This document shows, in pieces, positions 1 to 64,000 of a stretch of 64,000 nucleotides of DNA. Every line of letters starts with the position of its first letter. Position 1 is the stretch's first letter. Source of the DNA: Bacteroidales bacterium. Lineage in GTDB: Bacteria > Bacillota > Clostridia > Lachnospirales > Lachnospiraceae. The stretch lies in NCBI GenBank assembly GCA_023664535.1, contig JAMPFJ010000017.1:1-64000 (forward strand). Direction: 5' to 3'. The notes below the pieces were generated by a model. The model did not search any database. It saw nothing but the letters and a program-made list of their open reading frames with translations, and was not told the origin of the DNA. A program made the position numbers and the translations under genes.

Positions 1-5
1 AAAGG

Positions 6-46
6 ATAAGTGCATAACCACTCATTTCTATTGGCTATACACTTAT
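6..46. terminator. Imperfect stem-loop at the left edge
   Basis: Two 14-nt arms at 6-19 and 33-46 pair at 12 of 14 positions around a 13-nt loop. A T/A-rich stretch follows, but no clean T run. It may end the gene left of the window or sit in the leader of the next gene; the sequence does not decide. Confidence 0.35.
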
Positions 47-65
47 TATACGAGAGAATAAAGAT

Positions 66-974
66 ATGGGACGATATTCAGATGAAGAGCTGGACAGCAT
101 GTTCCAGGAGCAGGCAGGAAAGAACAGAAAGGCAGTTTTATCGATTGTAACGGTAATTGCCGTATTTTTGTTTTGTCCGCTATTATTAGGTATACTATAT
201 ATAGGCTTTGGCAGCATTGTTACGATAATCGGTTTTTTTGTGCTGGTATACGTAATGGTGGTGTATATTAAGAAAAATTTTCACCGGAATATGTTCAGTT
301 CAACGGATATTCTGCATGATTATTTGATTCCTGATTGTGTGCAGGAAATGTTTGGGGAAGATGCGGTTTACCGCAGGAAAGAAGGTATTCCAAAGGAATG
401 GATAAGCATTTCGCATTTGATAGGGAAAGAATGGAATTTGTATCAGGGAAAGAGTCTGATTAGGGGAACTTACCGGGGCATAGCTTTCGTGCAGGCGGAT
501 GTGACGCTGGTAGACCATTCGGAATATAAAGATTCCGAGGGCAATAAACAAAGCCATGATGTAACTGTATTTAAAGGACCGTGGGCAGTTTTGGATTTTA
601 AGAAGCCGTTTTCTACCAATCTGGTTGTACGGGAACGTGGCGAGAAAATCTGGGATAAATGGGGGGATGATAAGTCTACGGTAGATATGGAGGACGTGAA
701 TTTCAATAAAAAGTTTATTGTGCTTGCGGAGGATGCCCATAATGCTTTTTATCTTCTCACCCCGCAGATGATGGAGCATATTCTGGAGACGGAAAAGCGG
801 TTTAAGGGAAGGATATATTTATGTTTTATGGATGGGAAAATTCATATTGCAATCGATAACGGGAAGAGCAGCTTTGACGGCATCGCCATGATAAACGGTG
901 CGGCGAACGAGAGAAAAAGGATTCGGGAAAGATTAAGTCTGGTTCCGGAATTGATGAAGCAGATGGATATATAA
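66..974 (+). CDS. DUF3137-like membrane protein
   Basis: The 302-residue protein has a short charged N-terminus, two closely spaced hydrophobic segments at about residues 23-43 and 47-68, and then a soluble alpha/beta domain of about 230 residues. That two-helix anchor followed by a domain rich in 'VTVFKGPW' and 'KFIVLAEDAHNAFYLL'-type strands matches the DUF3137 family, as I recall it; no biochemical role is known. The large domain is probably cytoplasmic. The start lies just after a stem-loop, and only a weak purine-rich ribosome site (GAGAG) precedes it. The gene stands alone, with 69 nt before sfsA. The family name is a recognition call and the function is unknown. Confidence 0.6.
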   Translation: MGRYSDEELDSMFQEQAGKNRKAVLSIVTVIAVFLFCPLLLGILYIGFGSIVTIIGFFVLVYVMVVYIKKNFHRNMFSSTDILHDYLIPDCVQEMFGEDAVYRRKEGIPKEWISISHLIGKEWNLYQGKSLIRGTYRGIAFVQADVTLVDHSEYKDSEGNKQSHDVTVFKGPWAVLDFKKPFSTNLVVRERGEKIWDKWGDDKSTVDMEDVNFNKKFIVLAEDAHNAFYLLTPQMMEHILETEKRFKGRIYLCFMDGKIHIAIDNGKSSFDGIAMINGAANERKRIRERLSLVPELMKQMDI

Positions 975-1043
975 TAAGTGAATGGGTTGTTCCGGAAAGG
1001 CTGAAATCCTGGCGAATCAGCCGGATTGCGGACGGTAAAACAG

Positions 1044-1718
1044 ATGAAATACGAAGACATTGTGCATGGCAAATTTCATAGCAGATTGAACCGGTTTATT
1101 GCGAAGGTATGGATAGACGGAAAATTGGAGACTGTCCATGTGAAAAATACGGGAAGATGTAAAGAACTGCTGCTTCCGGATGCCGAGGTGGTCTTAGCGG
1201 TTTCCGATAATCCGAATCGTAAGACAAGATATGATTTGATTTGTGTATATAAAACCGGGCTTGGCTGGGTTAATATTGACAGTCAGGCGCCAAACAGGGT
1301 GGTAAAGGAGTGGCTGGAACAACAGGGTTATACTCTGATAAAACCCGAATATACCTATGGGAATTCACGGATTGATTTTTACATGGAAAGGGATAATCTG
1401 CCGGATGGTTTGGAGAGATATTTAATGGAGGTTAAGGGCTGTACGTTGGAAATGGATGGTATCGGTTATTTTCCCGATGCACCAACCGAGCGGGGAGTGA
1501 AGCATTTGAGGGAGCTTGCCAGGGCGGCGGAAGAGGGGATTCATTGTTATGTGGCATTTGTTATTCAGATGGAGGGGGTTAATGAAGTGCGGGCAAATGT
1601 GGCAACCCATGAAGAATTTGGAGAGGCTTTAGAAGCAGCTAAGGCGGCAGGGGTAGACATTCTCTGTCTGGGATGCCGGGTGACGGAGGATATGCTGGAA
1701 ATAAACAGGGTTTATTGA
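1044..1718 (+). CDS. sfsA: DNA/RNA nuclease SfsA family protein
   Basis: This 224-residue protein matches SfsA (sugar fermentation stimulation protein A) over its whole length. The N-terminal OB-like part contains 'VHVKNTGRCKELL', the family's nucleic-acid-binding region. The core carries 'RIDFYMERDN...LMEVKGCTLE' (E-x-K nuclease-like), and the C-terminus has the conserved 'RANVATHEEFGEAL' helix. SfsA proteins were first named for an effect on maltose metabolism in E. coli and have since been described as nucleases. The ATG at 1044 gives the best match to the family N-terminus. A TTG at 1026 is also in frame, and neither has a strong ribosome site. The gene has no operon partner. Confidence 0.85.
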   Translation: MKYEDIVHGKFHSRLNRFIAKVWIDGKLETVHVKNTGRCKELLLPDAEVVLAVSDNPNRKTRYDLICVYKTGLGWVNIDSQAPNRVVKEWLEQQGYTLIKPEYTYGNSRIDFYMERDNLPDGLERYLMEVKGCTLEMDGIGYFPDAPTERGVKHLRELARAAEEGIHCYVAFVIQMEGVNEVRANVATHEEFGEALEAAKAAGVDILCLGCRVTEDMLEINRVY

Positions 1719-1840
1719 GGTGGTCTGTTATCACGCTGCGTTTATGCTGCCGGTAAGATAATATGATTATTTTTTTAATTATTGTCATAAATTTTTCATA
1801 ATTTTTAAGAGAAAAAACAGAATAATTCATAGGATATTTA

Positions 1841-1869
1841 TTGCTATTTAAGATAGGAATTGCTATAAT
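1841..1869 (+). promoter_or_regulatory. Sigma-A-type promoter for the coiled-coil gene
   Basis: TTGCTA at 1841-1846 and TATAAT at 1864-1869 are separated by 17 nt. They lie about 60 nt upstream of the ATG at 1928. The spacing and the perfect -10 make this a good vegetative promoter candidate. Confidence 0.6.
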
Positions 1870-1927
1870 TACTCTATTAAAAATAGAAGAATCGGCTTGC
1901 GGATAATAGATTATGGAGGTAATTACT

Positions 1928-2665
1928 ATGTTAACAAAGAAAGATTTAGCAGATATTAAGCAGTTAATGAGTGAGCAGATAAACGGTGTCAATAATCAAG
2001 TTCATGGTATCAGTAATCAACTCAATAGCATCGAAGAGCGATTTGTCGGTATTGATAAACAGTTTGACAGCATCGAAGAGCGATTCGTCGGTATCGATAA
2101 ACAGTTTGACAGCATCGAAGAGCGATTCGTCGGTATCGATAAACGATTTGATGGCATCGATAAGCGATTTGACGGTATTGATAAGCGGCTTGACGATATG
2201 GATAAACGATTTGACGGCATTGATAATCGACTTGACGATATGGATAAACGATTTGACGGCATTGATAATCGACTTGACGCCATGGATAAACGATTTGATG
2301 ATATCGATGTGCAAATTAGCAGTATTAATAAAAGAGTATCCAATCTGGAAGATGAAGTGGCAGAGATTAAAGAGAATATGGTACAAAAAGAAGAGTTTAT
2401 TGGGTTAAGACAGGTAGTATACGAATGGAGAGACTACTCACATAGCAAGTTTATTATGCTTGAAAATGAAGTGATACCAAAGATTTCGGCGCTTTATGAA
2501 ATGTCCGATCTCTATGTTAAGCAGATGGAATGTAGAAAGAACAGGGAGAAGGCGGATAAGAGGCTTGATTGTATTGAGCCGTTGAAAACGACGGCAAAAT
2601 CACATAGTGAGCGGCTTGCAAAGCATGATGAGATACTGGAAAAGCTTGTAACAAACGCAGGCTAG
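1928..2665 (+). CDS. Coiled-coil protein with tandem heptad repeats
   Basis: The 245-residue protein is hydrophilic and almost entirely helical in prediction by eye. Residues of about 34-124 are a run of heptads of the form I-D-K-x-F-D-x or I-E-E-R-F-V-G, with I and F at the two core positions. They form about six 14-residue units, and the DNA repeats with them in 42-bp units. The N-terminus (MLTKKDLADIKQLMSEQ) and the C-terminal helices are not repeated. No signal peptide or membrane segment is present. The ATG at 1928 is chosen because GGAGGT at 1915-1920 is spaced correctly; the ATG at 1913 overlaps that site. I know no function. Such proteins in Firmicutes are often annotated only as hypothetical, and a structural or scaffold role is a guess. 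Confidence 0.8.
   Translation: MLTKKDLADIKQLMSEQINGVNNQVHGISNQLNSIEERFVGIDKQFDSIEERFVGIDKQFDSIEERFVGIDKRFDGIDKRFDGIDKRLDDMDKRFDGIDNRLDDMDKRFDGIDNRLDAMDKRFDDIDVQISSINKRVSNLEDEVAEIKENMVQKEEFIGLRQVVYEWRDYSHSKFIMLENEVIPKISALYEMSDLYVKQMECRKNREKADKRLDCIEPLKTTAKSHSERLAKHDEILEKLVTNAG
2028..2307 (+). repeat. 42-bp tandem repeats (about 6.5 units) inside the coiled-coil gene
   Basis: Successive units are 42 bp and are each made of two related 21-bp halves. Neighbouring units differ at a few positions: units 2 and 3 share long identical stretches, and two late units are nearly identical. This near-identity is higher than selection on the heptads alone would demand, so recent duplication by slippage or unequal recombination is likely. 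Copy number could vary between strains. Confidence 0.85.
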
Positions 2666-2775
2666 ATTTTTTGCCCCTCTGAATAATCTTTCATGTCTTT
2701 AAGGAATCCTTAATTTTCACCTCTATCCTTTAAGATGCCTTTTTTCTTTATTCTCGTATACGTAATGAGCCAAGC

Positions 2776-2810
2776 GCACGCATGTATGCGTGCATCTGAC
2801 TGCGTTTTTT
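2776..2810 (+). terminator. Perfect hairpin with downstream T run
   Basis: GCACGCAT at 2776-2783 and ATGCGTGC at 2786-2793 form a perfect 8-bp stem with a 2-nt spacer. A TTTTTTT run follows after 11 nt (about 2805-2811). The T run is further away than in a standard terminator, so this is a plausible but not typical terminator, or a protein-binding palindrome. Confidence 0.4.
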
Positions 2811-2853
2811 TCATACGTTACTTGACACTTTCCTAAGATGGATTTACTTTAGC

Positions 2854-3000
2854 ATGCCGGTGTTTTATTGGTCGAGAAAAGCGGTGTATGCGATATTGGT
2901 TGTGTTGCTTATTACAGTGGGATGTGTTGTGAAAGAGGAAAAAAGGGCGGGCTCAAAAATGGAACAGGATTGTTATAACATAGAAACAAATTTTGATTGA
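2854..3000 (+). CDS. Small putative lipoprotein or truncated gene (48 aa)
   Basis: An open frame of 48 codons starts at ATG 2854 and ends at the TGA at 2998. The product has a positively charged start, a hydrophobic run (AILVVLLITV) and then G-C, which resembles a signal peptide with a lipobox cysteine at residue 24, followed by a short polar tail. There is no good ribosome site. A TTGACA at 2822-2827 could be a -35 element, but its matching -10 (TACTTT) is weak. It may be a relic of a solute-binding lipoprotein or a chance frame. The rest of the 390-bp gap (2666-3055) holds only the hairpin and the ROK promoter. Confidence 0.25.
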   Translation: MPVFYWSRKAVYAILVVLLITVGCVVKEEKRAGSKMEQDCYNIETNFD

Positions 3001-3025
3001 GCCATGTCGGATTATACTTTATAAT
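2997..3025 (+). promoter_or_regulatory. Promoter of the ROK kinase gene, with a dyad
   Basis: TTGAGC at 2997-3002 and TATAAT at 3020-3025 are 17 nt apart and lie 31 nt before the start codon. The -35 overlaps the right arm of a GGCTCAA/TTGAGCC inverted repeat (2950-2956 and 2997-3003), which could be part of an operator. Confidence 0.6.
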
Positions 3026-3055
3026 AAGATAACAAACAACGAAGGGAGAAGGAAA

Positions 3056-4015
3056 ATGTATCTGGTATTCGATGTGGGGGCAACCTTTGTAAAATACGCA
3101 TGGATGACGGCGGAAGGCGGGATTGAGGAAAAGGGAAAGATACCGACAAGAAATAAAAAGGGAGAGGATATCCATGATTTTTTGGATTCACTGACCGAAA
3201 TATATAACCGTTATAAGGGAAAGGGCAATATAGAAGGAATCGCTATGGGACTTCCGGGACAGGTTGATGTGGATAACGGAATAGTCTATGGCGGTGGCGG
3301 AATCCGTTATATGAATAATGTACCTCTGCGGGATTTGTTATCCGAACGATGCGACGGGATAAGGGTATCTATAGAAAATGACGGGAAATGTGCGGCGCTT
3401 GCAGAAGTCTGGATGGGAAATGCAAAAGAAGCAGAGGATGCCTGCGTTCTGGTATTCGGAACAGGAATTGGCGGAGGAATCGTTAAGGACAGGAAAATAC
3501 ACAGGGGAAAGAGAATGCTGGCGGGAGAACTGTCCTTTACCGTAGAAAATATGACAAGAGGGGATTTGGAAAAAATCCGGTGCTGTGAAGAGATGAATAT
3601 GCTGGATGCAATAGAGCAGATGCCGTTTATGTGGTCCGCCCATGCGGCAACGGGTTCTCTGTGCTATTGGATGGCAAAGAAGAAAGGGCTTTCGCCAGAG
3701 GAAGTGACCGGTGAAAAAATTTATCAATGGGCAAAGGCGGGAGACAAGGAAGCGATAGAGGCATTGGAGGAGATGTATTTCAGTATCGCAAAGCAGTGCT
3801 GTAATCTTTATGTGGCTTTTGACCCGGAGGTAATTCTGATTGGCGGCGGTATCAGTGCGGAGCCGGCTTTTGTTGAAGGCATTAAGCGATATGTGGACAG
3901 GTTAAAGGAAATTTCCCTTATTTATAAGGAAATCCGAATTGATGTATGTAAATACCGGAATGATTCCAACCTGTTAGGGGCATTATATAATTTTAAACAG
4001 CTTTATCATCTGTAA
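3056..4015 (+). CDS. ROK-family sugar kinase
   Basis: The 319-residue protein is a ROK (repressor, ORF, kinase) family enzyme. It has the phosphate-1 motif at the N-terminus (residues about 3-12, DVGATFVKYA, where most members have D-I-G-G-T), 'AMGLPGQVD', the catalytic aspartate in 'IENDGKCAALAE', and the ATP-binding 'VFGTGIGGGIV'. There is no helix-turn-helix, so it is a kinase and not a repressor. The cysteine-rich zinc site of many ROK kinases is missing. The ATG at 3056 has a GAAGGGAGAAGG ribosome site. A GH1 6-phospho-beta-glucosidase follows 47 nt downstream. ROK enzymes include BglK, which phosphorylates cellobiose and other beta-glucosides with ATP, so a beta-glucoside kinase role is inferred from context. 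Glucokinase is the alternative. Confidence 0.85.
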   Translation: MYLVFDVGATFVKYAWMTAEGGIEEKGKIPTRNKKGEDIHDFLDSLTEIYNRYKGKGNIEGIAMGLPGQVDVDNGIVYGGGGIRYMNNVPLRDLLSERCDGIRVSIENDGKCAALAEVWMGNAKEAEDACVLVFGTGIGGGIVKDRKIHRGKRMLAGELSFTVENMTRGDLEKIRCCEEMNMLDAIEQMPFMWSAHAATGSLCYWMAKKKGLSPEEVTGEKIYQWAKAGDKEAIEALEEMYFSIAKQCCNLYVAFDPEVILIGGGISAEPAFVEGIKRYVDRLKEISLIYKEIRIDVCKYRNDSNLLGALYNFKQLYHL

Positions 4016-4062
4016 GAAAGGCAGTTAGTGCTTAAAATCAATAATGAAAAGGAGGATTGGTC

Positions 4063-5475
4063 ATGATTTTAACACGGGAAAAGACATTACCGGACGGTTT
4101 TTTATGGGGGGCATCCACCAGCGCTTATCAGGTGGAGGGCGCTAATTTAACGCATGGGAAAGGTCCAAGTATTCAGGATATTAAGAAGGTGCCGGAGGGC
4201 ACCAGTGAATTGGACGTATGCGCTGATTTTTATCATCATTATAAAGAAGATATTGCACTGATGGCGGAGATGGGATTTAAAACTTTTCGGTTTTCTATTG
4301 CATGGTCAAGAATACTTCCGGAGGGAACCGGTGAGGTGAATCCGGAAGGAATTGAATTTTACAATAATGTAATTGACGAGTGCCTGAAGTATGGAATAGA
4401 ACCCCTTGTCACCATGTTCCATTTTGACCTTCCCGCTGCATTGGAGAAAAAGGGCGGATGGTCAAGAAGGGAAAGCATTGACGAGTTTGTCAATTTCGCA
4501 AAGGTCATGTATGAAAATTATGGGGACAGAGTAAAATACTGGCTTACCATCAATGAACAGAATATGCTTACGCTGGTCGGAGAGGTAATCGGAACCTGTA
4601 ATATGGAAGGGGTGACCAATAAGTATAAAAAGCTGTATCAGGAGAATCATCATATGCTTCTTGCGCAGGCAAAAGCGATGAAGCTGTGTCATGAAATGCT
4701 GCCGGGAGCAAAGATTGGACCGGCGCCGAACATCTCCCTGGTTTATCCGGCAAGCTGTAAGCCGCAGGATGTGCTGGCTGCCCAGAATTTTAACGCTATC
4801 CGTAACTGGCTGTATCTGGATATGGCGGTATACGGAAGATATAACAATCTGGTATGGAAGTTTTTAGAAGAGCATGACGCCGTTCCGGAAATGAAAGAGG
4901 ACGATATGCAGATAATGAAAGAGGGGCATCCGGATTTTATCGGATTTAATTATTATTCTACTGCTACGGTGGAATGGGACGACGGCAGCGGAGAAGCCGG
5001 TTCTGTGGACCAGCAGAACGGGGGAAGTGAGCGTGGAGTATATCGTTCTTTTGCCAATCCGAATCTGCTCCGTACAGAATTTGGATGGGAGATTGACCCG
5101 GAAGGCTTCCGGGCAACGATGCGGGAGATGTACAGCCGCTATCATTTGCCGATGATTGTAACAGAAAACGGGCTTGGCGCTTATGATAAGCTGACGGAGG
5201 ATGGAAAAATACATGACAATTACCGGATTGAGTATCTTCGCCGGCATATTGAGCAGATTAAGCTTGCCGTTTCGGAAGGGGTGGAAATGATGGGATACTG
5301 TCCGTGGTCTGCCATTGATTTGATTTCTACCCATGAGGGGATGGTAAAGCGTTATGGATTTATTTATGTGAACCGTGAAGAGTTTGATTTAAAGGATATG
5401 GCGCGTTACCGCAAGGACTCCTTCTACTGGTATAAAAAGGTCATTGAGACAAACGGAAAAGATTTGGCGGATTAA
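4063..5475 (+). CDS. GH1 6-phospho-beta-glucosidase
   Basis: This is a 470-residue glycoside hydrolase family 1 enzyme, the normal length for the family. It opens with 'FLWGASTSAYQVEGA'. The acid/base glutamate is E165 in 'TINEQN' and the nucleophile is E368 in 'IVTENG'. At the aglycone-distal end it reads 'IDLISTHEGMVKRYGFIYV'. Plain beta-glucosidases have a glutamate at the position of S422 here and F at the position of Y431, so the Ser...Lys-x-Tyr set (S422, K429, Y431) marks a 6-phospho-beta-glucosidase. The start at 4063 is fixed by AGGAGG seven nucleotides upstream; a TTG at 4057 is too close. It probably cleaves the product of the upstream ROK kinase in the cytoplasm. No PTS or transporter gene is next to it. 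Confidence 0.92.
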   Translation: MILTREKTLPDGFLWGASTSAYQVEGANLTHGKGPSIQDIKKVPEGTSELDVCADFYHHYKEDIALMAEMGFKTFRFSIAWSRILPEGTGEVNPEGIEFYNNVIDECLKYGIEPLVTMFHFDLPAALEKKGGWSRRESIDEFVNFAKVMYENYGDRVKYWLTINEQNMLTLVGEVIGTCNMEGVTNKYKKLYQENHHMLLAQAKAMKLCHEMLPGAKIGPAPNISLVYPASCKPQDVLAAQNFNAIRNWLYLDMAVYGRYNNLVWKFLEEHDAVPEMKEDDMQIMKEGHPDFIGFNYYSTATVEWDDGSGEAGSVDQQNGGSERGVYRSFANPNLLRTEFGWEIDPEGFRATMREMYSRYHLPMIVTENGLGAYDKLTEDGKIHDNYRIEYLRRHIEQIKLAVSEGVEMMGYCPWSAIDLISTHEGMVKRYGFIYVNREEFDLKDMARYRKDSFYWYKKVIETNGKDLAD

Positions 5476-5492
5476 AGGCTGAAAGATAGTTT

Positions 5493-5572
5493 AAAAGCAC
5501 CGTATTTCCGGGCAGCTATTTATTGCAGAATAAGTCTGTAGCAATAACTGTGCATAGGGATACGGTGCTTTT
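5493..5572. terminator. Large nested stem-loop between convergent genes
   Basis: A perfect 13-bp inverted repeat, AAAAGCACCGTAT at 5493-5505 and its complement at 5560-5572, encloses 54 nt. The loop itself folds: TTATTGC and GCAATAA pair with CAG/CTG outside and AGA/TCT inside. A/T tails flank both sides, so it can terminate the GH1 gene (+) and the RHH gene (-). The internal fold is more elaborate than a simple terminator. Confidence 0.6.
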
Positions 5573-5578
5573 GGGTAT

Positions 5579-5842
5579 TCAAGATTTTTTTCGTTTTCTG
5601 ACCGCTTCGGACAGCAGATATTCAATTTGTCCGTTAATGGAACGGAAATCATCATCTGCCCATTTGGCAAGTTCGTTCCAAAGTGCGGGGGACAGGCGGA
5701 GTAATATCTGCTTTTTTGATTTTTCTTTCTCTTTTACCGATTTTTCTCGTGTTCGAATATCCTGTTCCAGCTCCTCCAACCGCTTGAGACGGGCTTGAAG
5801 TTCAGCTTCCCGCTGCGTTATATCCTTATCTTTTTCTGCCAT
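5579..5842 (-). CDS. Ribbon-helix-helix (Arc-like) DNA-binding protein with coiled coil
   Basis: The 87-residue protein has a charged helix at residues about 5-45, with heptad-like E/K/L spacing that predicts a coiled coil. After that comes an Arc/MetJ-type fold: 'QILLRLSPALWNELAKWADDDFRSINGQIEYLLSEAVRKR', with a beta strand, helix A, the 'S-x-N-x-Q-I' turn and helix B. Such proteins bind palindromic operators as dimers or tetramers. The gene is the second of a - strand pair, 55 nt after the SPFH gene. It probably regulates the pair through the 21-bp palindrome at 7033-7053, which is inferred from position. AAGGGG precedes the start. Confidence 0.8.
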   Translation of the reverse strand: MAEKDKDITQREAELQARLKRLEELEQDIRTREKSVKEKEKSKKQILLRLSPALWNELAKWADDDFRSINGQIEYLLSEAVRKRKKS

Positions 5843-5897
5843 GAAATTCCCCTTTCTGAGATGGTTGCTGTGGTTTGGGGTAAACGGTAGAAGAGTA

Positions 5898-6923
5898 TCA
5901 GTAGATAGAGCTGCTGTTAACTACCGGCTGGGCTTCTTTGTTACCGCAAAGAACCACCAGCAGATTGCTGACCATAGCAGCTTTGCGTTCTTCATCAAGT
6001 ACGACAATTTCCTCTTCACCGAGCTGCTTGATTGCCAAATCGACCATGCCTACGGCACCCTCTACAATTTTCCTGCGGGCGGCAATAACTGCGGTTGCCT
6101 GTTGCTTTTGCAGCATGGCGGCGGCAATTTCTTCCGAATAGGCGAGATGGGTAATCCGGACCTCCTTTACCTCAATTCCTGCCTCCTCAACACGCTGTTG
6201 TAATTCACTGCGCATAAATTCCGCAATTTCCTGGCTGCTGCTGCGGAGCGTCCGCTCGTGTTCTTCTTCATTTTCATTCTCTTCCAACAAATCATAAGGA
6301 TAAAGGCGGGTAATTTTGCGGATTGTCGAGTCGCACTGGATAGATAAAAAAGTACGGTAATTGTCTACATTGAATACCGCTTTTGTGGGGTCCACAATTT
6401 TCCAGATAACAACGGCACCGATGATAATCGGGTTACCCAGCTTATCGTTAACCTTTTGCTGACGGTTGTTCAGCGTCATGGTTTTTAACGATATTTTTTT
6501 GTTGGTAAGTATATTGAGATTTATGTTCGTGGTTATTTCTTTACCCTGAATAGACAATTCGGAGCTTGGGTCCGGCTCATTTGCTTCCGGCGCAATACAT
6601 GCGGCGAAAGGGTTGGTATGGTAGTAACCGGGTGTCCGAATTGTTCCATAGTAATTACCAAACAGGGTCAGGACAATGGCTTCATTGGGGTTGACGATAT
6701 GGAATCCCGCCCACATAAAGGAAAAAACAATGATACCTGCCGTGGCAAGGAGGAGCAGTATAGTGCCGGGAACGGGGGCGTCTGCATGATAAGCAAAGCC
6801 GCAGGCAATGTATCCGGCGATACATAAGAGATAACCACAGAGGACAAAAAAGAGCATGCCCATACCGTTTGCTTTGGTAATCAGTCGTTCAGTTACATCG
6901 GTTTGTTTCAATTCAGTATTCAT
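5898..6923 (-). CDS. SPFH/band-7 domain membrane protein
   Basis: The chosen product has 341 residues. Two hydrophobic segments lie near residues 19-41 and 49-70, followed by a band-7 (SPFH) domain that begins '[30 protein letters not shown]'. A helical stretch rich in Q, E and A (about 255-300) is typical of flotillin/prohibitin-like proteins, and a final predicted helix ends at 'VVNSSSIY'. Such proteins form membrane-bound oligomeric scaffolds. The start is uncertain: the frame is open to 7016, but the ATG at 6923 is preceded by GGAAG at a fair distance. It is co-transcribed with the RHH gene. The pair, and not a partner NfeD or protease gene, defines this locus. Confidence 0.85.
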
Positions 6924-6942
6924 AAGAACTTCCATTTCCTGT

Positions 6943-6958
6943 ACATTGCGTACAATGT
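6943..6958. repeat. Small palindrome just upstream of the SPFH start
   Basis: ACATTG at 6943-6948 and CAATGT at 6953-6958 form a perfect 6-bp dyad around CGTA. It lies 19 nt before the chosen SPFH start on the - strand, in the transcribed leader if the 7033-7083 promoter is used. It may be a second operator or an RNA hairpin. Confidence 0.4.
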
Positions 6959-7032
6959 GCGATTGGTTCGGTAAAAATATAGCCTGCCTGTAGTAAGGAG
7001 TAATCAAGGCATACATTTACCGAGCATTATAA

Positions 7033-7083
7033 ATGATATCAATTTGATATCATAATAATATACTTTGCAAATGGAATTGTCAA
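7033..7083 (-). promoter_or_regulatory. Promoter and 21-bp palindromic operator of the SPFH-RHH operon
   Basis: Reading the - strand, TTGACA is at 7083-7078 and TATTAT at 7059-7054, with 18 nt between them; TATATT at 7062-7057 is an alternative -10. Immediately downstream is a perfect inverted repeat with 10-bp arms around a single base: ATGATATCAA at 7033-7042 and TTGATATCAT at 7044-7053. The palindrome covers the expected transcription start, a classic repressor position. The linked ribbon-helix-helix protein is the obvious candidate ligand. Confidence 0.65.
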
Positions 7084-7110
7084 GATGAAATAAAAAGTGA
7101 TGCAGATAAT

Positions 7111-7166
7111 AAAAAGACTGCCGCAGGAAAGAGAAAATGGAGAATCATCCTTCATGCGGCAGCCTT
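7111..7166 (-). terminator. Terminator of metY
   Basis: On the - strand, arms CTGCCGCA (7162-7155) and TGCGGCAG (7125-7118) enclose a 29-nt loop, followed by TCTTTTT. This fits a factor-independent terminator for the homocysteine synthase gene. Confidence 0.75.
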
Positions 7167-7194
7167 AAACAGGTTTATGTCGGTGAACAGGTAT

Positions 7195-8472
7195 TTATAC
7201 GGCAGCTAAAGCCTGTTCTAAATCGGCAAGAATATCGTCTATATCTTCAATCCCTACAGAAAGCCGGATAAGGTCCGGCAGTACGCCTGCTTCAAGCAGC
7301 TGCTCATCACTTAACTGGCGGTGGGTATGGCTTGCCGGATGAAGTACGCAGGAGCGGGCGTCTGCAACATGGGTAACAATGGAAATCATATTAAGGGCAT
7401 TGGTAAAACGCATAGCGCCTTCTTTTCCGCCTGCAGGTCCAAAGCAGAGAACCCCGCACACGCCGTTTGGCATATATTTTTTTGCCAGTGGATAGTATTT
7501 ACTGCTTTCCAGTCCGGCATATTCTACCCAGGCAACCTTTTCATGATTCTCCAGGTATTTTGCTACAGCCAGTGCATTTTCGCAATGGCGGGGAATACGC
7601 AGGTGCAGGGTCTCCAGACCGAGGTTGGTAAGGAATGCATTTTGCGGTGACTGGCAGGCGCCCATGTCCCGCATAAGCTGTGCGGTCGCCTTTGTAATAA
7701 ACGCACCTTTTCCGAAACGCTCGGTATAAATGATTCCGTGATAGGAGTCATCCGGTGTGGTAAGCCCCGGATATTTGTCGGCATGGGCATTCCAGTCAAA
7801 GTTGCCGCTGTCCACAATGCATCCGCCGGTGGAGGTAGCATGTCCGTCCATATATTTTGTGGTGGAATGTACGATAATATCCGCACCGAAAGTAAACGGG
7901 CGGCAGTTAATCGGGGTGGCAAAGGTATTGTCACAAATCATGGGAACACCGTGATTATGGGCGGCGGTCACGAATTTGTCGATGTCCAGAATAACGCCGG
8001 AAGGATTGGATATAGTTTCTGCAAAGACTGCCTTGGTGTTGGGTTTGAAGCATTGCGCTAATTCTTCTGCGCTGACATCCTGGTCCACCAGGGTGGTATC
8101 GATACCAAAACGTTTCAAGGTGACCGATAACAGATTTGAAGTTCCGCCGTAGACTTTAGCAGCACAGATAACATGGTCGCCCGCTTCACAGATATTGGTT
8201 ACGGCAAGCATGGTAGCTGACTGCCCGGAGGAGGTGAGCATGGCGGCAGCCCCGCCTTCCAAATCGCAGATTTTTTTTGCCACCAAATCACAGGTGGGAT
8301 TTTGAAGCCGGGAATAGAAATAACCTTCCTTTTCCAAATCGAACAGCTTTCCCATCTCTTCGCTGGTTTCGTAACGGAATGTGGTGCTTTGATAAATAGG
8401 AAGAACGCGGGGTTCTCCGTTTTTGGGTTCCCATCCGCCTTGTACGCAGATGGAGTCAGGTTTTAATGCCAT
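7195..8472 (-). CDS. metY: O-acetylhomoserine aminocarboxypropyltransferase (homocysteine synthase)
   Basis: The 425-residue protein is a Cys/Met-metabolism PLP enzyme of the MetY class. It starts with 'SICVQGGWEPKNGEPRVLPIYQSTTF' and has the SxxGxxA-type phosphate loop 'TSSGQSATMLAV'. The PLP lysine lies in 'HSTTKYMDGH', and 'RLSVGIEDIDDILADLEQAL' is at the C-terminus. The length of about 425, against about 385 for cystathionine synthases, and the long insert after the lysine ('DWNAHADKYPGL') point to O-acetylhomoserine sulfhydrylase. It makes homocysteine from O-acetylhomoserine and sulfide. AAAGGAG precedes the ATG. The leader is only about 60 nt from a TATAAT -10, which leaves no room for a SAM riboswitch. 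Confidence 0.93.
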   Translation of the reverse strand: MALKPDSICVQGGWEPKNGEPRVLPIYQSTTFRYETSEEMGKLFDLEKEGYFYSRLQNPTCDLVAKKICDLEGGAAAMLTSSGQSATMLAVTNICEAGDHVICAAKVYGGTSNLLSVTLKRFGIDTTLVDQDVSAEELAQCFKPNTKAVFAETISNPSGVILDIDKFVTAAHNHGVPMICDNTFATPINCRPFTFGADIIVHSTTKYMDGHATSTGGCIVDSGNFDWNAHADKYPGLTTPDDSYHGIIYTERFGKGAFITKATAQLMRDMGACQSPQNAFLTNLGLETLHLRIPRHCENALAVAKYLENHEKVAWVEYAGLESSKYYPLAKKYMPNGVCGVLCFGPAGGKEGAMRFTNALNMISIVTHVADARSCVLHPASHTHRQLSDEQLLEAGVLPDLIRLSVGIEDIDDILADLEQALAAV

Positions 8473-8530
8473 GGTTAATCTCCTTTTTCATAACTTATTA
8501 GAGTACAAATAGATTTTCTGTTGTTGGAAA

Positions 8531-8559
8531 TTATAGCATATTTTTCATTGTGCGTCTAT
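8531..8559 (-). promoter_or_regulatory. Likely metY promoter
   Basis: On the - strand, TAGACG is followed after 17 nt by TATAAT, about 60 nt before the metY ATG. The -10 is perfect, while the -35 matches TTGACA at four of six positions. Coordinates may be off by one or two bases. Confidence 0.5.
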
Positions 8560-8638
8560 CGGATAAATGACTACAGAAATCAGTCGTTATAAAAAATAAA
8601 AATTTTGTAACGAATCCATTTTTCATGTATCATATATT

Positions 8639-8950
8639 TTGAGAGGTAAAAAAAGACCATGGACATTTTGCTTCCGCAGATACGGGCGGTATGATGATTT
8701 TATCCGCTGCCATGAGGGTTTGCACGTTCTATTCCTGGAGCTGGGTGTCGGGGCAAATACCCCGGGAATTATAAAGTATCCTTTCTGGGAGATGACAGCA
8801 GCGAATCCAAGGGCGGTTTATGTCTGTATCAATTATGGAGAGGCAGTCTGCCCGGAGCGGATTGCAAAGCAGTCTGTCTGTATTGATGCCGATATTGGAA
8901 AGGTGCTGTCAAAAATCAGCGAGTGCCCTGATTTTTCATCCGGCAGTTGA
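8639..8950 (+). pseudogene. C-terminal remnant of a sirtuin (SIR2-family deacetylase/ADP-ribosyltransferase)
   Basis: The frame encodes 'FLELGVGANTPGIIKYPFWEMTAANPRAVYVCIN' and then 'KQSVCIDADIGKVLSKI'. To my recollection this is the C-terminal third of the bacterial macrodomain-associated sirtuin group (SirTM-like), where 'LELGVG-NTPGIIKYPF' is diagnostic. The N-terminal Rossmann part, the catalytic histidine and the zinc-binding cysteines are absent. The upstream bases do not encode them in this frame, and there is no ribosome site. It is therefore best read as a relic after deletion. It lies between metY and the yccF-like gene. Confidence 0.65.
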
Positions 8951-9064
8951 CCATCATGTGCCAGTCATTTACATTTTCACATCAGGAATGAACCTTTTTC
9001 CGTTTTGCCACAATATTATAGTAAAGATACTGTATGGTATGCTTATCGGATAAGGAGGATAAAA

Positions 9065-9424
9065 ATGGGATGCTTGGGAAATATACTTTGGATGATATTC
9101 GGCGGACTGGAGAGTGCTTTCGGGTGGTTTATCCACGGATGCCTCTGGTCGATTACGATTGTGGGAATCCCAATCGGGCGGCAATGCTTTAAATTTGCAG
9201 GGCTGTCCCTGTGCCCTTTTGGAAAAGAGGTAGAGTATGGCGGAGGTGATATTTCTCTGATTGCCAATGTCATCTGGATGATAGTTACCGGAATCCCGAT
9301 GGCGGCAGGACAGTTTTTAATGGGATGTGTCCTTTGTATCACCGTTATCGGAATCCCGTTTGGACTACAGGAATTTAAGCTGGCAAAGCTTGCCCTGATG
9401 CCCTTTGGCACGAAGGTAAGTTGA
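9065..9424 (+). CDS. YccF domain-containing inner membrane protein
   Basis: The product of about 119 residues is made of two homologous halves. Each contains a hydrophobic segment followed by 'ITIVGIPIG' or 'ITVIGIPFG' and then 'FKFAGLSLCPFGKEV' or 'FKLAKLALMPFGTKV'. This double I-G-I-P-x-G ... P-F-G layout is the YccF domain. About four membrane segments are expected. The ATG has AAGGAGG directly upstream, and a strong terminator follows. Function is unknown in the family. The upstream extension to 9005 has no ribosome site. Confidence 0.88.
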   Translation: MGCLGNILWMIFGGLESAFGWFIHGCLWSITIVGIPIGRQCFKFAGLSLCPFGKEVEYGGGDISLIANVIWMIVTGIPMAAGQFLMGCVLCITVIGIPFGLQEFKLAKLALMPFGTKVS

Positions 9425-9447
9425 GTGGCTGGTCACGAAATCGACAG

Positions 9448-9478
9448 AATCTGCAAAGTTGTCTTTGCAGATTTTTTT
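9448..9478 (+). terminator. Strong terminator after the yccF-like gene
   Basis: AATCTGCAAAG (9448-9458) and CTTTGCAGATT (9463-9473) form a perfect 11-bp stem with loop TTGT, and a T7 run ends it. Confidence 0.93.
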
Positions 9479-9630
9479 CGTTGTGTGCCAGTTTATACAC
9501 AATATTTCCGCTAATTCAGTAAAGGCAAATTATCCGGAGAAGGGTGTTCAAACATGGTAAACTGTGGTACAATAAACTTGTTTATGCGTAAAGTTAATTC
9601 GGGAATCCATATGGCGGCAGAACAGACTAT

Positions 9631-12093
9631 ATGGCAGCAGATAAATATCATAGAAAAGAAGTTGAAGAGATGGGTTTATTAGATGCAGAGATAATTGAAG
9701 ATTTGTTACATAGCTCCAGTATTTCCAAGGGAATTGAGCGAACCATGGAAAGAATGATTAACGAGTTAGAGATTGATAGCATGTATATTATTCGTTATGA
9801 AGAGGATATTTTTCAGCCGGAGACGGTTTTTGACTGGGAAAGCGGAGAAAAGGAGAGAGGGATTGACTTTCTGTCCTATATTAAGCGGATTGAAGAGTGG
9901 TATCATTTCGACGAGGAGGACATGTTTGTTGCGAGGGCGACAACGGTTCTTCCGTCTGCGGAAAAACAATTTTATCTGGAATGCGGTTATGAAGCGGCAG
10001 TGGAATACCGGATGACAAATCATGGAAAGGCGATTGGCTATATCCTGATTGGATGGAACCGGATTAAGGATTTATCGGATGAAGATTTGAATGCCATTCA
10101 TATATTGCTGAAGCTGATGAATGAGAAATTAATCGGGTTGTTCCACAGGGATATCATGGGAGAAAATGACTGGCATTTATTCAAGCTGTTAGGCAATATG
10201 ACCGGAACAATGCTTTATATGATTGATGAGGATTATAAAATCCAGTACTGCAACAGCTATGCAAGGAAGGAATACCCGGACATAAAAGCGGGAGACTATT
10301 GTTATAAGGCACTGCAAAAGAAAGGAGAGCCCTGTAAAAATTGTCCGATTCGGGAACTGGAGGGACAGCAGATGGTTGAGGCAAACATCTACCTGTCCTA
10401 TCTGGAGGATTCCTTTCATACCTGTTTTACCGAGATTCAAACGCAGGATAACCGGAACGGCTATGCATTGACCCTGCAAAGGTTATCGGATTTAAGCATG
10501 GTGGAAAAGAATGGGATAACCGGGAAAAAGTTTATTTTTGCCCTGCAGCATTTGTATAAGGATATTATTGCAGTAGAGCTGCGAAGGGATAACTTTTATA
10601 ATCTGATTACAGAAAATGTGGAAAATAAATATTCTTATAGCCTGGATTTTGTATTGAAATGGCTTTCAAAGGTGCATCTGGATGACAAACAGAAATTTCT
10701 GGAATGCTTTGATATCAGTTTTTTGCAGAATGACTATGCCGCAGGGATAAAGCAAAAGGAGATTGATTTCCGGTACAGGACCCATGAAGGAAGTTATCAT
10801 TGCATGAATGGTCAGATTTTATTTGAACAGAATATAAATAAAGACGTTATGGCATTTATTTTGTTTCAGGATGTGGAGCAGATTCGGAGCGTTCAGATTG
10901 AGGAATACAAGCAGCTTCGGGATTCGCTAATGGCGGCAAGGTCTTCGGCGGAGTTAAAGGGACAGGTTCTCGCCAACATTTCCCATGAGATACGTAATCC
11001 GATGGGCGGCATTATCAGTATGTCCAGCGTAGCCAGGCAGGTATATAAAAATGAAGAACGCCTGCTGGAATGTCTGTCCAATATTGATGATTATGCGGAC
11101 CATATGATGCAGGTGATGGATTCCTTGCTGGAAACGGTGAAGGTGGATGATAATGCCATTATTATTGCCAGACAGCCATTCCGTCTGGAGAGCTTGCTAA
11201 ATAACGTAGATATTGTGGTCAGAGAGAAAATCGAGAAGAAAAATGTGCAGTTTTATGTGGATTCCTATTGCCAGTACAACCAGCTGTTAGGGGATGCAAT
11301 AAGGCTTCAGCAGGCGCTTACCTATCTGATAAACAATGCCGTTTCCTATGTTCCCATTTCAGGAGAAATACGGCTTACGGCAAAACAGGTGGCGGTAGAC
11401 AGCAAAACTGTATACATCCGGTTTTTTCTGGATGATACAGGAAACGGAATGACGGAAAAAATGAAAAAAAGTATTTTCGGCTTTTCCAATGATATGGAAA
11501 ACGGCATTATTGAGGAGCAGCATTTTGATTTATCACTGGCTTCCAGAATTGTGCAGCTAATGGGCGGGCAGATTGGTATGGAAATTAACGGAAGCGGAAC
11601 CCATTTAAATTTTACGCTGCCCTTTGAATTGCAGGAGCAGGAAAAAAATAAGTCGTCAAAGCGAAAAAAGGCTTCAGAGACAGGAAACTTTGACGGTAAA
11701 AAAATTCTGCTTGCAGAGGACAGCGACTTAGCGCAGGATGCAATCCGGGCAGTGCTGGAGATTGTCGGCTTTACCGTTGACACGGTAGAGAACGGAAGAA
11801 AAGCGGTTGTGCGCTTTGTTTCCCAGCCTGCATTTACCTATGATGCAATTCTTATGGACGTGCATATGCCGTTTATGGACGGGAGGGAAGCAACAAAATG
11901 TATCCGGATATCCGGCAAGGAGGATGGCGAAACGATACCGATAATCGGATTGATGGCGAATACCTATGACCAGGATATTGAGGAGTCTTTAAAGGCGGGC
12001 ATGCAGGCACATTTGGCAAAGCCGGTGGATGTGGATACGTTATACCGGGTATTAAAAAAGGTTATTCCGGATAAGGAAGAGCAGCCGGAATGA
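9631..12093 (+). CDS. Hybrid sensor histidine kinase/response regulator
   Basis: The 820-residue cytoplasmic protein has a GAF-like N-terminal sensory region (about 1-180), a PAS-like region with a CxxC pair (about 190-290, 'CKNCPIRE') and a second PAS-like region (300-430). A HisKA domain with phosphoacceptor H452 ('ANISHEIRNPMGG') and an HATPase domain follow. The C-terminal receiver has phosphoacceptor D743 ('MDVHMP') and K797. No membrane helix is seen. The HATPase is unusual: the G1 box 'DDTGNGM' is kept, but where the G2 box G-x-G-L normally stands it reads 'HFDLSLASRIVQLMGG'. No HPt domain is attached. The start is uncertain; an ATG at 9670 is in frame and neither has a strong ribosome site. 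Confidence 0.85.
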   Translation: MAADKYHRKEVEEMGLLDAEIIEDLLHSSSISKGIERTMERMINELEIDSMYIIRYEEDIFQPETVFDWESGEKERGIDFLSYIKRIEEWYHFDEEDMFVARATTVLPSAEKQFYLECGYEAAVEYRMTNHGKAIGYILIGWNRIKDLSDEDLNAIHILLKLMNEKLIGLFHRDIMGENDWHLFKLLGNMTGTMLYMIDEDYKIQYCNSYARKEYPDIKAGDYCYKALQKKGEPCKNCPIRELEGQQMVEANIYLSYLEDSFHTCFTEIQTQDNRNGYALTLQRLSDLSMVEKNGITGKKFIFALQHLYKDIIAVELRRDNFYNLITENVENKYSYSLDFVLKWLSKVHLDDKQKFLECFDISFLQNDYAAGIKQKEIDFRYRTHEGSYHCMNGQILFEQNINKDVMAFILFQDVEQIRSVQIEEYKQLRDSLMAARSSAELKGQVLANISHEIRNPMGGIISMSSVARQVYKNEERLLECLSNIDDYADHMMQVMDSLLETVKVDDNAIIIARQPFRLESLLNNVDIVVREKIEKKNVQFYVDSYCQYNQLLGDAIRLQQALTYLINNAVSYVPISGEIRLTAKQVAVDSKTVYIRFFLDDTGNGMTEKMKKSIFGFSNDMENGIIEEQHFDLSLASRIVQLMGGQIGMEINGSGTHLNFTLPFELQEQEKNKSSKRKKASETGNFDGKKILLAEDSDLAQDAIRAVLEIVGFTVDTVENGRKAVVRFVSQPAFTYDAILMDVHMPFMDGREATKCIRISGKEDGETIPIIGLMANTYDQDIEESLKAGMQAHLAKPVDVDTLYRVLKKVIPDKEEQPE

Positions 12094-12126
12094 AATAAAG
12101 TTAAAGCAGAATGAGGAGGCGAAGAG

Positions 12127-12996
12127 ATGAGTTATACGTTAGCAAGTGATGCAACCCTTGATTTACCGATGGATTTGGTGGAGAAATACCATATTGCCGT
12201 CGTGCCGATGGCATTTAATCTGGACGGGGAGGAGATTTTGCATTATCCGGACGAACGGAATATGACAACCGAGGATTTTTATTCTGCTTTAAAAGCGGGA
12301 AAGACCTCGTCCACTTCCCAGATTAATCCTGCGGTATACGTGGAGTTTTTTACCCCCATTTTGGAAAAGGGGGAGGATATACTCTATATATGCTTTACGT
12401 CGGGGTTGAGCGGGACATACCAATCGGCTTTGCTTGCCAGGGATATGTTAAAGGAGGATTTTCCGGAGAGGGAAATTTGTGTGGTGGATTCCCTGTGTGC
12501 TTCGGCGGGACAGGGTTACTTTGTTTATCTGGCGGCAAAGAAGAAGGAAGAGGGTCTGTCCATGGAAGAGCTGGAGGCATGGGCAGTGGAAAACCGCAAC
12601 AGGATTGCACATTGGTTTACGGTAGACGATTTGTTTCATCTGCAACGGGGCGGCAGGCTGTCCTTCGCCGAGGCGATGCTGGGAAGTGCATTAAAAATAA
12701 AACCGATTATCAGTGTGGACGATGAGGGAAAGCTTTATGTGGAGAATAAGGTCCGCGGGAATAAAAAAAGCGTGGAATATATGATTCAGAAAGTAAATGA
12801 TACGATGGATGAAAAGGAGCATACCCTATTTATCGGACATGGTGACGCAGAGGAGCGGGCATTGGAGCTTAAGGAAAAATTACTGGAGCGTACCGAGGCT
12901 CGGGATATACGGATTACAAAGATTGGACCGATTATCGGAAGCCATACCGGTCCGGGGATGCTGGCGGTATTGTTTACGGAAAAAGGCACACTTTAG
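12127..12996 (+). CDS. DegV family fatty-acid-binding protein
   Basis: The 289-residue protein matches the DegV fold. It opens with 'YTLASDATLDLPMDLVEKYHIAVVPM', has the ligand-loop 'SSTSQINPAVY' and 'ICFTSGLSGTYQSA', and ends with 'IGSHTGPGMLAVLFTEK'. DegV proteins bind a fatty acid. In Gram-positive bacteria FakB, a DegV protein, presents it to the FakA kinase for phospholipid synthesis. No FakA-like gene is in this window. AGGAGGCGAAGAG precedes the ATG, and the gene follows the hybrid kinase by 33 nt, so the two may share a transcript. A second DegV lies at 20.5 kb. Whether this copy serves FakA is inference. Confidence 0.9.
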   Translation: MSYTLASDATLDLPMDLVEKYHIAVVPMAFNLDGEEILHYPDERNMTTEDFYSALKAGKTSSTSQINPAVYVEFFTPILEKGEDILYICFTSGLSGTYQSALLARDMLKEDFPEREICVVDSLCASAGQGYFVYLAAKKKEEGLSMEELEAWAVENRNRIAHWFTVDDLFHLQRGGRLSFAEAMLGSALKIKPIISVDDEGKLYVENKVRGNKKSVEYMIQKVNDTMDEKEHTLFIGHGDAEERALELKEKLLERTEARDIRITKIGPIIGSHTGPGMLAVLFTEKGTL

Positions 12997-13015
12997 AAAA
13001 TACTATCATATTATA
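12988..13015 (+). promoter_or_regulatory. Possible sporulation (sigma-E/K type) promoter of cotJ
   Basis: CATATTATA at 13007-13015 fits the CATANNNTA -10 pattern of SigK and CATANNNT of SigE. An AC at 12988-12989 stands 17 nt upstream, as in SigK promoters. The pattern carries little information, so the call rests on its place just before a coat operon. Confidence 0.35.
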
Positions 13016-13045
13016 AGGTAAAGAAAAGAAACAAGGAGGATTTTC

Positions 13046-13423
13046 TTGGAACCTTATTGTAATATGAATTCTTCAAACGGAAGAAATTATCGAAATGCAA
13101 TGAACCAAGGCGGCAGAGCCTGTTCCAATCCGCGGGGCGGAGCAGATAACAGAGCTGGTGCAAGGTCTTGTCCCGACAGGCAGAATCAGATGATGCAGGA
13201 CCGCTCCGGAAGGAGTATGGAGGTTGAATGTGTATGCCAGAGTAAAATGAAACGGAATTGTCATCAGAATGACCCGATGGAGAGACTTGGTGAACAGTTT
13301 CCGTTAGTTATGGCATATGTTCCCTGGCAGCAGTGGGGGGACTTGTATGATGCCGAGTGCGGACTGATGCAGGGAACGATATTTAAGGATTTGAATTTCA
13401 TCTTTTGTGGAGTGAGGTGCTGA
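13046..13423 (+). CDS. cotJA: Spore coat associated protein CotJA
   Basis: The 125-residue product has a low-complexity N-terminus rich in N, R, G and C (about 1-75). A conserved C-terminal CotJA segment follows: 'PLVMAYVPWQQWGDLYDAECGLMQGTIFKDLNFIF'. CotJA is a small inner spore-coat component made in the mother cell. The long N-terminal extension is more than the B. subtilis protein has. The start is TTG at 13046, decided by AGGAGG eight nucleotides upstream. It is the first gene of cotJABC, with one-base overlaps to the next two genes, indicating tight translational coupling. Confidence 0.9.
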   Translation: MEPYCNMNSSNGRNYRNAMNQGGRACSNPRGGADNRAGARSCPDRQNQMMQDRSGRSMEVECVCQSKMKRNCHQNDPMERLGEQFPLVMAYVPWQQWGDLYDAECGLMQGTIFKDLNFIFCGVRC

Positions 13424-13689
13424 TGATGGAGAATATGTGCAAAGAAGATTTATTTAAGCTGATTCAGAGTACAAATTTTGCTATCATTGAATTGGCATTG
13501 TATTTGGATACCCACCCGGATTGTTCCTGTGCATTAAACACTTATCATGATTATCATCATACCTTTAAGGAGGCTGTTTCCGAATATCAGAGACGGTTTG
13601 AGCCGATTACTATTTATGGTGTGAATAGTGAGGATTATTGGACATGGGGAAATGAACCCTGGCCATGGCAGAAAGGGTGTGATTGTTAA
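13423..13689 (+). CDS. cotJB: Spore coat protein CotJB
   Basis: This 88-residue CotJB-family protein has the typical 'LFKLIQSTNFAIIELALYLDTHPDC..AL..YHDYHHTFKEAVSEYQRRFEPIT' helical region and a short C-terminal 'WTWGNEPWPWQKGCDC'. The family is needed with CotJA and CotJC for coat assembly in B. subtilis. The ATG at 13423 overlaps the cotJA stop (TGATG), with a GGAG/GAGG ribosome site inside cotJA. The next ATG, at 13426, is possible. Confidence 0.93.
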   Translation: MMENMCKEDLFKLIQSTNFAIIELALYLDTHPDCSCALNTYHDYHHTFKEAVSEYQRRFEPITIYGVNSEDYWTWGNEPWPWQKGCDC

Positions 13690-14303
13690 TGTGGACGTAT
13701 ATGAAAATGTTGGAATATCCGGTGAATATTAAAACCACCAACGCAAAGCTCGCCATGGCAATCATGAGTCAGCTGGGTGGTCAGGACGGAGAAAAGGGAG
13801 CGGCCACCAGGTATCTTTCCCAGCGTTATGCCATGACCGATAACCGGGTTATTGGTGCATTGACGGATATCGGCACGGAAGAGTTAGGGCATGAGGAGAT
13901 GGTTTCCAGTATCATCACCATGCTCACGAAAAACCTTAGCATGAATGAGATAGAAGATTCCGGATTTTATCAGTACTATGTAGACCATACCACCGGTATC
14001 TGGCCGCAGAATGCAGCCGGAGTACCGTTTTCTACGGCAACACTTCAGTCAACCGGAGACCCGATTACCGATTTGCATGAAGATATGGCAGCAGAGCAGA
14101 AGGCACGGTTAACCTATGACAATATCTTACGGCTTTGTAAGGACGAACCGGATGTGTATGATGCAATCAAGTTCTTAAGAGAGCGGGAAATGGTGCATTA
14201 TCAGAGATTCGGGGAAAGCCTTCGTCTGATTCAGGATGATTTGGATGCAAAGAACTTCTATGCATTTAATTCGGCTTTTGATAAAAAGGCAACCTGTTTA
14301 TAA
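13689..14303 (+). CDS. cotJC: Spore coat protein CotJC, manganese-catalase family
   Basis: The 204-residue protein belongs to the ferritin-like manganese catalase family. The metal ligands fit the pattern E37 ('DGEKGAATRYLSQRY'), E and H in 'IGTEELGHEEMVSSII', and later 'HEDMAAEQKARLTYD' and 'EREMVHYQRFGESL'. CotJC is the coat form of the enzyme and may detoxify peroxide at the spore surface. The start ATG overlaps the cotJB stop (TAATG). A hairpin and T run follow. It is the last gene of the operon. Confidence 0.93.
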   Translation: MWTYMKMLEYPVNIKTTNAKLAMAIMSQLGGQDGEKGAATRYLSQRYAMTDNRVIGALTDIGTEELGHEEMVSSIITMLTKNLSMNEIEDSGFYQYYVDHTTGIWPQNAAGVPFSTATLQSTGDPITDLHEDMAAEQKARLTYDNILRLCKDEPDVYDAIKFLREREMVHYQRFGESLRLIQDDLDAKNFYAFNSAFDKKATCL

Positions 14304-14323
14304 AAAAATACAGCAAAAAGAAT

Positions 14324-14351
14324 GGCGCATCCTTTGCGGGTGCGCCGTTTT
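14324..14351. terminator. Terminator of cotJABC
   Basis: GGCGCATCC (14324-14332) pairs with GGGTGCGCC (14338-14346), allowing G-U pairs. The loop is TTTGC and GTTTT follows. On the opposite strand it also ends in T's, so it can serve the convergent lipoprotein gene. Confidence 0.85.
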
Positions 14352-14360
14352 AGTGATAGG

Positions 14361-14394
14361 AAAAGAGGAACTGCCATTGTGCAGCAGCTCTTTT
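14361..14394. terminator. Second hairpin in the cotJC/lipoprotein gap
   Basis: AAAAGAG (14361-14367) and CTCTTTT (14388-14394) enclose an inner CTGC/GCAG stem. With T's at both ends it may be a bidirectional terminator backing up the previous one. Confidence 0.5.
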
Positions 14395-14487
14395 ATCAAG
14401 AGGAGACAGATATCTAATATGGGTATGCGCTCCGATAACCGACAGAATATCGATTGAAAAAATATAAAGAGAAATCTTCAAGAATAG

Positions 14488-14530
14488 AATCATCCCAGAC
14501 CATACCTGCTTGATATAGTCTGGGATGATT
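14488..14530. repeat. Perfect 13-bp inverted repeat
   Basis: AATCATCCCAGAC (14488-14500) and its exact complement at 14518-14530 enclose a 17-nt loop. It is the third hairpin in the 313-bp gap 14304-14616. No T run follows on either strand, so it is not a standard terminator. Nothing else is seen in the gap. Confidence 0.6.
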
Positions 14531-14616
14531 ATATATTCTAAACTACATTCGTACAACTCCTTAACACAAGTGTTTTCCTGCTCAAATGCTTGTGTCAGGT
14601 TACTTTGTGAAAAAGA

Positions 14617-15630
14617 TTACTTGGACGCCGCTTTTGTGGCGAAGCGGTTATCCACCAGTTTTTCGTGGGGAACCCGGTTTTCCAGTTCTCCGGCGCTGCT
14701 CAAAATATTTTGCAGCAGGTCAAAGCTGCTTTCCTCGAATACCAGCGAGTCCTTCCACGTATCCTGCTCGTGATATCGGGTTACAATCGTTTCAATGGTC
14801 TGCAGGTCGGTTTCTTCAAACTGCGGGGCGATGACCTCGGCAATTTCGGCGGGGGTATGGGTGTTAACATATTCCATGCCTTTTTGCAGCGCATTGGTGA
14901 AACGCTGGATAATGTCCTCGTTTTTCTCCAGATAACTTTTGGTAACGGAATAGGAGGTATAGGGGACATACCCGGAATCCACACCGAGGGAAGCGACGAC
15001 ATAGCCTTCTCCGGCTGTCTCCAAAGCGGTTGCCGACGGCTCAAATTCCACGGTGAAATCGCCCTGTCCTCCGGAAAAAGCGGCGGCAGTACTGCCGAAA
15101 TCGATACTCTGGTCAATGGAGACATCTGCTGCCGGGTCAATGCCGTTTTTATTCAGGATGTATTCAAAGACCATTTCAGGCATACCGCCCTTTCTTCCGC
15201 CCAGTACATTTTTACCCTTTAACATATCCCAGGTAAAATTGTCAACAGGCTCTCTGGCAACAAGGAAATTTCCGGCGCGCTGGGTTAATTGTGCAAAATT
15301 AACGGCATAGTCGGAAGCGCCTTCGCTGTAGAGGTAAATGGATGATTCTGCACCCATAAAGCCGATATCCGCTTCTCCGGCAATGAGGGCAGACATGGTC
15401 TTGTCTGCACCAAATCCGGTCACCAGCTCGAGGGCAATCCCCTCCTCCTCAAAATATCCGTTTTCAATAGCAACATACTGTGGAGCATAGAAAATGGAGT
15501 GGGCAACCTCGTTTAAGGTAACTTTAGTAAGCCCGCTGTCTTTTTTTCCGCATCCTGCGCACAGGCTGAGGATACCGGCAAATACAAAGGCGGCGGTCAG
15601 AGCACGTTTTGCAATTTTTTGATGGTTCAT
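14617..15630 (-). CDS. ABC transporter substrate-binding lipoprotein (SsuA/NMT1-THI5-like)
   Basis: The 337-residue protein starts with a lipoprotein signal peptide whose cleavage cysteine is C27 ('SLCAGCGKK'). The mature part is a type-2 periplasmic-binding fold of the NMT1/SsuA type: 'VTLNEVAHSIFYAPQYVAIENGYFEEEGIALELVTGFGADKTMSALIAGEADIGFMG', 'RKGGMPEMVFEYILNKNGID' and 'YTSYSVTKSYLEKN'. Relatives bind nitrate, sulfonates, riboflavin or pyrimidine precursors of thiamine, and the ligand cannot be told from the sequence. No permease or ATPase gene is adjacent, so it is an orphan here. The ATG at 15630 follows GGGAG by 6 nt; a TTG at 15633 is also in frame. Confidence 0.88.
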   Translation of the reverse strand: MNHQKIAKRALTAAFVFAGILSLCAGCGKKDSGLTKVTLNEVAHSIFYAPQYVAIENGYFEEEGIALELVTGFGADKTMSALIAGEADIGFMGAESSIYLYSEGASDYAVNFAQLTQRAGNFLVAREPVDNFTWDMLKGKNVLGGRKGGMPEMVFEYILNKNGIDPAADVSIDQSIDFGSTAAAFSGGQGDFTVEFEPSATALETAGEGYVVASLGVDSGYVPYTSYSVTKSYLEKNEDIIQRFTNALQKGMEYVNTHTPAEIAEVIAPQFEETDLQTIETIVTRYHEQDTWKDSLVFEESSFDLLQNILSSAGELENRVPHEKLVDNRFATKAASK

Positions 15631-15751
15631 CAAAAACTCCCAACATTTTTTAGTAGTATATTCAGTTTATGGATAAATGTTCGCCAATTTTGTCTTGCAT
15701 ATATGCCAATAATCCGATACACTGAACAGTAGGAGAAAGGGGGAAGCGCAG

Positions 15752-15942
15752 CTTGGCATTGACTTAACAAAGGTGGTTATGGTTATACTAAGCCAGGAGC
15801 ATTATGAACATGCCGACGGGATTTTGACGCTGGCAAAGAAAAATCAGGACACTGTACCGGGGAATATCCTGATGAGGTGATGAGAAAAATTATGGGAGAG
15901 CAGCTGATTTATGTGCATAGTGGAGACGAGATAGTGATTTGA
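15752..15942 (+). pseudogene. Decayed metallo-beta-lactamase-fold gene
   Basis: The frame from 15752 to 15880 has no start codon at its head. It reads 'LGIDLTKVVMVILSQEHYEHADGILTLAKK', which resembles the dihydropterin-type MBL enzymes. The metal motif S-H-x-H-x-D-H has become S-Q-E-H-Y-E-H. It stops at 15880, where the overlapping frame ATG 15880 to TGA 15942 gives 'GEQLIYVHSGDEIVI', like the C-terminus of the same family ('IYIHTGD..I'). A large internal deletion and a frameshift explain this. It occupies most of the 344-bp gap 15634-15977. Confidence 0.6.
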
Positions 15943-15977
15943 AGCATAATAAAATAGCAGGAAAAGGCAGGTAGAAT

Positions 15978-16739
15978 ATGAAAAAATATGCGGTAATTAC
16001 CGGAGCAAGCGCCGGGCTTGGAACAGAGTTTGCAAAAAGGCTGTCGGCAAAAGGATATAATCTGGTACTGGTTGCCAGAAGAGAAGAACGGCTGAAGAAA
16101 CTGGCATCACATCTGAAAACAGAATGCGAGATTATAGCGGCGGATTTGACAAAGGAAGAAGAATGCCGGCGGGTATACGGGCAAATCAGGGAAATGGATG
16201 TGGAAATCTTTATTAATAATGCGGGATTTGGAGACTGCGGAAACTTTACCGGGACGGAATTAAGGAAAGAAATAGATATGATACAGCTGAATATCAAAGC
16301 GGTGCATCTGTTTACCAAGCTAATGCTGCAGGAAATGCAGAGGCGGGATGAGGGATATATTCTGAACGTAGCTTCCTGTGCGGGGCTGATGCCGGCAGGT
16401 CCCTACATGGCGACGTATTATGCAACAAAGGCATATGTCACTAGCTTTACAAGAGCTGTTGCGGAGGAACTGCGGGAGTGCGGAAGTCATGTTTATGTAG
16501 GCTGTTTGTGTCCGGGTCCGGTGAATACGGAGTTTAACCGTGTGGCGAACGTCAGGTTCATGATGCGGGGGATTTCGGCGGATTACTGCGTCCGGTATGC
16601 GTTAAGCCGGATGGCGGAGAAGAAGGTGGTGATTATTCCCGGCGTTATCGTGAAGCTTGCACTGGCGTTTGGACGGCTTCTTCCGGGAGGGGTTTATGTT
16701 CATCTGGCGGCAAAGCAGCAGGTGCAAAAAATTCAATAA
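15978..16739 (+). CDS. Short-chain dehydrogenase/reductase (SDR)
   Basis: This 253-residue classical SDR has the cofactor loop 'ITGASAGLGTEFAKRL' (T-G-x3-G-x-G), an Arg pair after beta-2 ('VARREERL') suggesting NADP(H), the 'NNAGFG' motif, and the catalytic Ser and Y-x-x-x-K in 'NVASCAGL...YYATKAYVTSF'. The family reduces or oxidises ketones, alcohols or fatty-acyl intermediates; the substrate is not predictable. It is preceded by the MBL relic and closed by its own terminator, so it is probably a single-gene unit. Confidence 0.92.
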   Translation: MKKYAVITGASAGLGTEFAKRLSAKGYNLVLVARREERLKKLASHLKTECEIIAADLTKEEECRRVYGQIREMDVEIFINNAGFGDCGNFTGTELRKEIDMIQLNIKAVHLFTKLMLQEMQRRDEGYILNVASCAGLMPAGPYMATYYATKAYVTSFTRAVAEELRECGSHVYVGCLCPGPVNTEFNRVANVRFMMRGISADYCVRYALSRMAEKKVVIIPGVIVKLALAFGRLLPGGVYVHLAAKQQVQKIQ

Positions 16740-16760
16740 CGGAAAAATCAGATAATCAGG

Positions 16761-16826
16761 AAACACTTATTGGTACGGAGTAAGCATTGTGACGGAAATG
16801 CGTCGGGTATTGATAAGTGTTTTTTT
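16761..16826 (+). terminator. Terminator after the SDR gene
   Basis: AAACACTTAT (16761-16770) pairs with ATAAGTGTTT (16813-16822) around a 42-nt loop that contains a small GACG/CGTC hairpin. A T run continues to 16826. Confidence 0.8.
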
Positions 16827-16866
16827 GTAACTTATATGGGCTTTTTTGCAGGTTACCTGTTTTTGC

Positions 16867-16895
16867 TTGTACTGCCGTTAAAACTGGTATATGAT
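16867..16895 (+). promoter_or_regulatory. Promoter of the ABC exporter genes
   Basis: TTGTAC at 16867-16872 and TATGAT at 16890-16895 are separated by exactly 17 nt, about 40 nt upstream of the ATP-binding gene. Confidence 0.65.
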
Positions 16896-16937
16896 AGCAA
16901 AAAATAATGGTATTATCCGGAGGGGAGTTGTAAAAGG

Positions 16938-17870
16938 ATGGCGGAAATGAGTGAAGCGATAACGGTTAGAGGATTGAAAAAATATTACCGGGAAGTAAAG
17001 GCGGTGGACGATGTCAGCTTTACCGTAAAAAAAGGGGAGCTGTTCGGTTTTTTAGGGGTAAACGGTGCAGGAAAATCCACCACGATAAATATGCTCTGTA
17101 CGCTTTTGGCGCCGACGGAGGGGGAGGCGCTGATAAACGGTATGGAGCTTGGTAAGGATAATGAAGAGATAAAGAAGCATATCGGAATCGTTTACCAGAA
17201 TAATTGTCTGGATAATCTTCTGACCGTACAGGAGAATCTGCTGCTTCGGGGAGGGTTATACGAACAGGATAAGGAAAAGCTGCGGCGGAGCTTTAGCCGG
17301 GTAATCGAAATTCTGGATTTATCCGGTTTGTTAAAACGCCCTTTCGGGAAGCTGTCGGGGGGACAAAAAAGAAGATGCGAGATTGCCAGGGCGTTGATGC
17401 ATACACCGGATATTCTGTTTCTGGATGAACCGACTACCGGGCTTGACCCGGCAACCAGAAAAAGCGTATGGGAGACGGTGTATGCCCTGCAAAAGGAGAT
17501 GCGGATGACGGTATTTCTGACGACCCATTATATGGAGGAGGCGGCAAACGCAGACCATATCGGGATTATGGACCATGGACATTTAGTGGAATACGGAACG
17601 CCCTTTTCCCTGAAGGAGACTTATGCAAGGGATAAATTATATCTGATTCCGAAACCGGAGCATCGGGAGAAAGTTATAGCAAAACTGGACGGGAAACATC
17701 TGGAGTACTCCGTTTTTGACGAGCGGATTCTGGTGAAAATAACGGGGACGCTTTCTTCGCTGCCGCTGGTTAGGGAAATGGAGGAAATGCTGCAGGGCTT
17801 TGAGGTGGTGCAGGGCACAATGGACGATGTATTTTTGAATGTGACGGCAGATGAGAATGCACGGCAGTAG
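16938..17870 (+). CDS. ABC transporter ATP-binding protein (drug/lipid exporter type)
   Basis: The 310-residue ATPase has Walker A 'GVNGAGKSTT', the Q-loop 'GIVYQNN', signature 'LSGGQKRR', Walker B 'ILFLDEPTTGLD' and the switch histidine 'TTHYMEEA'. The C-terminal ~80 residues with 'GTMDDVFLNVT' are the extension seen in DrrA/NodI/CcmA-like exporters. The partner permease starts 81 nt downstream. The start is ambiguous. ATG 16938 has GGAGGGG about 11 nt upstream, while ATG 16947 is at a better distance from AAGGATGG. The substrate is unknown. Confidence 0.9.
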   Translation: MAEMSEAITVRGLKKYYREVKAVDDVSFTVKKGELFGFLGVNGAGKSTTINMLCTLLAPTEGEALINGMELGKDNEEIKKHIGIVYQNNCLDNLLTVQENLLLRGGLYEQDKEKLRRSFSRVIEILDLSGLLKRPFGKLSGGQKRRCEIARALMHTPDILFLDEPTTGLDPATRKSVWETVYALQKEMRMTVFLTTHYMEEAANADHIGIMDHGHLVEYGTPFSLKETYARDKLYLIPKPEHREKVIAKLDGKHLEYSVFDERILVKITGTLSSLPLVREMEEMLQGFEVVQGTMDDVFLNVTADENARQ

Positions 17871-17951
17871 GAAAGTATATTGATAATGAAGGATAGAAAA
17901 AATAGCAGTCTGCCTTGCAGGCAGAATTGATATAAATCAGGAGGAATGGGT

Positions 17952-18866
17952 ATGAACAGGTATATTAGTTTAACTAAACGAAATTGTCTGGTGTTTTTGC
18001 GGGACAGGGGAGCAGTATTTTTTTCCATGCTTACCATGCTGATTGTGTTGGTGTTAATGGGGATTTTTCTCGGCGATATGAACGAGGAAAACGTGGTTGA
18101 GCTGTTGAAGGAATATGGCGGAAGCAGGGATGCACTGGAGGATGCGGAAAATGCGAAGCATCTGGTGCAGTACTGGACGCTGGCAGGGATTTTGGTCGTA
18201 AATGCGGTTACCGTTACGCTGACGGTGATGGGAAATATGGTCAATGATTTGCATGAGGGAAAGCTTGCAAGCCTGTATTCTGCTCCTGTCGGGCGCAGCA
18301 TAATTGCGCTGTCCTATATTACCTCGGCGGTATTGATTGGTATTTTTCTGTGTACAATAACCCTTGCCGCAGCGCTTTGTTATATTGTGGGAACCGGAGG
18401 GGACATGCTGACTGGGAAAATGCTCGGTAAGATTTTTCTGCTTATTATCTTAACGGTTTGCATTTTTTCTGTTATGATGTACCTGGCAGCGTTATTGGTG
18501 AAGAGCAGCAGTGCCTGGAACGGCATCGGGACGGTGGTAGGAACGCTGGTTGGTTTTGTGGGAGCAATTTATCTTCCGGTGGGTAATCTGCCGGAAGGAG
18601 TAGCAACAGTATTGAAATACATACCGGTTTTACACGGAACTGCGCTGATGCGCGCCGCCTGCTGCGAGCAGGCGCTGAAGGATACATTTGCCGACGTGCC
18701 GCAGGAATTGATTACCGGGTACAAGGAGTATATGGGAATACAGGTTAAGATGGGGGATTCCATGGTATCGGAATCATTTCAGGTGCTGTTTCTTATCGGC
18801 TGCGGGGTAATTGCCTTTATTGCAATTTTACTCCTGCAAAAGAAAAGGAATATTGATGACCGGTAA
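17952..18866 (+). CDS. ABC-2 type exporter permease
   Basis: The 304-residue membrane protein has one hydrophobic segment at about residues 19-39 and then an extracytoplasmic stretch ('MNEENVVELLKEYGG'). About five further segments form the ABC-2 membrane domain, with the conserved 'YLPVGNLPEGVATVLKYIPVLHGTALMRAA' loop near the C-terminal end. It pairs with the upstream ATPase. The ATG at 17952 is 8 nt after AGGAGG; the ATG at 17946 is too close. Cargo is unknown. Confidence 0.88.
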   Translation: MNRYISLTKRNCLVFLRDRGAVFFSMLTMLIVLVLMGIFLGDMNEENVVELLKEYGGSRDALEDAENAKHLVQYWTLAGILVVNAVTVTLTVMGNMVNDLHEGKLASLYSAPVGRSIIALSYITSAVLIGIFLCTITLAAALCYIVGTGGDMLTGKMLGKIFLLIILTVCIFSVMMYLAALLVKSSSAWNGIGTVVGTLVGFVGAIYLPVGNLPEGVATVLKYIPVLHGTALMRAACCEQALKDTFADVPQELITGYKEYMGIQVKMGDSMVSESFQVLFLIGCGVIAFIAILLLQKKRNIDDR

Positions 18867-18957
18867 AAGAGCAGCGCAGGGCAGAGGACAGAAGCTTAAA
18901 GGACGAAACGGGTAAGTACTTATCGGAAATTTTCGGACAGGGACAGGAAGTGTAATT

Positions 18958-20307
18958 ATGGAACAGTTAAGCTTATTTGATAACAGAGAAAAAACCGCTC
19001 CTCTTGCGAGCCGGTTAAGACCCGATACATTAGAGGATTATGTGGGGCAAAAACATTTGATTGGGAAAGGGAAAATTCTGAGACGGTTAATTGAGGATGA
19101 CCAGATTTCCTCTATGATTTTCTGGGGACCGCCGGGGGTGGGAAAAACCACGCTGGCTAGAATTATCGCCAGGCAGACGAAGGCGGAATTTATGGAATTT
19201 AGTGCAGTTACCAGTGGGATTAAGGAAATTAAAGAAGTGATGGTGCAGGCGGAGCAAAATCGGAAAATGGGCATTCGGACATTGCTGTTTGCGGATGAGA
19301 TTCACCGGTTCAACAAGGCGCAGCAGGATGCTTTTCTTCCTTTTGTGGAAAAAGGGAGTATTATTTTGGTGGGTGCTACGACAGAGAATCCGTCCTTTGA
19401 AATCAATTCCGCACTGTTGTCCCGCTGCAAGGTATTTATTTTAAAAGCATTGGAGGAGCAGGATTTAACAGAGCTGCTGGAGCATGCGTTGGAAAGTCCG
19501 AAAGGATTGGGAGACATGCGGATTTCCATAGAGGATTTCCAGCTGTCGGCGATTGCCCGGTTTGCTAACGGGGATGCCAGAACGGCGTTGAATACGCTGG
19601 AAATGGCAGTATTTAACGGCAGGATGAATGAGGAGGCGGTTTTGTGTGTGGACGAGGAGGTCCTGGCACAGTGTATGAACCGGCGCTCCCTGCTGTATGA
19701 TAAGAGTGGTGAGGAGCATTACAATCTGATTTCCGCACTGCACAAATCCATGCGGAACAGTGACCCGGATGCGGCGGTTTACTGGATGTACCGGATGCTG
19801 GATGGCGGGGAAGACCCGCTGTATATTGCAAGGCGGCTGGTGCGGTTTGCCAGTGAGGATGTGGGGATGGCGGATTCCCATGCCTTGCAGGTAGCAGTGG
19901 CGGCATATCAGGCATGTCATTTTTTAGGGATGCCGGAGTGCGATGTACATCTGGCGCATGCGGCAGTCTATCTGGCAATGGCGCCAAAATCCAATGCGCT
20001 TTATCTGGCCTGCGAGACCTGTAAGGCGGATATAAAGGAGCAGCCGGCGGAACCGGTTCCGCTTCAGATTTGTAATGCACCGACGAAGCTGATGAAGGAA
20101 ATGAATTACGGAAAAGGCTACATTTATGCCCATGATACCGAGGAGAAATTGGCGAAGATGCAATGCCTGCCGGATGCACTGGCAAATCAGCGGTATTATT
20201 TTCCGACGGAGCAGGGGCAGGAAAAACAGGTAAAGGAGAGGTTAGAGGCAATTTTGGAATGGAAAAAAACAGAAAACACAGGGCAGCATCCAGGTACGGA
20301 GGTTTAA
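18958..20307 (+). CDS. rarA: Replication-associated recombination protein A (RarA/MgsA)
   Basis: This 449-residue AAA+ ATPase has Walker A 'WGPPGVGKTTLARII', Walker B 'LLFADEIHRFNKAQQD', sensor 1 'LVGATTENPSFE' and sensor 2 'NGDARTALNTLE'. The C-terminal tetramerisation half contains 'YNLISALHKSMRNSDPDAAVYWMYRMLDGGEDPLYIARRL'. RarA acts at stalled replication forks. The N-terminus reads M-E-Q-L-S-L-F-D, and Q-L-S-L-F is the consensus beta-clamp-binding pentapeptide, so docking on the sliding clamp is likely. AGGAAG precedes the ATG. Confidence 0.95.
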   Translation: MEQLSLFDNREKTAPLASRLRPDTLEDYVGQKHLIGKGKILRRLIEDDQISSMIFWGPPGVGKTTLARIIARQTKAEFMEFSAVTSGIKEIKEVMVQAEQNRKMGIRTLLFADEIHRFNKAQQDAFLPFVEKGSIILVGATTENPSFEINSALLSRCKVFILKALEEQDLTELLEHALESPKGLGDMRISIEDFQLSAIARFANGDARTALNTLEMAVFNGRMNEEAVLCVDEEVLAQCMNRRSLLYDKSGEEHYNLISALHKSMRNSDPDAAVYWMYRMLDGGEDPLYIARRLVRFASEDVGMADSHALQVAVAAYQACHFLGMPECDVHLAHAAVYLAMAPKSNALYLACETCKADIKEQPAEPVPLQICNAPTKLMKEMNYGKGYIYAHDTEEKLAKMQCLPDALANQRYYFPTEQGQEKQVKERLEAILEWKKTENTGQHPGTEV

Positions 20308-20391
20308 AACTATCCGGGAAAAGACATACTAATACGGAATAATGGATATTGCCGGTTGATGAAACAGCCAGACAGTCTTATGCCATGACTC

Positions 20392-20442
20392 TTCACAAAA
20401 GAAAAACTTTATGCTATGATACATAGTAAATGATACTATGTA
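20392..20442 (+). promoter_or_regulatory. Promoter with a perfect dyad upstream of the second degV
   Basis: TTCACA (20392-20397) and TATGAT (20415-20420) are 17 nt apart. Starting at the last base of the -10 is a perfect inverted repeat, TACATAGTA (20420-20428) and TACTATGTA (20434-20442), with a 5-nt centre. It covers the expected start of transcription and looks like a repressor operator. Confidence 0.6.
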
Positions 20443-20490
20443 ATGTGGTGATTTGTACAAAACTATTAACCAGGATTGTGAGGATAATTT

Positions 20491-21324
20491 ATGAAGTTTA
20501 AGATTGTAGGGGACAGCTGTACCGATTTTGTACCGGAGGACTTAAAGAAAGAATATGTGGTATCGGTTCCGCTTACCATTGATGTGGGCGGTTACGAGGT
20601 GGTGGATGACGAGAGCTTTGACCAGGCGGATTTTTTGAGGAGAGTGGAAGCGTGTCCGGAATGCCCGAAATCGGCATGTCCGTCGCCGGAAAGCTATATG
20701 GAGAGCTTTCGGGATGCCGAACAAATCTATGTGGTTACACTTTCCGCAAAGCTCAGCGGTTCTTATAACAGCGCTGAGCTTGCAAAAAGAATGTATCAGG
20801 AGGAACACCCGGAGGTGAAGATACATGTTTTTGATTCCAAATCCGCTTCCTGCGGACAACTTCTGCTGGCTTACCTGATTGAGCGGTATGCCCTGGAGGG
20901 TGCGGATTTTGAGGAGATTGTGAAAAGGGTTACGGCATTTCGCGATGGAATGCAGACAGCCTTTGTTCTGGAATCCTTAGAGACTCTGCGGAAGAACGGA
21001 CGGCTGACCGGCGTAAGGGCTTTGGTGGCGTCCGCCTTAAATATTAAGCCGTACATGAAAGCAGAAGACGGTGCCATTGCGCAGGAGGGGCAGGCAAGGG
21101 GAATTAAGAAAGCGCTTGCAAAAATGGTTGACTATATCGGGGAAGTGGGAGATAATTTTCCGGAGAAGACAGTGATTATTGCCCACTGTAATTGTAAGGA
21201 ACGGGCGAGGGAGGTAGAGAATGCACTGATGGCGAGGTATCATTTTAAATCCTCCCGGATTATTGATACAAAGGGCATCAGCTCGTTATATGCCAATGAC
21301 GGCGGCGTGATTGTCGCATTTTAG
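20491..21324 (+). CDS. DegV family fatty-acid-binding protein (second copy)
   Basis: The 277-residue protein has the DegV signatures 'IVGDSCTDFVPEDLK', 'SACPSPESYMESF', 'VVTLSAKLSGSYNSAELA', 'LRKNGRLTGVRALVASALNIKP' and 'GISSLYANDGGVIVAF'. It differs strongly from the copy at 12.1 kb and is not a recent duplicate. FakB-type fatty-acid binding is the family role. It has its own promoter with a dyad and is followed 47 nt later by a SIR2-domain gene, which is probably on the same transcript. Confidence 0.9.
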   Translation: MKFKIVGDSCTDFVPEDLKKEYVVSVPLTIDVGGYEVVDDESFDQADFLRRVEACPECPKSACPSPESYMESFRDAEQIYVVTLSAKLSGSYNSAELAKRMYQEEHPEVKIHVFDSKSASCGQLLLAYLIERYALEGADFEEIVKRVTAFRDGMQTAFVLESLETLRKNGRLTGVRALVASALNIKPYMKAEDGAIAQEGQARGIKKALAKMVDYIGEVGDNFPEKTVIIAHCNCKERAREVENALMARYHFKSSRIIDTKGISSLYANDGGVIVAF

Positions 21325-21371
21325 GAGACGGATTTTGCGTATCACGGTGCAGGGAGAACAAGGAGGGGACG

Positions 21372-22235
21372 ATGGGGAAAACAGACACGGAAGCATGCTT
21401 TTATCAGATGATAGAAGAACTGAAATATTCGCTGAAGCAGGAAAAGCTGGTGATTTTTGTGGGAGCCGGCGTTTCCAAAAACTCGGGGATTCCCACATGG
21501 GGACAGATGGTGCGGGTGTTTGCGGAAAAGCTTGATTATCCGGTGGATAAGCTGTCAACAAATGAGTACATTCGTATTCCGCAGTACTTTTATGGAATGG
21601 ATGACAGTATCGGACATCGGGAATATTATGAAACTCTGCGGGAAATACTTTCGCCGGACGCTGCGCCGAATATATTGAATGAACTGATTGCCAGGATACA
21701 TCCCAGGCATATCGTGACGACCAATTATGATAAACTGATGGATAAGGTGGCAGTGGATTATGCGATTATCCGTCAGGATAAGGATTTATTCCGGGCAAAT
21801 GCCAGAAATTATTTAATCAAGATGCACGGGGATATGGACAGTCTGGAGGATATTGTATTTAAGGAGAAGGATTATCTGCAGTATTCGGAAACCCACCGGT
21901 TGATGGAAACATTTCTGAAATCCCTGTTAATCGACCATGTATTTTTGTTTGTCGGGTATTCGCTGAATGATTATAATCTGAATACGTTTACCAGTTGGAT
22001 TGATTTTATTGCGAAGGAAATGCAGGTAAAAGAGGATATGCACAAAAATTTCTTTTTGTCCAGCAGCAACCAGGCGGGCAAGCAGTATCTTCACCGTTAT
22101 TATGAGGATAAGGGACTTCAGGTTATTGATATTTATGATTTGCCGGCGGAGGTGGATAAACGGGGGGATGAAATCCCGCTGGAGGAGGAACTGGGAAGAA
22201 AAACCTATGCTGTGCTGGAGATGCTGATAAAGTAA
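21372..22235 (+). CDS. SIR2-like domain protein
   Basis: The 287-residue protein consists of one SIR2-like NAD-binding domain: 'LVIFVGAGVSKNSGIPTWGQMV' (G-A-G-x-S, residues about 25-45), 'HIVTTNYDKLMDK', the catalytic-type histidine in 'LIKMHGDMDS', and 'FLFVGYSLNDYNL'. This is the SIR2_2 branch. That branch is found in bacterial defence proteins such as ThsA and DSR, which degrade NAD, but also in stand-alone proteins of unknown function. No STALD/SLOG, TIR, Argonaute or HerA partner is adjacent. AAGGAGGGG precedes the ATG. It is the last gene before a bidirectional terminator. NADase activity is an inference. Confidence 0.8.
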   Translation: MGKTDTEACFYQMIEELKYSLKQEKLVIFVGAGVSKNSGIPTWGQMVRVFAEKLDYPVDKLSTNEYIRIPQYFYGMDDSIGHREYYETLREILSPDAAPNILNELIARIHPRHIVTTNYDKLMDKVAVDYAIIRQDKDLFRANARNYLIKMHGDMDSLEDIVFKEKDYLQYSETHRLMETFLKSLLIDHVFLFVGYSLNDYNLNTFTSWIDFIAKEMQVKEDMHKNFFLSSSNQAGKQYLHRYYEDKGLQVIDIYDLPAEVDKRGDEIPLEEELGRKTYAVLEMLIK

Positions 22236-22269
22236 AGTGAAAGCGGTAACCCGGTTTTTATGGTAAAGG

Positions 22270-22310
22270 AAAAAGCGCCAGGGATGAGAAATCATCTCCG
22301 GCGCTTTTTT
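22270..22310. terminator. Bidirectional terminator between the SIR2 gene and tRNA-Gly
   Basis: AAAAAGCGCC (22270-22279) pairs with GGCGCTTTTT (22300-22309), and an inner GATGA/TCATC stem extends it. T runs exist on both strands, so it can end the SIR2 transcript and the convergent tRNA. Confidence 0.9.
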
Positions 22311-22315
22311 CGTAA

Positions 22316-22386
22316 AGCAGATGACGGGAATCGAACCCGCCTCACCAGCTTGGGAAGCTGGAGTTCTACCGATGAACTACATCTGC
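22316..22386 (-). tRNA. tRNA-Gly (anticodon CCC)
   Basis: The - strand folds into a 7-bp acceptor stem (GCAGATG/CATCTGC), a 4-bp D stem, anticodon stem CCAGC/GCTGG with loop TTCCCAA, and a T arm with loop TTCGATT. Loop positions 34-36 read CCC. The discriminator is T, usual for glycine tRNAs. CCA is not encoded. Confidence 0.95.
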
Positions 22387-22561
22387 GTCTGTTTTTTATT
22401 ATAAGGCGGTTTAAGTTATTTTGCAAGGGATAATTTGCAAAATATATGTTTTAACAAAGATTGCATAATAATTTTGGTAAGAATTTTAATGAAATTTAAT
22501 TTAGAATATGGTAAACTAGTAGATAATGCAAAATAAAATAAAAAAATAAAGGAGGACCCGG

Positions 22562-23632
22562 ATGAGAAACAAAATTCTGATTGTTGATGATGAAGAATTG
22601 AACAGGGAATTGTTGCAGCAGATTTTTGAAGAGGATTATGAAATTCTTATGGCAAAGAACGGTAAAGAAGCCATTACGCTGATTAATGAGAACGTGAAAG
22701 AACTGGCGATTATACTGTTGGATTTGATTATGCCGGTGGTAAGCGGATATCAGGTGTTACAGGTGTTGAATACTAATAGAATCCTGAATAAGATACCGGT
22801 TATCCTAATTACGGCAAATACGGATATACAGGTAGCGCTGGACTGTTATTCATTGGGTGCCGTGGATATTATCAATAAACCTTTTACTGCGCAGATTATC
22901 CACAAGCGTATTATCAATACGATTGAAATGTACCAGAATAAGGAAAGGCTGGAGAAGCTGTTACGCAAATCCAAGCAGAAGCTGGCGGAGAAGGAACAGG
23001 AACTGGAGGATTTTAACGACAGTCTGGTGGAAGCGGTCAGTAATATTGTAGAGTTCAGGGATTTAGAATCGGGAATGCACGTCAAGCGGGTAAAGGGGCT
23101 GACCCAGATTATGGCGCAGACCTACATGCAGCTCTTTCCGGAGGATGGTTTGACCACGGAGGAAATCCATACCATTGTCAGTGCTTCAGCACTTCACGAT
23201 ATCGGGAAGATTGTGATACCGGACAGTATTTTATTGAAGCCCGGGAGGCTGACGGACGAGGAAAGGGAGGTTATGAACAGCCATACCACAAAGGGCTGTG
23301 AACTTCTTGCTAAACTGGAAAACGTTCATCAGGATTCCAAGCAGTATCAGGCGGCTTATGATATTTGCCGGTATCATCACGAACGGTATGACGGCGGCGG
23401 GTATCCGGATAAGTTAAAGGGAGATGAAATTCCGCTTTCCGCACAGCTGGTATCGGTTGTGGACGTCTATGATGCGTTGGTCAGTGAACGCGTCTATAAG
23501 AAAGCATTTAGTAAGGAAGAGGCATATGAGATGATTATGACCGGGAAATGTGGGATTTTTTCTCCGGAGATGTTGGAGTGCTTTGAATATGCGAGACAGG
23601 TTATTGAACTGTTTTCGGATACACATCAGTAA
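22562..23632 (+). CDS. Response regulator with HD-GYP domain
   Basis: The 356-residue protein has an N-terminal receiver (phosphoacceptor D54 in 'LLDLIMP', acidic pair 'VDDEE', K104 region 'NKPF'). A coiled-coil linker (about 120-155) and a C-terminal HD-GYP domain follow, with H212-D213 ('ALHDIGKIVIPD'), 'HHERYDGGGYPDKLKGDEIPL' and 'DVYDALVSERVYKKAFS'. HD-GYP domains with the full motif hydrolyse cyclic di-GMP. A phosphorylation-controlled phosphodiesterase (RpfG-like) is therefore expected. A free HPt protein is encoded 26 nt downstream. The leader (22387-22561) is A/T-rich, with no clear operator. Confidence 0.93.
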   Translation: MRNKILIVDDEELNRELLQQIFEEDYEILMAKNGKEAITLINENVKELAIILLDLIMPVVSGYQVLQVLNTNRILNKIPVILITANTDIQVALDCYSLGAVDIINKPFTAQIIHKRIINTIEMYQNKERLEKLLRKSKQKLAEKEQELEDFNDSLVEAVSNIVEFRDLESGMHVKRVKGLTQIMAQTYMQLFPEDGLTTEEIHTIVSASALHDIGKIVIPDSILLKPGRLTDEEREVMNSHTTKGCELLAKLENVHQDSKQYQAAYDICRYHHERYDGGGYPDKLKGDEIPLSAQLVSVVDVYDALVSERVYKKAFSKEEAYEMIMTGKCGIFSPEMLECFEYARQVIELFSDTHQ

Positions 23633-23658
23633 AAATAAAGAGAAATGAGGCGAATAGT

Positions 23659-24012
23659 ATGGATTTTGAAAAAGATTTGGATTTAGTCGGGGCAAAAGAG
23701 CGTTTTATGAAGAATGAGGGCTTGTATAAAAAGTTCCTGTTCCGTTTTCCGGAAGAAAACCGATATGACGATTTGGAGGAGCAGGTAAAAGCAGGAAATG
23801 CGGAACAGGCGTTTCAGGTGGCGCACACGATGAAGGGCGTTGTGGGAAACCTTTCGCTGCTTTCCGTGAGTGAAGTGCTGAATCCGATAGTAGAGGTGCT
23901 GCGGAGCGGAGGTCTTCCGGAGGAGGAGAAGATGAACGACCTGAAAGAGGCATGCGACCGCACGGTTGAGGTTGTCCGGTATATTAAAGAGAATGATGTC
24001 AGCTTATTTTAG
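23659..24012 (+). CDS. HPt (histidine phosphotransfer) domain protein
   Basis: The 117-residue all-helical protein contains the HPt signature 'AFQVAHTMKGVVGNLSLLSVSEVLNPIVEVLRSG', with H56 as the phosphoacceptor. It has no other domain. It follows the REC-HD-GYP gene and overlaps the next gene by about 20 nt. Free HPt proteins shuttle phosphate between receivers of hybrid kinases and response regulators. The hybrid kinase at 9.6 kb, which lacks an HPt, and the neighbouring HD-GYP regulator are natural partners, but this is inferred. Confidence 0.9.
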   Translation: MDFEKDLDLVGAKERFMKNEGLYKKFLFRFPEENRYDDLEEQVKAGNAEQAFQVAHTMKGVVGNLSLLSVSEVLNPIVEVLRSGGLPEEEKMNDLKEACDRTVEVVRYIKENDVSLF

Positions 24013-24490
24013 CCAGCCCTTTTTACCGGTTTACGACAGGAAGTCGAAGGTTTTGGTTCTGGGGAGTTTTCCCTCTGTAAAATCGAGAGAACAGGGATTT
24101 TATTACGGGCATCCGAGAAACCGGTTTTGGAAGGTACTGGCGGCGGTTTTGTCGGCGGAAGAACCGGAAACCATTGACGAGAAAAAGAAACTGCTTTTGG
24201 AAAACCATATTGCGGTTTACGATGTGATTGAAGCCTGTGAAATTGAGGGTTCAAGCGATAGCAGTATCCGGAACGTGACGCCGGCGGATATACAGGGGAT
24301 GGTTAAGGCATCGGAGATTAAAGCGGTTTTTACCAATGGAAAAACAGCGGGAAAGCTTTACCGGAAATATATGGAAAAGGATATTGCCCTGCCGATGGTG
24401 GAGCTGCCCTCTACCAGTCCGGCAAATGCAGCGTTTTCTTTGGAAAAACTGATTGACCTGTGGAAAAAAGCCATGGAGAAATACCTGTAA
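23993..24490 (+). CDS. DNA-deoxyinosine/uracil glycosylase (MUG/UDG superfamily)
   Basis: The 165-residue protein matches the small UDG-superfamily hypoxanthine-DNA glycosylases. It has 'VLVLGSFPSVKSREQGFYYGHPRNRFW' (motif 1, with the conserved asparagine in N-R-F-W), 'HIAVYDVIEACEIEGSSDSSIRN' and the motif-2-like 'VELPSTSPANAAFS'. It would remove deaminated purines or uracil in base excision repair. ATG 23993 or 23996 lies inside the end of the HPt gene, so the two are translationally coupled. A link between DNA repair and the signalling genes is not implied. Confidence 0.85.
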   Translation: MMSAYFSQPFLPVYDRKSKVLVLGSFPSVKSREQGFYYGHPRNRFWKVLAAVLSAEEPETIDEKKKLLLENHIAVYDVIEACEIEGSSDSSIRNVTPADIQGMVKASEIKAVFTNGKTAGKLYRKYMEKDIALPMVELPSTSPANAAFSLEKLIDLWKKAMEKYL

Positions 24491-24511
24491 CGGGAAAAGG
24501 GAGAACCGGAG

Positions 24512-25873
24512 ATGAATTGTTTACATGTACCAAAGATGTTAATGCCTGAGGAAGGAATTGATTTGTATAAATGGGCGGTGATTGCCTGCGACCAGTATAC
24601 GTCGCAGCCGGAGTACTGGCAGGAGACAAAGAAGATTGTGGGAGACGCACCGTCCGCCCTTAAGCTGACCCTGCCGGAAGTATATCTGGGAACGGAGGAT
24701 GAGGCGGAACGGGTGAGGGAAATTCATGAAACGATGCTGCGGTATCTGGCAGACGGAATACTGAAGGAGCTTCCTGCCGGGTTTATGCTGGTGAAACGGA
24801 GCTTCGGAAAAGAAAATTGCAGATACGGCGTCGTCGTGGAAGTGGATTTGGAAACCTATGAATACAAAAAAGGAGCCCATAGCCTGATTCGTCCGACGGA
24901 AATGACTGTGGAGGAAAGAATCCCGCCCCGCCTTAAGGTGAGAGAGAATGCCGCTATTGAAATGCCGCATATCATGCTGTTGATTGATGATGCAGAATGC
25001 ACGGTAATTGAACCGCTGACAGAAAAGACGGGACAGTTCAGACAGGTGTATGACACGGATTTAATGCAGGGGGGCGGACATATTTCCGGCTGGCTGATAC
25101 CGGAGGGGAACGAGACGGAGGGACTGATGAACCGTATAGAGGCATTGGCAGATTCCAATCGGTTCAGAGAGAGGTATAAGCTGAAAGGGGAATATCCGTT
25201 ATTGAATCTGGCGGTAGGAGACGGAAACCATTCCATGGCGACGGCAAAGGCGGCATGGGAGAAGCTGAAAAAGGAATTAAGCGACGAGGAGCTGGCGAAT
25301 CATCCGGCGAGGTACTGCCTGTGTGAGATTGTCAATATCCATGACAAAAGCCTGACGGTGGAGCCTATCCACCGAGTACTCTTTGGGGTTCGGGAGGAGG
25401 AGCTGCTTTCCTGCGCAAAAGCATACTATGAGGAAAAGGGCTGTGGATTTGTCTTGGAAGAGGGAAATATTTCCCCCACGATGAAGGAGGGGGAGCACAG
25501 CTTCACTGTGTGCAGTGGCACCGGCAGTCGGACAATGCGGGTTCTTGCTCCTGTATGGGGAATTGCGGCGGCGACCTTGCAGAATTTTCTGGACGCATAT
25601 TTAGAGAAGCATCCGGAATGCAGGATTGATTATATTCACGGAAGAGAGGCTCTGGAATCCCTTGGCAGGGAAGAAAAGAATCTGGGGTTCCTGCTTCCGG
25701 AGGTGAAAAAGGAGGATTTGTTTCAGGGCGTGATTTTGGACGGCGTGCTTCCGCGAAAAACCTTTTCCATGGGAGAGGCTGACGAAAAACGATATTATCT
25801 GGAAAGCAGGATGATAGGTACAGGGAAACGGTTACATTCAATTCGGGCAGAAAGAAGGGGTGGCAATGAGTAA
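24512..25873 (+). CDS. DUF1015 family protein
   Basis: The 453-residue protein has features I associate with DUF1015: 'WAVIACDQYTSQPEYW', 'LLIDDAECTVIEPL', the 'AVGDGNHSMATAKAAWEKLK' motif (G-D-G-N-H), and 'LCEIVNIHDKSLTVEPIHRV'. The G-D-G-N-H-S/R stretch resembles a ParB/SerK-like active site. I know no firmly established reaction for this clade. It has AAGGGAGA-type spacing before its ATG and overlaps the following kinase-like gene by 8 nt. Confidence 0.85.
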   Translation: MNCLHVPKMLMPEEGIDLYKWAVIACDQYTSQPEYWQETKKIVGDAPSALKLTLPEVYLGTEDEAERVREIHETMLRYLADGILKELPAGFMLVKRSFGKENCRYGVVVEVDLETYEYKKGAHSLIRPTEMTVEERIPPRLKVRENAAIEMPHIMLLIDDAECTVIEPLTEKTGQFRQVYDTDLMQGGGHISGWLIPEGNETEGLMNRIEALADSNRFRERYKLKGEYPLLNLAVGDGNHSMATAKAAWEKLKKELSDEELANHPARYCLCEIVNIHDKSLTVEPIHRVLFGVREEELLSCAKAYYEEKGCGFVLEEGNISPTMKEGEHSFTVCSGTGSRTMRVLAPVWGIAAATLQNFLDAYLEKHPECRIDYIHGREALESLGREEKNLGFLLPEVKKEDLFQGVILDGVLPRKTFSMGEADEKRYYLESRMIGTGKRLHSIRAERRGGNE

Positions 25874-26465
25874 ACAAATCATTATTTCCGTGGGCAGAGA
25901 GTTTGGAAGCGGGGGACATGAAATCGCCGAGCGTCTGGCAAAGCATTATCAGATTCCCCTTTATGACAAGGAAATCTTTGACCATGTAGAGGAAAAGGGA
26001 GCGATTAGCGCAGAGGTGGCAAAATATTTTGACGAAAAACCGGTGAATCCGATTTTTTATCCGGTTGCCATGGACGGCAGTTATCTTCCGTTAGAACAGA
26101 CGGTGGCGAACCATATTTTTGATTTTATCCGGACAAAGGGCGAAAAGGAAAAAGAGTCCTTTGTTATTGTGGGGAGATGTGCGGAATATGTGTTAAGAGA
26201 TAACCCGAATATGCTGAGTATTTTTATTTTGGCGGACAGGGAGACAAAGCAGAAGCGGGTTATGGAAAAGTACGGTGTGGACGAGAAGAATGCGCTGAAC
26301 CGGATGAAAAAGGAAGACAAGATGCGTAAGACTTACCATAATTTTTATGCCGACGGCAAGTGGGGAGACTCCCGGTCCTATGACTTGTGCGTGAACAGCG
26401 CTACCCTGGGGATAGACAAAACCCTGGAATCGCTGATTGCCTACATAGACAATTTTTTGCGCTAG
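25866..26465 (+). CDS. Cytidylate kinase-like family protein
   Basis: The 199-residue P-loop kinase has 'IIISVGREFGSGGHEIAERLAKHYQIPLYDKEIF', a P-loop variant in which G-x-x-G-S-G-G replaces G-x-x-x-x-G-K. It also has a nucleoside-binding region 'FVIVGRCAEYVLRDNPNMLSIFILAD' and an LID-like 'YHNFYADGKWGDSRSYDLCVNSATLGID'. This 'cytidylate kinase-like' group is separate from the essential Cmk, and its substrate is unknown. The ATG at 25866 lies within the DUF1015 gene end, with AAGGGG upstream. Confidence 0.85.
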   Translation: MSKQIIISVGREFGSGGHEIAERLAKHYQIPLYDKEIFDHVEEKGAISAEVAKYFDEKPVNPIFYPVAMDGSYLPLEQTVANHIFDFIRTKGEKEKESFVIVGRCAEYVLRDNPNMLSIFILADRETKQKRVMEKYGVDEKNALNRMKKEDKMRKTYHNFYADGKWGDSRSYDLCVNSATLGIDKTLESLIAYIDNFLR

Positions 26466-26524
26466 GGGTTTTCTAAAATCCGGCAAAACGAAAATATTTA
26501 TGACAATAACGAGGAGGATATAAT

Positions 26525-26869
26525 ATGCCATTTATTGATTCAAAGGTCAGCGTTGCCATCAGCGCAGAAAAAGAGAAGGAATTAAAAACGAGACTGGGAC
26601 AGATAATCACTTTGCTTCCGGGGAAGAGTGAGGCGTGGCTGATGACAGGCTTTACGGATAATTATCATTTATATTTCAGGGGAGATAACAGTGAGGCAAG
26701 CGCATTTATTGAGGTGAAGGTATACGGCAGGGAAAATCCCGCTGCTTTTGAAGCGCTGACGGCGGAGATAACAAAAATTTACCATGAGGTGCTTGGGATT
26801 TCGCCGGACCATATTTATATCAAGTATGAGGCTGTGGCGCACTGGGGCTGGAATGGCGGAAATCTTTAA
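26525..26869 (+). CDS. MIF/phenylpyruvate tautomerase-like protein
   Basis: The 114-residue protein has the catalytic Pro2 after the initiator methionine and the MIF-family pattern 'PFIDSKVSVAISAEKEKELKTRLGQIITLLPGKSEAWLMTGF'. The C-terminal half is 'FIEVKVYG...ALTAEITKIYHEVLGISPDHIYIKYEAVAHWGWNGGNL', which closely follows macrophage migration inhibitory factor and D-dopachrome tautomerase. Such proteins form trimers and tautomerise phenylpyruvate in vitro. GAGGAGG precedes the ATG. There is no signal peptide, as in other MIFs. Confidence 0.9.
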   Translation: MPFIDSKVSVAISAEKEKELKTRLGQIITLLPGKSEAWLMTGFTDNYHLYFRGDNSEASAFIEVKVYGRENPAAFEALTAEITKIYHEVLGISPDHIYIKYEAVAHWGWNGGNL

Positions 26870-26926
26870 TTTGAAGTAATTGATAAGTGCCGGAGAGAAA
26901 AGAGGAGCATATCGGGGGATAGCGGG

Positions 26927-28216
26927 ATGGCAGGAGAGAAGCATCAACACCGAAAGAGTGTTCTTATTCAATATTATTATCGAAGGATAAAGCAGGATGT
27001 GTTAAGCCTGCTTAAATGGCTTTTGCTGGCATTTCTGACTGGATATGTGGTAGGGGGAATCAGCAGTTTATTTTCCTTTGTGCTGACAAAGGTGACAGCA
27101 TTCCGGGAAGGGCATCTGTGGGTGTTTCTGCTTCTGCCAGCGGCTGGAATGGTCATTGTATTTTTATATGAAAAGATTGGCAGGGATGACGGCGGAACGA
27201 ATCAGGTCTTTTCCACCGTGCGGGCGAAGGATGAGGTTCCTTTCCGTTCAGCGCCGCTGATTTTTGTTTCCACGGCACTTACGCATCTGGTAGGAGGTTC
27301 GGCAGGCCGTGAGGGAGCGGCGATACAGCTCGGTGGAAGTATCGGTAACCAGTTGGGGCGCTGGCTGAAGCTGGACGAAGAGGATATGCATGTAATCGTC
27401 ATGTGCGGAATGAGCGCCGCCTTTTCTGCATTGTTTGGAACCCCAATGGCTGCGGCGATTTTTGCCATGGAGGTAGTCAGCGTCGGCGTGATGTATTACA
27501 CAGCGCTGGCGCCCTGCGTAATATCGGCGCTGATTGCCGCGAATTTTGCGGCGGGGCTTGGGATTCATCCGGAGGTGTTCCATGTGTCGGATATCCCGGG
27601 GCTGACGATGGTTAACGGGTTGAAAATGGGAGGGATTGCCGTCGCCTGCGCAGGGGTAAGTGTTCTGTTCTGCGTGCTGTTAAAGGAGACCGGCATATTT
27701 TTCCACCGGGAGCTGAAAAATAAATATGTCCGTGTGGCGGCGGCAGGCATTGTCGTCATTTTACTGACCATACTTTTGCAGACGACAAATTATATGGGAG
27801 CAGGAATAGGAATCATTACGGATGCCATTGAACACGGAAAGGCATCGCCGCCAGCTTTTTTCTGGAAAATGATTTTAACGGTAATCACGATGCGGGCAGG
27901 CTTTAAGGGAGGGGAAATTGTACCGTCCTTTGCCATCGGCGCAGCATTTGGCTGTACCTTGGGCCGGCTGCTCGGTTTGTCTCCTTCCCTGTGTGGTGCG
28001 GCGGGAATGGTCGCAGTGTTTTGCGGGGTGACAAACTGTCCGCTTACCTCTATTCTGATTGCCTTTGAATTATTTGGCTTTGAGGGCGTTTCTTATTATC
28101 TGATTGCGGTATCCGTCAGCTATGCCGCCTCCGGATATTACAGCTTATATAAGGACCAGACCATTGTATATTCTAAATACAAAGCAAAATATGTAAACCA
28201 TAAAACCCATATGTAA
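26927..28216 (+). CDS. CLC family anion channel/transporter
   Basis: The 429-residue membrane protein has about ten hydrophobic segments and CLC motifs: 'GGSAGREGAAIQLGGSIG' (G-R-E-G at residues 127-130, with the gating-type glutamate) and 'GGEIVPSFAIGAAFG' near residue 330. The first selectivity-filter motif G-S-G-I-P is not present; the corresponding place reads 'RDDGGTNQVFSTVR'. That absence and 'HLVGGSAGREGA' recall the CLC-F fluoride exporters, so chloride as the substrate is uncertain. No fluoride riboswitch is seen upstream. The MoxR operon starts 37 nt downstream, so read-through is possible. Confidence 0.88.
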   Translation: MAGEKHQHRKSVLIQYYYRRIKQDVLSLLKWLLLAFLTGYVVGGISSLFSFVLTKVTAFREGHLWVFLLLPAAGMVIVFLYEKIGRDDGGTNQVFSTVRAKDEVPFRSAPLIFVSTALTHLVGGSAGREGAAIQLGGSIGNQLGRWLKLDEEDMHVIVMCGMSAAFSALFGTPMAAAIFAMEVVSVGVMYYTALAPCVISALIAANFAAGLGIHPEVFHVSDIPGLTMVNGLKMGGIAVACAGVSVLFCVLLKETGIFFHRELKNKYVRVAAAGIVVILLTILLQTTNYMGAGIGIITDAIEHGKASPPAFFWKMILTVITMRAGFKGGEIVPSFAIGAAFGCTLGRLLGLSPSLCGAAGMVAVFCGVTNCPLTSILIAFELFGFEGVSYYLIAVSVSYAASGYYSLYKDQTIVYSKYKAKYVNHKTHM

Positions 28217-28253
28217 TCTTCGGGTGAAAAACAAGGGGAAAGGAAAATGGTAT

Positions 28254-29180
28254 ATGGAAAATAAAATGCTGCAGGTAAAGGATGAAATTAAAAAGGCGGT
28301 TAAGGGGAAGGATGAGGTAATCGAAAAGGTGCTGGCGGCAATGCTTGCCGGCGGGCATGTGCTGTTGGAGGATATCCCCGGCGTGGGAAAAACAACCCTT
28401 GCCATGGCAATAGCCAAATCCATGTCTTTAAGCTACAAGCGTGTGCAGTTTACACCGGATGTGCTGCCCAGCGATATTGTAGGATTTTCCATGTACAATC
28501 AGGATACAAAAACCTTTGAATACCAGCAGGGGGCGGTTTGCTGCAATCTGTTTCTGGCGGACGAGATTAATCGTACCTCACCAAAGACGCAGTCGGCGCT
28601 TCTTGAGGTTATGGAGGAGGGGAATGTTACCGTGGACGGGGTGACGAGGGCGCTGCCGGAGCCCTTTACGGTTATTGCCACCGAGAATCCGCTGGGCTCC
28701 TCCGGTACGCAGATGCTGCCGGAATCCCAGCTGGACCGTTTTATGGTATGTCTTTCCATGGGATATCCCGCACATGAAGCGGCAGTGGATATTTTGAAGG
28801 AAAATGCAAAGAAGCCGTTGTCGCTGCTGCAAAATGCCATTACCGTGGAGGAATTGATGGAGCTTAGAAAAAAGACGAATGAGATGTTCGTCCATGATTC
28901 TATCTATGAATATATCGTTACCCTGGTGGAGGGAACCCGGACAAGCGGGTTGTTTTCCATGGGGGCAAGCCCGAGAGGAAGCATTTCCCTGCTTAGAATG
29001 GCGAAGGCGATGGCGGTGCTGGGGGGAAGAGATTATGTGACGCCGGAGGATATCCGAAATGTGCTGATTGATGTGCTGGGGCACAGGGTAAAGCTGAGCA
29101 CCAGGGCGAGAGCCGAGGGAAAAAATGTAGAGGATGCACTGGGCGAACTGTTCAAAGAGGTCAAGGTTCCCAGAACATAA
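28254..29180 (+). CDS. MoxR-family AAA+ ATPase
   Basis: The 308-residue protein has Walker A 'LLEDIPGVGKTTLAMAIA', Walker B 'NLFLADEINRTSPKTQSALLEVMEE' and sensor 1 'FTVIATENPLGSSGTQMLPESQLDRFMVCLSMGYP'. The C-terminal lid is 'GASPRGSISLLRMAKAMAVLGGRDYVTPEDI'. MoxR ATPases act with DUF58 or VWA proteins as chaperone-like assembly factors. ATG 28254 is chosen with AAAGGA about 10 nt upstream; a GTG at 28224 opens the same frame. It is the first gene of a five-gene operon with DUF58, transglutaminase, GH3 and WYL genes. Confidence 0.93.
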   Translation: MENKMLQVKDEIKKAVKGKDEVIEKVLAAMLAGGHVLLEDIPGVGKTTLAMAIAKSMSLSYKRVQFTPDVLPSDIVGFSMYNQDTKTFEYQQGAVCCNLFLADEINRTSPKTQSALLEVMEEGNVTVDGVTRALPEPFTVIATENPLGSSGTQMLPESQLDRFMVCLSMGYPAHEAAVDILKENAKKPLSLLQNAITVEELMELRKKTNEMFVHDSIYEYIVTLVEGTRTSGLFSMGASPRGSISLLRMAKAMAVLGGRDYVTPEDIRNVLIDVLGHRVKLSTRARAEGKNVEDALGELFKEVKVPRT

Positions 29181-29193
29181 AAGGAGGCGGGAT

Positions 29194-30261
29194 ATGCGGC
29201 GGATACGAAATATTCTGCGTTATATGGTCGTCATTATATTAAATATTTTTGTAATGGTGGTATTCCATAGTTATATCAATTTTATCCTGCTTGTAGGGCT
29301 GATTTTGCTTCCGTTTTGCAGTATATTTGGATTGTATCAGGTAAAGCAGATGTTTTCTCTGCAAATCAGGGCGCCCGAAGAAGCCATGGAGAGAGGAAAT
29401 GAATTTTATCTGCATTTTGTCCTCAGTAATCCCACATGGTTTCCCCTTGTCAATGCCACTATGCGGCTTTATATGGAAAACGGATTTTATGGGGATTTTG
29501 GTCAGCATTATCTGAATATACCGGTAAGGGCGAGAAAGAAAACCGAGACAGTCTATCCGGTGGTTATGGATTACTGCGGAAGGCTTAAGGTGAAAGTAGA
29601 AGAAATACGGCTGATGGATTTGCTCGGAATTTATGAGGTATCCGTTCCCCTGCAGACGGAAAGGGAGTGTATGGTTTTTCCGCGGGGGCAGGAGCGGAAT
29701 CAGGAAGCGGGAAGAATTTATATGCGGGGAGTTTCCGAGGCGATGGAGAGCCGGGAGAAAGGGTATGATTTTTCCGAGGTAAGCGGTATTCGGGAATATA
29801 TTCCCGGGGATAAGCTGCAAAATATCCATTGGAAGCTTTCGGTAAAAAAGGATGAGCTGATGGTAAAGGAGCGAATCAGCGTGTCGGCGATGCAGTTAAA
29901 TGTACTGCTGGAGCTTGCCAACGATGAGGAAATGAGGCTGGAGGCGGTACTGGAGCTGGCAGACAGCATCACCCGCTCCTTTGTCAGGCAGAACCTCCCT
30001 TTTACTATATATTATTACAGTACCGGGCGGGGAGAACTGCGGGAGTGTTACATCGGCAGTGAGATAGAGCGAAGCCAGTGGATGGAGATGCTGTTATATG
30101 ACCGGTGCTATGAGGGCTTCGGAAGAGTGGAGGAGTATTTTCTGCGGGAAAACCCGTCTGTACATTCCTATCTGTATATCGGTTATCTGCCGGAGGGAGA
30201 ACCGGAAGAGGATAAAGTCCTGTTCGGAGAAAAACAGGCGGCAGCGGTTTTGCGTGGATAA
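29194..30261 (+). CDS. DUF58 domain-containing protein
   Basis: The 355-residue protein has two hydrophobic segments at about residues 8-50. An extracytoplasmic-like beta region follows ('VRARKKTETVYPVVMDYCGRLKVKVEEIRLMDLLGIYEV'), and then the DUF58 core with 'SEVSGIREYIPGDKLQNIHWKLSVKKDELMVKE'. The core is related to von Willebrand factor A folds and is usually encoded next to MoxR. The ATG at 29194 has AAGGAGG 7 nt upstream. Only 13 nt separate it from moxR, and 26 nt lie before the transglutaminase gene. Confidence 0.92.
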   Translation: MRRIRNILRYMVVIILNIFVMVVFHSYINFILLVGLILLPFCSIFGLYQVKQMFSLQIRAPEEAMERGNEFYLHFVLSNPTWFPLVNATMRLYMENGFYGDFGQHYLNIPVRARKKTETVYPVVMDYCGRLKVKVEEIRLMDLLGIYEVSVPLQTERECMVFPRGQERNQEAGRIYMRGVSEAMESREKGYDFSEVSGIREYIPGDKLQNIHWKLSVKKDELMVKERISVSAMQLNVLLELANDEEMRLEAVLELADSITRSFVRQNLPFTIYYYSTGRGELRECYIGSEIERSQWMEMLLYDRCYEGFGRVEEYFLRENPSVHSYLYIGYLPEGEPEEDKVLFGEKQAAAVLRG

Positions 30262-30287
30262 TTTGGACAATCCGGGAGTGAATGGCA

Positions 30288-32741
30288 ATGCTTTTTAAGA
30301 AGAAAAAGAAGGAAGAAGTGCATAAAGGGGATATCTTTCTGGCGAAAGGGATATATTTGAAACAGCCGGTTTTACATAACGGAAATACGATTGTTAATTG
30401 TTTTTTGCGCTCGTTAATCGTATTTTTTCTGGTATTGGGCTCCATTGGCGGTTTTTTGTCTGCCTTTGAAATCTCCTATAACTTTGTTATGGTAGTGGTG
30501 GCATATCTGGCGCTTTCCATGTATTTCGCCTTTCTTTATGCCTCCTCCAAGCTGCTATACAGGGACCTCGGCTATATTTTATTTTTTGCGGTTTTTGTTG
30601 TGTCCATTTACGTTCTGCAGCCCTATGCCAATTCGGGATTTTATACGATTGTCAATGCGGTTTTAAGAAGAGCGCAGATGTTTTTTAACCTGTCAGGTGT
30701 CCGGGAGTATGAGGCTGCGATTAACAATGATTACCTGACGGTGGCGGTTGCGGTGATTTTTGTCGGCATGGTTATCATTATTGTGTTAAATATCTGGATT
30801 TATTCTGCAATGAGTTTATTCTGGACGGGATTGCTGACATTTCCGCTTTTACTGATTCCCCTGTATATGAAAATAACACCGGATGCATTTTATCTCATTG
30901 TACTGGGCGTCGGTTATGCGGCGGTGGTCATTTTTAAGGCAAACGGACATTATCTTGCGTTTGCATGGGATGCGTCCTTCAGAGTAAAGGGATTAAAAAA
31001 GAATCAGGTGAGTTATACCCAGGATGCGGGCATATTCCGGCAGATTCTGACCTCCCTGCTTGTGCTGGGCTTTTGCGTGGTCATTATTGTGGAAAGCATC
31101 ATTCCGCCCGCTTATTTTGACACATGGTTTAAAAGCGACAGACTGCGGGAGGAAACGTCGGACGCCATAGGAAATTTTGTCCTTCTGGGATTTGCGGGAC
31201 TGTATAACCATTATGCGTCCACCGGGGGAATGAGCGGCGGAAAGCTGGGCGGGATATCCAACGTAAGACCGGATTACCAGCCGGACCTTATCGTTTCCTA
31301 TGTTCCCTACAGCAATGAAGCGGTTTATTTGAAGGGATATACCGGAGGAAGATATAATAAAAATCAGTGGGAAAGCCTCTATGAAAATGCGGACGGGGAA
31401 GCGGGCGGAATCGGAATGGATGATATCGCTGTCTTTCAGGAGGAAAGCATGGAGAGGGAAGCAGATTTTCTGCGTACCGAGCGGATGTCCGGCGGGGAGT
31501 ACAGCGCCAGCGGACAGATGGATGTAAAAAATGTCGGGGCGGATACGGCTTATCTCTATTATCCGTATTATACTTATTTTGATGATTATACGATTTATAA
31601 TAACCATGGATTATTATCTTCTGCGCAGGGAATCGGTATGCAGCAGGAGGCAAGCTACAATTTTTATCCGAAGATTGTATGGGAGGATTCTTTAGGGGAG
31701 GTTTTGGCGGAGCAGATATCCACGGAGGAAGTGGCGGAGGTCTTTTTGGAGGTTCCCGATGCCAATAAGGAGGTGCTGGAGGCGGAATGCGCAAAGATTG
31801 GCTTATCCTCCAACATGACGGAAAACGAAATCGTGGATGCGGTGGTACAGTATTTTCAGGATAATATCCCCTATACCCTTAAGCCGGGAGCGACGCCGTC
31901 GGACGAAGATGTAGTTAATTATTTTCTGACTAAGAACCGCAAAGGCTACTGTGCGCATTTTGCTTCGGCGGCAACGCTGCTCTTCCGGCAAATGGGGATT
32001 CCGGCGCGTTATGTGGAGGGATACGCCTTTTCCTTTGAGACGGTGCTGGCATCGGAAATCAATAACGGGAAGCAGGCATCGGGGTATTACCACGGATACA
32101 GCAGAATCGGAGAAGCGCCGGTAATGGATGTGGAGGTAACCGATGCCATGGCGCATGCGTGGGTGGAAATTTATATAGAGGATTTCGGCTGGAGGCTGGT
32201 AGAGGTTACCCCCAGCAGTAATGAGGCGGTGGATGAGGATGATTTCTGGTCAGCGTTTACGGATTTCTTCAACAATATCAATGGAGACGGCGGCGATGAC
32301 GGAGGCGGATTCGGCGGGGTGAAGCTTAGCGAGTATACATGGTTAATCAATGTGGTGCTGGGGATAATTTCATTTATTCTGCTGGTGATGCTGCTTAAGC
32401 TGATGCTGCGGAAAATCAGACGGTACAGAAGCTGTCATCAGGAAAACGAAGGCGAAGCGGTGATTGCCTGCTATGCGGATATTTGCGATATGCTGCGGCT
32501 GTGTTATACCGGATTTAATCTCTGCAGGAGCCACCGGGAGCAGCTGGACTTTATCGGGGAGCAGTACGGAATAGACTTTAATCGGGAGGAGATGTGCAAA
32601 AGGCTTGAACGGTTAAGTTTTAGTGCGTCGGGATTATCCGGGGAAGAGTTGAAGACACTTCGGGAGCAGATTGCCGTGATGCGGAAATGTATCTGGAAAC
32701 AGGCGTCGGTAAAAGAAAAAATCGGACTGTGTAAACGGTAG
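30288..32741 (+). CDS. Transmembrane transglutaminase-like protein (TgpA type)
   Basis: The 817-residue protein has about six N-terminal membrane segments (residues about 40-265) and an extracytoplasmic region with a transglutaminase/protease-like domain. C555 ('GYCAHFASAATLLFRQMGIPARYVEGY') and H623 ('AHAWVEIYI') are two of the catalytic triad; the third position falls near 'WRLVEVTPS'. A final membrane segment lies near 686-706, followed by a cytoplasmic tail of the DUF4129 kind. TgpA-type proteins sit in MoxR-DUF58-TGase operons and affect cell envelope integrity in Pseudomonas. The start at 30288 is favoured by GGGAG 9 nt upstream. An acidic/glycine stretch ('NGDGGDDGGGFGG') precedes the last helix. 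Confidence 0.9.
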   Translation: MLFKKKKKEEVHKGDIFLAKGIYLKQPVLHNGNTIVNCFLRSLIVFFLVLGSIGGFLSAFEISYNFVMVVVAYLALSMYFAFLYASSKLLYRDLGYILFFAVFVVSIYVLQPYANSGFYTIVNAVLRRAQMFFNLSGVREYEAAINNDYLTVAVAVIFVGMVIIIVLNIWIYSAMSLFWTGLLTFPLLLIPLYMKITPDAFYLIVLGVGYAAVVIFKANGHYLAFAWDASFRVKGLKKNQVSYTQDAGIFRQILTSLLVLGFCVVIIVESIIPPAYFDTWFKSDRLREETSDAIGNFVLLGFAGLYNHYASTGGMSGGKLGGISNVRPDYQPDLIVSYVPYSNEAVYLKGYTGGRYNKNQWESLYENADGEAGGIGMDDIAVFQEESMEREADFLRTERMSGGEYSASGQMDVKNVGADTAYLYYPYYTYFDDYTIYNNHGLLSSAQGIGMQQEASYNFYPKIVWEDSLGEVLAEQISTEEVAEVFLEVPDANKEVLEAECAKIGLSSNMTENEIVDAVVQYFQDNIPYTLKPGATPSDEDVVNYFLTKNRKGYCAHFASAATLLFRQMGIPARYVEGYAFSFETVLASEINNGKQASGYYHGYSRIGEAPVMDVEVTDAMAHAWVEIYIEDFGWRLVEVTPSSNEAVDEDDFWSAFTDFFNNINGDGGDDGGGFGGVKLSEYTWLINVVLGIISFILLVMLLKLMLRKIRRYRSCHQENEGEAVIACYADICDMLRLCYTGFNLCRSHREQLDFIGEQYGIDFNREEMCKRLERLSFSASGLSGEELKTLREQIAVMRKCIWKQASVKEKIGLCKR

Positions 32742-32779
32742 TGGAGCATAGAATAAAGGAAAACGGATTGGGGAAGTCA

Positions 32780-34093
32780 ATGAGACGACGGATTTTAGCG
32801 GCGGTAGCAGTGGTTCTTGCGTTTGCGGCAGCTTTTGTCCTGCAAGCGGCGCCGGGAGAGGGGATACAGGAAACCTTTGCCGGCAAAAAACAGGAAGAAA
32901 GGCTCTATGGAAAACGCATTCGGTATGGACAGGATGAGAAAAGGATGGTTCCGGGAACCAATCTTACCCGGCTGGCTGAGAACAGTGAAGAGGAACAGCG
33001 GGAAAGGGAGAAACAAGAGGAGCGGCAGGCAGACTGTATTGCAGAATGTATCGCAGGGATGACATTGGAGGAAAAGCTGGCGCAGATGATGATTTTGACG
33101 AATGCCAGGGATATAACGGAGTTGAAGCTTAAGGAAATCCAGCCGGGAGGGATTATTTTCTTCGGGGAAGATTATAAGGGAAAAACCCCGGAGGAGGTAG
33201 CGAAGCGGGTGAGCGGTCTGCAGACCTGTGTCCGGTATCCGCTTTTTGTCGGCGTGGACGAAGAGGGAGGAAAGGTCAGCAGGATTGCGGAGCTTGACAC
33301 GGAGGAACCCCATCAGTTTAAAAGTGCCAGGCGGCTTTATGAAGCAGGATTAGGCGAGGTGCAGAGCGAAACGGTAAGGAAATGTGCTTTGCTGAAGAAA
33401 ATGGGGATGAATCTTAACTTTGACCCGGTGGCGGATGTGGTAGACAGTCCGAAGGCTTATATGTATGAACGTTCGGCAAGCGGGAAGGCAGAAGAGGTGG
33501 CGGAGTACGTAAAAACCGTCACTGGAGTGATGCGGGAGCAGAAGATGGGCTGCTGCCTGAAGCATTTCCCGGGGTATGGAAACCTCGGGAATACGCATAA
33601 GCGCAGTGCTTCAGACGGGCGGCTGCTGTCGGAGTATCAGGAAAAGGATTTTCTTCCGTTTCTGGCAGGGATTGAAGAAGGGGCAGATATGGTTATGGTA
33701 GCCCACATTGTAATGAAAGAGGTTGATGCGGAATATCCCGCATCGCTGTCTGTTAAGGTGCATGCCCTTTTGCGGGAACAGCTGGGATTTTCCGGAGTGA
33801 TGATTGCCGATGATTTAAACATGCGTGCAGTGCTTAGCCGGATGAGTTTAAAGCAGGCGAGCGCAAGGGCGGTGGCAGCGGGAAACGATATGATATTTTC
33901 GGCGGATGCCGAGGCTTCGCTTCAGGGAATGGCGGAAGCGGTTGACAGTGGGGAAGTGCCGGAGGAGCAGATTGACGCATCCGTGGCACGGATTTTACAG
34001 ATGAAGATAAATCTTGGGCTGCTCACCGTGGAGGAGATAGCCGGCGGAAATGCTTCGGAAAGCCCAAAGGACAGGAAGATTACTGGTGAATAG
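32780..34093 (+). CDS. Secreted glycoside hydrolase family 3 protein (NagZ-like)
   Basis: The 437-residue protein has an N-terminal signal/anchor segment ('RRRILAAVAVVLAFAAAFVL'), then a charged linker, and a single GH3 N-terminal TIM barrel from about residue 90. Visible are 'GGIIFF', 'PLFVGVDEEGGKVSRI', 'NLNFDPVADV', 'KHFPGYGNLGNTHK' and the nucleophile D in 'VMIADDLNMRAV'. The KHFPG-G-x-x-T-H loop is like NagZ beta-N-acetylglucosaminidases, which supply a His/Asp catalytic dyad from this loop. Cell-wall sugars outside the membrane are a likely substrate. ATG 32780 has GGGGAAG upstream; a GTG at 32741 overlaps the preceding stop. Confidence 0.88.
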   Translation: MRRRILAAVAVVLAFAAAFVLQAAPGEGIQETFAGKKQEERLYGKRIRYGQDEKRMVPGTNLTRLAENSEEEQREREKQEERQADCIAECIAGMTLEEKLAQMMILTNARDITELKLKEIQPGGIIFFGEDYKGKTPEEVAKRVSGLQTCVRYPLFVGVDEEGGKVSRIAELDTEEPHQFKSARRLYEAGLGEVQSETVRKCALLKKMGMNLNFDPVADVVDSPKAYMYERSASGKAEEVAEYVKTVTGVMREQKMGCCLKHFPGYGNLGNTHKRSASDGRLLSEYQEKDFLPFLAGIEEGADMVMVAHIVMKEVDAEYPASLSVKVHALLREQLGFSGVMIADDLNMRAVLSRMSLKQASARAVAAGNDMIFSADAEASLQGMAEAVDSGEVPEEQIDASVARILQMKINLGLLTVEEIAGGNASESPKDRKITGE

Positions 34094-34109
34094 GGAAGAG
34101 GGGAGAATT

Positions 34110-35153
34110 ATGGAGGAAGAAAAAGTGTATCAGGGAAAGGAGATATCCGTATCCCAGAGACAAATCTATATATTATCCCTGCTGTCACAAAATCCTATGG
34201 GTTACCGGGCGGAGGAGATTAGGGAACGGTTAAAGGCATGGGATATCGAGGTCAGCAAGCGCACAATCAGCAGGGATATCGATGAACTATCGTTAAATTA
34301 TGGCATCGGGGAAGAGGAGCGCGGAGGGAAAACCTATTATTATGCAGATAAATATACGCTGAAGAACGTGGATTTTACGATTGAGGATTTAGCGTCTTTA
34401 GCCTTTGCCCGGGAGATGTTAACGGAATATGAGCATCTGGAGATGGGAAGGCATGCGATGGCATTTATCAATAAGATAGTGGAAAGCTCTGCATCGCTTA
34501 ACCGGCTGCAGTTTGAGAAGCTTTGCCGCCATTTTAAGCGGGGAAATGAAATAAGCGGCGGTGTTGATGAGGTGGACGGAGCAACGGAGAGAAAAATACA
34601 GAATGCCATTGACGGAAGCAGGAAAATCGAAATGGAATATTACAGCTTTTCCAGCGACGTACTGACAAAACGGGTAATTCACCCCTATCGGATGCTGGTG
34701 ATTGATTCCTATCTCTGTGTGGAGGGGTATTGTGAGCAACGGAAAGAAATAAGAAGATTCCGGCTTTCCCGGATAAAGAGCATAAATCTGCTGGACGAGA
34801 AATTCCGGATGGCGGAAGCGGACGGAGAAAACGGTGGGATGCCTTTTTTGAAGCTGGGCGGCGGAGAACCGGAGGACATTGAACTGATTTTTACCGGGGA
34901 CTGCATACGCTATGTAAAGGAATATGAAGCGGGAAGGGCAAAACGGCTTAAGGAGACCGGGGAGGGACTGTACTTTTATCAGAAAGCACCGGTTGCGCCG
35001 GATGTTATCCGGTGGATTCGCAGCTTTGGTCCGGAGGTAAAGGTGGTAAAACCAAAATGGCTGGATTTGCAGCTGGAAAAAGAGGCGAAACAGCGGCTTA
35101 AGGATGACGGCTTCCAGAGGGTTCCTTCCGCTAACCGGACAAAAAAAGAGTAA
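34110..35153 (+). CDS. WYL-domain (YafY-type) transcriptional regulator
   Basis: The 347-residue protein has an N-terminal helix-turn-helix of the HTH_11 type ('LLSQNPMGYRAEEIRERLKAWDIEVSKRTISRDIDELS'). A linker with 'LASLAFAREMLTEYEHL' and a central WYL domain follow ('KRVIHPYRMLVIDSYLCVEGYCEQRKEIRRFRLSRIKSI'). The WYL extension with 'IRWIRSFGPEVKVVKP' is at the end. WYL proteins sense ligands, sometimes nucleotides, and control stress, defence or metabolic genes. It is the last gene of the MoxR-GH3 operon and may regulate it. GAGGGGAG precedes the ATG, which lies 16 nt after the GH3 stop. Confidence 0.9.
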   Translation: MEEEKVYQGKEISVSQRQIYILSLLSQNPMGYRAEEIRERLKAWDIEVSKRTISRDIDELSLNYGIGEEERGGKTYYYADKYTLKNVDFTIEDLASLAFAREMLTEYEHLEMGRHAMAFINKIVESSASLNRLQFEKLCRHFKRGNEISGGVDEVDGATERKIQNAIDGSRKIEMEYYSFSSDVLTKRVIHPYRMLVIDSYLCVEGYCEQRKEIRRFRLSRIKSINLLDEKFRMAEADGENGGMPFLKLGGGEPEDIELIFTGDCIRYVKEYEAGRAKRLKETGEGLYFYQKAPVAPDVIRWIRSFGPEVKVVKPKWLDLQLEKEAKQRLKDDGFQRVPSANRTKKE

Positions 35154-35176
35154 CCGGATACCCGATTACTCTTTTT
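35143..35176. terminator. Bidirectional terminator overlapping the WYL gene stop
   Basis: GAGTAA (35148-35153) pairs with TTACTC (35166-35171), extended by CGG/CCG inside. The A run on the left and the T run on the right let it work in both directions. The stem includes the stop codon of the regulator. Confidence 0.85.
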
Positions 35177-35178
35177 CA

Positions 35179-35250
35179 CTGGGGTACAAGGATTCGAACC
35201 TTGAAATGACGGAGTCAGAGTCCGTTGCCTTACCATTTGGCGATACCCCA
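35179..35250 (-). tRNA. tRNA-Gln (anticodon CTG)
   Basis: The - strand gives acceptor TGGGGTA/TACCCCA, D arm, anticodon stem ACGGA/TCCGT with loop CTCTGAC (anticodon CTG), and T arm with TTCGAAT. The discriminator is G and CCA is not encoded. It is convergent with the WYL gene. Confidence 0.95.
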
Positions 35251-35387
35251 TCAGGCTTTTGCGCCACTCACAAAACATTATTATACACATTTCATTATAA
35301 AAATCAAGAGAAAATGTTAAAAAATATTTATTTATTTGTATTTTTGTTTTATACTGGAAATTGTCTGAAGAAAAAGAGGTAGCAAAC

Positions 35388-36107
35388 ATGTATGAGATGA
35401 AACAACAGGTAACATATTCCCAGGTGGGGAGCGATTTGAAGGTAGGGATGTCAGGGATTGCCCAGTATTTTCAGGACTGCACGATTTTCCATTCCGAAGC
35501 TCTGGGGAAAGGGCTGAAAGAGGTGGAGGTAAGCCATCACGCATGGTTTTTATCCGGCTGGCAGATTAAGGCTTTGCGTTATCCCGAATTTAAGGAGGAG
35601 ATTACGGTGAGAACATGGCCATACGATTTTAAGGGAATCTATGGTTATCGTAATTTCGATATTGTTGACGGAACAGGCAGGCAGATTGTCAGGGCAAATT
35701 CCATCTGGATTTTTATGGATTTGGAGAACATGCGCCCCTCCAAGCCGTCGGAAGAAGATTTGGCGGGCTATGAAATGGAGGAAGCGATTAAGATGGATTA
35801 TGCACCGAGAAAAATAAAGATTTTGGATGAGGAATATCGGGTGCAGACAGAGGAGGCATATCCGGTTATCGTAAAAAAATCTTTTTTGGATTCAAACCAG
35901 CACGTAAATAACGGACGTTATGTGGTGGAGGCGCTGGATTTACTGCCGGAAGAAAAAGAGATAAAGGAAATGCGGGTGGATTACCGAAAGGCGGCAACAC
36001 TGGGAGAACAGATGTATCCGTCCTTATATAGAAAAGAGAATATTTGTCAGACGGTATTTTCGGATAAGGAAGGCAATCCCTTTGTGGTTGTGGAGGTTTT
36101 AGGATAA
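35388..36107 (+). CDS. Acyl-ACP thioesterase
   Basis: The 239-residue protein is a double hot-dog acyl-ACP thioesterase of the FatA/FatB-like bacterial type. The first hot-dog has 'YSQVGSDLKVGMSGIAQYFQDCTIFHSEAL...AWFLSGWQIKALRYPEFKEEITVRTWP' and 'GYRNFDIVDGTGRQIVRANSIWIFMD'. The second has 'SFLDSNQHVNNGRYVVEALDLLP', with the catalytic Asn-His region D-x-N-x-H-V-N-N. It releases free fatty acids from ACP. Two ATGs lie close together; 35388 has AGAGG at a workable distance. It begins a run of three closely spaced genes. Confidence 0.9.
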   Translation: MYEMKQQVTYSQVGSDLKVGMSGIAQYFQDCTIFHSEALGKGLKEVEVSHHAWFLSGWQIKALRYPEFKEEITVRTWPYDFKGIYGYRNFDIVDGTGRQIVRANSIWIFMDLENMRPSKPSEEDLAGYEMEEAIKMDYAPRKIKILDEEYRVQTEEAYPVIVKKSFLDSNQHVNNGRYVVEALDLLPEEKEIKEMRVDYRKAATLGEQMYPSLYRKENICQTVFSDKEGNPFVVVEVLG

Positions 36108-36130
36108 CAGAGTGAAGATAAGGAGAAATT

Positions 36131-37015
36131 ATGATTGAGATTGGAAAGTGGCAGACCCTGCAGGTCGTCCGGGAAAAAGAGTTTGGCGTATATCTGGCAG
36201 AGGAAAAGGGAGCGAAGGATGCGGTGCTTCTTCCTATCAGGCAGGTTCCCGCCGGACTGAAAACGGGGGGGAGCATAGAGGTATTTGTGTATCTGGATTC
36301 CGCCGACCGTCCCATTGCAACGGTGAACAAACCGTTGATTACACTGGGAGAAATAGCGAAGCTTAAGGTGGCAAGCGTGGGCGGTATAGGCGCTTTTATG
36401 GACTGGGGGCTGGAAAAGGATATTTTACTGCCCTTTAAGGAAATGGTCGGGGCAGTAAGGGAGGGCAGAGAATATCTGGTCTGTATGTATATGGATAAGA
36501 GCAGCCGTCCCTGTGTGACTATGCGGCTGTATGATTATTTATCCACGGATTCGCCATATCAGGGCGGGGAGCAGGTTGAGGGCTACATTTATCGGTTTAG
36601 TGAAACACTGGGAGCTTTTGTGGCAGTGGATAACCGGTATCAGGGGCTTATTCCCAGACAGGAGCTGCACAAAAAGGTGCATGTGGGGGACACGCTGTCT
36701 CTTCGGATTACTTCGGTGAGGGAGGACGGTAAGCTGAATTTAGCTGTGGGAAAGCCTGCTTATCAGCAGATGGAGGAGGACAGTGAAATGGTTTACCAGG
36801 TGATTCTTTCCTATGACGGTGCGCTGCCGTTTACGGATAAGGCATCACCGGCGGTAATTGAGCGGGAACTGGGGCTCAGTAAAAATGCCTTTAAGCGGGC
36901 AGTAGGAAGGCTGCTAAAGGAGGGCAGAATTGAAATCAGAGAACATGCCATTGTGGCAGTTGACAGGCAGACAAAGGAAAGACAGCAGGGTATACCGTCT
37001 GCAAAGAATGAATAA
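36131..37015 (+). CDS. cvfB: CvfB family S1 RNA-binding protein
   Basis: This 294-residue protein has the CvfB layout: three S1-like OB domains ('VVREKEFGVYLA', 'VASVGGIGAFMDWGLEKDILLPFKEM', 'IYRFSETLGAFVAVDNRYQGLIPRQEL') and a C-terminal winged helix ('SPAVIERELGLSKNAFKRAVGRLLKEGRIEI'). In Staphylococcus aureus CvfB affects virulence-gene expression and binds RNA. AAGGAG precedes the ATG. It follows the thioesterase by 23 nt and leads into ridA, so the three are probably co-transcribed. Confidence 0.93.
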   Translation: MIEIGKWQTLQVVREKEFGVYLAEEKGAKDAVLLPIRQVPAGLKTGGSIEVFVYLDSADRPIATVNKPLITLGEIAKLKVASVGGIGAFMDWGLEKDILLPFKEMVGAVREGREYLVCMYMDKSSRPCVTMRLYDYLSTDSPYQGGEQVEGYIYRFSETLGAFVAVDNRYQGLIPRQELHKKVHVGDTLSLRITSVREDGKLNLAVGKPAYQQMEEDSEMVYQVILSYDGALPFTDKASPAVIERELGLSKNAFKRAVGRLLKEGRIEIREHAIVAVDRQTKERQQGIPSAKNE

Positions 37016-37035
37016 ATGTTTAGGAGGACAAAACA

Positions 37036-37416
37036 ATGAAGAATGTAGTGAAAACAGATAAGGCGCCGCAGGCAATAGGACCGTATTCTCAGGCGATAGA
37101 GGTAAACGGTATGGTTTATACCTCGGGAGTGGTTCCCATTGACCCGGCGACAGGTAATGTGGTAGAAGGCGATATCCGTGTTCAGGCAGCCCGTGTATTT
37201 GACAGTATGAAAGCATTGCTGGAAGCAGCGGGCTCCGATTGTGAAAGTGTAGTGAAAACTACGGTATTTATTAAGGATATGAATGATTTTGGCGCATTAA
37301 ACGAGATTTATGCCGAGTATTTTACCGGCGTATTTCCGGCACGCTCCTGCGTGGAGGTGGCAAGGCTTCCAAAGGATGTTTTGATTGAGATGGAAGCGAT
37401 TGCGATAAAAAAATAG
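37036..37416 (+). CDS. ridA: RidA family enamine/imine deaminase
   Basis: The 126-residue protein matches RidA along its length: 'APQAIGPYSQAIEVNGMVYTSGVVPIDPATGNVV', 'KTTVFIKDMNDFGALNEIYAEYF' and the active-site arginine in 'FPARSCVEVARLPKDVLIEMEAIA'. RidA hydrolyses reactive 2-aminoacrylate and related enamines that PLP enzymes release. The GGAGG ribosome site is 7 nt before the ATG. Confidence 0.95.
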   Translation: MKNVVKTDKAPQAIGPYSQAIEVNGMVYTSGVVPIDPATGNVVEGDIRVQAARVFDSMKALLEAAGSDCESVVKTTVFIKDMNDFGALNEIYAEYFTGVFPARSCVEVARLPKDVLIEMEAIAIKK

Positions 37417-37452
37417 AGAAAATACAGGTGAACAACAAAACGGAGGATTGAG

Positions 37453-38460
37453 ATGGAATTGGAAGAGGTAAAGGCAGCAGGGGCTGCCGATGGGCAAAGT
37501 ACAAAAAAGGAGATGAAAAATGCCGGTTTATTTTTCTTTCTCCTGTTATTGATTGAGGTACCGGTATCGGTTTTTGTTGTCATTATTCAGGGATTATTCC
37601 CCGATAATTACAGTACCCTGATATCTATTCTGCTTACGCAGGGCTATCTGCTGCTTGGCGCAGTAGTGTTTATGCTGGTGACAAAAAAGAAGCTTGGCAG
37701 GGATTTACAGGTAAGAAAGTATCGGGTTTCCAGTTTCTTTCTTTCCCTTGTTGTGCTGATTACGGCGGCACCGATGGCGACATGGCTGAATGTGTTCAGC
37801 CAGCTGTTTGCAAAAAACGAAACCAGCGGGGCGGTTTTTCAGGTGACGCAGAATGTTCCGGCATGGCTGGGTATTCTGATTATTGGCTGCCTGCCGGGCT
37901 TTATTGAGGAGACGCTTTACCGGGGAATCATGTATTCCGCATTCCGGAAGCGCTCGGTGTTAACTGGTATAGTGGTTAGTGCGCTTTCCTTCGGCTTGAT
38001 GCATCTGAATTTTAATCAGATGATGTATGCGGCATATTTGGGAATTGTTTTTGCCCTGGTTGTGGAGGCTACCGGTTCATTGGCGTCAACGATGATTCTG
38101 CATATGCTGTTTAATGCGGTAAATACCGCCTATGTTTATATCCTGCCGAAGCTTTATGAGTTTCTCGGTCAGTTTTATGCGGAATATGCCAACATTGATA
38201 TGGAAGAGGTGATGAACACCACCGCATCAAACAGTCAGTTAATCCCTATGCTTGTGCTGGTAACTCCTTTTGCGGTGGGAGGTATTGTACTCACCGTATT
38301 ACTGATAAAGGCTATTGCAAAAATAAACGGGCGGCAGATGACATGGGCATACCTTTGTGGAAGCGAGGAGGAGAAGAAAAAAACCAGTCCGGTAAATGTA
38401 TTTTTACTGCTTGGCTGGGGAATCTGTCTTGTTATTTCTGTGCTGAATCTGCTGGCGTGA
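37453..38460 (+). CDS. CPBP family intramembrane metalloprotease
   Basis: The 335-residue membrane protein has about eight hydrophobic segments. The CPBP (Abi/CaaX-like) motifs are motif 1 'PGFIEETLYRGIMY' (E-E-x-x-x-R), motif 2 with F-x-x-x-H ('FGLMHLNFNQM') and a later 'HMLFNAVN' (H-x-x-x-N). These are the glutamate and histidine metal ligands of type II CAAX proteases. A hydrophilic N-terminal tail of about 20 residues is cytoplasmic. GGAGG precedes the ATG. It lies 49 nt upstream of an ABC exporter whose permease contains another CPBP domain, so the three genes are likely functionally linked. Confidence 0.9.
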   Translation: MELEEVKAAGAADGQSTKKEMKNAGLFFFLLLLIEVPVSVFVVIIQGLFPDNYSTLISILLTQGYLLLGAVVFMLVTKKKLGRDLQVRKYRVSSFFLSLVVLITAAPMATWLNVFSQLFAKNETSGAVFQVTQNVPAWLGILIIGCLPGFIEETLYRGIMYSAFRKRSVLTGIVVSALSFGLMHLNFNQMMYAAYLGIVFALVVEATGSLASTMILHMLFNAVNTAYVYILPKLYEFLGQFYAEYANIDMEEVMNTTASNSQLIPMLVLVTPFAVGGIVLTVLLIKAIAKINGRQMTWAYLCGSEEEKKKTSPVNVFLLLGWGICLVISVLNLLA

Positions 38461-38508
38461 GAAACTGTGTATTTCCGTGTGGAAAGCTGACCTTTAGGAG
38501 GAATGGAT

Positions 38509-39267
38509 TTGATAGAAGCGAGAGAACTGACAAAGCAGTTTGTACGAACATTAAAAAAGGGGAAAAAGGAAGAGTTCTTTGCGGTAGACCATGTAAGCTT
38601 TGCGGCGAAGGAGGGGGAGATACTGGGCATTCTTGGTCCTAACGGAGCAGGAAAGACAACGCTTTTGCGCATGCTGGGGTCTTTGATGGAGCCTACCAGA
38701 GGACAGGTGGTGATTACCGGTAATGGGCAGCAGATAACGGAAAAGGCAGAACGGAAAAAGCATATCGGTTATCTGTCGGAGAACACAAAGCTATACGGCA
38801 GATTTACGGTACGGGAGTTGCTCGCCCTGTTCGGAGAGCTGTACGGTTTTTCCGGAGAAGAGATTGAGGAACAGCTGGAGAAAACCTGTACACTGTTAAA
38901 TATGGAAGAATTTTTTGACAACCGCATTGAAAAACTGTCTACCGGACAGAAGCAGAGGACGTCGATTGCCCGATGTCTGGTGCATAATCCGGATATTTAT
39001 ATTTTTGACGAGCCGACGCTGGGACTGGATATTATCAGCTCCAAGGCAATCATTGATTTTATGAAGCAGGAGAAAACCCGGGGAAAAAGCGTATTATATT
39101 CCACGCATTATATGGAAGAGGCGGAATTTCTCTGTGACCGGATTATTATGATTGACCGGGGAAGGATAATTGCGGAGGGAACGCCGAAGAGCCTGAAGGA
39201 AGCTACCGAAACGGATAACCTGAGGGAAACCTTTTTTGCCTGCATGGGGAGGAGGGATTCCGAATGA
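38509..39267 (+). CDS. ABC transporter ATP-binding protein (NatA-like)
   Basis: The 252-residue ATPase has Walker A 'GPNGAGKTTLLRML', 'GYLSENTKLYGRFTV' in the Q-loop region, signature 'LSTGQKQRTSIARCL' (S-T-G-Q, as in NatA-type exporters), Walker B 'IYIFDEPTLGLD' and 'YSTHYMEEAEFL'. The start is most likely TTG at 38509, seven nucleotides after AGGAGG (38496-38501); the ATG at 38503 is only one base from that site. It overlaps the fused permease gene by 4 nt (ATGA), which shows tight coupling. Confidence 0.92.
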   Translation: MIEARELTKQFVRTLKKGKKEEFFAVDHVSFAAKEGEILGILGPNGAGKTTLLRMLGSLMEPTRGQVVITGNGQQITEKAERKKHIGYLSENTKLYGRFTVRELLALFGELYGFSGEEIEEQLEKTCTLLNMEEFFDNRIEKLSTGQKQRTSIARCLVHNPDIYIFDEPTLGLDIISSKAIIDFMKQEKTRGKSVLYSTHYMEEAEFLCDRIIMIDRGRIIAEGTPKSLKEATETDNLRETFFACMGRRDSE

Positions 39268-41285
39268 ATTACAGACAGCTTAAAACGCTTTACAAAAAAG
39301 AAATCATGGACGTTATACGGGATAAGAAAACCATTCTTACCATGGTGGTACTGCCTGTGATTTTATATCCGTTACTGTTTGTGGTGATTATGCAGGTAAT
39401 AACGCTGATTAACACCACCCAGCAGGAGCAGACCTATTATATCGCTTATGACGGGGTGGAGGATACCCACAGGCTTGCGTTAAATGACTGGATTGCCGGA
39501 AAGGACGACGGATACGACTATGTGATTAAAGAGGTTGAATCGGAGGAGCCGCAAAAGGATTTGGAGGAGGAGACCATTGACGCATACCTGACGGTGGAGA
39601 CCACCGAATCCCAAATCATATACGAGGTACATTATCTGTCGGCGGTAAACAATTCGCTGATGGTTTCCGGTATGCTGGAGGAGGAAATTGATTCGCTGGC
39701 AAAGAATATTGCGGAAAAAAATGCGAAAGAGGAGGGCTTGGATGTAAAACGGGTGCTTTATCCGGTAATGCCAAAGCTTGAGGATGCTTCCAGCAGCGAG
39801 AGCTCGGTGGGAAGCATTTTAGGGAGCGTGATTCCCTTTTTAATGATTACCAGCATTTTAATGGGGGCGATGTATCCGGCGATTGACGCTACGGCGGGAG
39901 AGAAGGAGCGGGGAACCCTGGAAACTCTGCTTACCCTTCCTGTGGGGAATATGGAGTTAATTATGAGTAAATTTTTGTCCGTAGCGACGATTGCGGTGGT
40001 GTCGGTTTTTATCAATGTACTGTCAATAGGCGGGATTGCGGCATATTTTTATGCGACTATCAGTGCGCTTACTGAAAATGCGGGGGACTTTAAGCTGGGA
40101 AGCTTTGTGCCGGCAATCCTGATTTCCTTTATCTGTGTCATTGCCTTTGCCCTGTTTATGAGCGCCGTGGTCATGTGTATCTGTGCCTTTGCGAAAAGCT
40201 TTAAGGAGGCGAATAATTATGTTACGCCGCTTACGCTGGTGGTACTGCTAACCGGTTATATCGGTTTTATTCCCAATATCGAGTTAAGTACCGCAACCGC
40301 ATTGGTTCCGGTGGCGAATATTTGTCTGCTGATGAAGAACCTGCTGGTATTTAAATATGACTTTACGCTGATTTTAATGGTGCTGCTGAGCAATGTGGTT
40401 TATGCCTTTGTTGCGGTATGGGTGCTGGGAAGGATTTATAACAGCGAAACCATTCTGTTTGGGGAATCTGCCAGCGGCATCAAGCTGTTTGAACGGAGAA
40501 AAAATATTAAAAAGGGGAGCCTGCCGACAATTAAGGAAAGTCTGCTAATCATGATTGTTGCGCTGCTGTTAATGGTTTATCTGGGGGGGCTGATGAGTTT
40601 AGAGCAGCCGTTGATGGGGGTGATTATCCCGCAGTTTTTTATCGGTGTGCTGCCTGTACTTGCCTGCGTATATATAAAAGGGGACGGCAGAAAAATATTT
40701 GCCCTGCACTGCCCGAAGGGAAAAGATATTTTCGGCGGATTAATCCTGTTAATCGGTGCGGGAAGCCTCAGTCTTTTAATCAGCAATCTGCTTACGTATT
40801 TATTTTCTGCCCAGAGTGAGAATTTAAATGAAGAATATCTGGAGCTTCTCGATGGAGTACCGTTTGCAGGGGCGCTGCTGTTGATTGCCCTGCTGCCGGC
40901 AGTTTGTGAGGAGCTGATGTACCGAGGCTATATGTTTACGGCATTTAAACAGAAAATGAGCCTGCGGCGCGCAATATTTTTTGTGGCGGTTTTGTTCGGA
41001 ATCAGCCACATGAGTCTGATTAAAATTATTCCCACCGCTATTTTAGGCGCTGCTCTGGCGTATGCCATGCACAAAGCGGACAGTATAGTGGTTTCCGGAA
41101 TGATGCATTTCCTCAATAATGCATTTTCAGTATTCGTTTTGTATTATGGGGAGAAAGTGGCTGTTTTTCAGGATGAGCAAATGAGCGGGGCGCTGATTGC
41201 GGGGCTTTGCCTGCTGGCGGCTGTCGGTATACCGGCGGGAATCCGGCTGCTTAATGGAAAAAAGGAAAGAATAGAAGAAGCATAG
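39264..41285 (+). CDS. ABC-2 permease fused to a CPBP intramembrane protease
   Basis: The 673-residue protein joins two modules. Residues about 1-400 are a NatB-type ABC-2 permease. A first helix lies near 25-45 and a large outer loop runs to about 185. Then comes 'GAMYPAIDATAGEKERGTLETLLTLPV', typical of NatB, and five more helices. Residues about 430-665 are a CPBP domain with 'LLPAVCEELMYRGYMFTAFKQK' (E-E-x-x-x-R), 'FGISHMSLIKI' (F-x-x-x-H) and 'GMMHFLNNAFS'. ABC-2/CPBP fusions occur in Firmicutes. The protease part could process the exported peptide or protein. The cargo is not known. Confidence 0.92.
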   Translation: MNYRQLKTLYKKEIMDVIRDKKTILTMVVLPVILYPLLFVVIMQVITLINTTQQEQTYYIAYDGVEDTHRLALNDWIAGKDDGYDYVIKEVESEEPQKDLEEETIDAYLTVETTESQIIYEVHYLSAVNNSLMVSGMLEEEIDSLAKNIAEKNAKEEGLDVKRVLYPVMPKLEDASSSESSVGSILGSVIPFLMITSILMGAMYPAIDATAGEKERGTLETLLTLPVGNMELIMSKFLSVATIAVVSVFINVLSIGGIAAYFYATISALTENAGDFKLGSFVPAILISFICVIAFALFMSAVVMCICAFAKSFKEANNYVTPLTLVVLLTGYIGFIPNIELSTATALVPVANICLLMKNLLVFKYDFTLILMVLLSNVVYAFVAVWVLGRIYNSETILFGESASGIKLFERRKNIKKGSLPTIKESLLIMIVALLLMVYLGGLMSLEQPLMGVIIPQFFIGVLPVLACVYIKGDGRKIFALHCPKGKDIFGGLILLIGAGSLSLLISNLLTYLFSAQSENLNEEYLELLDGVPFAGALLLIALLPAVCEELMYRGYMFTAFKQKMSLRRAIFFVAVLFGISHMSLIKIIPTAILGAALAYAMHKADSIVVSGMMHFLNNAFSVFVLYYGEKVAVFQDEQMSGALIAGLCLLAAVGIPAGIRLLNGKKERIEEA

Positions 41286-41296
41286 CGGAAAATAAT

Positions 41297-41359
41297 AAAA
41301 GGTACCGTCTCTTTTCGTGTAGTCCGTGGGGAACGGATGGGGGAGAAACGGTACCTTTT
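41297..41359. terminator. Bidirectional terminator between the ABC/CPBP operon and hsp20
   Basis: AAAAGGTACCGT (41297-41308) and its exact complement at 41348-41359 enclose 39 nt with an inner TCCGT/ACGGA hairpin. T's follow on the + strand and A's precede, so both convergent transcripts can end here. Confidence 0.88.
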
Positions 41360-41373
41360 TCGGGGTAAATGAT

Positions 41374-41811
41374 TTATTCGATAGCAATATAATGCTCTTC
41401 TTCCACCTTCGGCTGCTCGGTAATTTTCGGAACCGTGATGGTCAAAATCCCGTTGTTAAAGGATGCATGAATGAGGTCCTGTGTAACCTGTTCGCCGACA
41501 TAGAAGCTTCTCTGGCATTTACCGGTAAAGCATTCCTTACGGATGTACTTTCCATTTTTCTCTTTAATTTCATTGTCTGCATGGCGTTCTGCCTCGATAC
41601 TCAGATAGCCTTCCTTGAGGCTTGCAGATACATCTTCCTTTTCGTATCCCGGAAGCTCAATACCCAGCTCATACTTATCCTCATATTCCTTGATATCCGT
41701 ATTCATCAAAGCTCTGGAATCTGCCGAATGGATAAAACGGTCAGACGGTTTGTAAGTGTCATTGAAAAAGGTGTCAAATAAATCGTTTGAAAAAATACTT
41801 GGTACTAACAT
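41374..41811 (-). CDS. hsp20: Hsp20/alpha-crystallin small heat shock protein
   Basis: The 145-residue protein has a short N-terminal arm ('MLVPSIFSNDLFDTFFND') and an alpha-crystallin domain ('MNTDIKEYEDKYELGIELPGYEKEDVSASLKEGYLSIEAER...GKYIRKECFTGKCQRSFYVGEQVTQDLIHASFNNGILTITVPKI'). The tail ends with an I-x-I/V-like 'YIAIE'. It is a cytoplasmic holdase. The ATG at 41811 has AAAGGAGGAA upstream. A CIRCE element overlaps the promoter, so HrcA repression is expected. Confidence 0.95.
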   Translation of the reverse strand: MLVPSIFSNDLFDTFFNDTYKPSDRFIHSADSRALMNTDIKEYEDKYELGIELPGYEKEDVSASLKEGYLSIEAERHADNEIKEKNGKYIRKECFTGKCQRSFYVGEQVTQDLIHASFNNGILTITVPKITEQPKVEEEHYIAIE

Positions 41812-41904
41812 AAAAATTCCTCCTTTAATTTGTCTATAGATATGGTCTGTAGGCATTACCTGTTTTATTCAGGCTGGATTCTCTTTTTCCTAACCTGTGA
41901 TTAT

Positions 41905-41947
41905 GTTATAGCACGTGTTGTTAGCACTGTCAACAGGTGAGTGCTAA
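41905..41947 (-). promoter_or_regulatory. hsp20 promoter with CIRCE operator (HrcA site)
   Basis: CIRCE at 41921-41947 on the - strand reads TTAGCACTC, nine bases, then CAGTGCTAA, with one mismatch to the consensus right arm. The promoter is TTGACA (41933-41928), 17 nt, TATAAC (41910-41905). The -35 hexamer lies inside the operator and uses the mismatched base, so HrcA binding would directly block RNA polymerase. Confidence 0.92.
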
Positions 41948-41979
41948 TATTCACATTTTCTTCACAAATTGTTGAAATA

Positions 41980-42016
41980 GTCTGATAAAATAAAGAAAAA
42001 TAATGCATAATCAGAC
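41980..42016. repeat. 7-bp inverted repeat upstream of the deacetylase gene
   Basis: GTCTGAT (41980-41986) and ATCAGAC (42010-42016) are perfect arms with a 23-nt A/T-rich centre. The stretch 41948-42167 otherwise shows only A/T-rich sequence and no clear promoter. Confidence 0.35.
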
Positions 42017-42167
42017 GGGAATATGGAGCATATAGTAAAATAATGAAGAAAATATAAAGATTTGGGAAGAATTGGGAAAGTGGTTGCATTTTAAAGAAAA
42101 GCACCGTAAGATGTTAAGTAGAGCTGTACATATACGGCGGATTGAATTTCGGGAAGAGGCGAATGGG

Positions 42168-43679
42168 ATGAACGAGTACAAAGGAAAAGGGTTAAAAGAA
42201 GCAATTTTATTAACACTGTTTTGTTTATTATGTCTGGGGCGGCAGGTGTATGCCGCAGGTACCATGGGATTAGAAGGAGAGGTTACTTCCTCCAATGGGG
42301 TTTTATTGACGTGGCAGTCAGACAATGCGCAAAACGTCTTTCAGATTGAAAAATCACAGAGGGCGGACGGGGGATTTAAAACGCTGGCGGAGGTTTCCGG
42401 ACAGTCGGGAAGCATCAAATGTTATGATTATTCGGTGAAAGCCGGAAAAACGTATTATTACCGGATAAGCCGGATAGAAAACGGGGAGGCTGTAGAGCAG
42501 AGTGCCGCAGTAAAAATAAAAGTGGTGCTGAGTATACCGCAGAAGCTGCGGGCAAAGAAAATTACGGAAGAGAGGGTAGAGCTTTCCTGGGAGAGCGTTT
42601 ACCAGGCAGCGGAATACCGGATATACAGAAGTACGGAAAAAAATGGAAAGTACAGAAAAATCGGCTCTTCGAAAAAGGAATCCTTTGTGGATACCACAAT
42701 GAAGAAAGGGAGGGCATATTATTATAAGGTAAGGGCGGCAGGAAAACAAAAGTCGGCAGACAGTAAGGTGAGTGACGCAGCCGCAGTTTATATAAGACCG
42801 GAGGCGTTGACGGTAGTGGGGAGCTTTGGAAACGACCGAATCCGCCTGGAATGGAATAAGGTATCCGGAGCAGATTTTTATTATGTGTATAAATTGAACA
42901 GCAAAGGCAGATTTAAAGAGGTGGGGAAGACAAAAAAACTATTTTATCAGGATAAGAAGATAAAATACGGCATGAGTTACTACTATAAGGTGGCTGCGGC
43001 ATATAAGAAGGACGGTAAAATTATTAAGAGCAAACCGAATCAGGTTTATGAGGTGCGGGCATCCTGTATCGACCCGAATAAAAAAATGGTGGCGTTGACC
43101 TTTGACGATGGTCCCGGGCGGTATACCGGAGAGATTGTTAACTGCCTGCAGGCTTATCAGGCAAGAGCGACATTTTTTGTTCTGGGATGCAATGTGGACG
43201 CCTATCCGTGGGCAGTGCAGGCGGCAGATAGAATCGGATGTGAAATCGGAAACCATTCCTATAACCATAGTAATCTGACCAGATTGTCCGAACAGGGAAT
43301 AGCGGGGCAGATGGCGGATACGGATTACAAGGTACAGGCGTTGACCGGAAAAATACCGACGCTGATGCGCCCGCCGGGAGGAGCGGTAAATGACAGGGTG
43401 AAAAATTCTGTCGGGAAGCCGATTATCCTGTGGTCCATTGATACCCTGGACTGGAAAACCAGAGACCGGGATAAAACGGTGCAGGCGGTATTGGCCAACG
43501 TACAGGACGGGGATATTGTGCTGATGCATGATATTCATGAACCGTCAAAGGAGGCTGCGCTTATTCTGATTCGGGAATTAAGCCAACAGGGATATCAGCT
43601 GGTAACGGTCAGCGAGCTGGCATACTACAGAGGATATCCGCTGTATAATGGAGGCGTTTACCATAGGATGGGGAGATAA
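42168..43679 (+). CDS. Secreted polysaccharide deacetylase with fibronectin type III repeats
   Basis: The 503-residue protein has a signal peptide ('AILLTLFCLLCLGRQVYA'). Three fibronectin-III-like repeats follow at about 30-290; their motif is 'YYYRISRIENG', 'YYYKVRAAGKQK' and 'YYYKVAAAYKKD'. The C-terminus is a NodB domain: 'VALTFDDGPGRYT' (catalytic D and metal D), 'IGNHSYNHSNL' (H-x-x-x-H), 'MRPPGGAVN', 'WSIDTLDWK' and 'IVLMHDIHE'. It should remove acetyl groups from peptidoglycan or another surface glycan. The ATG at 42168 has AAGAGG upstream. It is not in an operon. Confidence 0.93.
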   Translation: MNEYKGKGLKEAILLTLFCLLCLGRQVYAAGTMGLEGEVTSSNGVLLTWQSDNAQNVFQIEKSQRADGGFKTLAEVSGQSGSIKCYDYSVKAGKTYYYRISRIENGEAVEQSAAVKIKVVLSIPQKLRAKKITEERVELSWESVYQAAEYRIYRSTEKNGKYRKIGSSKKESFVDTTMKKGRAYYYKVRAAGKQKSADSKVSDAAAVYIRPEALTVVGSFGNDRIRLEWNKVSGADFYYVYKLNSKGRFKEVGKTKKLFYQDKKIKYGMSYYYKVAAAYKKDGKIIKSKPNQVYEVRASCIDPNKKMVALTFDDGPGRYTGEIVNCLQAYQARATFFVLGCNVDAYPWAVQAADRIGCEIGNHSYNHSNLTRLSEQGIAGQMADTDYKVQALTGKIPTLMRPPGGAVNDRVKNSVGKPIILWSIDTLDWKTRDRDKTVQAVLANVQDGDIVLMHDIHEPSKEAALILIRELSQQGYQLVTVSELAYYRGYPLYNGGVYHRMGR

Positions 43680-43691
43680 GCTGCCCGTTAC

Positions 43692-43737
43692 TAGACGAAA
43701 GTCTATTATTGTGCTATGATAGGAAAATAGACGAAAG
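43692..43737 (+). promoter_or_regulatory. Promoter of the tetR-hydrolase operon with repeated 10-mer
   Basis: TAGACG (43692-43697) and TATGAT (43715-43720) are 17 nt apart. TAGACGAAAG occurs at 43692-43701 and again at 43728-43737, flanking the -10. The first copy continues as GTCTA, giving a TAGAC/GTCTA dyad. This could be the autoregulatory operator of the TetR protein. Confidence 0.5.
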
Positions 43738-43756
43738 CATGGAGAAAGGTGAGATA

Positions 43757-44323
43757 ATGGCAGAGGATAGGAGAGTAAGAAAGACCAAGAAAGCAATTCA
43801 GGATGTGTTCTGTGAGTTGACGAAAGAGAAGCGGTTAAATGAGATTACCGTAAAAGAGCTTTGTGCCAAAGCGGATATCAATAAAAGCACCTTTTACTTA
43901 CACTATCGGGATATCTATGATTTGGCAAATTCAATCCAGAGCATATTGATTGAGGATGTTTGCGCAATTATTGACGAGTACCCATATGATGAAACCATCA
44001 GCAAGGCGCCGGAAATGTGGTCCCGCATTGCGCAGACGCATTTTAAGGATTCTAAGGATTTGGGCGTGCTGATGGGACGGCCGGGCATGCTGTCCATGGT
44101 CTGGGAGCTGGAAGCTGCGGTTGTGGATACTATCATGAAGAAGTTTGTTAACGCAGGAATGAAAGAAAATTCCGCCGCTTATTTCCAGCATCATTTGTAT
44201 GTTACATTCATTATCAACGGATATTTGGGTGTATTGAGAGCCTTTGATGTATCGGAAATGGAAGAGGCAATGTTAGAGGTATCAAAACGGATTAGTACGG
44301 GCTTTAACGTGGAAATTGGCTGA
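43757..44323 (+). CDS. TetR/AcrR family transcriptional regulator
   Basis: The 188-residue protein has a typical TetR N-terminal helix-turn-helix ('RKTKKAIQDVFCELTKEKRLNEITVKELCAKADINKSTFYLHYRDIYDLANSI') and a helical ligand-binding domain of about 120 residues. AAAGGTGAG precedes the ATG at 43757; an in-frame ATG at 43739 is possible. A hydrolase gene follows 22 nt downstream and probably forms one operon. The effector is unknown. Confidence 0.92.
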   Translation: MAEDRRVRKTKKAIQDVFCELTKEKRLNEITVKELCAKADINKSTFYLHYRDIYDLANSIQSILIEDVCAIIDEYPYDETISKAPEMWSRIAQTHFKDSKDLGVLMGRPGMLSMVWELEAAVVDTIMKKFVNAGMKENSAAYFQHHLYVTFIINGYLGVLRAFDVSEMEEAMLEVSKRISTGFNVEIG

Positions 44324-44345
44324 CGGGCAGAAAATGGAGGAAGAG

Positions 44346-45305
44346 ATGGGAATTACGACAAGAAGATTTTCCCTGCAGTCAAAATGGGACGGCGTTTTGC
44401 TGAAAGGGATTTGTATGATTCCGGAAAATCCCATTGGCATATTGCAGATGGTGCATGGGATGTGCGAGCACAAGGAGCGGTATCTGCATATGATGGAATA
44501 CATGGCGGGACTGGGATACATTACGTTACTCCATGATAACCGGGGGCATGGCGAGAGCGTAAAGGATAAGGAAGATATCGGATATTGTTATAAGACTGAA
44601 GAGAAGGGGTTTGTAGAAGACATTTTTTTAATAACCAGAAGGATTCGTAAAAAATTTCCGGGGCTGCCGCTGGTTTTATACGGGCACAGTATGGGCTCCC
44701 TGGCGGTACGGGCGTATCTCGCCCGGCATGATGATGCCATTGACGGCTTGATTATTGCCGGCAGCCCGGCGTACAGCGACGGCGTACCCCTCGGAAGCTT
44801 TCTGGTGAGGCGGATGATTCGGATAAAGGGAGAGCGGTACCGTTCGGCGGGGATGCAGAATCTGGTATTGGGAAATTTTGAGAAGCGGTACAAAAAGGAA
44901 AACCGTCCCAGTGCATGGCTGGCGGCAAAGGAGTCGGTTGCAGAGGAATTTGAACGGGATTCCCTTTGTAAATTTACCTATACCTTAAACGGTTTTGAGA
45001 CCCTGTTAAATTTGGAGCGTATTGTCTATCGGGCAGGCGGGTTTCAGATGAAAAATCCGGAGCTGCCAATACTGCTGGTTTCCGGAGCGGACGACCCCTG
45101 CTACATCAGCGAAAGGAAGTGGCAGCAGACAGTGGACCGGCTGCTGAATCTGGGATACGGACAGGTTACGGCTGTCCGGTTTGAAGGGATGCGGCATGAA
45201 ATCCATAACGAGGACGGGAAAGAAAAGGTATTTTTGGAGTTGGACAAATTCTGCCGGGAGGTTATGGGATATGCTGACGGAGAGGATGAGGATACCGGGA
45301 GATAA
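44346..45305 (+). CDS. Alpha/beta hydrolase (monoacylglycerol lipase/lysophospholipase type)
   Basis: The 319-residue protein follows the lysophospholipase group: 'QMVHGMCEHKERYLHMMEYMAGLGYITLLHDNRGHGES' (oxyanion hole H-G), nucleophile serine in 'LYGHSMGSLAVRAYLARH', aspartate in 'LLVSGADDPCY' and histidine in 'GMRHEIHNE'. The likely substrates are monoacylglycerols or lysophospholipids. The ATG at 44346 is preceded by GGAGGA; a start at 44334 is less well placed. It is co-transcribed with the TetR gene. Confidence 0.9.
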   Translation: MGITTRRFSLQSKWDGVLLKGICMIPENPIGILQMVHGMCEHKERYLHMMEYMAGLGYITLLHDNRGHGESVKDKEDIGYCYKTEEKGFVEDIFLITRRIRKKFPGLPLVLYGHSMGSLAVRAYLARHDDAIDGLIIAGSPAYSDGVPLGSFLVRRMIRIKGERYRSAGMQNLVLGNFEKRYKKENRPSAWLAAKESVAEEFERDSLCKFTYTLNGFETLLNLERIVYRAGGFQMKNPELPILLVSGADDPCYISERKWQQTVDRLLNLGYGQVTAVRFEGMRHEIHNEDGKEKVFLELDKFCREVMGYADGEDEDTGR

Positions 45306-45334
45306 AACCGGGGGATAAAACTTGTGGTCCGGGG

Positions 45335-45363
45335 TTGTCATTTTGCCCAAAATGCGTTATACT
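45335..45363 (+). promoter_or_regulatory. yjfB-like promoter with palindrome in the spacer
   Basis: TTGTCA (45335-45340) and TATACT (45358-45363) are 17 nt apart. CATTTTG and CAAAATG (45339-45345 and 45348-45354) form a perfect palindrome around CC, lying between the two promoter boxes, where a repressor would block polymerase. Confidence 0.65.
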
Positions 45364-45395
45364 TATGGTTAATCTGAAAAAAAGGAGTAATGTTT

Positions 45396-45581
45396 ATGGA
45401 AATTCAAGGGTTGGGATTATCAAATACCGTTTTGGCAAATGCCAATCTGAATTCTGCTATCGGAATGGCATTATTGGACAAAGCGATTGAGACGGATGAG
45501 ATGAACGGGGATATGCTGGCAGGTATGTTGGAGCGTTCCGTGAATCCGCTTCTGGGACAGAATATTGATATCCGTATATAA
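45396..45581 (+). CDS. YjfB-family putative motility protein
   Basis: The 61-residue protein matches the YjfB_motility family: 'MALLDKAIETDEMNGDMLAGMLERSVNPLLGQNIDIRI' with the C-terminal N-P-x-x-G-Q-N-I-D. The family is linked to flagellar loci and SigD-like regulation in some Firmicutes, but its role is not established. Only cheW among other chemotaxis or motility genes is in this window. The start at 45396 is set by GGAG (45384-45387); the ATG at 45390 is too near. Confidence 0.8.
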   Translation: MEIQGLGLSNTVLANANLNSAIGMALLDKAIETDEMNGDMLAGMLERSVNPLLGQNIDIRI

Positions 45582-45660
45582 GAAAACGGCAAACGGAAAG
45601 AAATAGAGAATAAAACGATTTGAGTTATACAAATACGGATGGAGATGGAGGAAGATTATT

Positions 45661-46758
45661 GTGAAAAAAAGTACGATTTTGGGCATCGCTTTTATGACGG
45701 CAGGCGCAATCAGCACGCTGGGCAGTTCATTTGTCAGCCATGCGGAGGTGTTGGATGATACCACTACCGGTATTACCTATGCATTGGATAAATATGTAGA
45801 GAATCTGGCGGTAAAGGAAATAAAAGAGGAGGATGTCCAAAAGGAGGAAGCTCCCACCTGCAAATATCCGGAGTTTGAGGGAAAATGTCTGGCTTATGTG
45901 GAAGAGGCAGTAAATGTACGAAAAGAGCCGGATGAAAATTCGGAACGCGTAGGCAGTCTTCCGGTGCACGGTATTGCTTTAGTTGTAGAAAAAGGTGATA
46001 CATGGACGAAGATTGAGTCCGGCATTACGCTGGGTTATGTCAGAAACGATTATCTCCTGTTCGGGGATGCGGCAGGTTCATATGCGGAACAGACCTGTCC
46101 AAAGGTGGCAAAGGTAAATACCACTACGCTTTATGTCCGTGCAGGGCAGGATGAGACCAGTGATTGTCTGACCATGATACCGGAGGGAGAATCCTATGAG
46201 GTTATCCCGCGGGATAATGATGTGGACGGCTGGACATATATTCGTGTAGATTCGGATATCGAGGGATATGTGTCTTCTGATTATGTAGATATTTCTTATG
46301 GATTTTCTCATGCACTTTCCGTGGCGGAGGAAGAAGAGATTCGGAGGCGTGAGGAAGAAGCGGCGGCAGCAAGGCTTGCAGAAATGACAAGCTCAAGGCG
46401 GCAGGAGGTTGTCAATTATGCTCTCCAGTTTGTCGGCAATCCATATGTATATGGAGGAACCAGTCTGACCAACGGTACAGACTGTTCGGGCTTTACGATG
46501 AGCGTGTATGCGCATTTCGGATATGGGCTTCCGCGGACAGCGGCAGCACAGATGCAGGGATTATCCAGTGTGGATTTAGCGTCCATCCAGCCGGGAGATT
46601 TGCTGTTTTACCGGGGCTCTGACGGCTCGATTGGTCACGTGACCATGTATATCGGCGGCGGGCAGGTGGTTCATGCCAGCAGCAGTACAACCGGAATTAT
46701 TATTTCTAATGTAGGTTACCGTACTCCTTGTGGAGCAGCAAGAATAATTTGGGATTGA
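45661..46758 (+). CDS. Secreted SH3-NlpC/P60 peptidoglycan hydrolase
   Basis: The 365-residue protein has a signal peptide ('ILGIAFMTAGAISTLGSSFVSHAE'). Two bacterial SH3 domains follow: about 75-130 'AVNVRKEPDENSERVGSLPVHG' and about 145-205 'TLYVRAGQDETSDCLTMIPEGESY'. A charged coiled-coil linker ('EEEEIRRREEEAAAARLAE') leads to a C-terminal NlpC/P60 domain with the cysteine in 'NGTDCSGFTMSVY', histidine in 'IGHVTMYIG' and a third residue in 'QVVHASSS'. It should cut D-Glu-diamino acid bonds in peptidoglycan. The start is GTG at 45661 with GGAGGAAG upstream. Confidence 0.94.
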   Translation: MKKSTILGIAFMTAGAISTLGSSFVSHAEVLDDTTTGITYALDKYVENLAVKEIKEEDVQKEEAPTCKYPEFEGKCLAYVEEAVNVRKEPDENSERVGSLPVHGIALVVEKGDTWTKIESGITLGYVRNDYLLFGDAAGSYAEQTCPKVAKVNTTTLYVRAGQDETSDCLTMIPEGESYEVIPRDNDVDGWTYIRVDSDIEGYVSSDYVDISYGFSHALSVAEEEEIRRREEEAAAARLAEMTSSRRQEVVNYALQFVGNPYVYGGTSLTNGTDCSGFTMSVYAHFGYGLPRTAAAQMQGLSSVDLASIQPGDLLFYRGSDGSIGHVTMYIGGGQVVHASSSTTGIIISNVGYRTPCGAARIIWD

Positions 46759-46775
46759 TTTAGATGAAATGAAGA

Positions 46776-46808
46776 GGCAGGGCATATTCGTATGTGCTGT
46801 CTTTTTTT
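46776..46808 (+). terminator. Terminator after the NlpC/P60 gene
   Basis: GGCAGGGCATA and TATGTGCTGTC (46777-46801) pair around a TTCG tetraloop with some G-U pairs or mismatches, and a T7 run follows. Confidence 0.8.
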
Positions 46809-46927
46809 GTTTAGGTAATACGAACCCCAATATCTTGAGTTGCTATACAATTTTTTAATTGTTTTTAAATTATCTTATTATTTATTTTTTGTTTGTCCAT
46901 ATCGCTTTGGGTGAAATGCACAAAAAA

Positions 46928-47144
46928 TAATCCACATTATCCACTTTTTAAAGTGGATAATATTATGTAAAGTGATTATGAAATCTAGTTTTGCACAAAA
47001 AAAAGCGGGAAAAAGCTTGTAAACAGGACTTATGCACAGAGTTATCCACATTATCCACAAAAAAAGGCCGGATATTTTGGAAAAAAGTGGGAGGAAATAA
47101 GAATGCACGTTCTGTATAAAATGCCGAAAAAAAACTTATCCCAA
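46928..47144. other. Cluster of DnaA-box-like 9-mers
   Basis: Matches to the DnaA box TTWTNCACA and near matches are: 46928-46936 TAATCCACA, 46937-46945 TTATCCACT, 46952-46960 the same on the - strand, 46989-46997 TTTTGCACA, 47030-47038 TTATGCACA, 47042-47050 and 47051-47059 TTATCCACA (perfect, head to tail), and a weak TTATCCCAA at 47136-47144. The pair at 46937-46960 is a perfect palindrome with 11-bp arms. The surroundings are A/T-rich. This could be an origin-like element, a DnaA-titrating cluster or a DnaA-controlled leader. No dnaA, dnaN, parA or parB is in the window. Confidence 0.75.
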
Positions 47145-47250
47145 AAATAAATTGACAAATAAAATGTCGAATAACGTAGGATAAATAATGAAGTTGACAG
47201 ACATTTTGCGATTAAAGGCAAAAAAATCAAGAAGATTTTGCAGTTATAGA

Positions 47251-47278
47251 TTGAAAAAAATACAAGATATGGTATAAT
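47251..47278 (+). promoter_or_regulatory. hpf promoter
   Basis: TTGAAA (47251-47256) and TATAAT (47273-47278) are 16 nt apart and lie about 115 nt before the hpf start. The long leader contains no recognisable riboswitch. Confidence 0.65.
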
Positions 47279-47392
47279 ATTTATACAATTAGCTGATGCA
47301 AAGAGTGCAGGACGGTACTGTGATATTAAGCTCTTTGTGGGAGGAACGGGGAAAAGGCTGATTGGAAAAAGACAGAGAAGGAGTTGTCAGAA

Positions 47393-47920
47393 ATGAAATA
47401 TATAATTAGTGGAAAGAATATTGAAGTGACGGAAGGATTGAAAGCATCTGTTTATGACAAGCTGGGGAGGCTGGAAAAATATTTTAATGAAGATACAGAG
47501 GTTCAGGTAACATTTTCTGTGGAGAAGGACAGACAGAAGATGGAGGTAACGATTCCGATTAAGGGGAATATTATTCGGGCAGAGCAGGTAAGCGACGATA
47601 TGTATGTATCCATTGATTTGGTGACGGAGGTGATTGAGCGCCAAATTTCCAGACATAAAAAGAAACTGGTAGACCAGGCACAGAGCGCTGCTTTTTTGCA
47701 GAAATCATTTATGGAGGAAGATATCCCGGACGATGACGAGATTAATATTATCCGAAGCAAAAAATTTGCAGTGAAGCCGATGGACCCGGAAGAGGCATGC
47801 GTACAGATGGATTTGCTGGGGCACAGCTTCTTTGTATTCCGTAATTCGGAGACGGATGAAGTAAACGTAGTCTATAAGAGAAAAGGAAACACATACGGTT
47901 TGATTGAACCGGAGTGCTGA
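47393..47920 (+). CDS. hpf: Ribosome hibernation promoting factor (long form)
   Basis: The 175-residue protein is a long-form HPF. The N-terminal domain (about 1-95) begins 'KYIISGKNIEVTEGLKASVYDKLGRLEKYF' and binds in the small-subunit decoding region. The C-terminal domain ('KKFAVKPMDPEEACVQMDLLGHSFFVFRNSETDEVNVVYKRKGNTYGLIEP') drives 100S ribosome dimers. AAGGAG is about 9 nt before ATG 47393; the TTG at 47384 directly abuts it. It is monocistronic, with its own terminator. Confidence 0.95.
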   Translation: MKYIISGKNIEVTEGLKASVYDKLGRLEKYFNEDTEVQVTFSVEKDRQKMEVTIPIKGNIIRAEQVSDDMYVSIDLVTEVIERQISRHKKKLVDQAQSAAFLQKSFMEEDIPDDDEINIIRSKKFAVKPMDPEEACVQMDLLGHSFFVFRNSETDEVNVVYKRKGNTYGLIEPEC

Positions 47921-47951
47921 GTGGATAGAAGCAAGGCATAGATAAGGATTG

Positions 47952-47988
47952 AAAGGGTTGTCGATATTTCGGCAGCCCTTTACTTTTA
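47952..47988 (+). terminator. Terminator after hpf
   Basis: AAAGGG (47952-47957) and CCCTTT (47976-47981) plus inner TTGTCG/TCGGCAG pairing form the stem, and TTTT follows shortly. Confidence 0.8.
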
Positions 47989-48048
47989 CCACAAATGATG
48001 TTAAAATGTTAGCCGTATGATTATCTTTAAATAAATAGGAGTGTTAGT

Positions 48049-50622
48049 ATGAGCATTTTCGAGAAAGTATTCGGGACACATAGTGAAAAAGAAATTAAGA
48101 GGATAACACCATTGGTTGACCAGATAGAGGCATTGGATGAATCCATGCAGGCGTTGAGTGATGATGAATTAAAAGCAAAAACGGAGGAATTTAAGAAAAG
48201 GCTGAAGGAGGGGGAAACTCTTGACGACCTTTTGGTAGAAGCTTTCGCTGTGGTCAGGGAGGCGGCGGTCAGAACGCTGGGAATGAAGCATTACCGGGTC
48301 CAGCTGATGGGTGGTATTCTTCTTCATCAAGGGAGAATACCGGAGATGCGTACCGGTGAAGGAAAAACGTTGGTTTCCACTTTGCCTGCCTATCTGAATG
48401 CGTTGGAGGAAAAAGGCGTTCATATTGTTACGGTTAATGATTATCTGGCAAAGCGTGATGCGGAATGGATGGGTCAGATTCATGAATTTCTGGGGCTTAA
48501 GGTCGGCGTTATTCTGAATAGTTATAATAATGACGAGCGCAGAGAGGCTTACGATTGTGATATTACCTATGTGACGAATAATGAGCTGGGCTTTGATTAT
48601 CTTAGGGACAATATGGTAATTTACAAGGAACAGCTTGTGCAAAGGGAACTGCATTATGCGATTGTGGATGAGGTGGACTCGGTATTGATTGACGAGGCGA
48701 GAACACCGTTAATTATCTCCGGACAGAGCGGAAAATCTACGGAATTATATAGAATGTGCGATTTACTTGCCAGCAGGATGAAGCGCGGGCAGGGAGACGG
48801 GGAGCTTTCCAAAATGGATGCCCTGATGGGAAATGACGTGGAGGAAGACGGAGATTTTCTGGTGAATGAGAAAGACAAGCAGGTTGTGCTTACGGCGCAG
48901 GGTGTTAAAGAGGTCGAGAGCTTCTTTCATATCGAGAATCTTGCGGATTCCGACAATCTGGAGATTCAGCATAATATCATTCTGGCGCTTCGTGCCCATA
49001 ACCTGATGTTTAAGGATAAGGATTATATCGTAAAGGATGACGAGGTACTGATTGTCGATGAGTTTACCGGACGTGTAATGCCGGGAAGGCGGTTTTCCGA
49101 CGGTCTCCATCAGGCAATCGAAGCAAAGGAACATGTGAAGGTGCGCAGGGAGAGTAAAACGCTTGCCACCATCACCTTCCAGAATTTCTTTAATAAATAT
49201 AAGAAGAAAGCCGGTATGACCGGTACCGCCCTCACTGAGGAAAATGAGTTTCGGGAAATTTACGGCATGGACGTTGTGGAGGTGCCGACGAATCTTCCGG
49301 TTGCCAGAATAGATGAAAATGATTCCGTATTCTGCACGAAGAAAGAGAAGCTGACAGCTATCGTTGAAGATATCAACGGGTGCTATCGAAAGGGACAGCC
49401 GGTTTTAGTGGGTACGATAACGATTGATGCTTCTGAGGAATTAAGCAGGCTGCTTACGAAAAAGCATATCCCACATAAAGTGTTGAATGCAAAGTTTCAT
49501 GAGATGGAGGCAGAGATTATCGCCGAGGCGGGACAGATGAATGCGGTTACCATTGCTACCAATATGGCAGGGCGTGGTACGGATATCAGGCTGGGCGAAG
49601 GCGTTAAGGAGTTAGGCGGACTGCGGATTATCGGTACTGAACGCCATGAGTCGCGGCGTATTGACAATCAGCTGCGGGGACGTTCCGGTCGTCAGGGAGA
49701 CCCGGGGCAATCCAAGTTTTATCTGTCCTTGGAGGATGATTTGATGCGTCTGTTCGGCTCTGAGCGGGTGATGGCGATGTACACTGCGCTGAATATTCCA
49801 GAGGGAGAAGAGATTCAGCATAAGACCATTACCAGCTTTATTGAGAAAGCGCAGAAAAAGATTGAAAATAACAATTTTGGAATCCGTAAAAACCTGTTGG
49901 ATTATGACCAGGTAATGAACGAGCAGAGAGAGGTCATTTATAAGGAGCGCAGGCGTGTGCTGGATGGCGAAAATATGCGTGACGTTATCTTCCAGATGAT
50001 TAATGAAACCGTTGAAGAAATTGTAAACCGCACGATTTCCGAGGATTTGATGCCGGAGGAGTGGGATATCAAGGCGCTTAACCAGGAGCTTTTGGATATT
50101 TTCCCAATAGAAAAAATCAAGCTTTCGGAAGAGGATTTAAAGAAGATACAAAAGCAGGATTTAATCCAGCGCATTAAGGAGACGGCGAATAAGCTCTATG
50201 AGGAGAAGGAGACCGAGTTCCCTGAGGAAGAGATGATTAGAGAGGCGGAGCGCGTTATCCTCTTAAAGGTGATTGACCGGAAGTGGATGGACCACATTGA
50301 CGATATGGAGCAGATGCGTCAGAGCATCGGACTTCGTGCGTATGGTCAGCGGGATCCGCTGGTGGAATACAAGTTTGCCGGATTCGATATGTTTGAAGAA
50401 ATGACGGCAGCTATCCGCCAGGATACCGTTAAGGCAATGCTCCACATCCGCGTAGAGCAGAAGGTTGAGCGTGAAGAGGTTGCCAAGGTGACTGGCACCA
50501 ATAAGGACGACACGTCGGTGAAAGAGCCGGTGAGAAGAAAAAGTGCAAAGATAGGAAGAAACGACCCCTGCCCATGTGGTTCGGGATTGAAATACAAACA
50601 ATGCTGCGGTAAAAATTCATAA
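48049..50622 (+). CDS. secA: Preprotein translocase subunit SecA
   Basis: The 857-residue protein is full-length SecA. It has the DEAD motor with Walker A '[20 protein letters not shown]', '[20 protein letters not shown]' and '[22 protein letters not shown]', and the IRA/HSD region '[23 protein letters not shown]'. The preprotein cross-linking domain lies between, and the C-terminal zinc motif is '[18 protein letters not shown]' (C-x-C-x8-C-C). It drives secretion through SecYEG and is essential. It lies directly upstream of prfB, the usual Firmicutes order. AGGAG precedes the ATG. Confidence 0.98.
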
Positions 50623-50648
50623 ATTTAAATAAAGAAAGAGGTGATTCT

Positions 50649-51762
50649 GTGATCGAGACAGACGCGTTTAAGGCCGAACTAGCTCAATATGAGACTCCAT
50701 TACAGGAAGTGAGGGATTCACTTTGACATCCCTGTCAAAAAGGATAAGGTAGCAGAGCTGGAAGCGGATATGGAAGCTCCCGATTTCTGGAATGATGTGG
50801 AGCATTCCAACGAAGTGATGAAAACGGTAAAAAATTTAAAGGATACTCTGGCGGCATTCGATACGGTTGCGGATGAGTATGAGGAATTAGAGGTTCTGAT
50901 TGAAATGGCGGACGAGGAGAATGATTCTTCCCTTCTTCCTGAAATTGAGGAACTGATGGGACGTTTCCGGGAGCATTTTGAAGAATTGCGGATACAGACG
51001 TTATTATCCGGTGAATTTGATAAGGATAATGCGATTGTTACCCTGCATGCGGGCGCAGGGGGGACCGAAAGCTGCGACTGGACAGGAATGCTTATGCGGA
51101 TGTATACGAGATGGGCGGAAAAGAAAGGATTCTCCACGGAAATGCTGGATTATTTAGAGGGTGACGAGGCGGGGGTAAAATCCGTTACGCTTCAGATTAA
51201 CGGAGAGAATGCTTACGGCTATCTGAAGTCGGAAAAAGGGGTTCACCGGCTGGTTCGCATTTCGCCGTTTAATGCGGCGGGAAAACGGCAGACATCCTTT
51301 TCCTCCTGTGACGTTATGCCGGATATTGAGGAGGATATCTCAATAGATATTAAGGAGGATGATTTGCGGATTGATACCTATCGCTCCAGCGGGGCAGGCG
51401 GACAGCATATCAACAAGACTTCATCGGCAATCCGGATTACGCATTTACCGACCGGTATTGTCGTACAGTGCCAGAATGAGCGTTCCCAGCATCAGAATAA
51501 AGAAAAAGCGATGAAAATGTTAACATCCAAGCTGTATCTGTTAAAGCAGCAGGAAAACCAGGAGAAGCTTGACGATATACGGGGAGACGTTTCCGAGAAC
51601 GGATTCGGTTCCCAAATCCGCTCTTATGTCATGCAGCCATATACAATGGTAAAGGACCACCGGACGGGCGCTGAAATCAGCAATGTAAACGGGGTGCTTG
51701 ACGGAAACGTGGAGCCGTTTATGAATGCATATCTGAAGTGGATGAATCTGAATAAGGAGTAG
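50649..51762 (+). CDS. prfB: Peptide chain release factor 2, with programmed +1 frameshift
   Basis: RF2 is encoded in two frames. GTG 50649, seven nucleotides after AGAGGTGATT, starts a 25-codon frame ending CTT TGA. Skipping T at 50724 gives GAC and a continuous 345-codon frame, 370 residues in all. The features are 'LHAGAGGTESCDWTGML', the stop-codon recognition motif 'RISPFNAAGKR' (S-P-F) and the catalytic 'SSGAGGQHINKTSSAIRITH' (G-G-Q). RF2 reads UGA and UAA. The frameshift lets RF2 control its own synthesis. It lies 26 nt after secA and 4 nt before cheW. Confidence 0.97.
50709..50727 (+). promoter_or_regulatory. prfB frameshift site
   Basis: CTT TGA C at 50721-50727 is the canonical RF2 slippery site. 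A GTGAGGG Shine-Dalgarno-like stretch about 5 nt upstream stimulates the +1 shift when RF2 is scarce. Confidence 0.95.
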
Positions 51763-51766
51763 GGGT

Positions 51767-52231
51767 ATGGAGGAACAAAAGTATGTAGTATTTCAGCTTG
51801 GAGAGCAGAAATACGGAATGAGTCTGATATTTATCAACGGAATTGAACAGGATTATCATATTATTCCGGTGCCGAATGCGCCTGAGGGAGTAAAGGGGAT
51901 TATCAATCTTCGCGGAGAGGTGATTCCAGTGTATAGCCTGCGGGTACGTTTTGGTATGGAGAGCAGAATTGACAATGAGGAGAAGAGCCTTCTGGTGACT
52001 ACCAGCTCCGGAACGGCATTGGCATACGAGGTGGATGCGGTACTTTCCATTGACGAAATTCAGCAGGGAGACATTAGCGATATGCCGTCCATTGCTTCAA
52101 ACGAGGAGACGGAATTTATGGAACAGGTACTCCATGTCGGGGAGGATATCGTGATTGCCATCAATGTGAATAAGATATTATCCGAAGAAACAAGACTCTC
52201 TCTGAATCAGATAATTGAGGATAATAAATAG
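51767..52231 (+). CDS. cheW: CheW-type chemotaxis coupling protein
   Basis: The 154-residue protein is a single CheW domain: 'YVVFQLGEQKYGMSLIFINGIEQDYHIIPVPNAPEGVKGIINLRGEVIPVYSLRVRFGM', with the conserved N-L-R-G-x-x-I-P. The later part reads 'LLVTTSSGTALAYEVDAVLSIDEI' and 'VGEDIVIAINVNKIL'. CheW links receptors to CheA, but no cheA or receptor gene is in this window. It sits between prfB and hom, 4 nt after prfB and 28 nt before hom. The partner genes must be elsewhere. Confidence 0.92.
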   Translation: MEEQKYVVFQLGEQKYGMSLIFINGIEQDYHIIPVPNAPEGVKGIINLRGEVIPVYSLRVRFGMESRIDNEEKSLLVTTSSGTALAYEVDAVLSIDEIQQGDISDMPSIASNEETEFMEQVLHVGEDIVIAINVNKILSEETRLSLNQIIEDNK

Positions 52232-52259
52232 AAAAAACGGCGGAGAAAAGGAGGTTAAT

Positions 52260-53483
52260 ATGGTTAATATAGCAGTGTTAGGATATGGTACAGTAGGTTC
52301 CGGCGTGGTGGAGGTTATTAACACAAACCATGACAGTATCAATAAAAGGGCAGGTCAGGATATTCAGATTAAATATGTTCTGGATTTACGGGATTTTGAA
52401 GGAGATCCGGTGCAGAATATACTGGTGCATGATTATAATATTATTTTGGAGGACCCGGAAGTGAATATTGTAGTGGAGGTAATGGGCGGAGTGGAGCCGG
52501 CATATACCTTTACTAAACAGGCGCTTATGGCAGGGAAGAGTGTGTGTACCTCTAATAAAGAGCTGGTGGCGAAGCATGGAGCGGAATTACTGGCGCTGGC
52601 AAAGAAGAATCGGTTGAACTATCTGTTTGAGGCGTCTGTTGGCGGCGGTATTCCGATTATCCGTCCGTTGAACAGTTCGTTAACCGCAGATGAAATTACC
52701 GAGATAACCGGTATTTTAAACGGAACAACAAATTATATTCTGACGGAAATGGCGGAAAAGGGCGCTGATTTCGAGAATGTGTTAAAGGATGCGCAGGAAA
52801 AAGGATATGCGGAGCGTAATCCCGAGGCGGATATAGAGGGATATGATGCCTGCCGGAAAATTGCTATTCTGACTTCGCTGGTAGCTGGGGCGCAGGTTGA
52901 CTACGAGGATGTGCATACGGAGGGAATCACTAAGCTGACAGAGACGGACTTTAAATATGCAAAGGCGCTTAAGGCGTCGATTAAGCTTTTGGGAACCAGC
53001 CAGAAAATAGGAGATACCTATTATTCCATGGTGGCGCCGGTGATGATTGGCGACAATCATCCGCTGATTGGCGTAAGCGGTGTGTTTAACGGAATATTTG
53101 TTCATGGAAACGTACTGGATGACGTTATGTTTTACGGACGGGGAGCAGGAAAGCTGCCAACGGCGAGTGCGGTTGTTTCCGATGTGGTGGATGCGGTGAA
53201 GCATATGCATACAAATATAATGACTATCTGGGAAGAAAGAAAAACAAAGCTGGGCGCTTTTGAGGATTTTGAAAACAGATTTTTTGTCCGGATGAAGGAC
53301 AAGGGTCTGGATGACGACCAGATGTTTGGGATTAAGGAGTCCTTTGGAGACGTGTTATATGTCAAAGCGCCGGAGGTAAATGATGAGCTGGCATTTATTA
53401 CGGAACCGATGCGGGAGGGTGATTTTGCGGAGCGCATCACAAAGTTTGAGGATGTTTACAGCGTCATCCGTGTAGGATTTTAG
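52260..53483 (+). CDS. hom: Homoserine dehydrogenase
   Basis: The 407-residue enzyme has the NAD(P) loop 'IAVLGYGTVGSGVVEVI', 'VVEVMGGVEPAYTFTKQALMAGKSVCTSNKELVAKHG', the catalytic region 'FEASVGGGIPIIRPL...GILNGTTNYILTEM' and 'YAERNPEADIEGYDACRKIAILTSL'. A short ACT-like tail starts at about residue 340 ('FFVRMKDKGLDDDQM'), allowing feedback by threonine. It converts aspartate semialdehyde to homoserine. The ATG at 52260 follows AGGAGG. A PGM-like gene and lysC follow in the same direction. Confidence 0.96.
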   Translation: MVNIAVLGYGTVGSGVVEVINTNHDSINKRAGQDIQIKYVLDLRDFEGDPVQNILVHDYNIILEDPEVNIVVEVMGGVEPAYTFTKQALMAGKSVCTSNKELVAKHGAELLALAKKNRLNYLFEASVGGGIPIIRPLNSSLTADEITEITGILNGTTNYILTEMAEKGADFENVLKDAQEKGYAERNPEADIEGYDACRKIAILTSLVAGAQVDYEDVHTEGITKLTETDFKYAKALKASIKLLGTSQKIGDTYYSMVAPVMIGDNHPLIGVSGVFNGIFVHGNVLDDVMFYGRGAGKLPTASAVVSDVVDAVKHMHTNIMTIWEERKTKLGAFEDFENRFFVRMKDKGLDDDQMFGIKESFGDVLYVKAPEVNDELAFITEPMREGDFAERITKFEDVYSVIRVGF

Positions 53484-53506
53484 AGGACGGATAAGGGAGA
53501 ATGAGC

Positions 53507-54715
53507 ATGAAATATGTAATTGTTTTAGGCGATGGGATGGCAGATTATCCGATAGAGGAGATTGGTAACGAGACGGTTATCGAGCATGCGGATACGCCGA
53601 CCTTAGATGAACTGGCAGGGGAATCGGAAGTGGGAATGGTGTTGACGGTACCGGAGGGAATGAGCCCGGGGAGCGACACGGCAAATCTTTCAGTAATCGG
53701 ATACGACCCGAAGAAATACTATTCCGGACGCTCTCCGTTAGAGGCGTTGTCTATCGGAGTGGACATGAAGCCAACCGATATCTCTTTTCGCTGTAACCTT
53801 GTGACGGTCAGCGGCGAGGAGGAAGATTATAAAGACAAAACCATTATTGACCATAGTTCCTCCGAAATTTCCACCGAGGATGCGGCTGTGCTGTTAAAGG
53901 CGGTCAGCGACATGCTGGAGAAAGAGTATAGCGGTTACAAATTTTATGTGGGAACCAGTTACCGGCATTTAACCATATGGGATGGCGGGGAGGTTTTGCC
54001 GCTTACCCCGCCCCATGATATTTTGGGAAAAACCATTGGGGAGTATCTTCCGGAGGATGCGGTTCTTCGGGAAATGATGGAAAAAAGTTATGCCGTTTTA
54101 GAAAATCATCCTATCAATACGGAGAGAAGAAAGAAAGGGCTGAATCCGGCAAATTCCCTCTGGTTCTGGGGAGCGGGAACCAGACCGGCACTTTCTGGTT
54201 TTAAAGAGAAAAACGGGAAAAGCGGGGTGATGATTTCTGCGGTGGATTTGTTAAAAGGCATTGCAGTAGGTGCAGGAATGAAGGTTGTGGAGGTGGAAGG
54301 CGCTAACGGCGGTCTTCATACCAACTATACCGGAAAAGCGATGGCGGCAGTTAAGGCACTTTGTGATGACGGTTACGATTTTGCCTATATCCACGTTGAG
54401 GCGCCGGACGAGATGGGGCATCAGGGAAGCCTGGAAAGGAAGCTGCAGGCAGTGGAATATCTGGATAAGCAGGTTATCCGGGTGGTGAAGGAGCAGCTGG
54501 AGGAAAAAGGAGAAGATTTCCGTCTGCTGGTATTGCCGGACCATCCGACGCCGATTTGTCTGCGGACCCATGTCGGGGAGCCGGTACCCTATCTGTTATA
54601 TGACAGTACGGATAAAAAGACATCGGATTTGCATTATAACGAAAAAGATGCAAAAAAATCCGGGATTTATATAGAAAATGGTTATAAAATGATTGACCAT
54701 TTGTTTGAAAAGTAG
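53507..54715 (+). CDS. PGM-like alkaline-phosphatase-superfamily protein, probable homoserine kinase
   Basis: The 402-residue protein belongs to the archaeal-type cofactor-independent phosphoglycerate mutase group: 'YVIVLGDGMADYPIEEIG', the metal/Ser loop 'GMSPGSDTANLSVIGYDPKKYYSGRSPLEALSIGV', 'FAYIHVEAPDEMGHQG' and 'LVLPDHPTPICLRTHVGEPVPYLLY'. Family knowledge (the 'proposed homoserine kinase' subgroup) and its place between hom and lysC suggest that it phosphorylates homoserine for threonine synthesis. No GHMP-type thrB is in the window. The start at 53507 is 7 nt after GGGAG. A glycolytic mutase remains possible. Confidence 0.85.
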   Translation: MKYVIVLGDGMADYPIEEIGNETVIEHADTPTLDELAGESEVGMVLTVPEGMSPGSDTANLSVIGYDPKKYYSGRSPLEALSIGVDMKPTDISFRCNLVTVSGEEEDYKDKTIIDHSSSEISTEDAAVLLKAVSDMLEKEYSGYKFYVGTSYRHLTIWDGGEVLPLTPPHDILGKTIGEYLPEDAVLREMMEKSYAVLENHPINTERRKKGLNPANSLWFWGAGTRPALSGFKEKNGKSGVMISAVDLLKGIAVGAGMKVVEVEGANGGLHTNYTGKAMAAVKALCDDGYDFAYIHVEAPDEMGHQGSLERKLQAVEYLDKQVIRVVKEQLEEKGEDFRLLVLPDHPTPICLRTHVGEPVPYLLYDSTDKKTSDLHYNEKDAKKSGIYIENGYKMIDHLFEK

Positions 54716-54759
54716 TAACCTAGGCTGGGTAACTTAAACACGAGGAGGAAACAAATTAA

Positions 54760-55965
54760 ATGTTAATCGTAAAGAAGTTTGGTGGTACTTCTGTCGCAAA
54801 CAAGGAGAGAATGTATAATGTGGCGAACAGATGTATTGAAGACTATAAGAAAGGCAATGATGTGGTGGTGGTTTTATCCGCAATGGGTAAATACACCGAT
54901 GAGCTGATTGATATGGCAAAGGATATGAATCCAAATCCACCTAAGAGGGAAATGGATATGCTTTATACTATCGGCGAACAGATGTCTGTTGCTTTGATGG
55001 GAATGGTAATGAATAATTTAGGCGTTCCCGCCGTTTCGCTGAATGCATTTCAGGTTGCCATGCATACTACCTCAGTATATGGCAATGCGAGATTAAAACG
55101 AATTGACAGTGAGAGAATCCGTCATGAATTAGACCAGAGAAAAATTGTAATTGTAACCGGTTTTCAGGGAATCAACAAATTTGACGACTATACGACCTTA
55201 GGGCGTGGCGGCTCTGATACAACAGCAGTAGCGCTTGCGGCAGCATTAAATGCAGATTCATGTGAGATTTATACCGATGTGGACGGGGTCTATACTGCGG
55301 ACCCGCGTAAGGTTCCCGGTGCACGTAAGCTTGAGCAGATTACTTATGATGAGATGCTGGAGCTGGCAACTCTGGGCGCAGGGGTATTGCACAATCGTTC
55401 GGTAGAGCTTGCGAAAAAGCAGGGTGTACAGTTAGTTGTTCGTTCAAGTTTAAATACTTCAGAAGGTACTGTTGTTAAGGAGGATACAAAGATGGAAAAA
55501 ATGCTTGTTAGTGGAGTGGCGGCAGATAAGGATGCGGCAAGAGTTGCATTGATTGGATTAAAGGATGAGCCGGGGGTGGCATTCCGGTTATTTAATCATC
55601 TGGCAAGGCACAATATTAATGTAGATATGATTTTACAGTCTGTGGGACGTGAAAGTACAAAGGATATTTCCTTTACCGTGGCAGTGGAGAATGCCGATGA
55701 GGCAGTGGAGATTATTGAAAGACATTTCCATGAGTATGAGAAGATTGATGTTGAAAAAAATGTGGCAAAGGTTTCGATTGTCGGCGCCGGTATGATGAGC
55801 AATGCCGGAGTGGCGGCAAAGATGTTTGAGGCGCTGTATGATGAGGGAATTAATATTAAGATGATTTCCACCTCAGAAATCCGTGTGTCCGTGCTGATTG
55901 CTGAAAAGTATACGGAGAGGGCAATGAATGCGGTACATGAGAAGTTTGGACTGGGCGATAATTAA
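54760..55965 (+). CDS. lysC: Aspartate kinase
   Basis: The 401-residue protein has 'IVKKFGGTSVANKERM', 'VVVLSAMGKYTDELIDMA' and 'GFQGINKFDDYTTLGRGGSDTTAVALAAALNADSCEIYTDVDGVYTADPR' (active site), plus two C-terminal ACT domains ('VALIGLKDEPGVAFRLFNHLARHNINVDMI' and 'VSIVGAGMMSNAGVAAKMFEALYDEGINIKMISTSEI'). It catalyses the first step to lysine, methionine and threonine, with feedback through the ACT domains. GAGGAGG is rather far (about 10 nt) from the ATG. A terminator follows. Confidence 0.97.
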   Translation: MLIVKKFGGTSVANKERMYNVANRCIEDYKKGNDVVVVLSAMGKYTDELIDMAKDMNPNPPKREMDMLYTIGEQMSVALMGMVMNNLGVPAVSLNAFQVAMHTTSVYGNARLKRIDSERIRHELDQRKIVIVTGFQGINKFDDYTTLGRGGSDTTAVALAAALNADSCEIYTDVDGVYTADPRKVPGARKLEQITYDEMLELATLGAGVLHNRSVELAKKQGVQLVVRSSLNTSEGTVVKEDTKMEKMLVSGVAADKDAARVALIGLKDEPGVAFRLFNHLARHNINVDMILQSVGRESTKDISFTVAVENADEAVEIIERHFHEYEKIDVEKNVAKVSIVGAGMMSNAGVAAKMFEALYDEGINIKMISTSEIRVSVLIAEKYTERAMNAVHEKFGLGDN

Positions 55966-55994
55966 GCAGGAAGAGGAATAACCGAAAAGAGAAT

Positions 55995-56033
55995 GGGTTC
56001 TTGTGCAAAAAGCTGCGCAGGAATCCTTTTCTT
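55995..56033 (+). terminator. Terminator after lysC
   Basis: GGGTTCTTGTGC (55995-56006) pairs with GCGCAGGAATCC (56015-56026) using some G-U pairs. TTTTCTT follows. Confidence 0.65.
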
Positions 56034-56077
56034 GTGTTAAGAAAGAGGAATTACGGGACAAAGTGGAGGAGGATGAA

Positions 56078-56353
56078 ATGGACTGGCTTATTTCTTATTA
56101 TCTGGTTATCAATATATTAACTTATGGTTTATACGGGCTGGATAAATGGAAAGCAAAACGGGGATATTGGAGAATCCCGGAAAAGGTATTGCTCGGAACT
56201 GCCTTTTTGGGCGGTGCAGCAGGAGCCGCAGCGGGAATGGGCAGATTCCACCATAAAACCAGAAAAATACGGTTTAAGCTTCTGGTTCCTCTCTTCATGG
56301 TTTGCCATGCCCTGCTGGTTTGTATCATTGTCTATAAAGGAGCGGCGGGCTGA
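56078..56353 (+). CDS. DUF1294 family small membrane protein
   Basis: The 91-residue protein has three hydrophobic stretches and the DUF1294 pattern 'NILTYGLYGLDKWKAKRGYWRIPEKVLLGTAFLGGAAGAAAGMGRFHHKTRK', with the Y-x-x-D-K-x-x-A...R-x-x-E and H-K-T-x-K residues. Its function is unknown. The ATG at 56078 is preceded by GGAGGAGG. Confidence 0.88.
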   Translation: MDWLISYYLVINILTYGLYGLDKWKAKRGYWRIPEKVLLGTAFLGGAAGAAAGMGRFHHKTRKIRFKLLVPLFMVCHALLVCIIVYKGAAG

Positions 56354-56497
56354 ACGGCGCTGCGGGGCGGAGGCTTCGGATGAATGGCGGCTGAAGCTGG
56401 GGTTTGACTATTTGCCTGCTTTCTGATAATATAAGGATAGCTTTAGAGTTCGTTAAGATATTCATAAAGTGAATTAACAGGGAAAAGGAGAATTAGG

Positions 56498-56770
56498 ATG
56501 GAAGAAAAGAGAAGCAGAGGTCTGGAGATTTGTTCACTGGTCTTTGGTATTTTGGGAATTGTCGGATGTATTTGCTATGGTATTTTTGGCGTTGTAGGTT
56601 TGATTCTTAGTATCGTGGCGCTGGCAACAGGCAAAAAGTCTGGTCTTTCGATTGCCGGTTTGATTTGCTCTATTGTCGGCATCCTTATGACGATTGGTAT
56701 TTATGCGTATACCTTTTCGCAGCCGCAGTATCAGGAGATGCTTCGTGAGGCAGTACAGTCTGCACAGTAA
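56498..56770 (+). CDS. DUF4190-like small membrane protein
   Basis: The 90-residue protein has a charged N-terminus and two membrane segments connected by 'LSIVALATGKKSGLSIAGLICSIVGILM'. The 'GLEICSLVFGILGIVGC...GLILSIVALATGKKS' half resembles DUF4190-type proteins with a G-L-x-x-G-I pattern. Its function is unknown. AAAGGAG precedes the ATG and a clear terminator follows. Confidence 0.8.
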   Translation: MEEKRSRGLEICSLVFGILGIVGCICYGIFGVVGLILSIVALATGKKSGLSIAGLICSIVGILMTIGIYAYTFSQPQYQEMLREAVQSAQ

Positions 56771-56803
56771 GGAAACAGCTAACCATATAGGTGAGATGGC
56801 ATG

Positions 56804-56845
56804 AAAATCCAAAGAATGCGGGAATCCTGCTGACTTTGGATTTTT
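56804..56845 (+). terminator. Terminator after the DUF4190-like gene
   Basis: AAAATCCAAAG (56804-56814) and CTTTGGATTTT (56834-56844) are perfect arms with an inner GCGGG/CCTGC stem. The right arm runs straight into T's. Confidence 0.88.
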
Positions 56846-56859
56846 GTTGTGATAGAATG

Positions 56860-56889
56860 TTTACGTTGCCTACCATTTTATGGTATGAT
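56860..56889 (+). promoter_or_regulatory. Promoter of the dCMP deaminase gene with dyad
   Basis: TTTACG (56860-56865) and TATGAT (56884-56889) are 18 nt apart. TACCAT/ATGGTA (56871-56876 and 56880-56885) is a perfect dyad reaching into the -10. Confidence 0.4.
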
Positions 56890-56931
56890 AAAAAATAAGC
56901 CAAATCGGTTATAATTGGGGAGGTACATGAG

Positions 56932-57411
56932 ATGAAGCGGGAAGATTATTTAAGCTGGGACCAGTATTTTATGGGTATTGCACTACTTTCAGCGGAGCGC
57001 AGCAAGGACCCGAATACCCAGGTGGGTGCCTGTATTGTAGGTGCAAACAATAAGATTTTATCGGTAGGGTATAACGGTATGCCCTCCGGCTGCAACGACG
57101 ACGATATGCCCTGGGGCAGAGTGGGGAAACCACTGGAGAATAAATATTTTTTTGTGTGCCATGCAGAGCTGAATGCTATTTTAAATTACAGCGGCGGCTC
57201 CCTTTCGGGCGCGACATGCTATTCCACGCTGTTTCCGTGTAACGAATGTGCTAAGGCAATTATTCAGAGTGGAATTAAGGAAATAGTGTATCTTTCCGAC
57301 AAATATTCGGATACGGAAGCAACCATGGCGTCGAAGATGATGTTTAATATGGCAGGGGTTACCTACCGTGCATTTGAGGAGAAGGATAAGAAAATCGAGT
57401 TGAGCTTGTAG
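56932..57411 (+). CDS. Deoxycytidylate deaminase (dCMP deaminase family)
   Basis: The 159-residue protein has the zinc-deaminase motifs: 'CHAELNAILNY' (H-A-E) and 'TLFPCNECAKAIIQSGIKEIVY' (P-C-x-x-C). The N-terminus 'WDQYFMGIALLSAERSKDPNTQVGACIV' is like dCMP deaminases/ComEB. It would make dUMP for thymidylate synthesis. AGGTACATGAG precedes the ATG, and it lies 60 nt upstream of tex. Confidence 0.93.
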   Translation: MKREDYLSWDQYFMGIALLSAERSKDPNTQVGACIVGANNKILSVGYNGMPSGCNDDDMPWGRVGKPLENKYFFVCHAELNAILNYSGGSLSGATCYSTLFPCNECAKAIIQSGIKEIVYLSDKYSDTEATMASKMMFNMAGVTYRAFEEKDKKIELSL

Positions 57412-57471
57412 TGTTTTATGTATAGACGACAGATTAATGATATATCGAGGAAAGTTTGAGGTTTTAGAAGC

Positions 57472-59616
57472 ATGGATATTGCAAAAGTAATCGCACAGGA
57501 ACTGGAAATCAGGGCAGGTCAGGCGGAGGCGGCAATTAAGCTGATTGACGAGGGCTCCACGATACCGTTTATTGCAAGATATCGTAAAGAAGTTACCGGT
57601 TCGTTAAACGATGAGGTTTTGCGTAATTTATATGAGCGTTTGAATTATTTGAGAAATCTTGAGGAACGCAAAGAAACTGTAATTGCCAGTATTACGGAGC
57701 AGGAGAAATTAACTCCTGAATTGGAAAAGCAGATTCGGGAGGCGATGACGCTGGTTGCAGTGGAGGATTTATACCGCCCGTATAAGCAAAAGAGACGGAC
57801 GAGGGCGACTATCGCCAAAGAAAAAGGGCTGGAGGGGCTTGCCAACATCATCTGTCTGCAAATGACGGACAAACCGATTGAGCGGGAGGCGGAAGCATTT
57901 TTATCAGAGGAAAAGGAAGTGGCTTCCGTGGAAGACGCCATTGCCGGAGCACTGGATATTATTGCGGAAAATATTTCCGATGAAGCGGAATACCGTACCT
58001 ATATCCGGGATATTACGGTAAAAGAAGGCAGACTGGTGACGGCGGCGAAGGATTCCGAAGTAAAGTCTGTCTATGAAATGTATTATGATTTTGAGGAACC
58101 CATCGGGAAAGCGGCAGGTTACCGGGTGCTGGCAATTAACCGCGGGGAGAAGGAAAAGCTGCTGACGGTTAAGGTGGTGGCTCCCGAAGAACGGATTTTG
58201 GGTTATCTGGAAAAGAAGATAGTAATCCGGGACAACCCGTACACGACAGAGCTGCTAAGGGCGGCAATCAATGACAGCTATAAACGTCTGATTGCCGGGG
58301 CGATTGAGCGGGAAATCCGAAGTGAGCTGACGGAGAAAGCAGAAGACGGGGCGATTGCCGTATTTGGGAAAAACCTTACCCAGCTTTTGATGCAGCCGCC
58401 GATTACAGGGCAGGTTGTGCTGGGGTGGGACCCGGCGTTTCGTACCGGCTGTAAGCTCGCCGTGGTGGATGCCACCGGTAAAGTGCTGGATACGGTGGTA
58501 ATCTTTCCGACGGAACCGCAAAAAAAGGTTGCAGAGGCGAAAAAGGTTGTTCACCGGTTAATTAAACAATATGGAATCACATTGATTTCCGTGGGAAACG
58601 GTACGGCGTCCAGAGAGTCGGAACAGGTGATTGTAGAGCTGTTAAAGGAAATTCCGGAAAGGGTACAGTATATTATTGTCAATGAAGCAGGGGCGTCGGT
58701 GTATTCCGCAAGCAAGCTGGCGACAGAGGAGTTTCCCAATTTTGATGTGGGACAGCGCAGTGCGGCATCCATAGCCAGACGGCTGCAGGACCCGCTGGCA
58801 GAGCTGGTGAAAATAGACCCGAAATCCATCGGCGTCGGACAGTACCAGCACGATATGAACCAGAAAAAGCTGGGAGATGCGCTTGCCGGAGTGGTAGAAG
58901 ATTGTGTAAATAAAGTCGGTGTGGATTTAAATACGGCGTCAGCCTCCTTATTGGAGTATGTTTCCGGTATCACGAAAGTGATTGCCAAAAATATTGTTGC
59001 CTATCGGGAGGAAAACGGAAGGTTTACCGACCGGAAGCAGCTGTTGAAGGTAGCGAAGCTGGGACCGAAAGCGTTTGAACAGTGCGCAGGCTTTATGCGG
59101 ATTCAGGACGGGGATAACCCGTTGGACGCTACCAGCGTGCATCCGGAAAGCTATGCCGCCGCTGCCGGGTTGTTGGAAAAGCTGGGCTATCAGCTAAGCG
59201 ACATTACCAACCAGGGATTACTGGGACTTTCCCTGTTGGCAAAAAACCGAAGTAAGCTGGCACAGGAGCTGGGCATTGGCGAGGTGACGCTGGAGGATAT
59301 TCTGAAAGAATTGGAGAAGCCGGCAAGAGACCCAAGGGATGAGATGCCGAAACCGATTTTGCGTACAGATGTACTGGAAATGAAGGATTTGTCGGAGGGA
59401 ATGATATTAAAAGGAACCGTCCGCAATGTGATTGATTTCGGCGCTTTTGTAGATATTGGCGTACATCAGGACGGATTGGTACACATTTCCCAGATAACCA
59501 ATAAGAAGTTTATCAAGCATCCGCTGGAGGTGGTAAGTGTCGGTGATGTGGTGGAGGTCAAGGTGCTGAGCGTGGATTTGGAGAGAAAGCGGATTCAGTT
59601 GTCCATGATTTTATAG
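57472..59616 (+). CDS. tex: Tex family RNA-binding protein
   Basis: The 714-residue protein covers the whole Tex architecture. It has an N-terminal helical region ('ELEIRAGQAEAAIKLIDEGSTIPFIARYRKEVTGSLNDEVLRNL'), a YqgF/RNase-H-like domain ('GWDPAFRTGCKLAVVDATGKVLDTVVIFP'), helix-hairpin-helix repeats ('GISKVI'-like 'VSGITKVIAKNIVAYREENGRF') and a C-terminal S1 domain ('GTVRNVIDFGAFVDIGVHQDGLVHISQI'). Tex proteins bind nucleic acids and affect transcription in several bacteria. Confidence 0.97.
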   Translation: MDIAKVIAQELEIRAGQAEAAIKLIDEGSTIPFIARYRKEVTGSLNDEVLRNLYERLNYLRNLEERKETVIASITEQEKLTPELEKQIREAMTLVAVEDLYRPYKQKRRTRATIAKEKGLEGLANIICLQMTDKPIEREAEAFLSEEKEVASVEDAIAGALDIIAENISDEAEYRTYIRDITVKEGRLVTAAKDSEVKSVYEMYYDFEEPIGKAAGYRVLAINRGEKEKLLTVKVVAPEERILGYLEKKIVIRDNPYTTELLRAAINDSYKRLIAGAIEREIRSELTEKAEDGAIAVFGKNLTQLLMQPPITGQVVLGWDPAFRTGCKLAVVDATGKVLDTVVIFPTEPQKKVAEAKKVVHRLIKQYGITLISVGNGTASRESEQVIVELLKEIPERVQYIIVNEAGASVYSASKLATEEFPNFDVGQRSAASIARRLQDPLAELVKIDPKSIGVGQYQHDMNQKKLGDALAGVVEDCVNKVGVDLNTASASLLEYVSGITKVIAKNIVAYREENGRFTDRKQLLKVAKLGPKAFEQCAGFMRIQDGDNPLDATSVHPESYAAAAGLLEKLGYQLSDITNQGLLGLSLLAKNRSKLAQELGIGEVTLEDILKELEKPARDPRDEMPKPILRTDVLEMKDLSEGMILKGTVRNVIDFGAFVDIGVHQDGLVHISQITNKKFIKHPLEVVSVGDVVEVKVLSVDLERKRIQLSMIL

Positions 59617-59656
59617 CACGTTGGTAAATACAGCATATAGAGAAAGAGGCAGAGTG

Positions 59657-60175
59657 ATGGAAGAGGAAAAGATTACATTTTCGGTGCAGATGACCGTAAA
59701 GGAGGTATACAGGTTTACGATGTACCATGTCTACCATGGAAATGCAGGGAGATTTGGACTTCTTATTTCGCTGGCAGCATTGGTAATGTTACTGGTATCT
59801 TTTGATTCCCTGTCGGACCAGAGCAGAGCAGTTCTGACGCTTGTCGCAGTATGGTATGTGATAATCGAACCGGTTATTATGTACCACCGTGCAAAGGGTC
59901 AGGTGAAGCGGAATAAATCCTACCAGCAGCCGCTTTGTTATCGACTGGACGGGGAAGGAATTACAGTTTCCCAGAATGAAGAACAGCATAGCATTGCATG
60001 GGATAAGCTTTTCAAAATTGTCAAAACAAAATCACAGTATCTCATTTACAGCAGTAAGATATATGCGTTTGTTTTCCCGATGAAGGATGTGGGGGATTGT
60101 GATATGCTGGAAAAAATACTTCTGCATTATACAGAGGGAACCGGGGTAAAGCGGAAAGGGGCTTTCCCAAAATGA
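59657..60175 (+). CDS. YcxB-like membrane protein
   Basis: The 172-residue protein has two hydrophobic segments (about 34-75) and a C-terminal YcxB-like domain: 'CYRLDGEGITVSQNEEQHSIAWDKLFKIVKTKSQYLIYSSKIYAFVFPMKDV'. Its function is unknown. The ATG at 59657 has AGAGG upstream; an earlier in-frame TTG at 59621 lies within 5 nt of the tex stop. It leads into the tsaE-tsaB genes and may share their transcript. Confidence 0.82.
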   Translation: MEEEKITFSVQMTVKEVYRFTMYHVYHGNAGRFGLLISLAALVMLLVSFDSLSDQSRAVLTLVAVWYVIIEPVIMYHRAKGQVKRNKSYQQPLCYRLDGEGITVSQNEEQHSIAWDKLFKIVKTKSQYLIYSSKIYAFVFPMKDVGDCDMLEKILLHYTEGTGVKRKGAFPK

Positions 60176-60196
60176 GGAAAGGAAATGGAGAGTTGT

Positions 60197-60628
60197 ATGG
60201 AGTATGACAGTTTTAGCCCGGAGGATACCTTTCGTCTGGCAAAAGAGATGGGAAAAAAGGCAAAAGCGGGAGATGTTTTCTGCTTAAACGGTGATTTGGG
60301 CGTCGGAAAAACCTTATTTTCACAGGGATTTGCAAAGGGACTGGGGATTGAAGAAAATGTCAGCAGCCCAACCTTTACTATTGTCCAGGAGTACGACGAG
60401 GGAAGGCTTAAGCTTTATCATTTTGATGTTTACCGGATAGAGGATGCGGAAGAGATGGAAGAAGTAGGGTTTACCGATATGGTATACGGAGACGGCGTCT
60501 GCCTGATAGAATGGGCGGAGCGGATTCTGGATATTTTGCCGGAGCACTGCCAAAATGTGGTGATTGAAAAGGATTTGGAAAAGGGTTTTGATTACCGCAG
60601 GATTTTCGTGGAAGAGGGAGATAAATGA
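60197..60628 (+). CDS. tsaE: tRNA t6A biosynthesis ATPase TsaE
   Basis: The 143-residue protein has Walker A 'LNGDLGVGKTLFSQGFAKGLG', the conserved 'VSSPTFTIVQEYDEGRLKLYHFDVYRIEDAEEMEEVGF' and 'VCLIEWAERI'. TsaE is the ATPase that works with TsaB and TsaD in adding threonylcarbamoyl to A37 of tRNAs reading ANN codons. The start may be 60185 or 60197; GGAG sits 6 nt before the latter. Its end overlaps tsaB by 4 nt (ATGA). Confidence 0.96.
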   Translation: MEYDSFSPEDTFRLAKEMGKKAKAGDVFCLNGDLGVGKTLFSQGFAKGLGIEENVSSPTFTIVQEYDEGRLKLYHFDVYRIEDAEEMEEVGFTDMVYGDGVCLIEWAERILDILPEHCQNVVIEKDLEKGFDYRRIFVEEGDK

Positions 60629-61338
60629 AAATATTAGCAGTAGACAGTTCGGGTCTGGTTGCCTCTGTCGCCGTTTTGGATGAGGATAATCTGATTGCGG
60701 AATATACGATAAATTATAAGAAAACGCATTCTCAGACTTTACTGCCCATGTTGGATGAGATAGTGAGAATGACGGAAACCCGGCTTGAGGATATCGATGC
60801 CATTGCCGTTGCAAAGGGACCGGGGTCTTTTACCGGGTTAAGAATTGGCGCCGCTACGGTGAAGGGGCTGGGCTTTGCCCTGAAAAAACCAATTATCGGC
60901 ATTCCCACTTTGGAGGGGCTTGCCATGAACCTTTACGGGACAGGAAGCCTGGTCTGTCCGTTAATGGATGCCAGAAGAAATCAGGTGTATACCGGAATAT
61001 ACCGCTTTCAGGGCGGTGTGCTTCAGGTCGTAAAGGAACAGGTTGCGATTGGAATTGAGGAGATTGTTGAGGCACTTAATCTGATTGGGGAAAGCGTTAT
61101 TTTTCTGGGGGATGGCGTGCCGGTTTACCGGGAATGCATTGCAGAGAAAATGACGGTGCCCTATGCCTTTGCACCTGCACATGTCAATAAACAACGGGCG
61201 GCGGCAGTTGGAGCGAGGGCAATGGATTACTGGAAAATAGGGCTTTACAGTGATGCGGATGCATTTGAGCCGGAATATCTGCGGTTATCCCAGGCAGAGC
61301 GGGAACGTCTGGAAAAAGAGGGACGGCAGAGTAAATGA
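60625..61338 (+). CDS. tsaB: tRNA t6A biosynthesis protein TsaB
   Basis: The 237-residue protein is an ASKHA-fold TsaB: 'ILAVDSSGLVASVAVLDEDNLIAEYTINYKKTHSQTLLPMLDEIVRMT', 'DAIAVAKGPGSFTGLRIGAATVKGLGFALKKPIIGIPTLEGLA' and 'PLMDARRNQVYTG'. It forms the platform for TsaD. The start ATG overlaps the tsaE stop. rimI follows 15 nt later, the usual gene order in Firmicutes. Confidence 0.97.
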   Translation: MKILAVDSSGLVASVAVLDEDNLIAEYTINYKKTHSQTLLPMLDEIVRMTETRLEDIDAIAVAKGPGSFTGLRIGAATVKGLGFALKKPIIGIPTLEGLAMNLYGTGSLVCPLMDARRNQVYTGIYRFQGGVLQVVKEQVAIGIEEIVEALNLIGESVIFLGDGVPVYRECIAEKMTVPYAFAPAHVNKQRAAAVGARAMDYWKIGLYSDADAFEPEYLRLSQAERERLEKEGRQSK

Positions 61339-61353
61339 AAGGATTTAACTGAT

Positions 61354-61791
61354 ATGATTGAATTGATGCCGCTGCGGCAGGAGTATCTTGAGGCTGTTGC
61401 CCGGATTGCGGAAGAAAGCCTGACAGAGCATTGGTCATTTGAGGAGATGCAGGGAGTTCTTTGCCGTGAGGCTTATTGCTATTATCTGGCGCGGGAAAAG
61501 GATGTGGTTGCCGGATTTGCGGGAATCCTGTTGACAGCGGAGGATGCGGAATTAGTGACGATTGCGGTCAGCCAGCCGTTTCGGGAAAGAGGAATCGGTC
61601 AGAAGCTGCTGGAGAAAATGACTGCCGAGGCACAAAGGGGAGGAGCACGGAGACTGCTGCTGGAGGTAAGGGAGAGCAATGCCGCTGCAATTCGGTTATA
61701 CCGGAAAAACGGGTTTAAGGAGCTGGCGGTGCGGAAAGGGTATTACCGCGACCCTGTTGAAAATGCGCTGGTTATGGAAAAAGGTCTGTAA
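61354..61791 (+). CDS. rimI: Ribosomal-protein alanine N-acetyltransferase RimI
   Basis: The 145-residue GNAT protein has motif A 'ELVTIAVSQPFRERGIGQKLLEKM' (R-x-x-G-x-G) and the RimI-type 'LLLEVRESNAAAIRLYRKNGFKELAVRKGYYRDPVENALVM'. It acetylates protein N-termini, classically ribosomal protein S18. Its place behind tsaB is typical. The next clear gene starts 121 nt downstream. Confidence 0.95.
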   Translation: MIELMPLRQEYLEAVARIAEESLTEHWSFEEMQGVLCREAYCYYLAREKDVVAGFAGILLTAEDAELVTIAVSQPFRERGIGQKLLEKMTAEAQRGGARRLLLEVRESNAAAIRLYRKNGFKELAVRKGYYRDPVENALVMEKGL

Positions 61792-61912
61792 TGAACAATT
61801 ATTACCACTGGATTTTAAAAGAAAAGTAGGCTACCATAATAAAGTACAGGGATTTTCTCTGTCGGGGGAAAATCCGGATGCATAGGAAAAACGATTGGTT
61901 ATGGAGGGTACT

Positions 61913-62128
61913 ATGGAACAGATTTATTGTAATAAGTGTGGTAAGGTGATTGAAATTAGCAACGGAATCCCGAGGGAGGATTTTATCCGGATTTGCAAGG
62001 AATGGGGCTATTTCTCAAAAAAGGACGGGACGACACAGGAATTTGTGCTGTGTGAGGACTGTGTGGAGAGAATGGAGGAAGAATTTATTCTTCCGGTTTC
62101 CTTTCGGAGAACCACCGAGATGATTTAA
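61913..62128 (+). CDS. Small putative zinc-ribbon protein
   Basis: The 71-residue protein has two C-x-x-C pairs, 'YCNKCGKVI' near the start and 'VLCEDCVERM' near residue 48, separated by a polar stretch ('WGYFSKKDGTTQEF'). This suggests a single structural zinc. I do not recognise a named family, and it may be common only in related Clostridia. The ATG at 61913 is used because GGAGGG (61903-61908) precedes it; the ATG at 61901 overlaps that site. It lies 34 nt before rnz. Confidence 0.75.
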   Translation: MEQIYCNKCGKVIEISNGIPREDFIRICKEWGYFSKKDGTTQEFVLCEDCVERMEEEFILPVSFRRTTEMI

Positions 62129-62162
62129 TAGAATGAAATTTTAAGGAAAAGAGGAAAACGGA

Positions 62163-63083
62163 TTGATTGATGTATGTCTGCTGGGCACAGGGGGGATGAT
62201 GCCGCTGCCGTACCGGGCGCTTACCTCGCTGATGGTACGGTATAATGGAATGAATATTTTAATAGACTGTGGAGAGGGAACCCAGGTTTCCATCAAACAG
62301 CAGGGATGGAGCGTGAAGCCGATAGATGTTATCTGCTTCACCCATTTTCATGCCGACCATATCAGCGGACTTCCGGGGCTTCTGCTTACTTTGGGAAATG
62401 CAGAACGGAAAGAACCAATAACAATGATTGGACCGAAAAGACTGGAAAAGATTGTGAATGCCTTGCGGATGATTGCTCCGGAGCTTCCTTTTCCCATTCG
62501 CTTTATTGAACTGGAAAAGGAAGAGGAAAGCTTTACTTTTCACGGACTTCACCTTAATGCATTTAAGGTGAATCATAACATTACCTGCTATGGCTACAGT
62601 ATGGAGCTGGAGCGTTCGGGACGCTTTGATGTGGAAAAGGCAAAGAAACTGGAAATTCCCATGCCCTATTGGAGCAGACTGCAAAAGGGAGAGAGAATTG
62701 AGGAGGAGGGAAAAGTATATACCCCGGATATGGTTTTGGGAGCGCCGAGAAAAGGAATCAAGCTTACCTATTGTACGGATTCCCGGCCGACAAAGGGAAT
62801 TGTAAAGCATGCGCAAAATTCCGATTTGTTTATCTGTGAGGGAATGTACGGAGAACCGGATAAAGAGCAAAAGGCGAAAGAATATAAGCATATGACCTTT
62901 TACGAGGCGGCGGAAATGGCAAGGGAGGCGCAGGTAAAGGAAATGTGGCTCACGCATTATTCGCCCTCATTGGTGCGTCCTCAGGATTATGAGAGTAAAG
63001 TGAGGGCGATTTTTCCGAATACGGTTATTGCTAAGGACAGGAGAACGACGACGCTGCTTTTTGAAGAGGAGGGAATGGGATGA
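62163..63083 (+). CDS. rnz: Ribonuclease Z
   Basis: The 306-residue metallo-beta-lactamase-fold protein has 'DVCLLGTGGMMPLPYRALTSLMVRYNGMNILIDCGEGTQVSIKQ' and the metal motif 'FTHFHADHISGLPGLLLTLGN' (H-x-H-x-D-H). The RNase Z features 'VNHNITCYGYSMELERSGRFD' and 'LTYCTDSRPTKGI' follow, and 'WLTHYSPSL' comes near the end. It trims tRNA 3' ends. This fits genomes where CCA is not encoded, as for both tRNAs here. The start appears to be TTG 62163, with AGAGG upstream. It overlaps the next gene by 4 nt. Confidence 0.93.
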   Translation: MIDVCLLGTGGMMPLPYRALTSLMVRYNGMNILIDCGEGTQVSIKQQGWSVKPIDVICFTHFHADHISGLPGLLLTLGNAERKEPITMIGPKRLEKIVNALRMIAPELPFPIRFIELEKEEESFTFHGLHLNAFKVNHNITCYGYSMELERSGRFDVEKAKKLEIPMPYWSRLQKGERIEEEGKVYTPDMVLGAPRKGIKLTYCTDSRPTKGIVKHAQNSDLFICEGMYGEPDKEQKAKEYKHMTFYEAAEMAREAQVKEMWLTHYSPSLVRPQDYESKVRAIFPNTVIAKDRRTTTLLFEEEGMG

Positions 63084-63679
63084 AGAAAGCGGGTACAAAC
63101 GGATTTATTCTTGCGGTAGCGCTGCTGGTAATTGCAGGACTGGGATATTACATTTATCTGAATAACCATGCATCAGACAAAAAGGAGACAACGGAGCAGT
63201 CCGAGAAAGCGAAGCTGTATAACTATGATTTTACGGAAAATTATCCCAAGACGGTAAGAGAAGCAGTGAAGCTGCATTGCCGCTATTTAAAGTCAATTTA
63301 TAATAGAGAATGGGAAGAAGAGGAATTGTTTGTGGCAAATCAGCAGATACGGAAACTGATGGATGATGAGCTGCTGGCAAATAATTCGGAGGAAAGCCAG
63401 CTTAAGGGATTAAAGGAAGAAATGCTGCTTTTTGAGGAAAATAAGCAGAAGATTATCAGCTATTCCATAGCGGAAACCAGTCAGATACAGTATAATACGG
63501 AAGGGAAAAACGAATACGCAAAAATAAAAGTAACGCTGGTCATGAAAACGGGTTCATCCTCTTTGTCCGGCGATGAGGAATATATCCTTCGGAAAGATAA
63601 TGAAGGAAAATGGAAGATTTTGGGATGGCAGGCGGTTGCCAATAAGACTACAGAGAGTGAAGGAGCGGCGGAAAGATGA
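63080..63679 (+). CDS. Uncharacterised single-pass membrane protein
   Basis: The 199-residue protein has one N-terminal membrane segment ('[20 protein letters not shown]') and then a charged extracytoplasmic or cytoplasmic domain. That domain contains '[48 protein letters not shown]' and a C-terminal beta region ending '[17 protein letters not shown]'. The last part resembles the SnoaL/NTF2-type 'W-K-I-x-G-W' ending used in small secreted regulators, but the fold is a guess. It overlaps rnz (ATGA) and tsaD (ATGA), so all three are translationally coupled. The function is unknown. Confidence 0.75.
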
Positions 63680-64000
63680 AACAGGATACATACATACTTG
63701 CCATTGAATCTTCTTGTGATGAAACTGCGGCGGCAGTGATGAAAAACGGGAGAGAGGTATGCTCCAATATTATTTTTTCCCAGATTGAACTTCATAAACT
63801 ATATGGCGGGGTCGTTCCGGAAATTGCCTCCCGCAAGCATATCGAAAAGGTTAACCAGGTAATCGGAGAAGCGCTTTCCCGGGCAGAAATGATGCTTTCG
63901 GATATGGATGCCATTGCTGTCACCTATGGTCCCGGACTGGTAGGAGCGCTGCTCGTCGGTGTGGCGGAAGCGAAGGCAATTGCCTATGCGGCAGGCAAAC
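63676..64000 (+). CDS. tsaD: tRNA N6-adenosine threonylcarbamoyltransferase TsaD (partial, 5' part)
   Basis: The frame is open from ATG 63676 to the window edge and encodes the first 108 residues. It begins '[17 protein letters not shown]', followed by '[60 protein letters not shown]'. The two metal-binding histidines of TsaD would be in the H-x-x-x-H motif; 'ASRKHIEKV' shows the first. It is the catalytic subunit of t6A formation and the partner of tsaE and tsaB at 60.2-61.3 kb. The remaining codons lie outside the window. Confidence 0.97.

Follow-up and report, generated by a model that had tools for sequence, protein, structure and literature searches.

A conserved one-direction array of DnaA boxes outside the replication origin of Lachnospiraceae, a candidate datA-like locus

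Upstream of hpf in a Lachnospiraceae genome lies a cluster of seven DnaA-box-like 9-mers, four of which form a conserved core of boxes pointing in one direction, with starts at 0, +41, +53 and +62 (boxes 1 to 4). From its geometry, its changing neighbors and its place on the chromosome, we consider it probable that this is a conserved off-origin, origin-side DnaA-binding locus that, in the manner of datA, would act on replication initiation and not on hpf; such a site probably regulates how often the chromosome is copied. The cluster occupies part of a 634-bp gap in the stretch of DNA that we analyzed (the window; 64,000 nucleotides, positions 1 to 64,000 of contig JAMPFJ010000017.1, assembly GCA_023664535.1), with an SH3-NlpC/P60 gene on one side and hpf, then secA, on the other. 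The features of the region are as follows.

45661..46758, + strand: SH3-NlpC/P60 gene (PF00877 and PF08239), also found upstream of many arrays that lack hpf
46914..46927, + strand: box 0, a degenerate half box AAATGCACAAAAAA; TGCACAAA is kept in close relatives and sits at a similar place in distant loci
46928..46936, + strand: near DnaA box TAATCCACA, lineage-specific
46937..46960, no strand: palindrome of two near boxes TTATCCACT, lineage-specific
46962..46983, + strand: block ATTATGTAAAGTGATTATGAAA, kept in the window's close relatives; the TATGTAAA within it is seen again at the oriC of this genome
46989..46997, + strand: DnaA box 1 TTTTGCACA (TTATCCACA in the majority of distant relatives), 53 bp ahead of box 3 (52-54 across relatives)
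46998..47029, no strand: spacer between boxes 1 and 2, conserved in length, mostly variable in sequence
47030..47038, + strand: DnaA box 2 TTATGCACA, usually 12 bp ahead of box 3
47042..47050, + strand: DnaA box 3 TTATCCACA
47051..47059, + strand: DnaA box 4 TTATCCACA, directly abutting box 3
47101..47115, + strand: second element GAATGCACGTTCTGT, GAAY-N4-GTTYTGT, LexA-box-like
47251..47278, + strand: likely hpf promoter TTGAAA-N16-TATAAT, (nearly) invariant in close relatives, about 190 bp after box 4
47393..47920, + strand: hpf, long-form ribosome hibernation factor (PF02482 and PF16321); a neighbor, probably not the target

The original prediction, made from the letters of the window, had described at least seven DnaA-box-like 9-mers here, and seven are present between 46928 and 47059, each within one mismatch of TTWTNCACA: four exact copies, all on the + strand (46989, 47030, 47042 and 47051), and three with one mismatch (46928, 46937 and, on the - strand, 46952). 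The two perfect head-to-tail copies it named are the abutting TTATCCACA at 47042 and 47051, and its two-box palindrome is real as well, a 24-bp TTATCCACTTT-TT-AAAGTGGATAA whose 11-bp arms are the near boxes at 46937 and 46952. Only some 7 of 17 close relatives retain the palindrome, however, and it is a local, lineage-specific addition; the deeply conserved portion of the region comprises 46989-47059 together with 47101-47115. The surroundings were also described as A/T-rich, which is correct in that the cluster region is 68% A/T, although it is no richer than the intergenic gap as a whole (68%).

The motif TTATNCACA occurs nine times in the window, compared with 2.4 expected, and none of 100 shuffles reached nine. 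It is over-represented across the genome too, with 182 occurrences versus 73 for the reversed pattern, and a cluster assembled by chance from 9-mers in A/T-rich DNA could draw on this abundance of single copies. Searching the 2.86-Mb genome for same-strand TTATNCACA pairs no more than 30 bp apart, we found them only at this site (two) and at oriC (one), and the same search with the reversed control pattern returned no pairs; the worry that a genome-wide count would turn up similar clusters elsewhere was thus not borne out. The enrichment, this uniqueness in the genome, the conserved geometry and the family-wide occurrence described below all argue against chance accumulation, to which we assign a negligible probability, and the spacing conserved in relatives refutes it.

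That spacing was measured on 80 hpf loci picked by HPF protein similarity alone, of which 71 were non-redundant and had enough upstream sequence. Upstream of hpf in these 71 loci we counted 252 same-strand boxes with at most one mismatch, compared with 28 in shuffled sequence, and the distances between them recur at 12 (54 times), 9 (51), 21 (43), 53 (21), 41 (20) and 62 bp (20), whereas no spacing was seen more than twice in any of 50 shuffles. Scored against a four-box template, most hpf-upstream regions reach 27-36 of 36, while 338 other 700-bp stretches from the same loci reach at most 25. All four core boxes run the same way, both in the window and in the majority of relatives, with inverted boxes confined to some lineages. 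In alignments the boxes are nearly invariant, and the spacer between boxes 1 and 2 is constant in length but not in sequence, so that the boxes are conserved while the sequence between them diverges, in line with the sign of function that had been proposed; the converse outcome, a lack of conservation in relatives, was not observed. Conserved boxes joined by a spacer conserved only in length are the trace that an ordered protein-DNA complex would be expected to leave.

A sequence-only model of the array, R1, ends three bases after box 4. Within the family, 341 of 396 genomes have a match to R1 at E<=0.001, representing 279 of 317 genera; the 55 genomes lacking a match count against the explanation that we favor. 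A class-wide sample yielded matches in 212 of 392 genomes; these score lower, and their spacing differs in part (44 bp in one family). Some of the weak matches may be origins or chance. Loci found with R1 fit its box pattern by construction, and the bias-free test of geometry is therefore the set of spacings upstream of the HPF-chosen loci.

The original prediction had also offered DnaA control of ribosome hibernation and secretion genes. According to this alternative, the main task of DnaA at the site would be to regulate transcription of hpf-secA, and perhaps of the upstream nlpC, tying DnaA level or replication state to hibernation and secretion. The boxes are indeed intergenic and upstream of the hpf promoter, and among the best 75 family loci hpf is the next co-oriented gene in 41, which is more than a pure titration site requires. 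The linkage also extends outside the family: hpf adjoins nine of the 28 loci taken from the class-wide search, three of them extrafamilial (L257, L261 and L265), one with an HPF only 47% identical. The remaining 34 of the best 75 arrays, however, lack a downstream hpf (two of these loci end too early to tell), and 11 of the 75 have neither hpf nor the NlpC/P60 gene beside them. Flanking genes of unlinked arrays include nlpC/P60, trxB, wecG/tagA, trmB, a PucR-type regulator, mecA and others. Conversely, in 12 complete genomes whose hpf has no array, we found no DnaA-box cluster upstream of hpf (one has a single TTTTTCACA), and 10 of the 12 carry the array or a likely copy of it elsewhere. An hpf operator predicts boxes at a set distance from the hpf promoter, and both the variable array-to-hpf distance (141 to 453 bp in the best 75 family loci, with about 190 bp to the likely promoter here) and the persistence of array and gene without each other weaken the operator reading, which we regard as unlikely. 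By these comparisons, the array is not tied to hpf.

Several further observations concern the same neighborhood. In five loci (L200, L214, L221, L229 and L230), hpf remains downstream of the array, with secA beyond the array's opposite end and in the reverse orientation. Between the array and the hpf promoter, TTGACAAATAAAATGTCGAA, which contains a Spo0A-type TGTCGAA (window 47152-47171), is strongly conserved in close relatives. An RNA leader over the site was considered and rejected, as Rfam gave one sub-threshold match, to an L20 leader, on the terminator of the upstream gene.

Downstream of the boxes, a second element accompanies the array. GAA-N5-GTTYTG follows 60 of 109 non-redundant arrays, compared with 0.05 expected from shuffling, and 56 of these 60 elements lie 41-45 bp after box 4, nearly all of them at 41-44 bp. 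Within the family, the looser GAA-N5-GTTY is present at 20 of 32 hpf-unlinked and 18 of 36 hpf-linked arrays, and the GTTYTG half alone at 28 of the 32 unlinked ones. Since this element lies outside R1 yet is equally frequent at unlinked arrays, it identifies them as the same module independently of the model that found them. Most copies fit a LexA-box palindrome, GAAY-N4-GTTY, and the clostridial LexA box has the consensus GAACN4GTTT (PMC4234289). In arrays the element is followed by TG in 57 of 61 cases, whereas boxes at the lexA promoters of relatives are followed by G in 40 of 46; judged on these sequences the element is LexA-box-like but distinct from lexA operators. An adjacent lexA as the source of the GAAC-N4-GTT element was rejected, the neighbors of unlinked arrays being other genes. 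We did not find the element at oriC in the dnaA-flanking stretches examined, several of which are incomplete. At the lexA promoters of the window's genus (L285, and L290 from contig C23 of the window's own genome), three or four LexA-type boxes overlap at a 13-bp pitch.

Another motif, TTTACATA, follows box 4 at a distance of about 22 bp in many unlinked arrays and is found, inverted, upstream of box 1 in close relatives of the window (window 46962-46971). As TTTACATA/TATGTAAA it recurs next to the DnaA boxes of the array, at loci such as L107, L112 and L193, and of this genome's own oriC (L092, about 10022-10031), and another replication-related protein may bind there.

DnaA boxes clustered in A/T-rich DNA, with a conserved ATTATGTAAA beside them that is shared with oriC, could mark a secondary or displaced replication origin, as the original prediction had allowed. 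In line with that prediction, dnaA is absent from the window; its sole copy is on contig C10, with oriC boxes beside it in rpmH-dnaA. As had been proposed, we computed GC skew together with the position of dnaA: the skew changes sign at rpmH-dnaA, away from the array, and is positive throughout the window. The absence of a skew change here and the flip at rpmH-dnaA indicate that the site is not an origin. By eye, alignments contain no conserved unwinding-type A/T block or DnaA-trio after box 4, and no replication gene travels with the array among the neighbors examined. A second origin is rejected on the skew and on the lack, by eye, of a conserved unwinding block, and we hold it to be highly improbable. 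Positive skew makes the + strand the leading strand, and the boxes therefore point away from oriC.

The window's own assembly consists of 51 unordered contigs, and array positions were measured in other genomes: dnaA, hpf and the array were placed in 19 near-complete genomes, three with more than one contig and three with rounded lengths. The array is at hpf in 10 of the 19 and elsewhere in nine, and it points away from oriC in 17. Distances from dnaA to the nine unlinked arrays are 1.4, 1.8, 1.9, 2.1, 3.6, 4.2, 4.5, 5.1 and 15.8% of genome length (median 3.6%), whereas hpf in the same nine genomes, with no box cluster (in one, a single TTTTTCACA), lies 8.6-39.6% away (median 29.8%). Tests of this difference (Wilcoxon p 0.004, KS p 2e-6) ignore kinship and are too optimistic; a DnaA tree implies about three independent changes among the nine unlinked genomes, six of which fall in one clade, and the p-values must be discounted on that account. 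In two genomes with an hpf-linked array, 26-31% of the genome separates it from dnaA, which makes closeness to the origin a trend rather than a rule. Fixed geometry, indifference to neighbors and a bias toward oriC are what a replication-control locus would be expected to show, and all three are seen, the last as a tendency.

Two other runs of box-like sequences were noted in complete relatives. Tandem TTATCCACATTATCCACA lies between murC and genes for a DnaB_2/DnaD-like protein and a DnaC/DnaI-like helicase loader in L183, L184, L186 and L179 (about 4880-5350), which suggests DnaA control of helicase-loader genes. In three complete genomes (L180, L181 and L182, about 5040-5240), three DnaA-box-like 9-mers fall within a long reading frame, a run probably maintained by protein coding.

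Among known systems, E. coli datA, the locus of datA-dependent DnaA-ATP hydrolysis, offers a close set of parallels: it too is a non-coding box cluster outside oriC, with boxes in one direction and a second protein's site (a probable one in the array) within the locus. The essential boxes of datA share directionality at optimized intervals, and moving datA to the terminus impairs it (PMC5742627). datA is origin-side, and the array leans the same way, with a median of 3.6% from dnaA in the nine unlinked genomes, although hpf-linked arrays reach 31%. There are differences as well. Minimal datA spans 262 bp with other spacing. Its function depends on IHF, at a site between the boxes, and B. subtilis has no IHF (PMC13220808). 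The second element of the array is not of the IHF type and is placed beyond the boxes. We do not claim membership in datA proper. In Streptomyces coelicolor, of another phylum, a datA-like cluster outside oriC is cited as repressing untimely initiation (in PMC5742627).

DnaA-box clusters of B. subtilis (Okumura et al. 2012) are likewise off-origin in a Firmicute and have been described as oriC-proximal, and deletion of all six is reported to cause early initiation (PMC5295017; PMC13220808). The one-direction boxes of the array are compatible, by analogy, with these clusters (PMC5295017). As described, B. subtilis has six redundant clusters, compared with usually one main array here, and the descriptions that we compared make no mention of a shared four-box geometry or a partner element. 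An in vitro DnaA-binding study (PMC4447404) has no hpf/yvyD site. Clostridial oriC1/oriC2 share clusters of TTWTNCACA boxes with the array (PMC7561715) but flank dnaA and carry a DnaA-trio and an unwinding region, whereas the array lies away from dnaA with no skew change.

The likeness to E. coli DARS1 and DARS2 raises the opposite activity, a site that would reactivate ADP-DnaA and promote initiation. These, too, are off-origin clusters with a fixed-spacing core and sites for regulatory proteins, and the array resembles DARS2 in having a putative regulatory element a set distance away. In both DARS cores, however, box I points the opposite way to boxes II and III (PMC5742627), while the four core boxes of the array run one way, inverted boxes occur in some lineages only, and the array tends toward oriC; we therefore judge a DARS-like role improbable. 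Titration or reactivation had been proposed together, and the evidence divides them: one-direction geometry, retention across changes of neighbor and origin-side placement favor the datA-like half, and box orientation speaks against the DARS half.

For the datA-like locus that we favor, a mechanism can be proposed. DnaA would assemble head-to-tail on boxes 2-4, and box 1, about five helical turns upstream, could be brought in by bending of the sequence-variable spacer. Being mostly origin-side, the locus would be doubled early after initiation, and the doubled locus would bind, and perhaps inactivate, free DnaA, delaying re-initiation as with datA and the B. subtilis clusters. A second factor, probably on GAAY-N4-GTTYTGT about 42 bp downstream, could modulate the complex. 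A bolder extension, which we put forward tentatively and hold at somewhat below even chances, is that array and element form one undescribed composite locus: a four-box DnaA array at fixed distance from the site of a second protein (LexA or a new factor), serving as a dedicated initiation switch and the Firmicute counterpart of datA/DARS. Most Lachnospiraceae, and some of the wider Clostridia, would carry about one such locus in each genome.

Our searches of the open-licence literature turned up neither a paper that connects DnaA boxes to hpf nor one about off-origin DnaA clusters in Lachnospiraceae. According to a recent review, B. subtilis has none of datA, DARS1 and DARS2, and whether regulators of the DnaA-ADP/DnaA-ATP balance exist there is unknown (PMC13220808). 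If our reading is true, the array, conserved through a very large family of gut bacteria, would offer a defined target of about 130 bp for examining DnaA-ADP/DnaA-ATP regulation in Clostridia, with the second element as a lead to a regulator.
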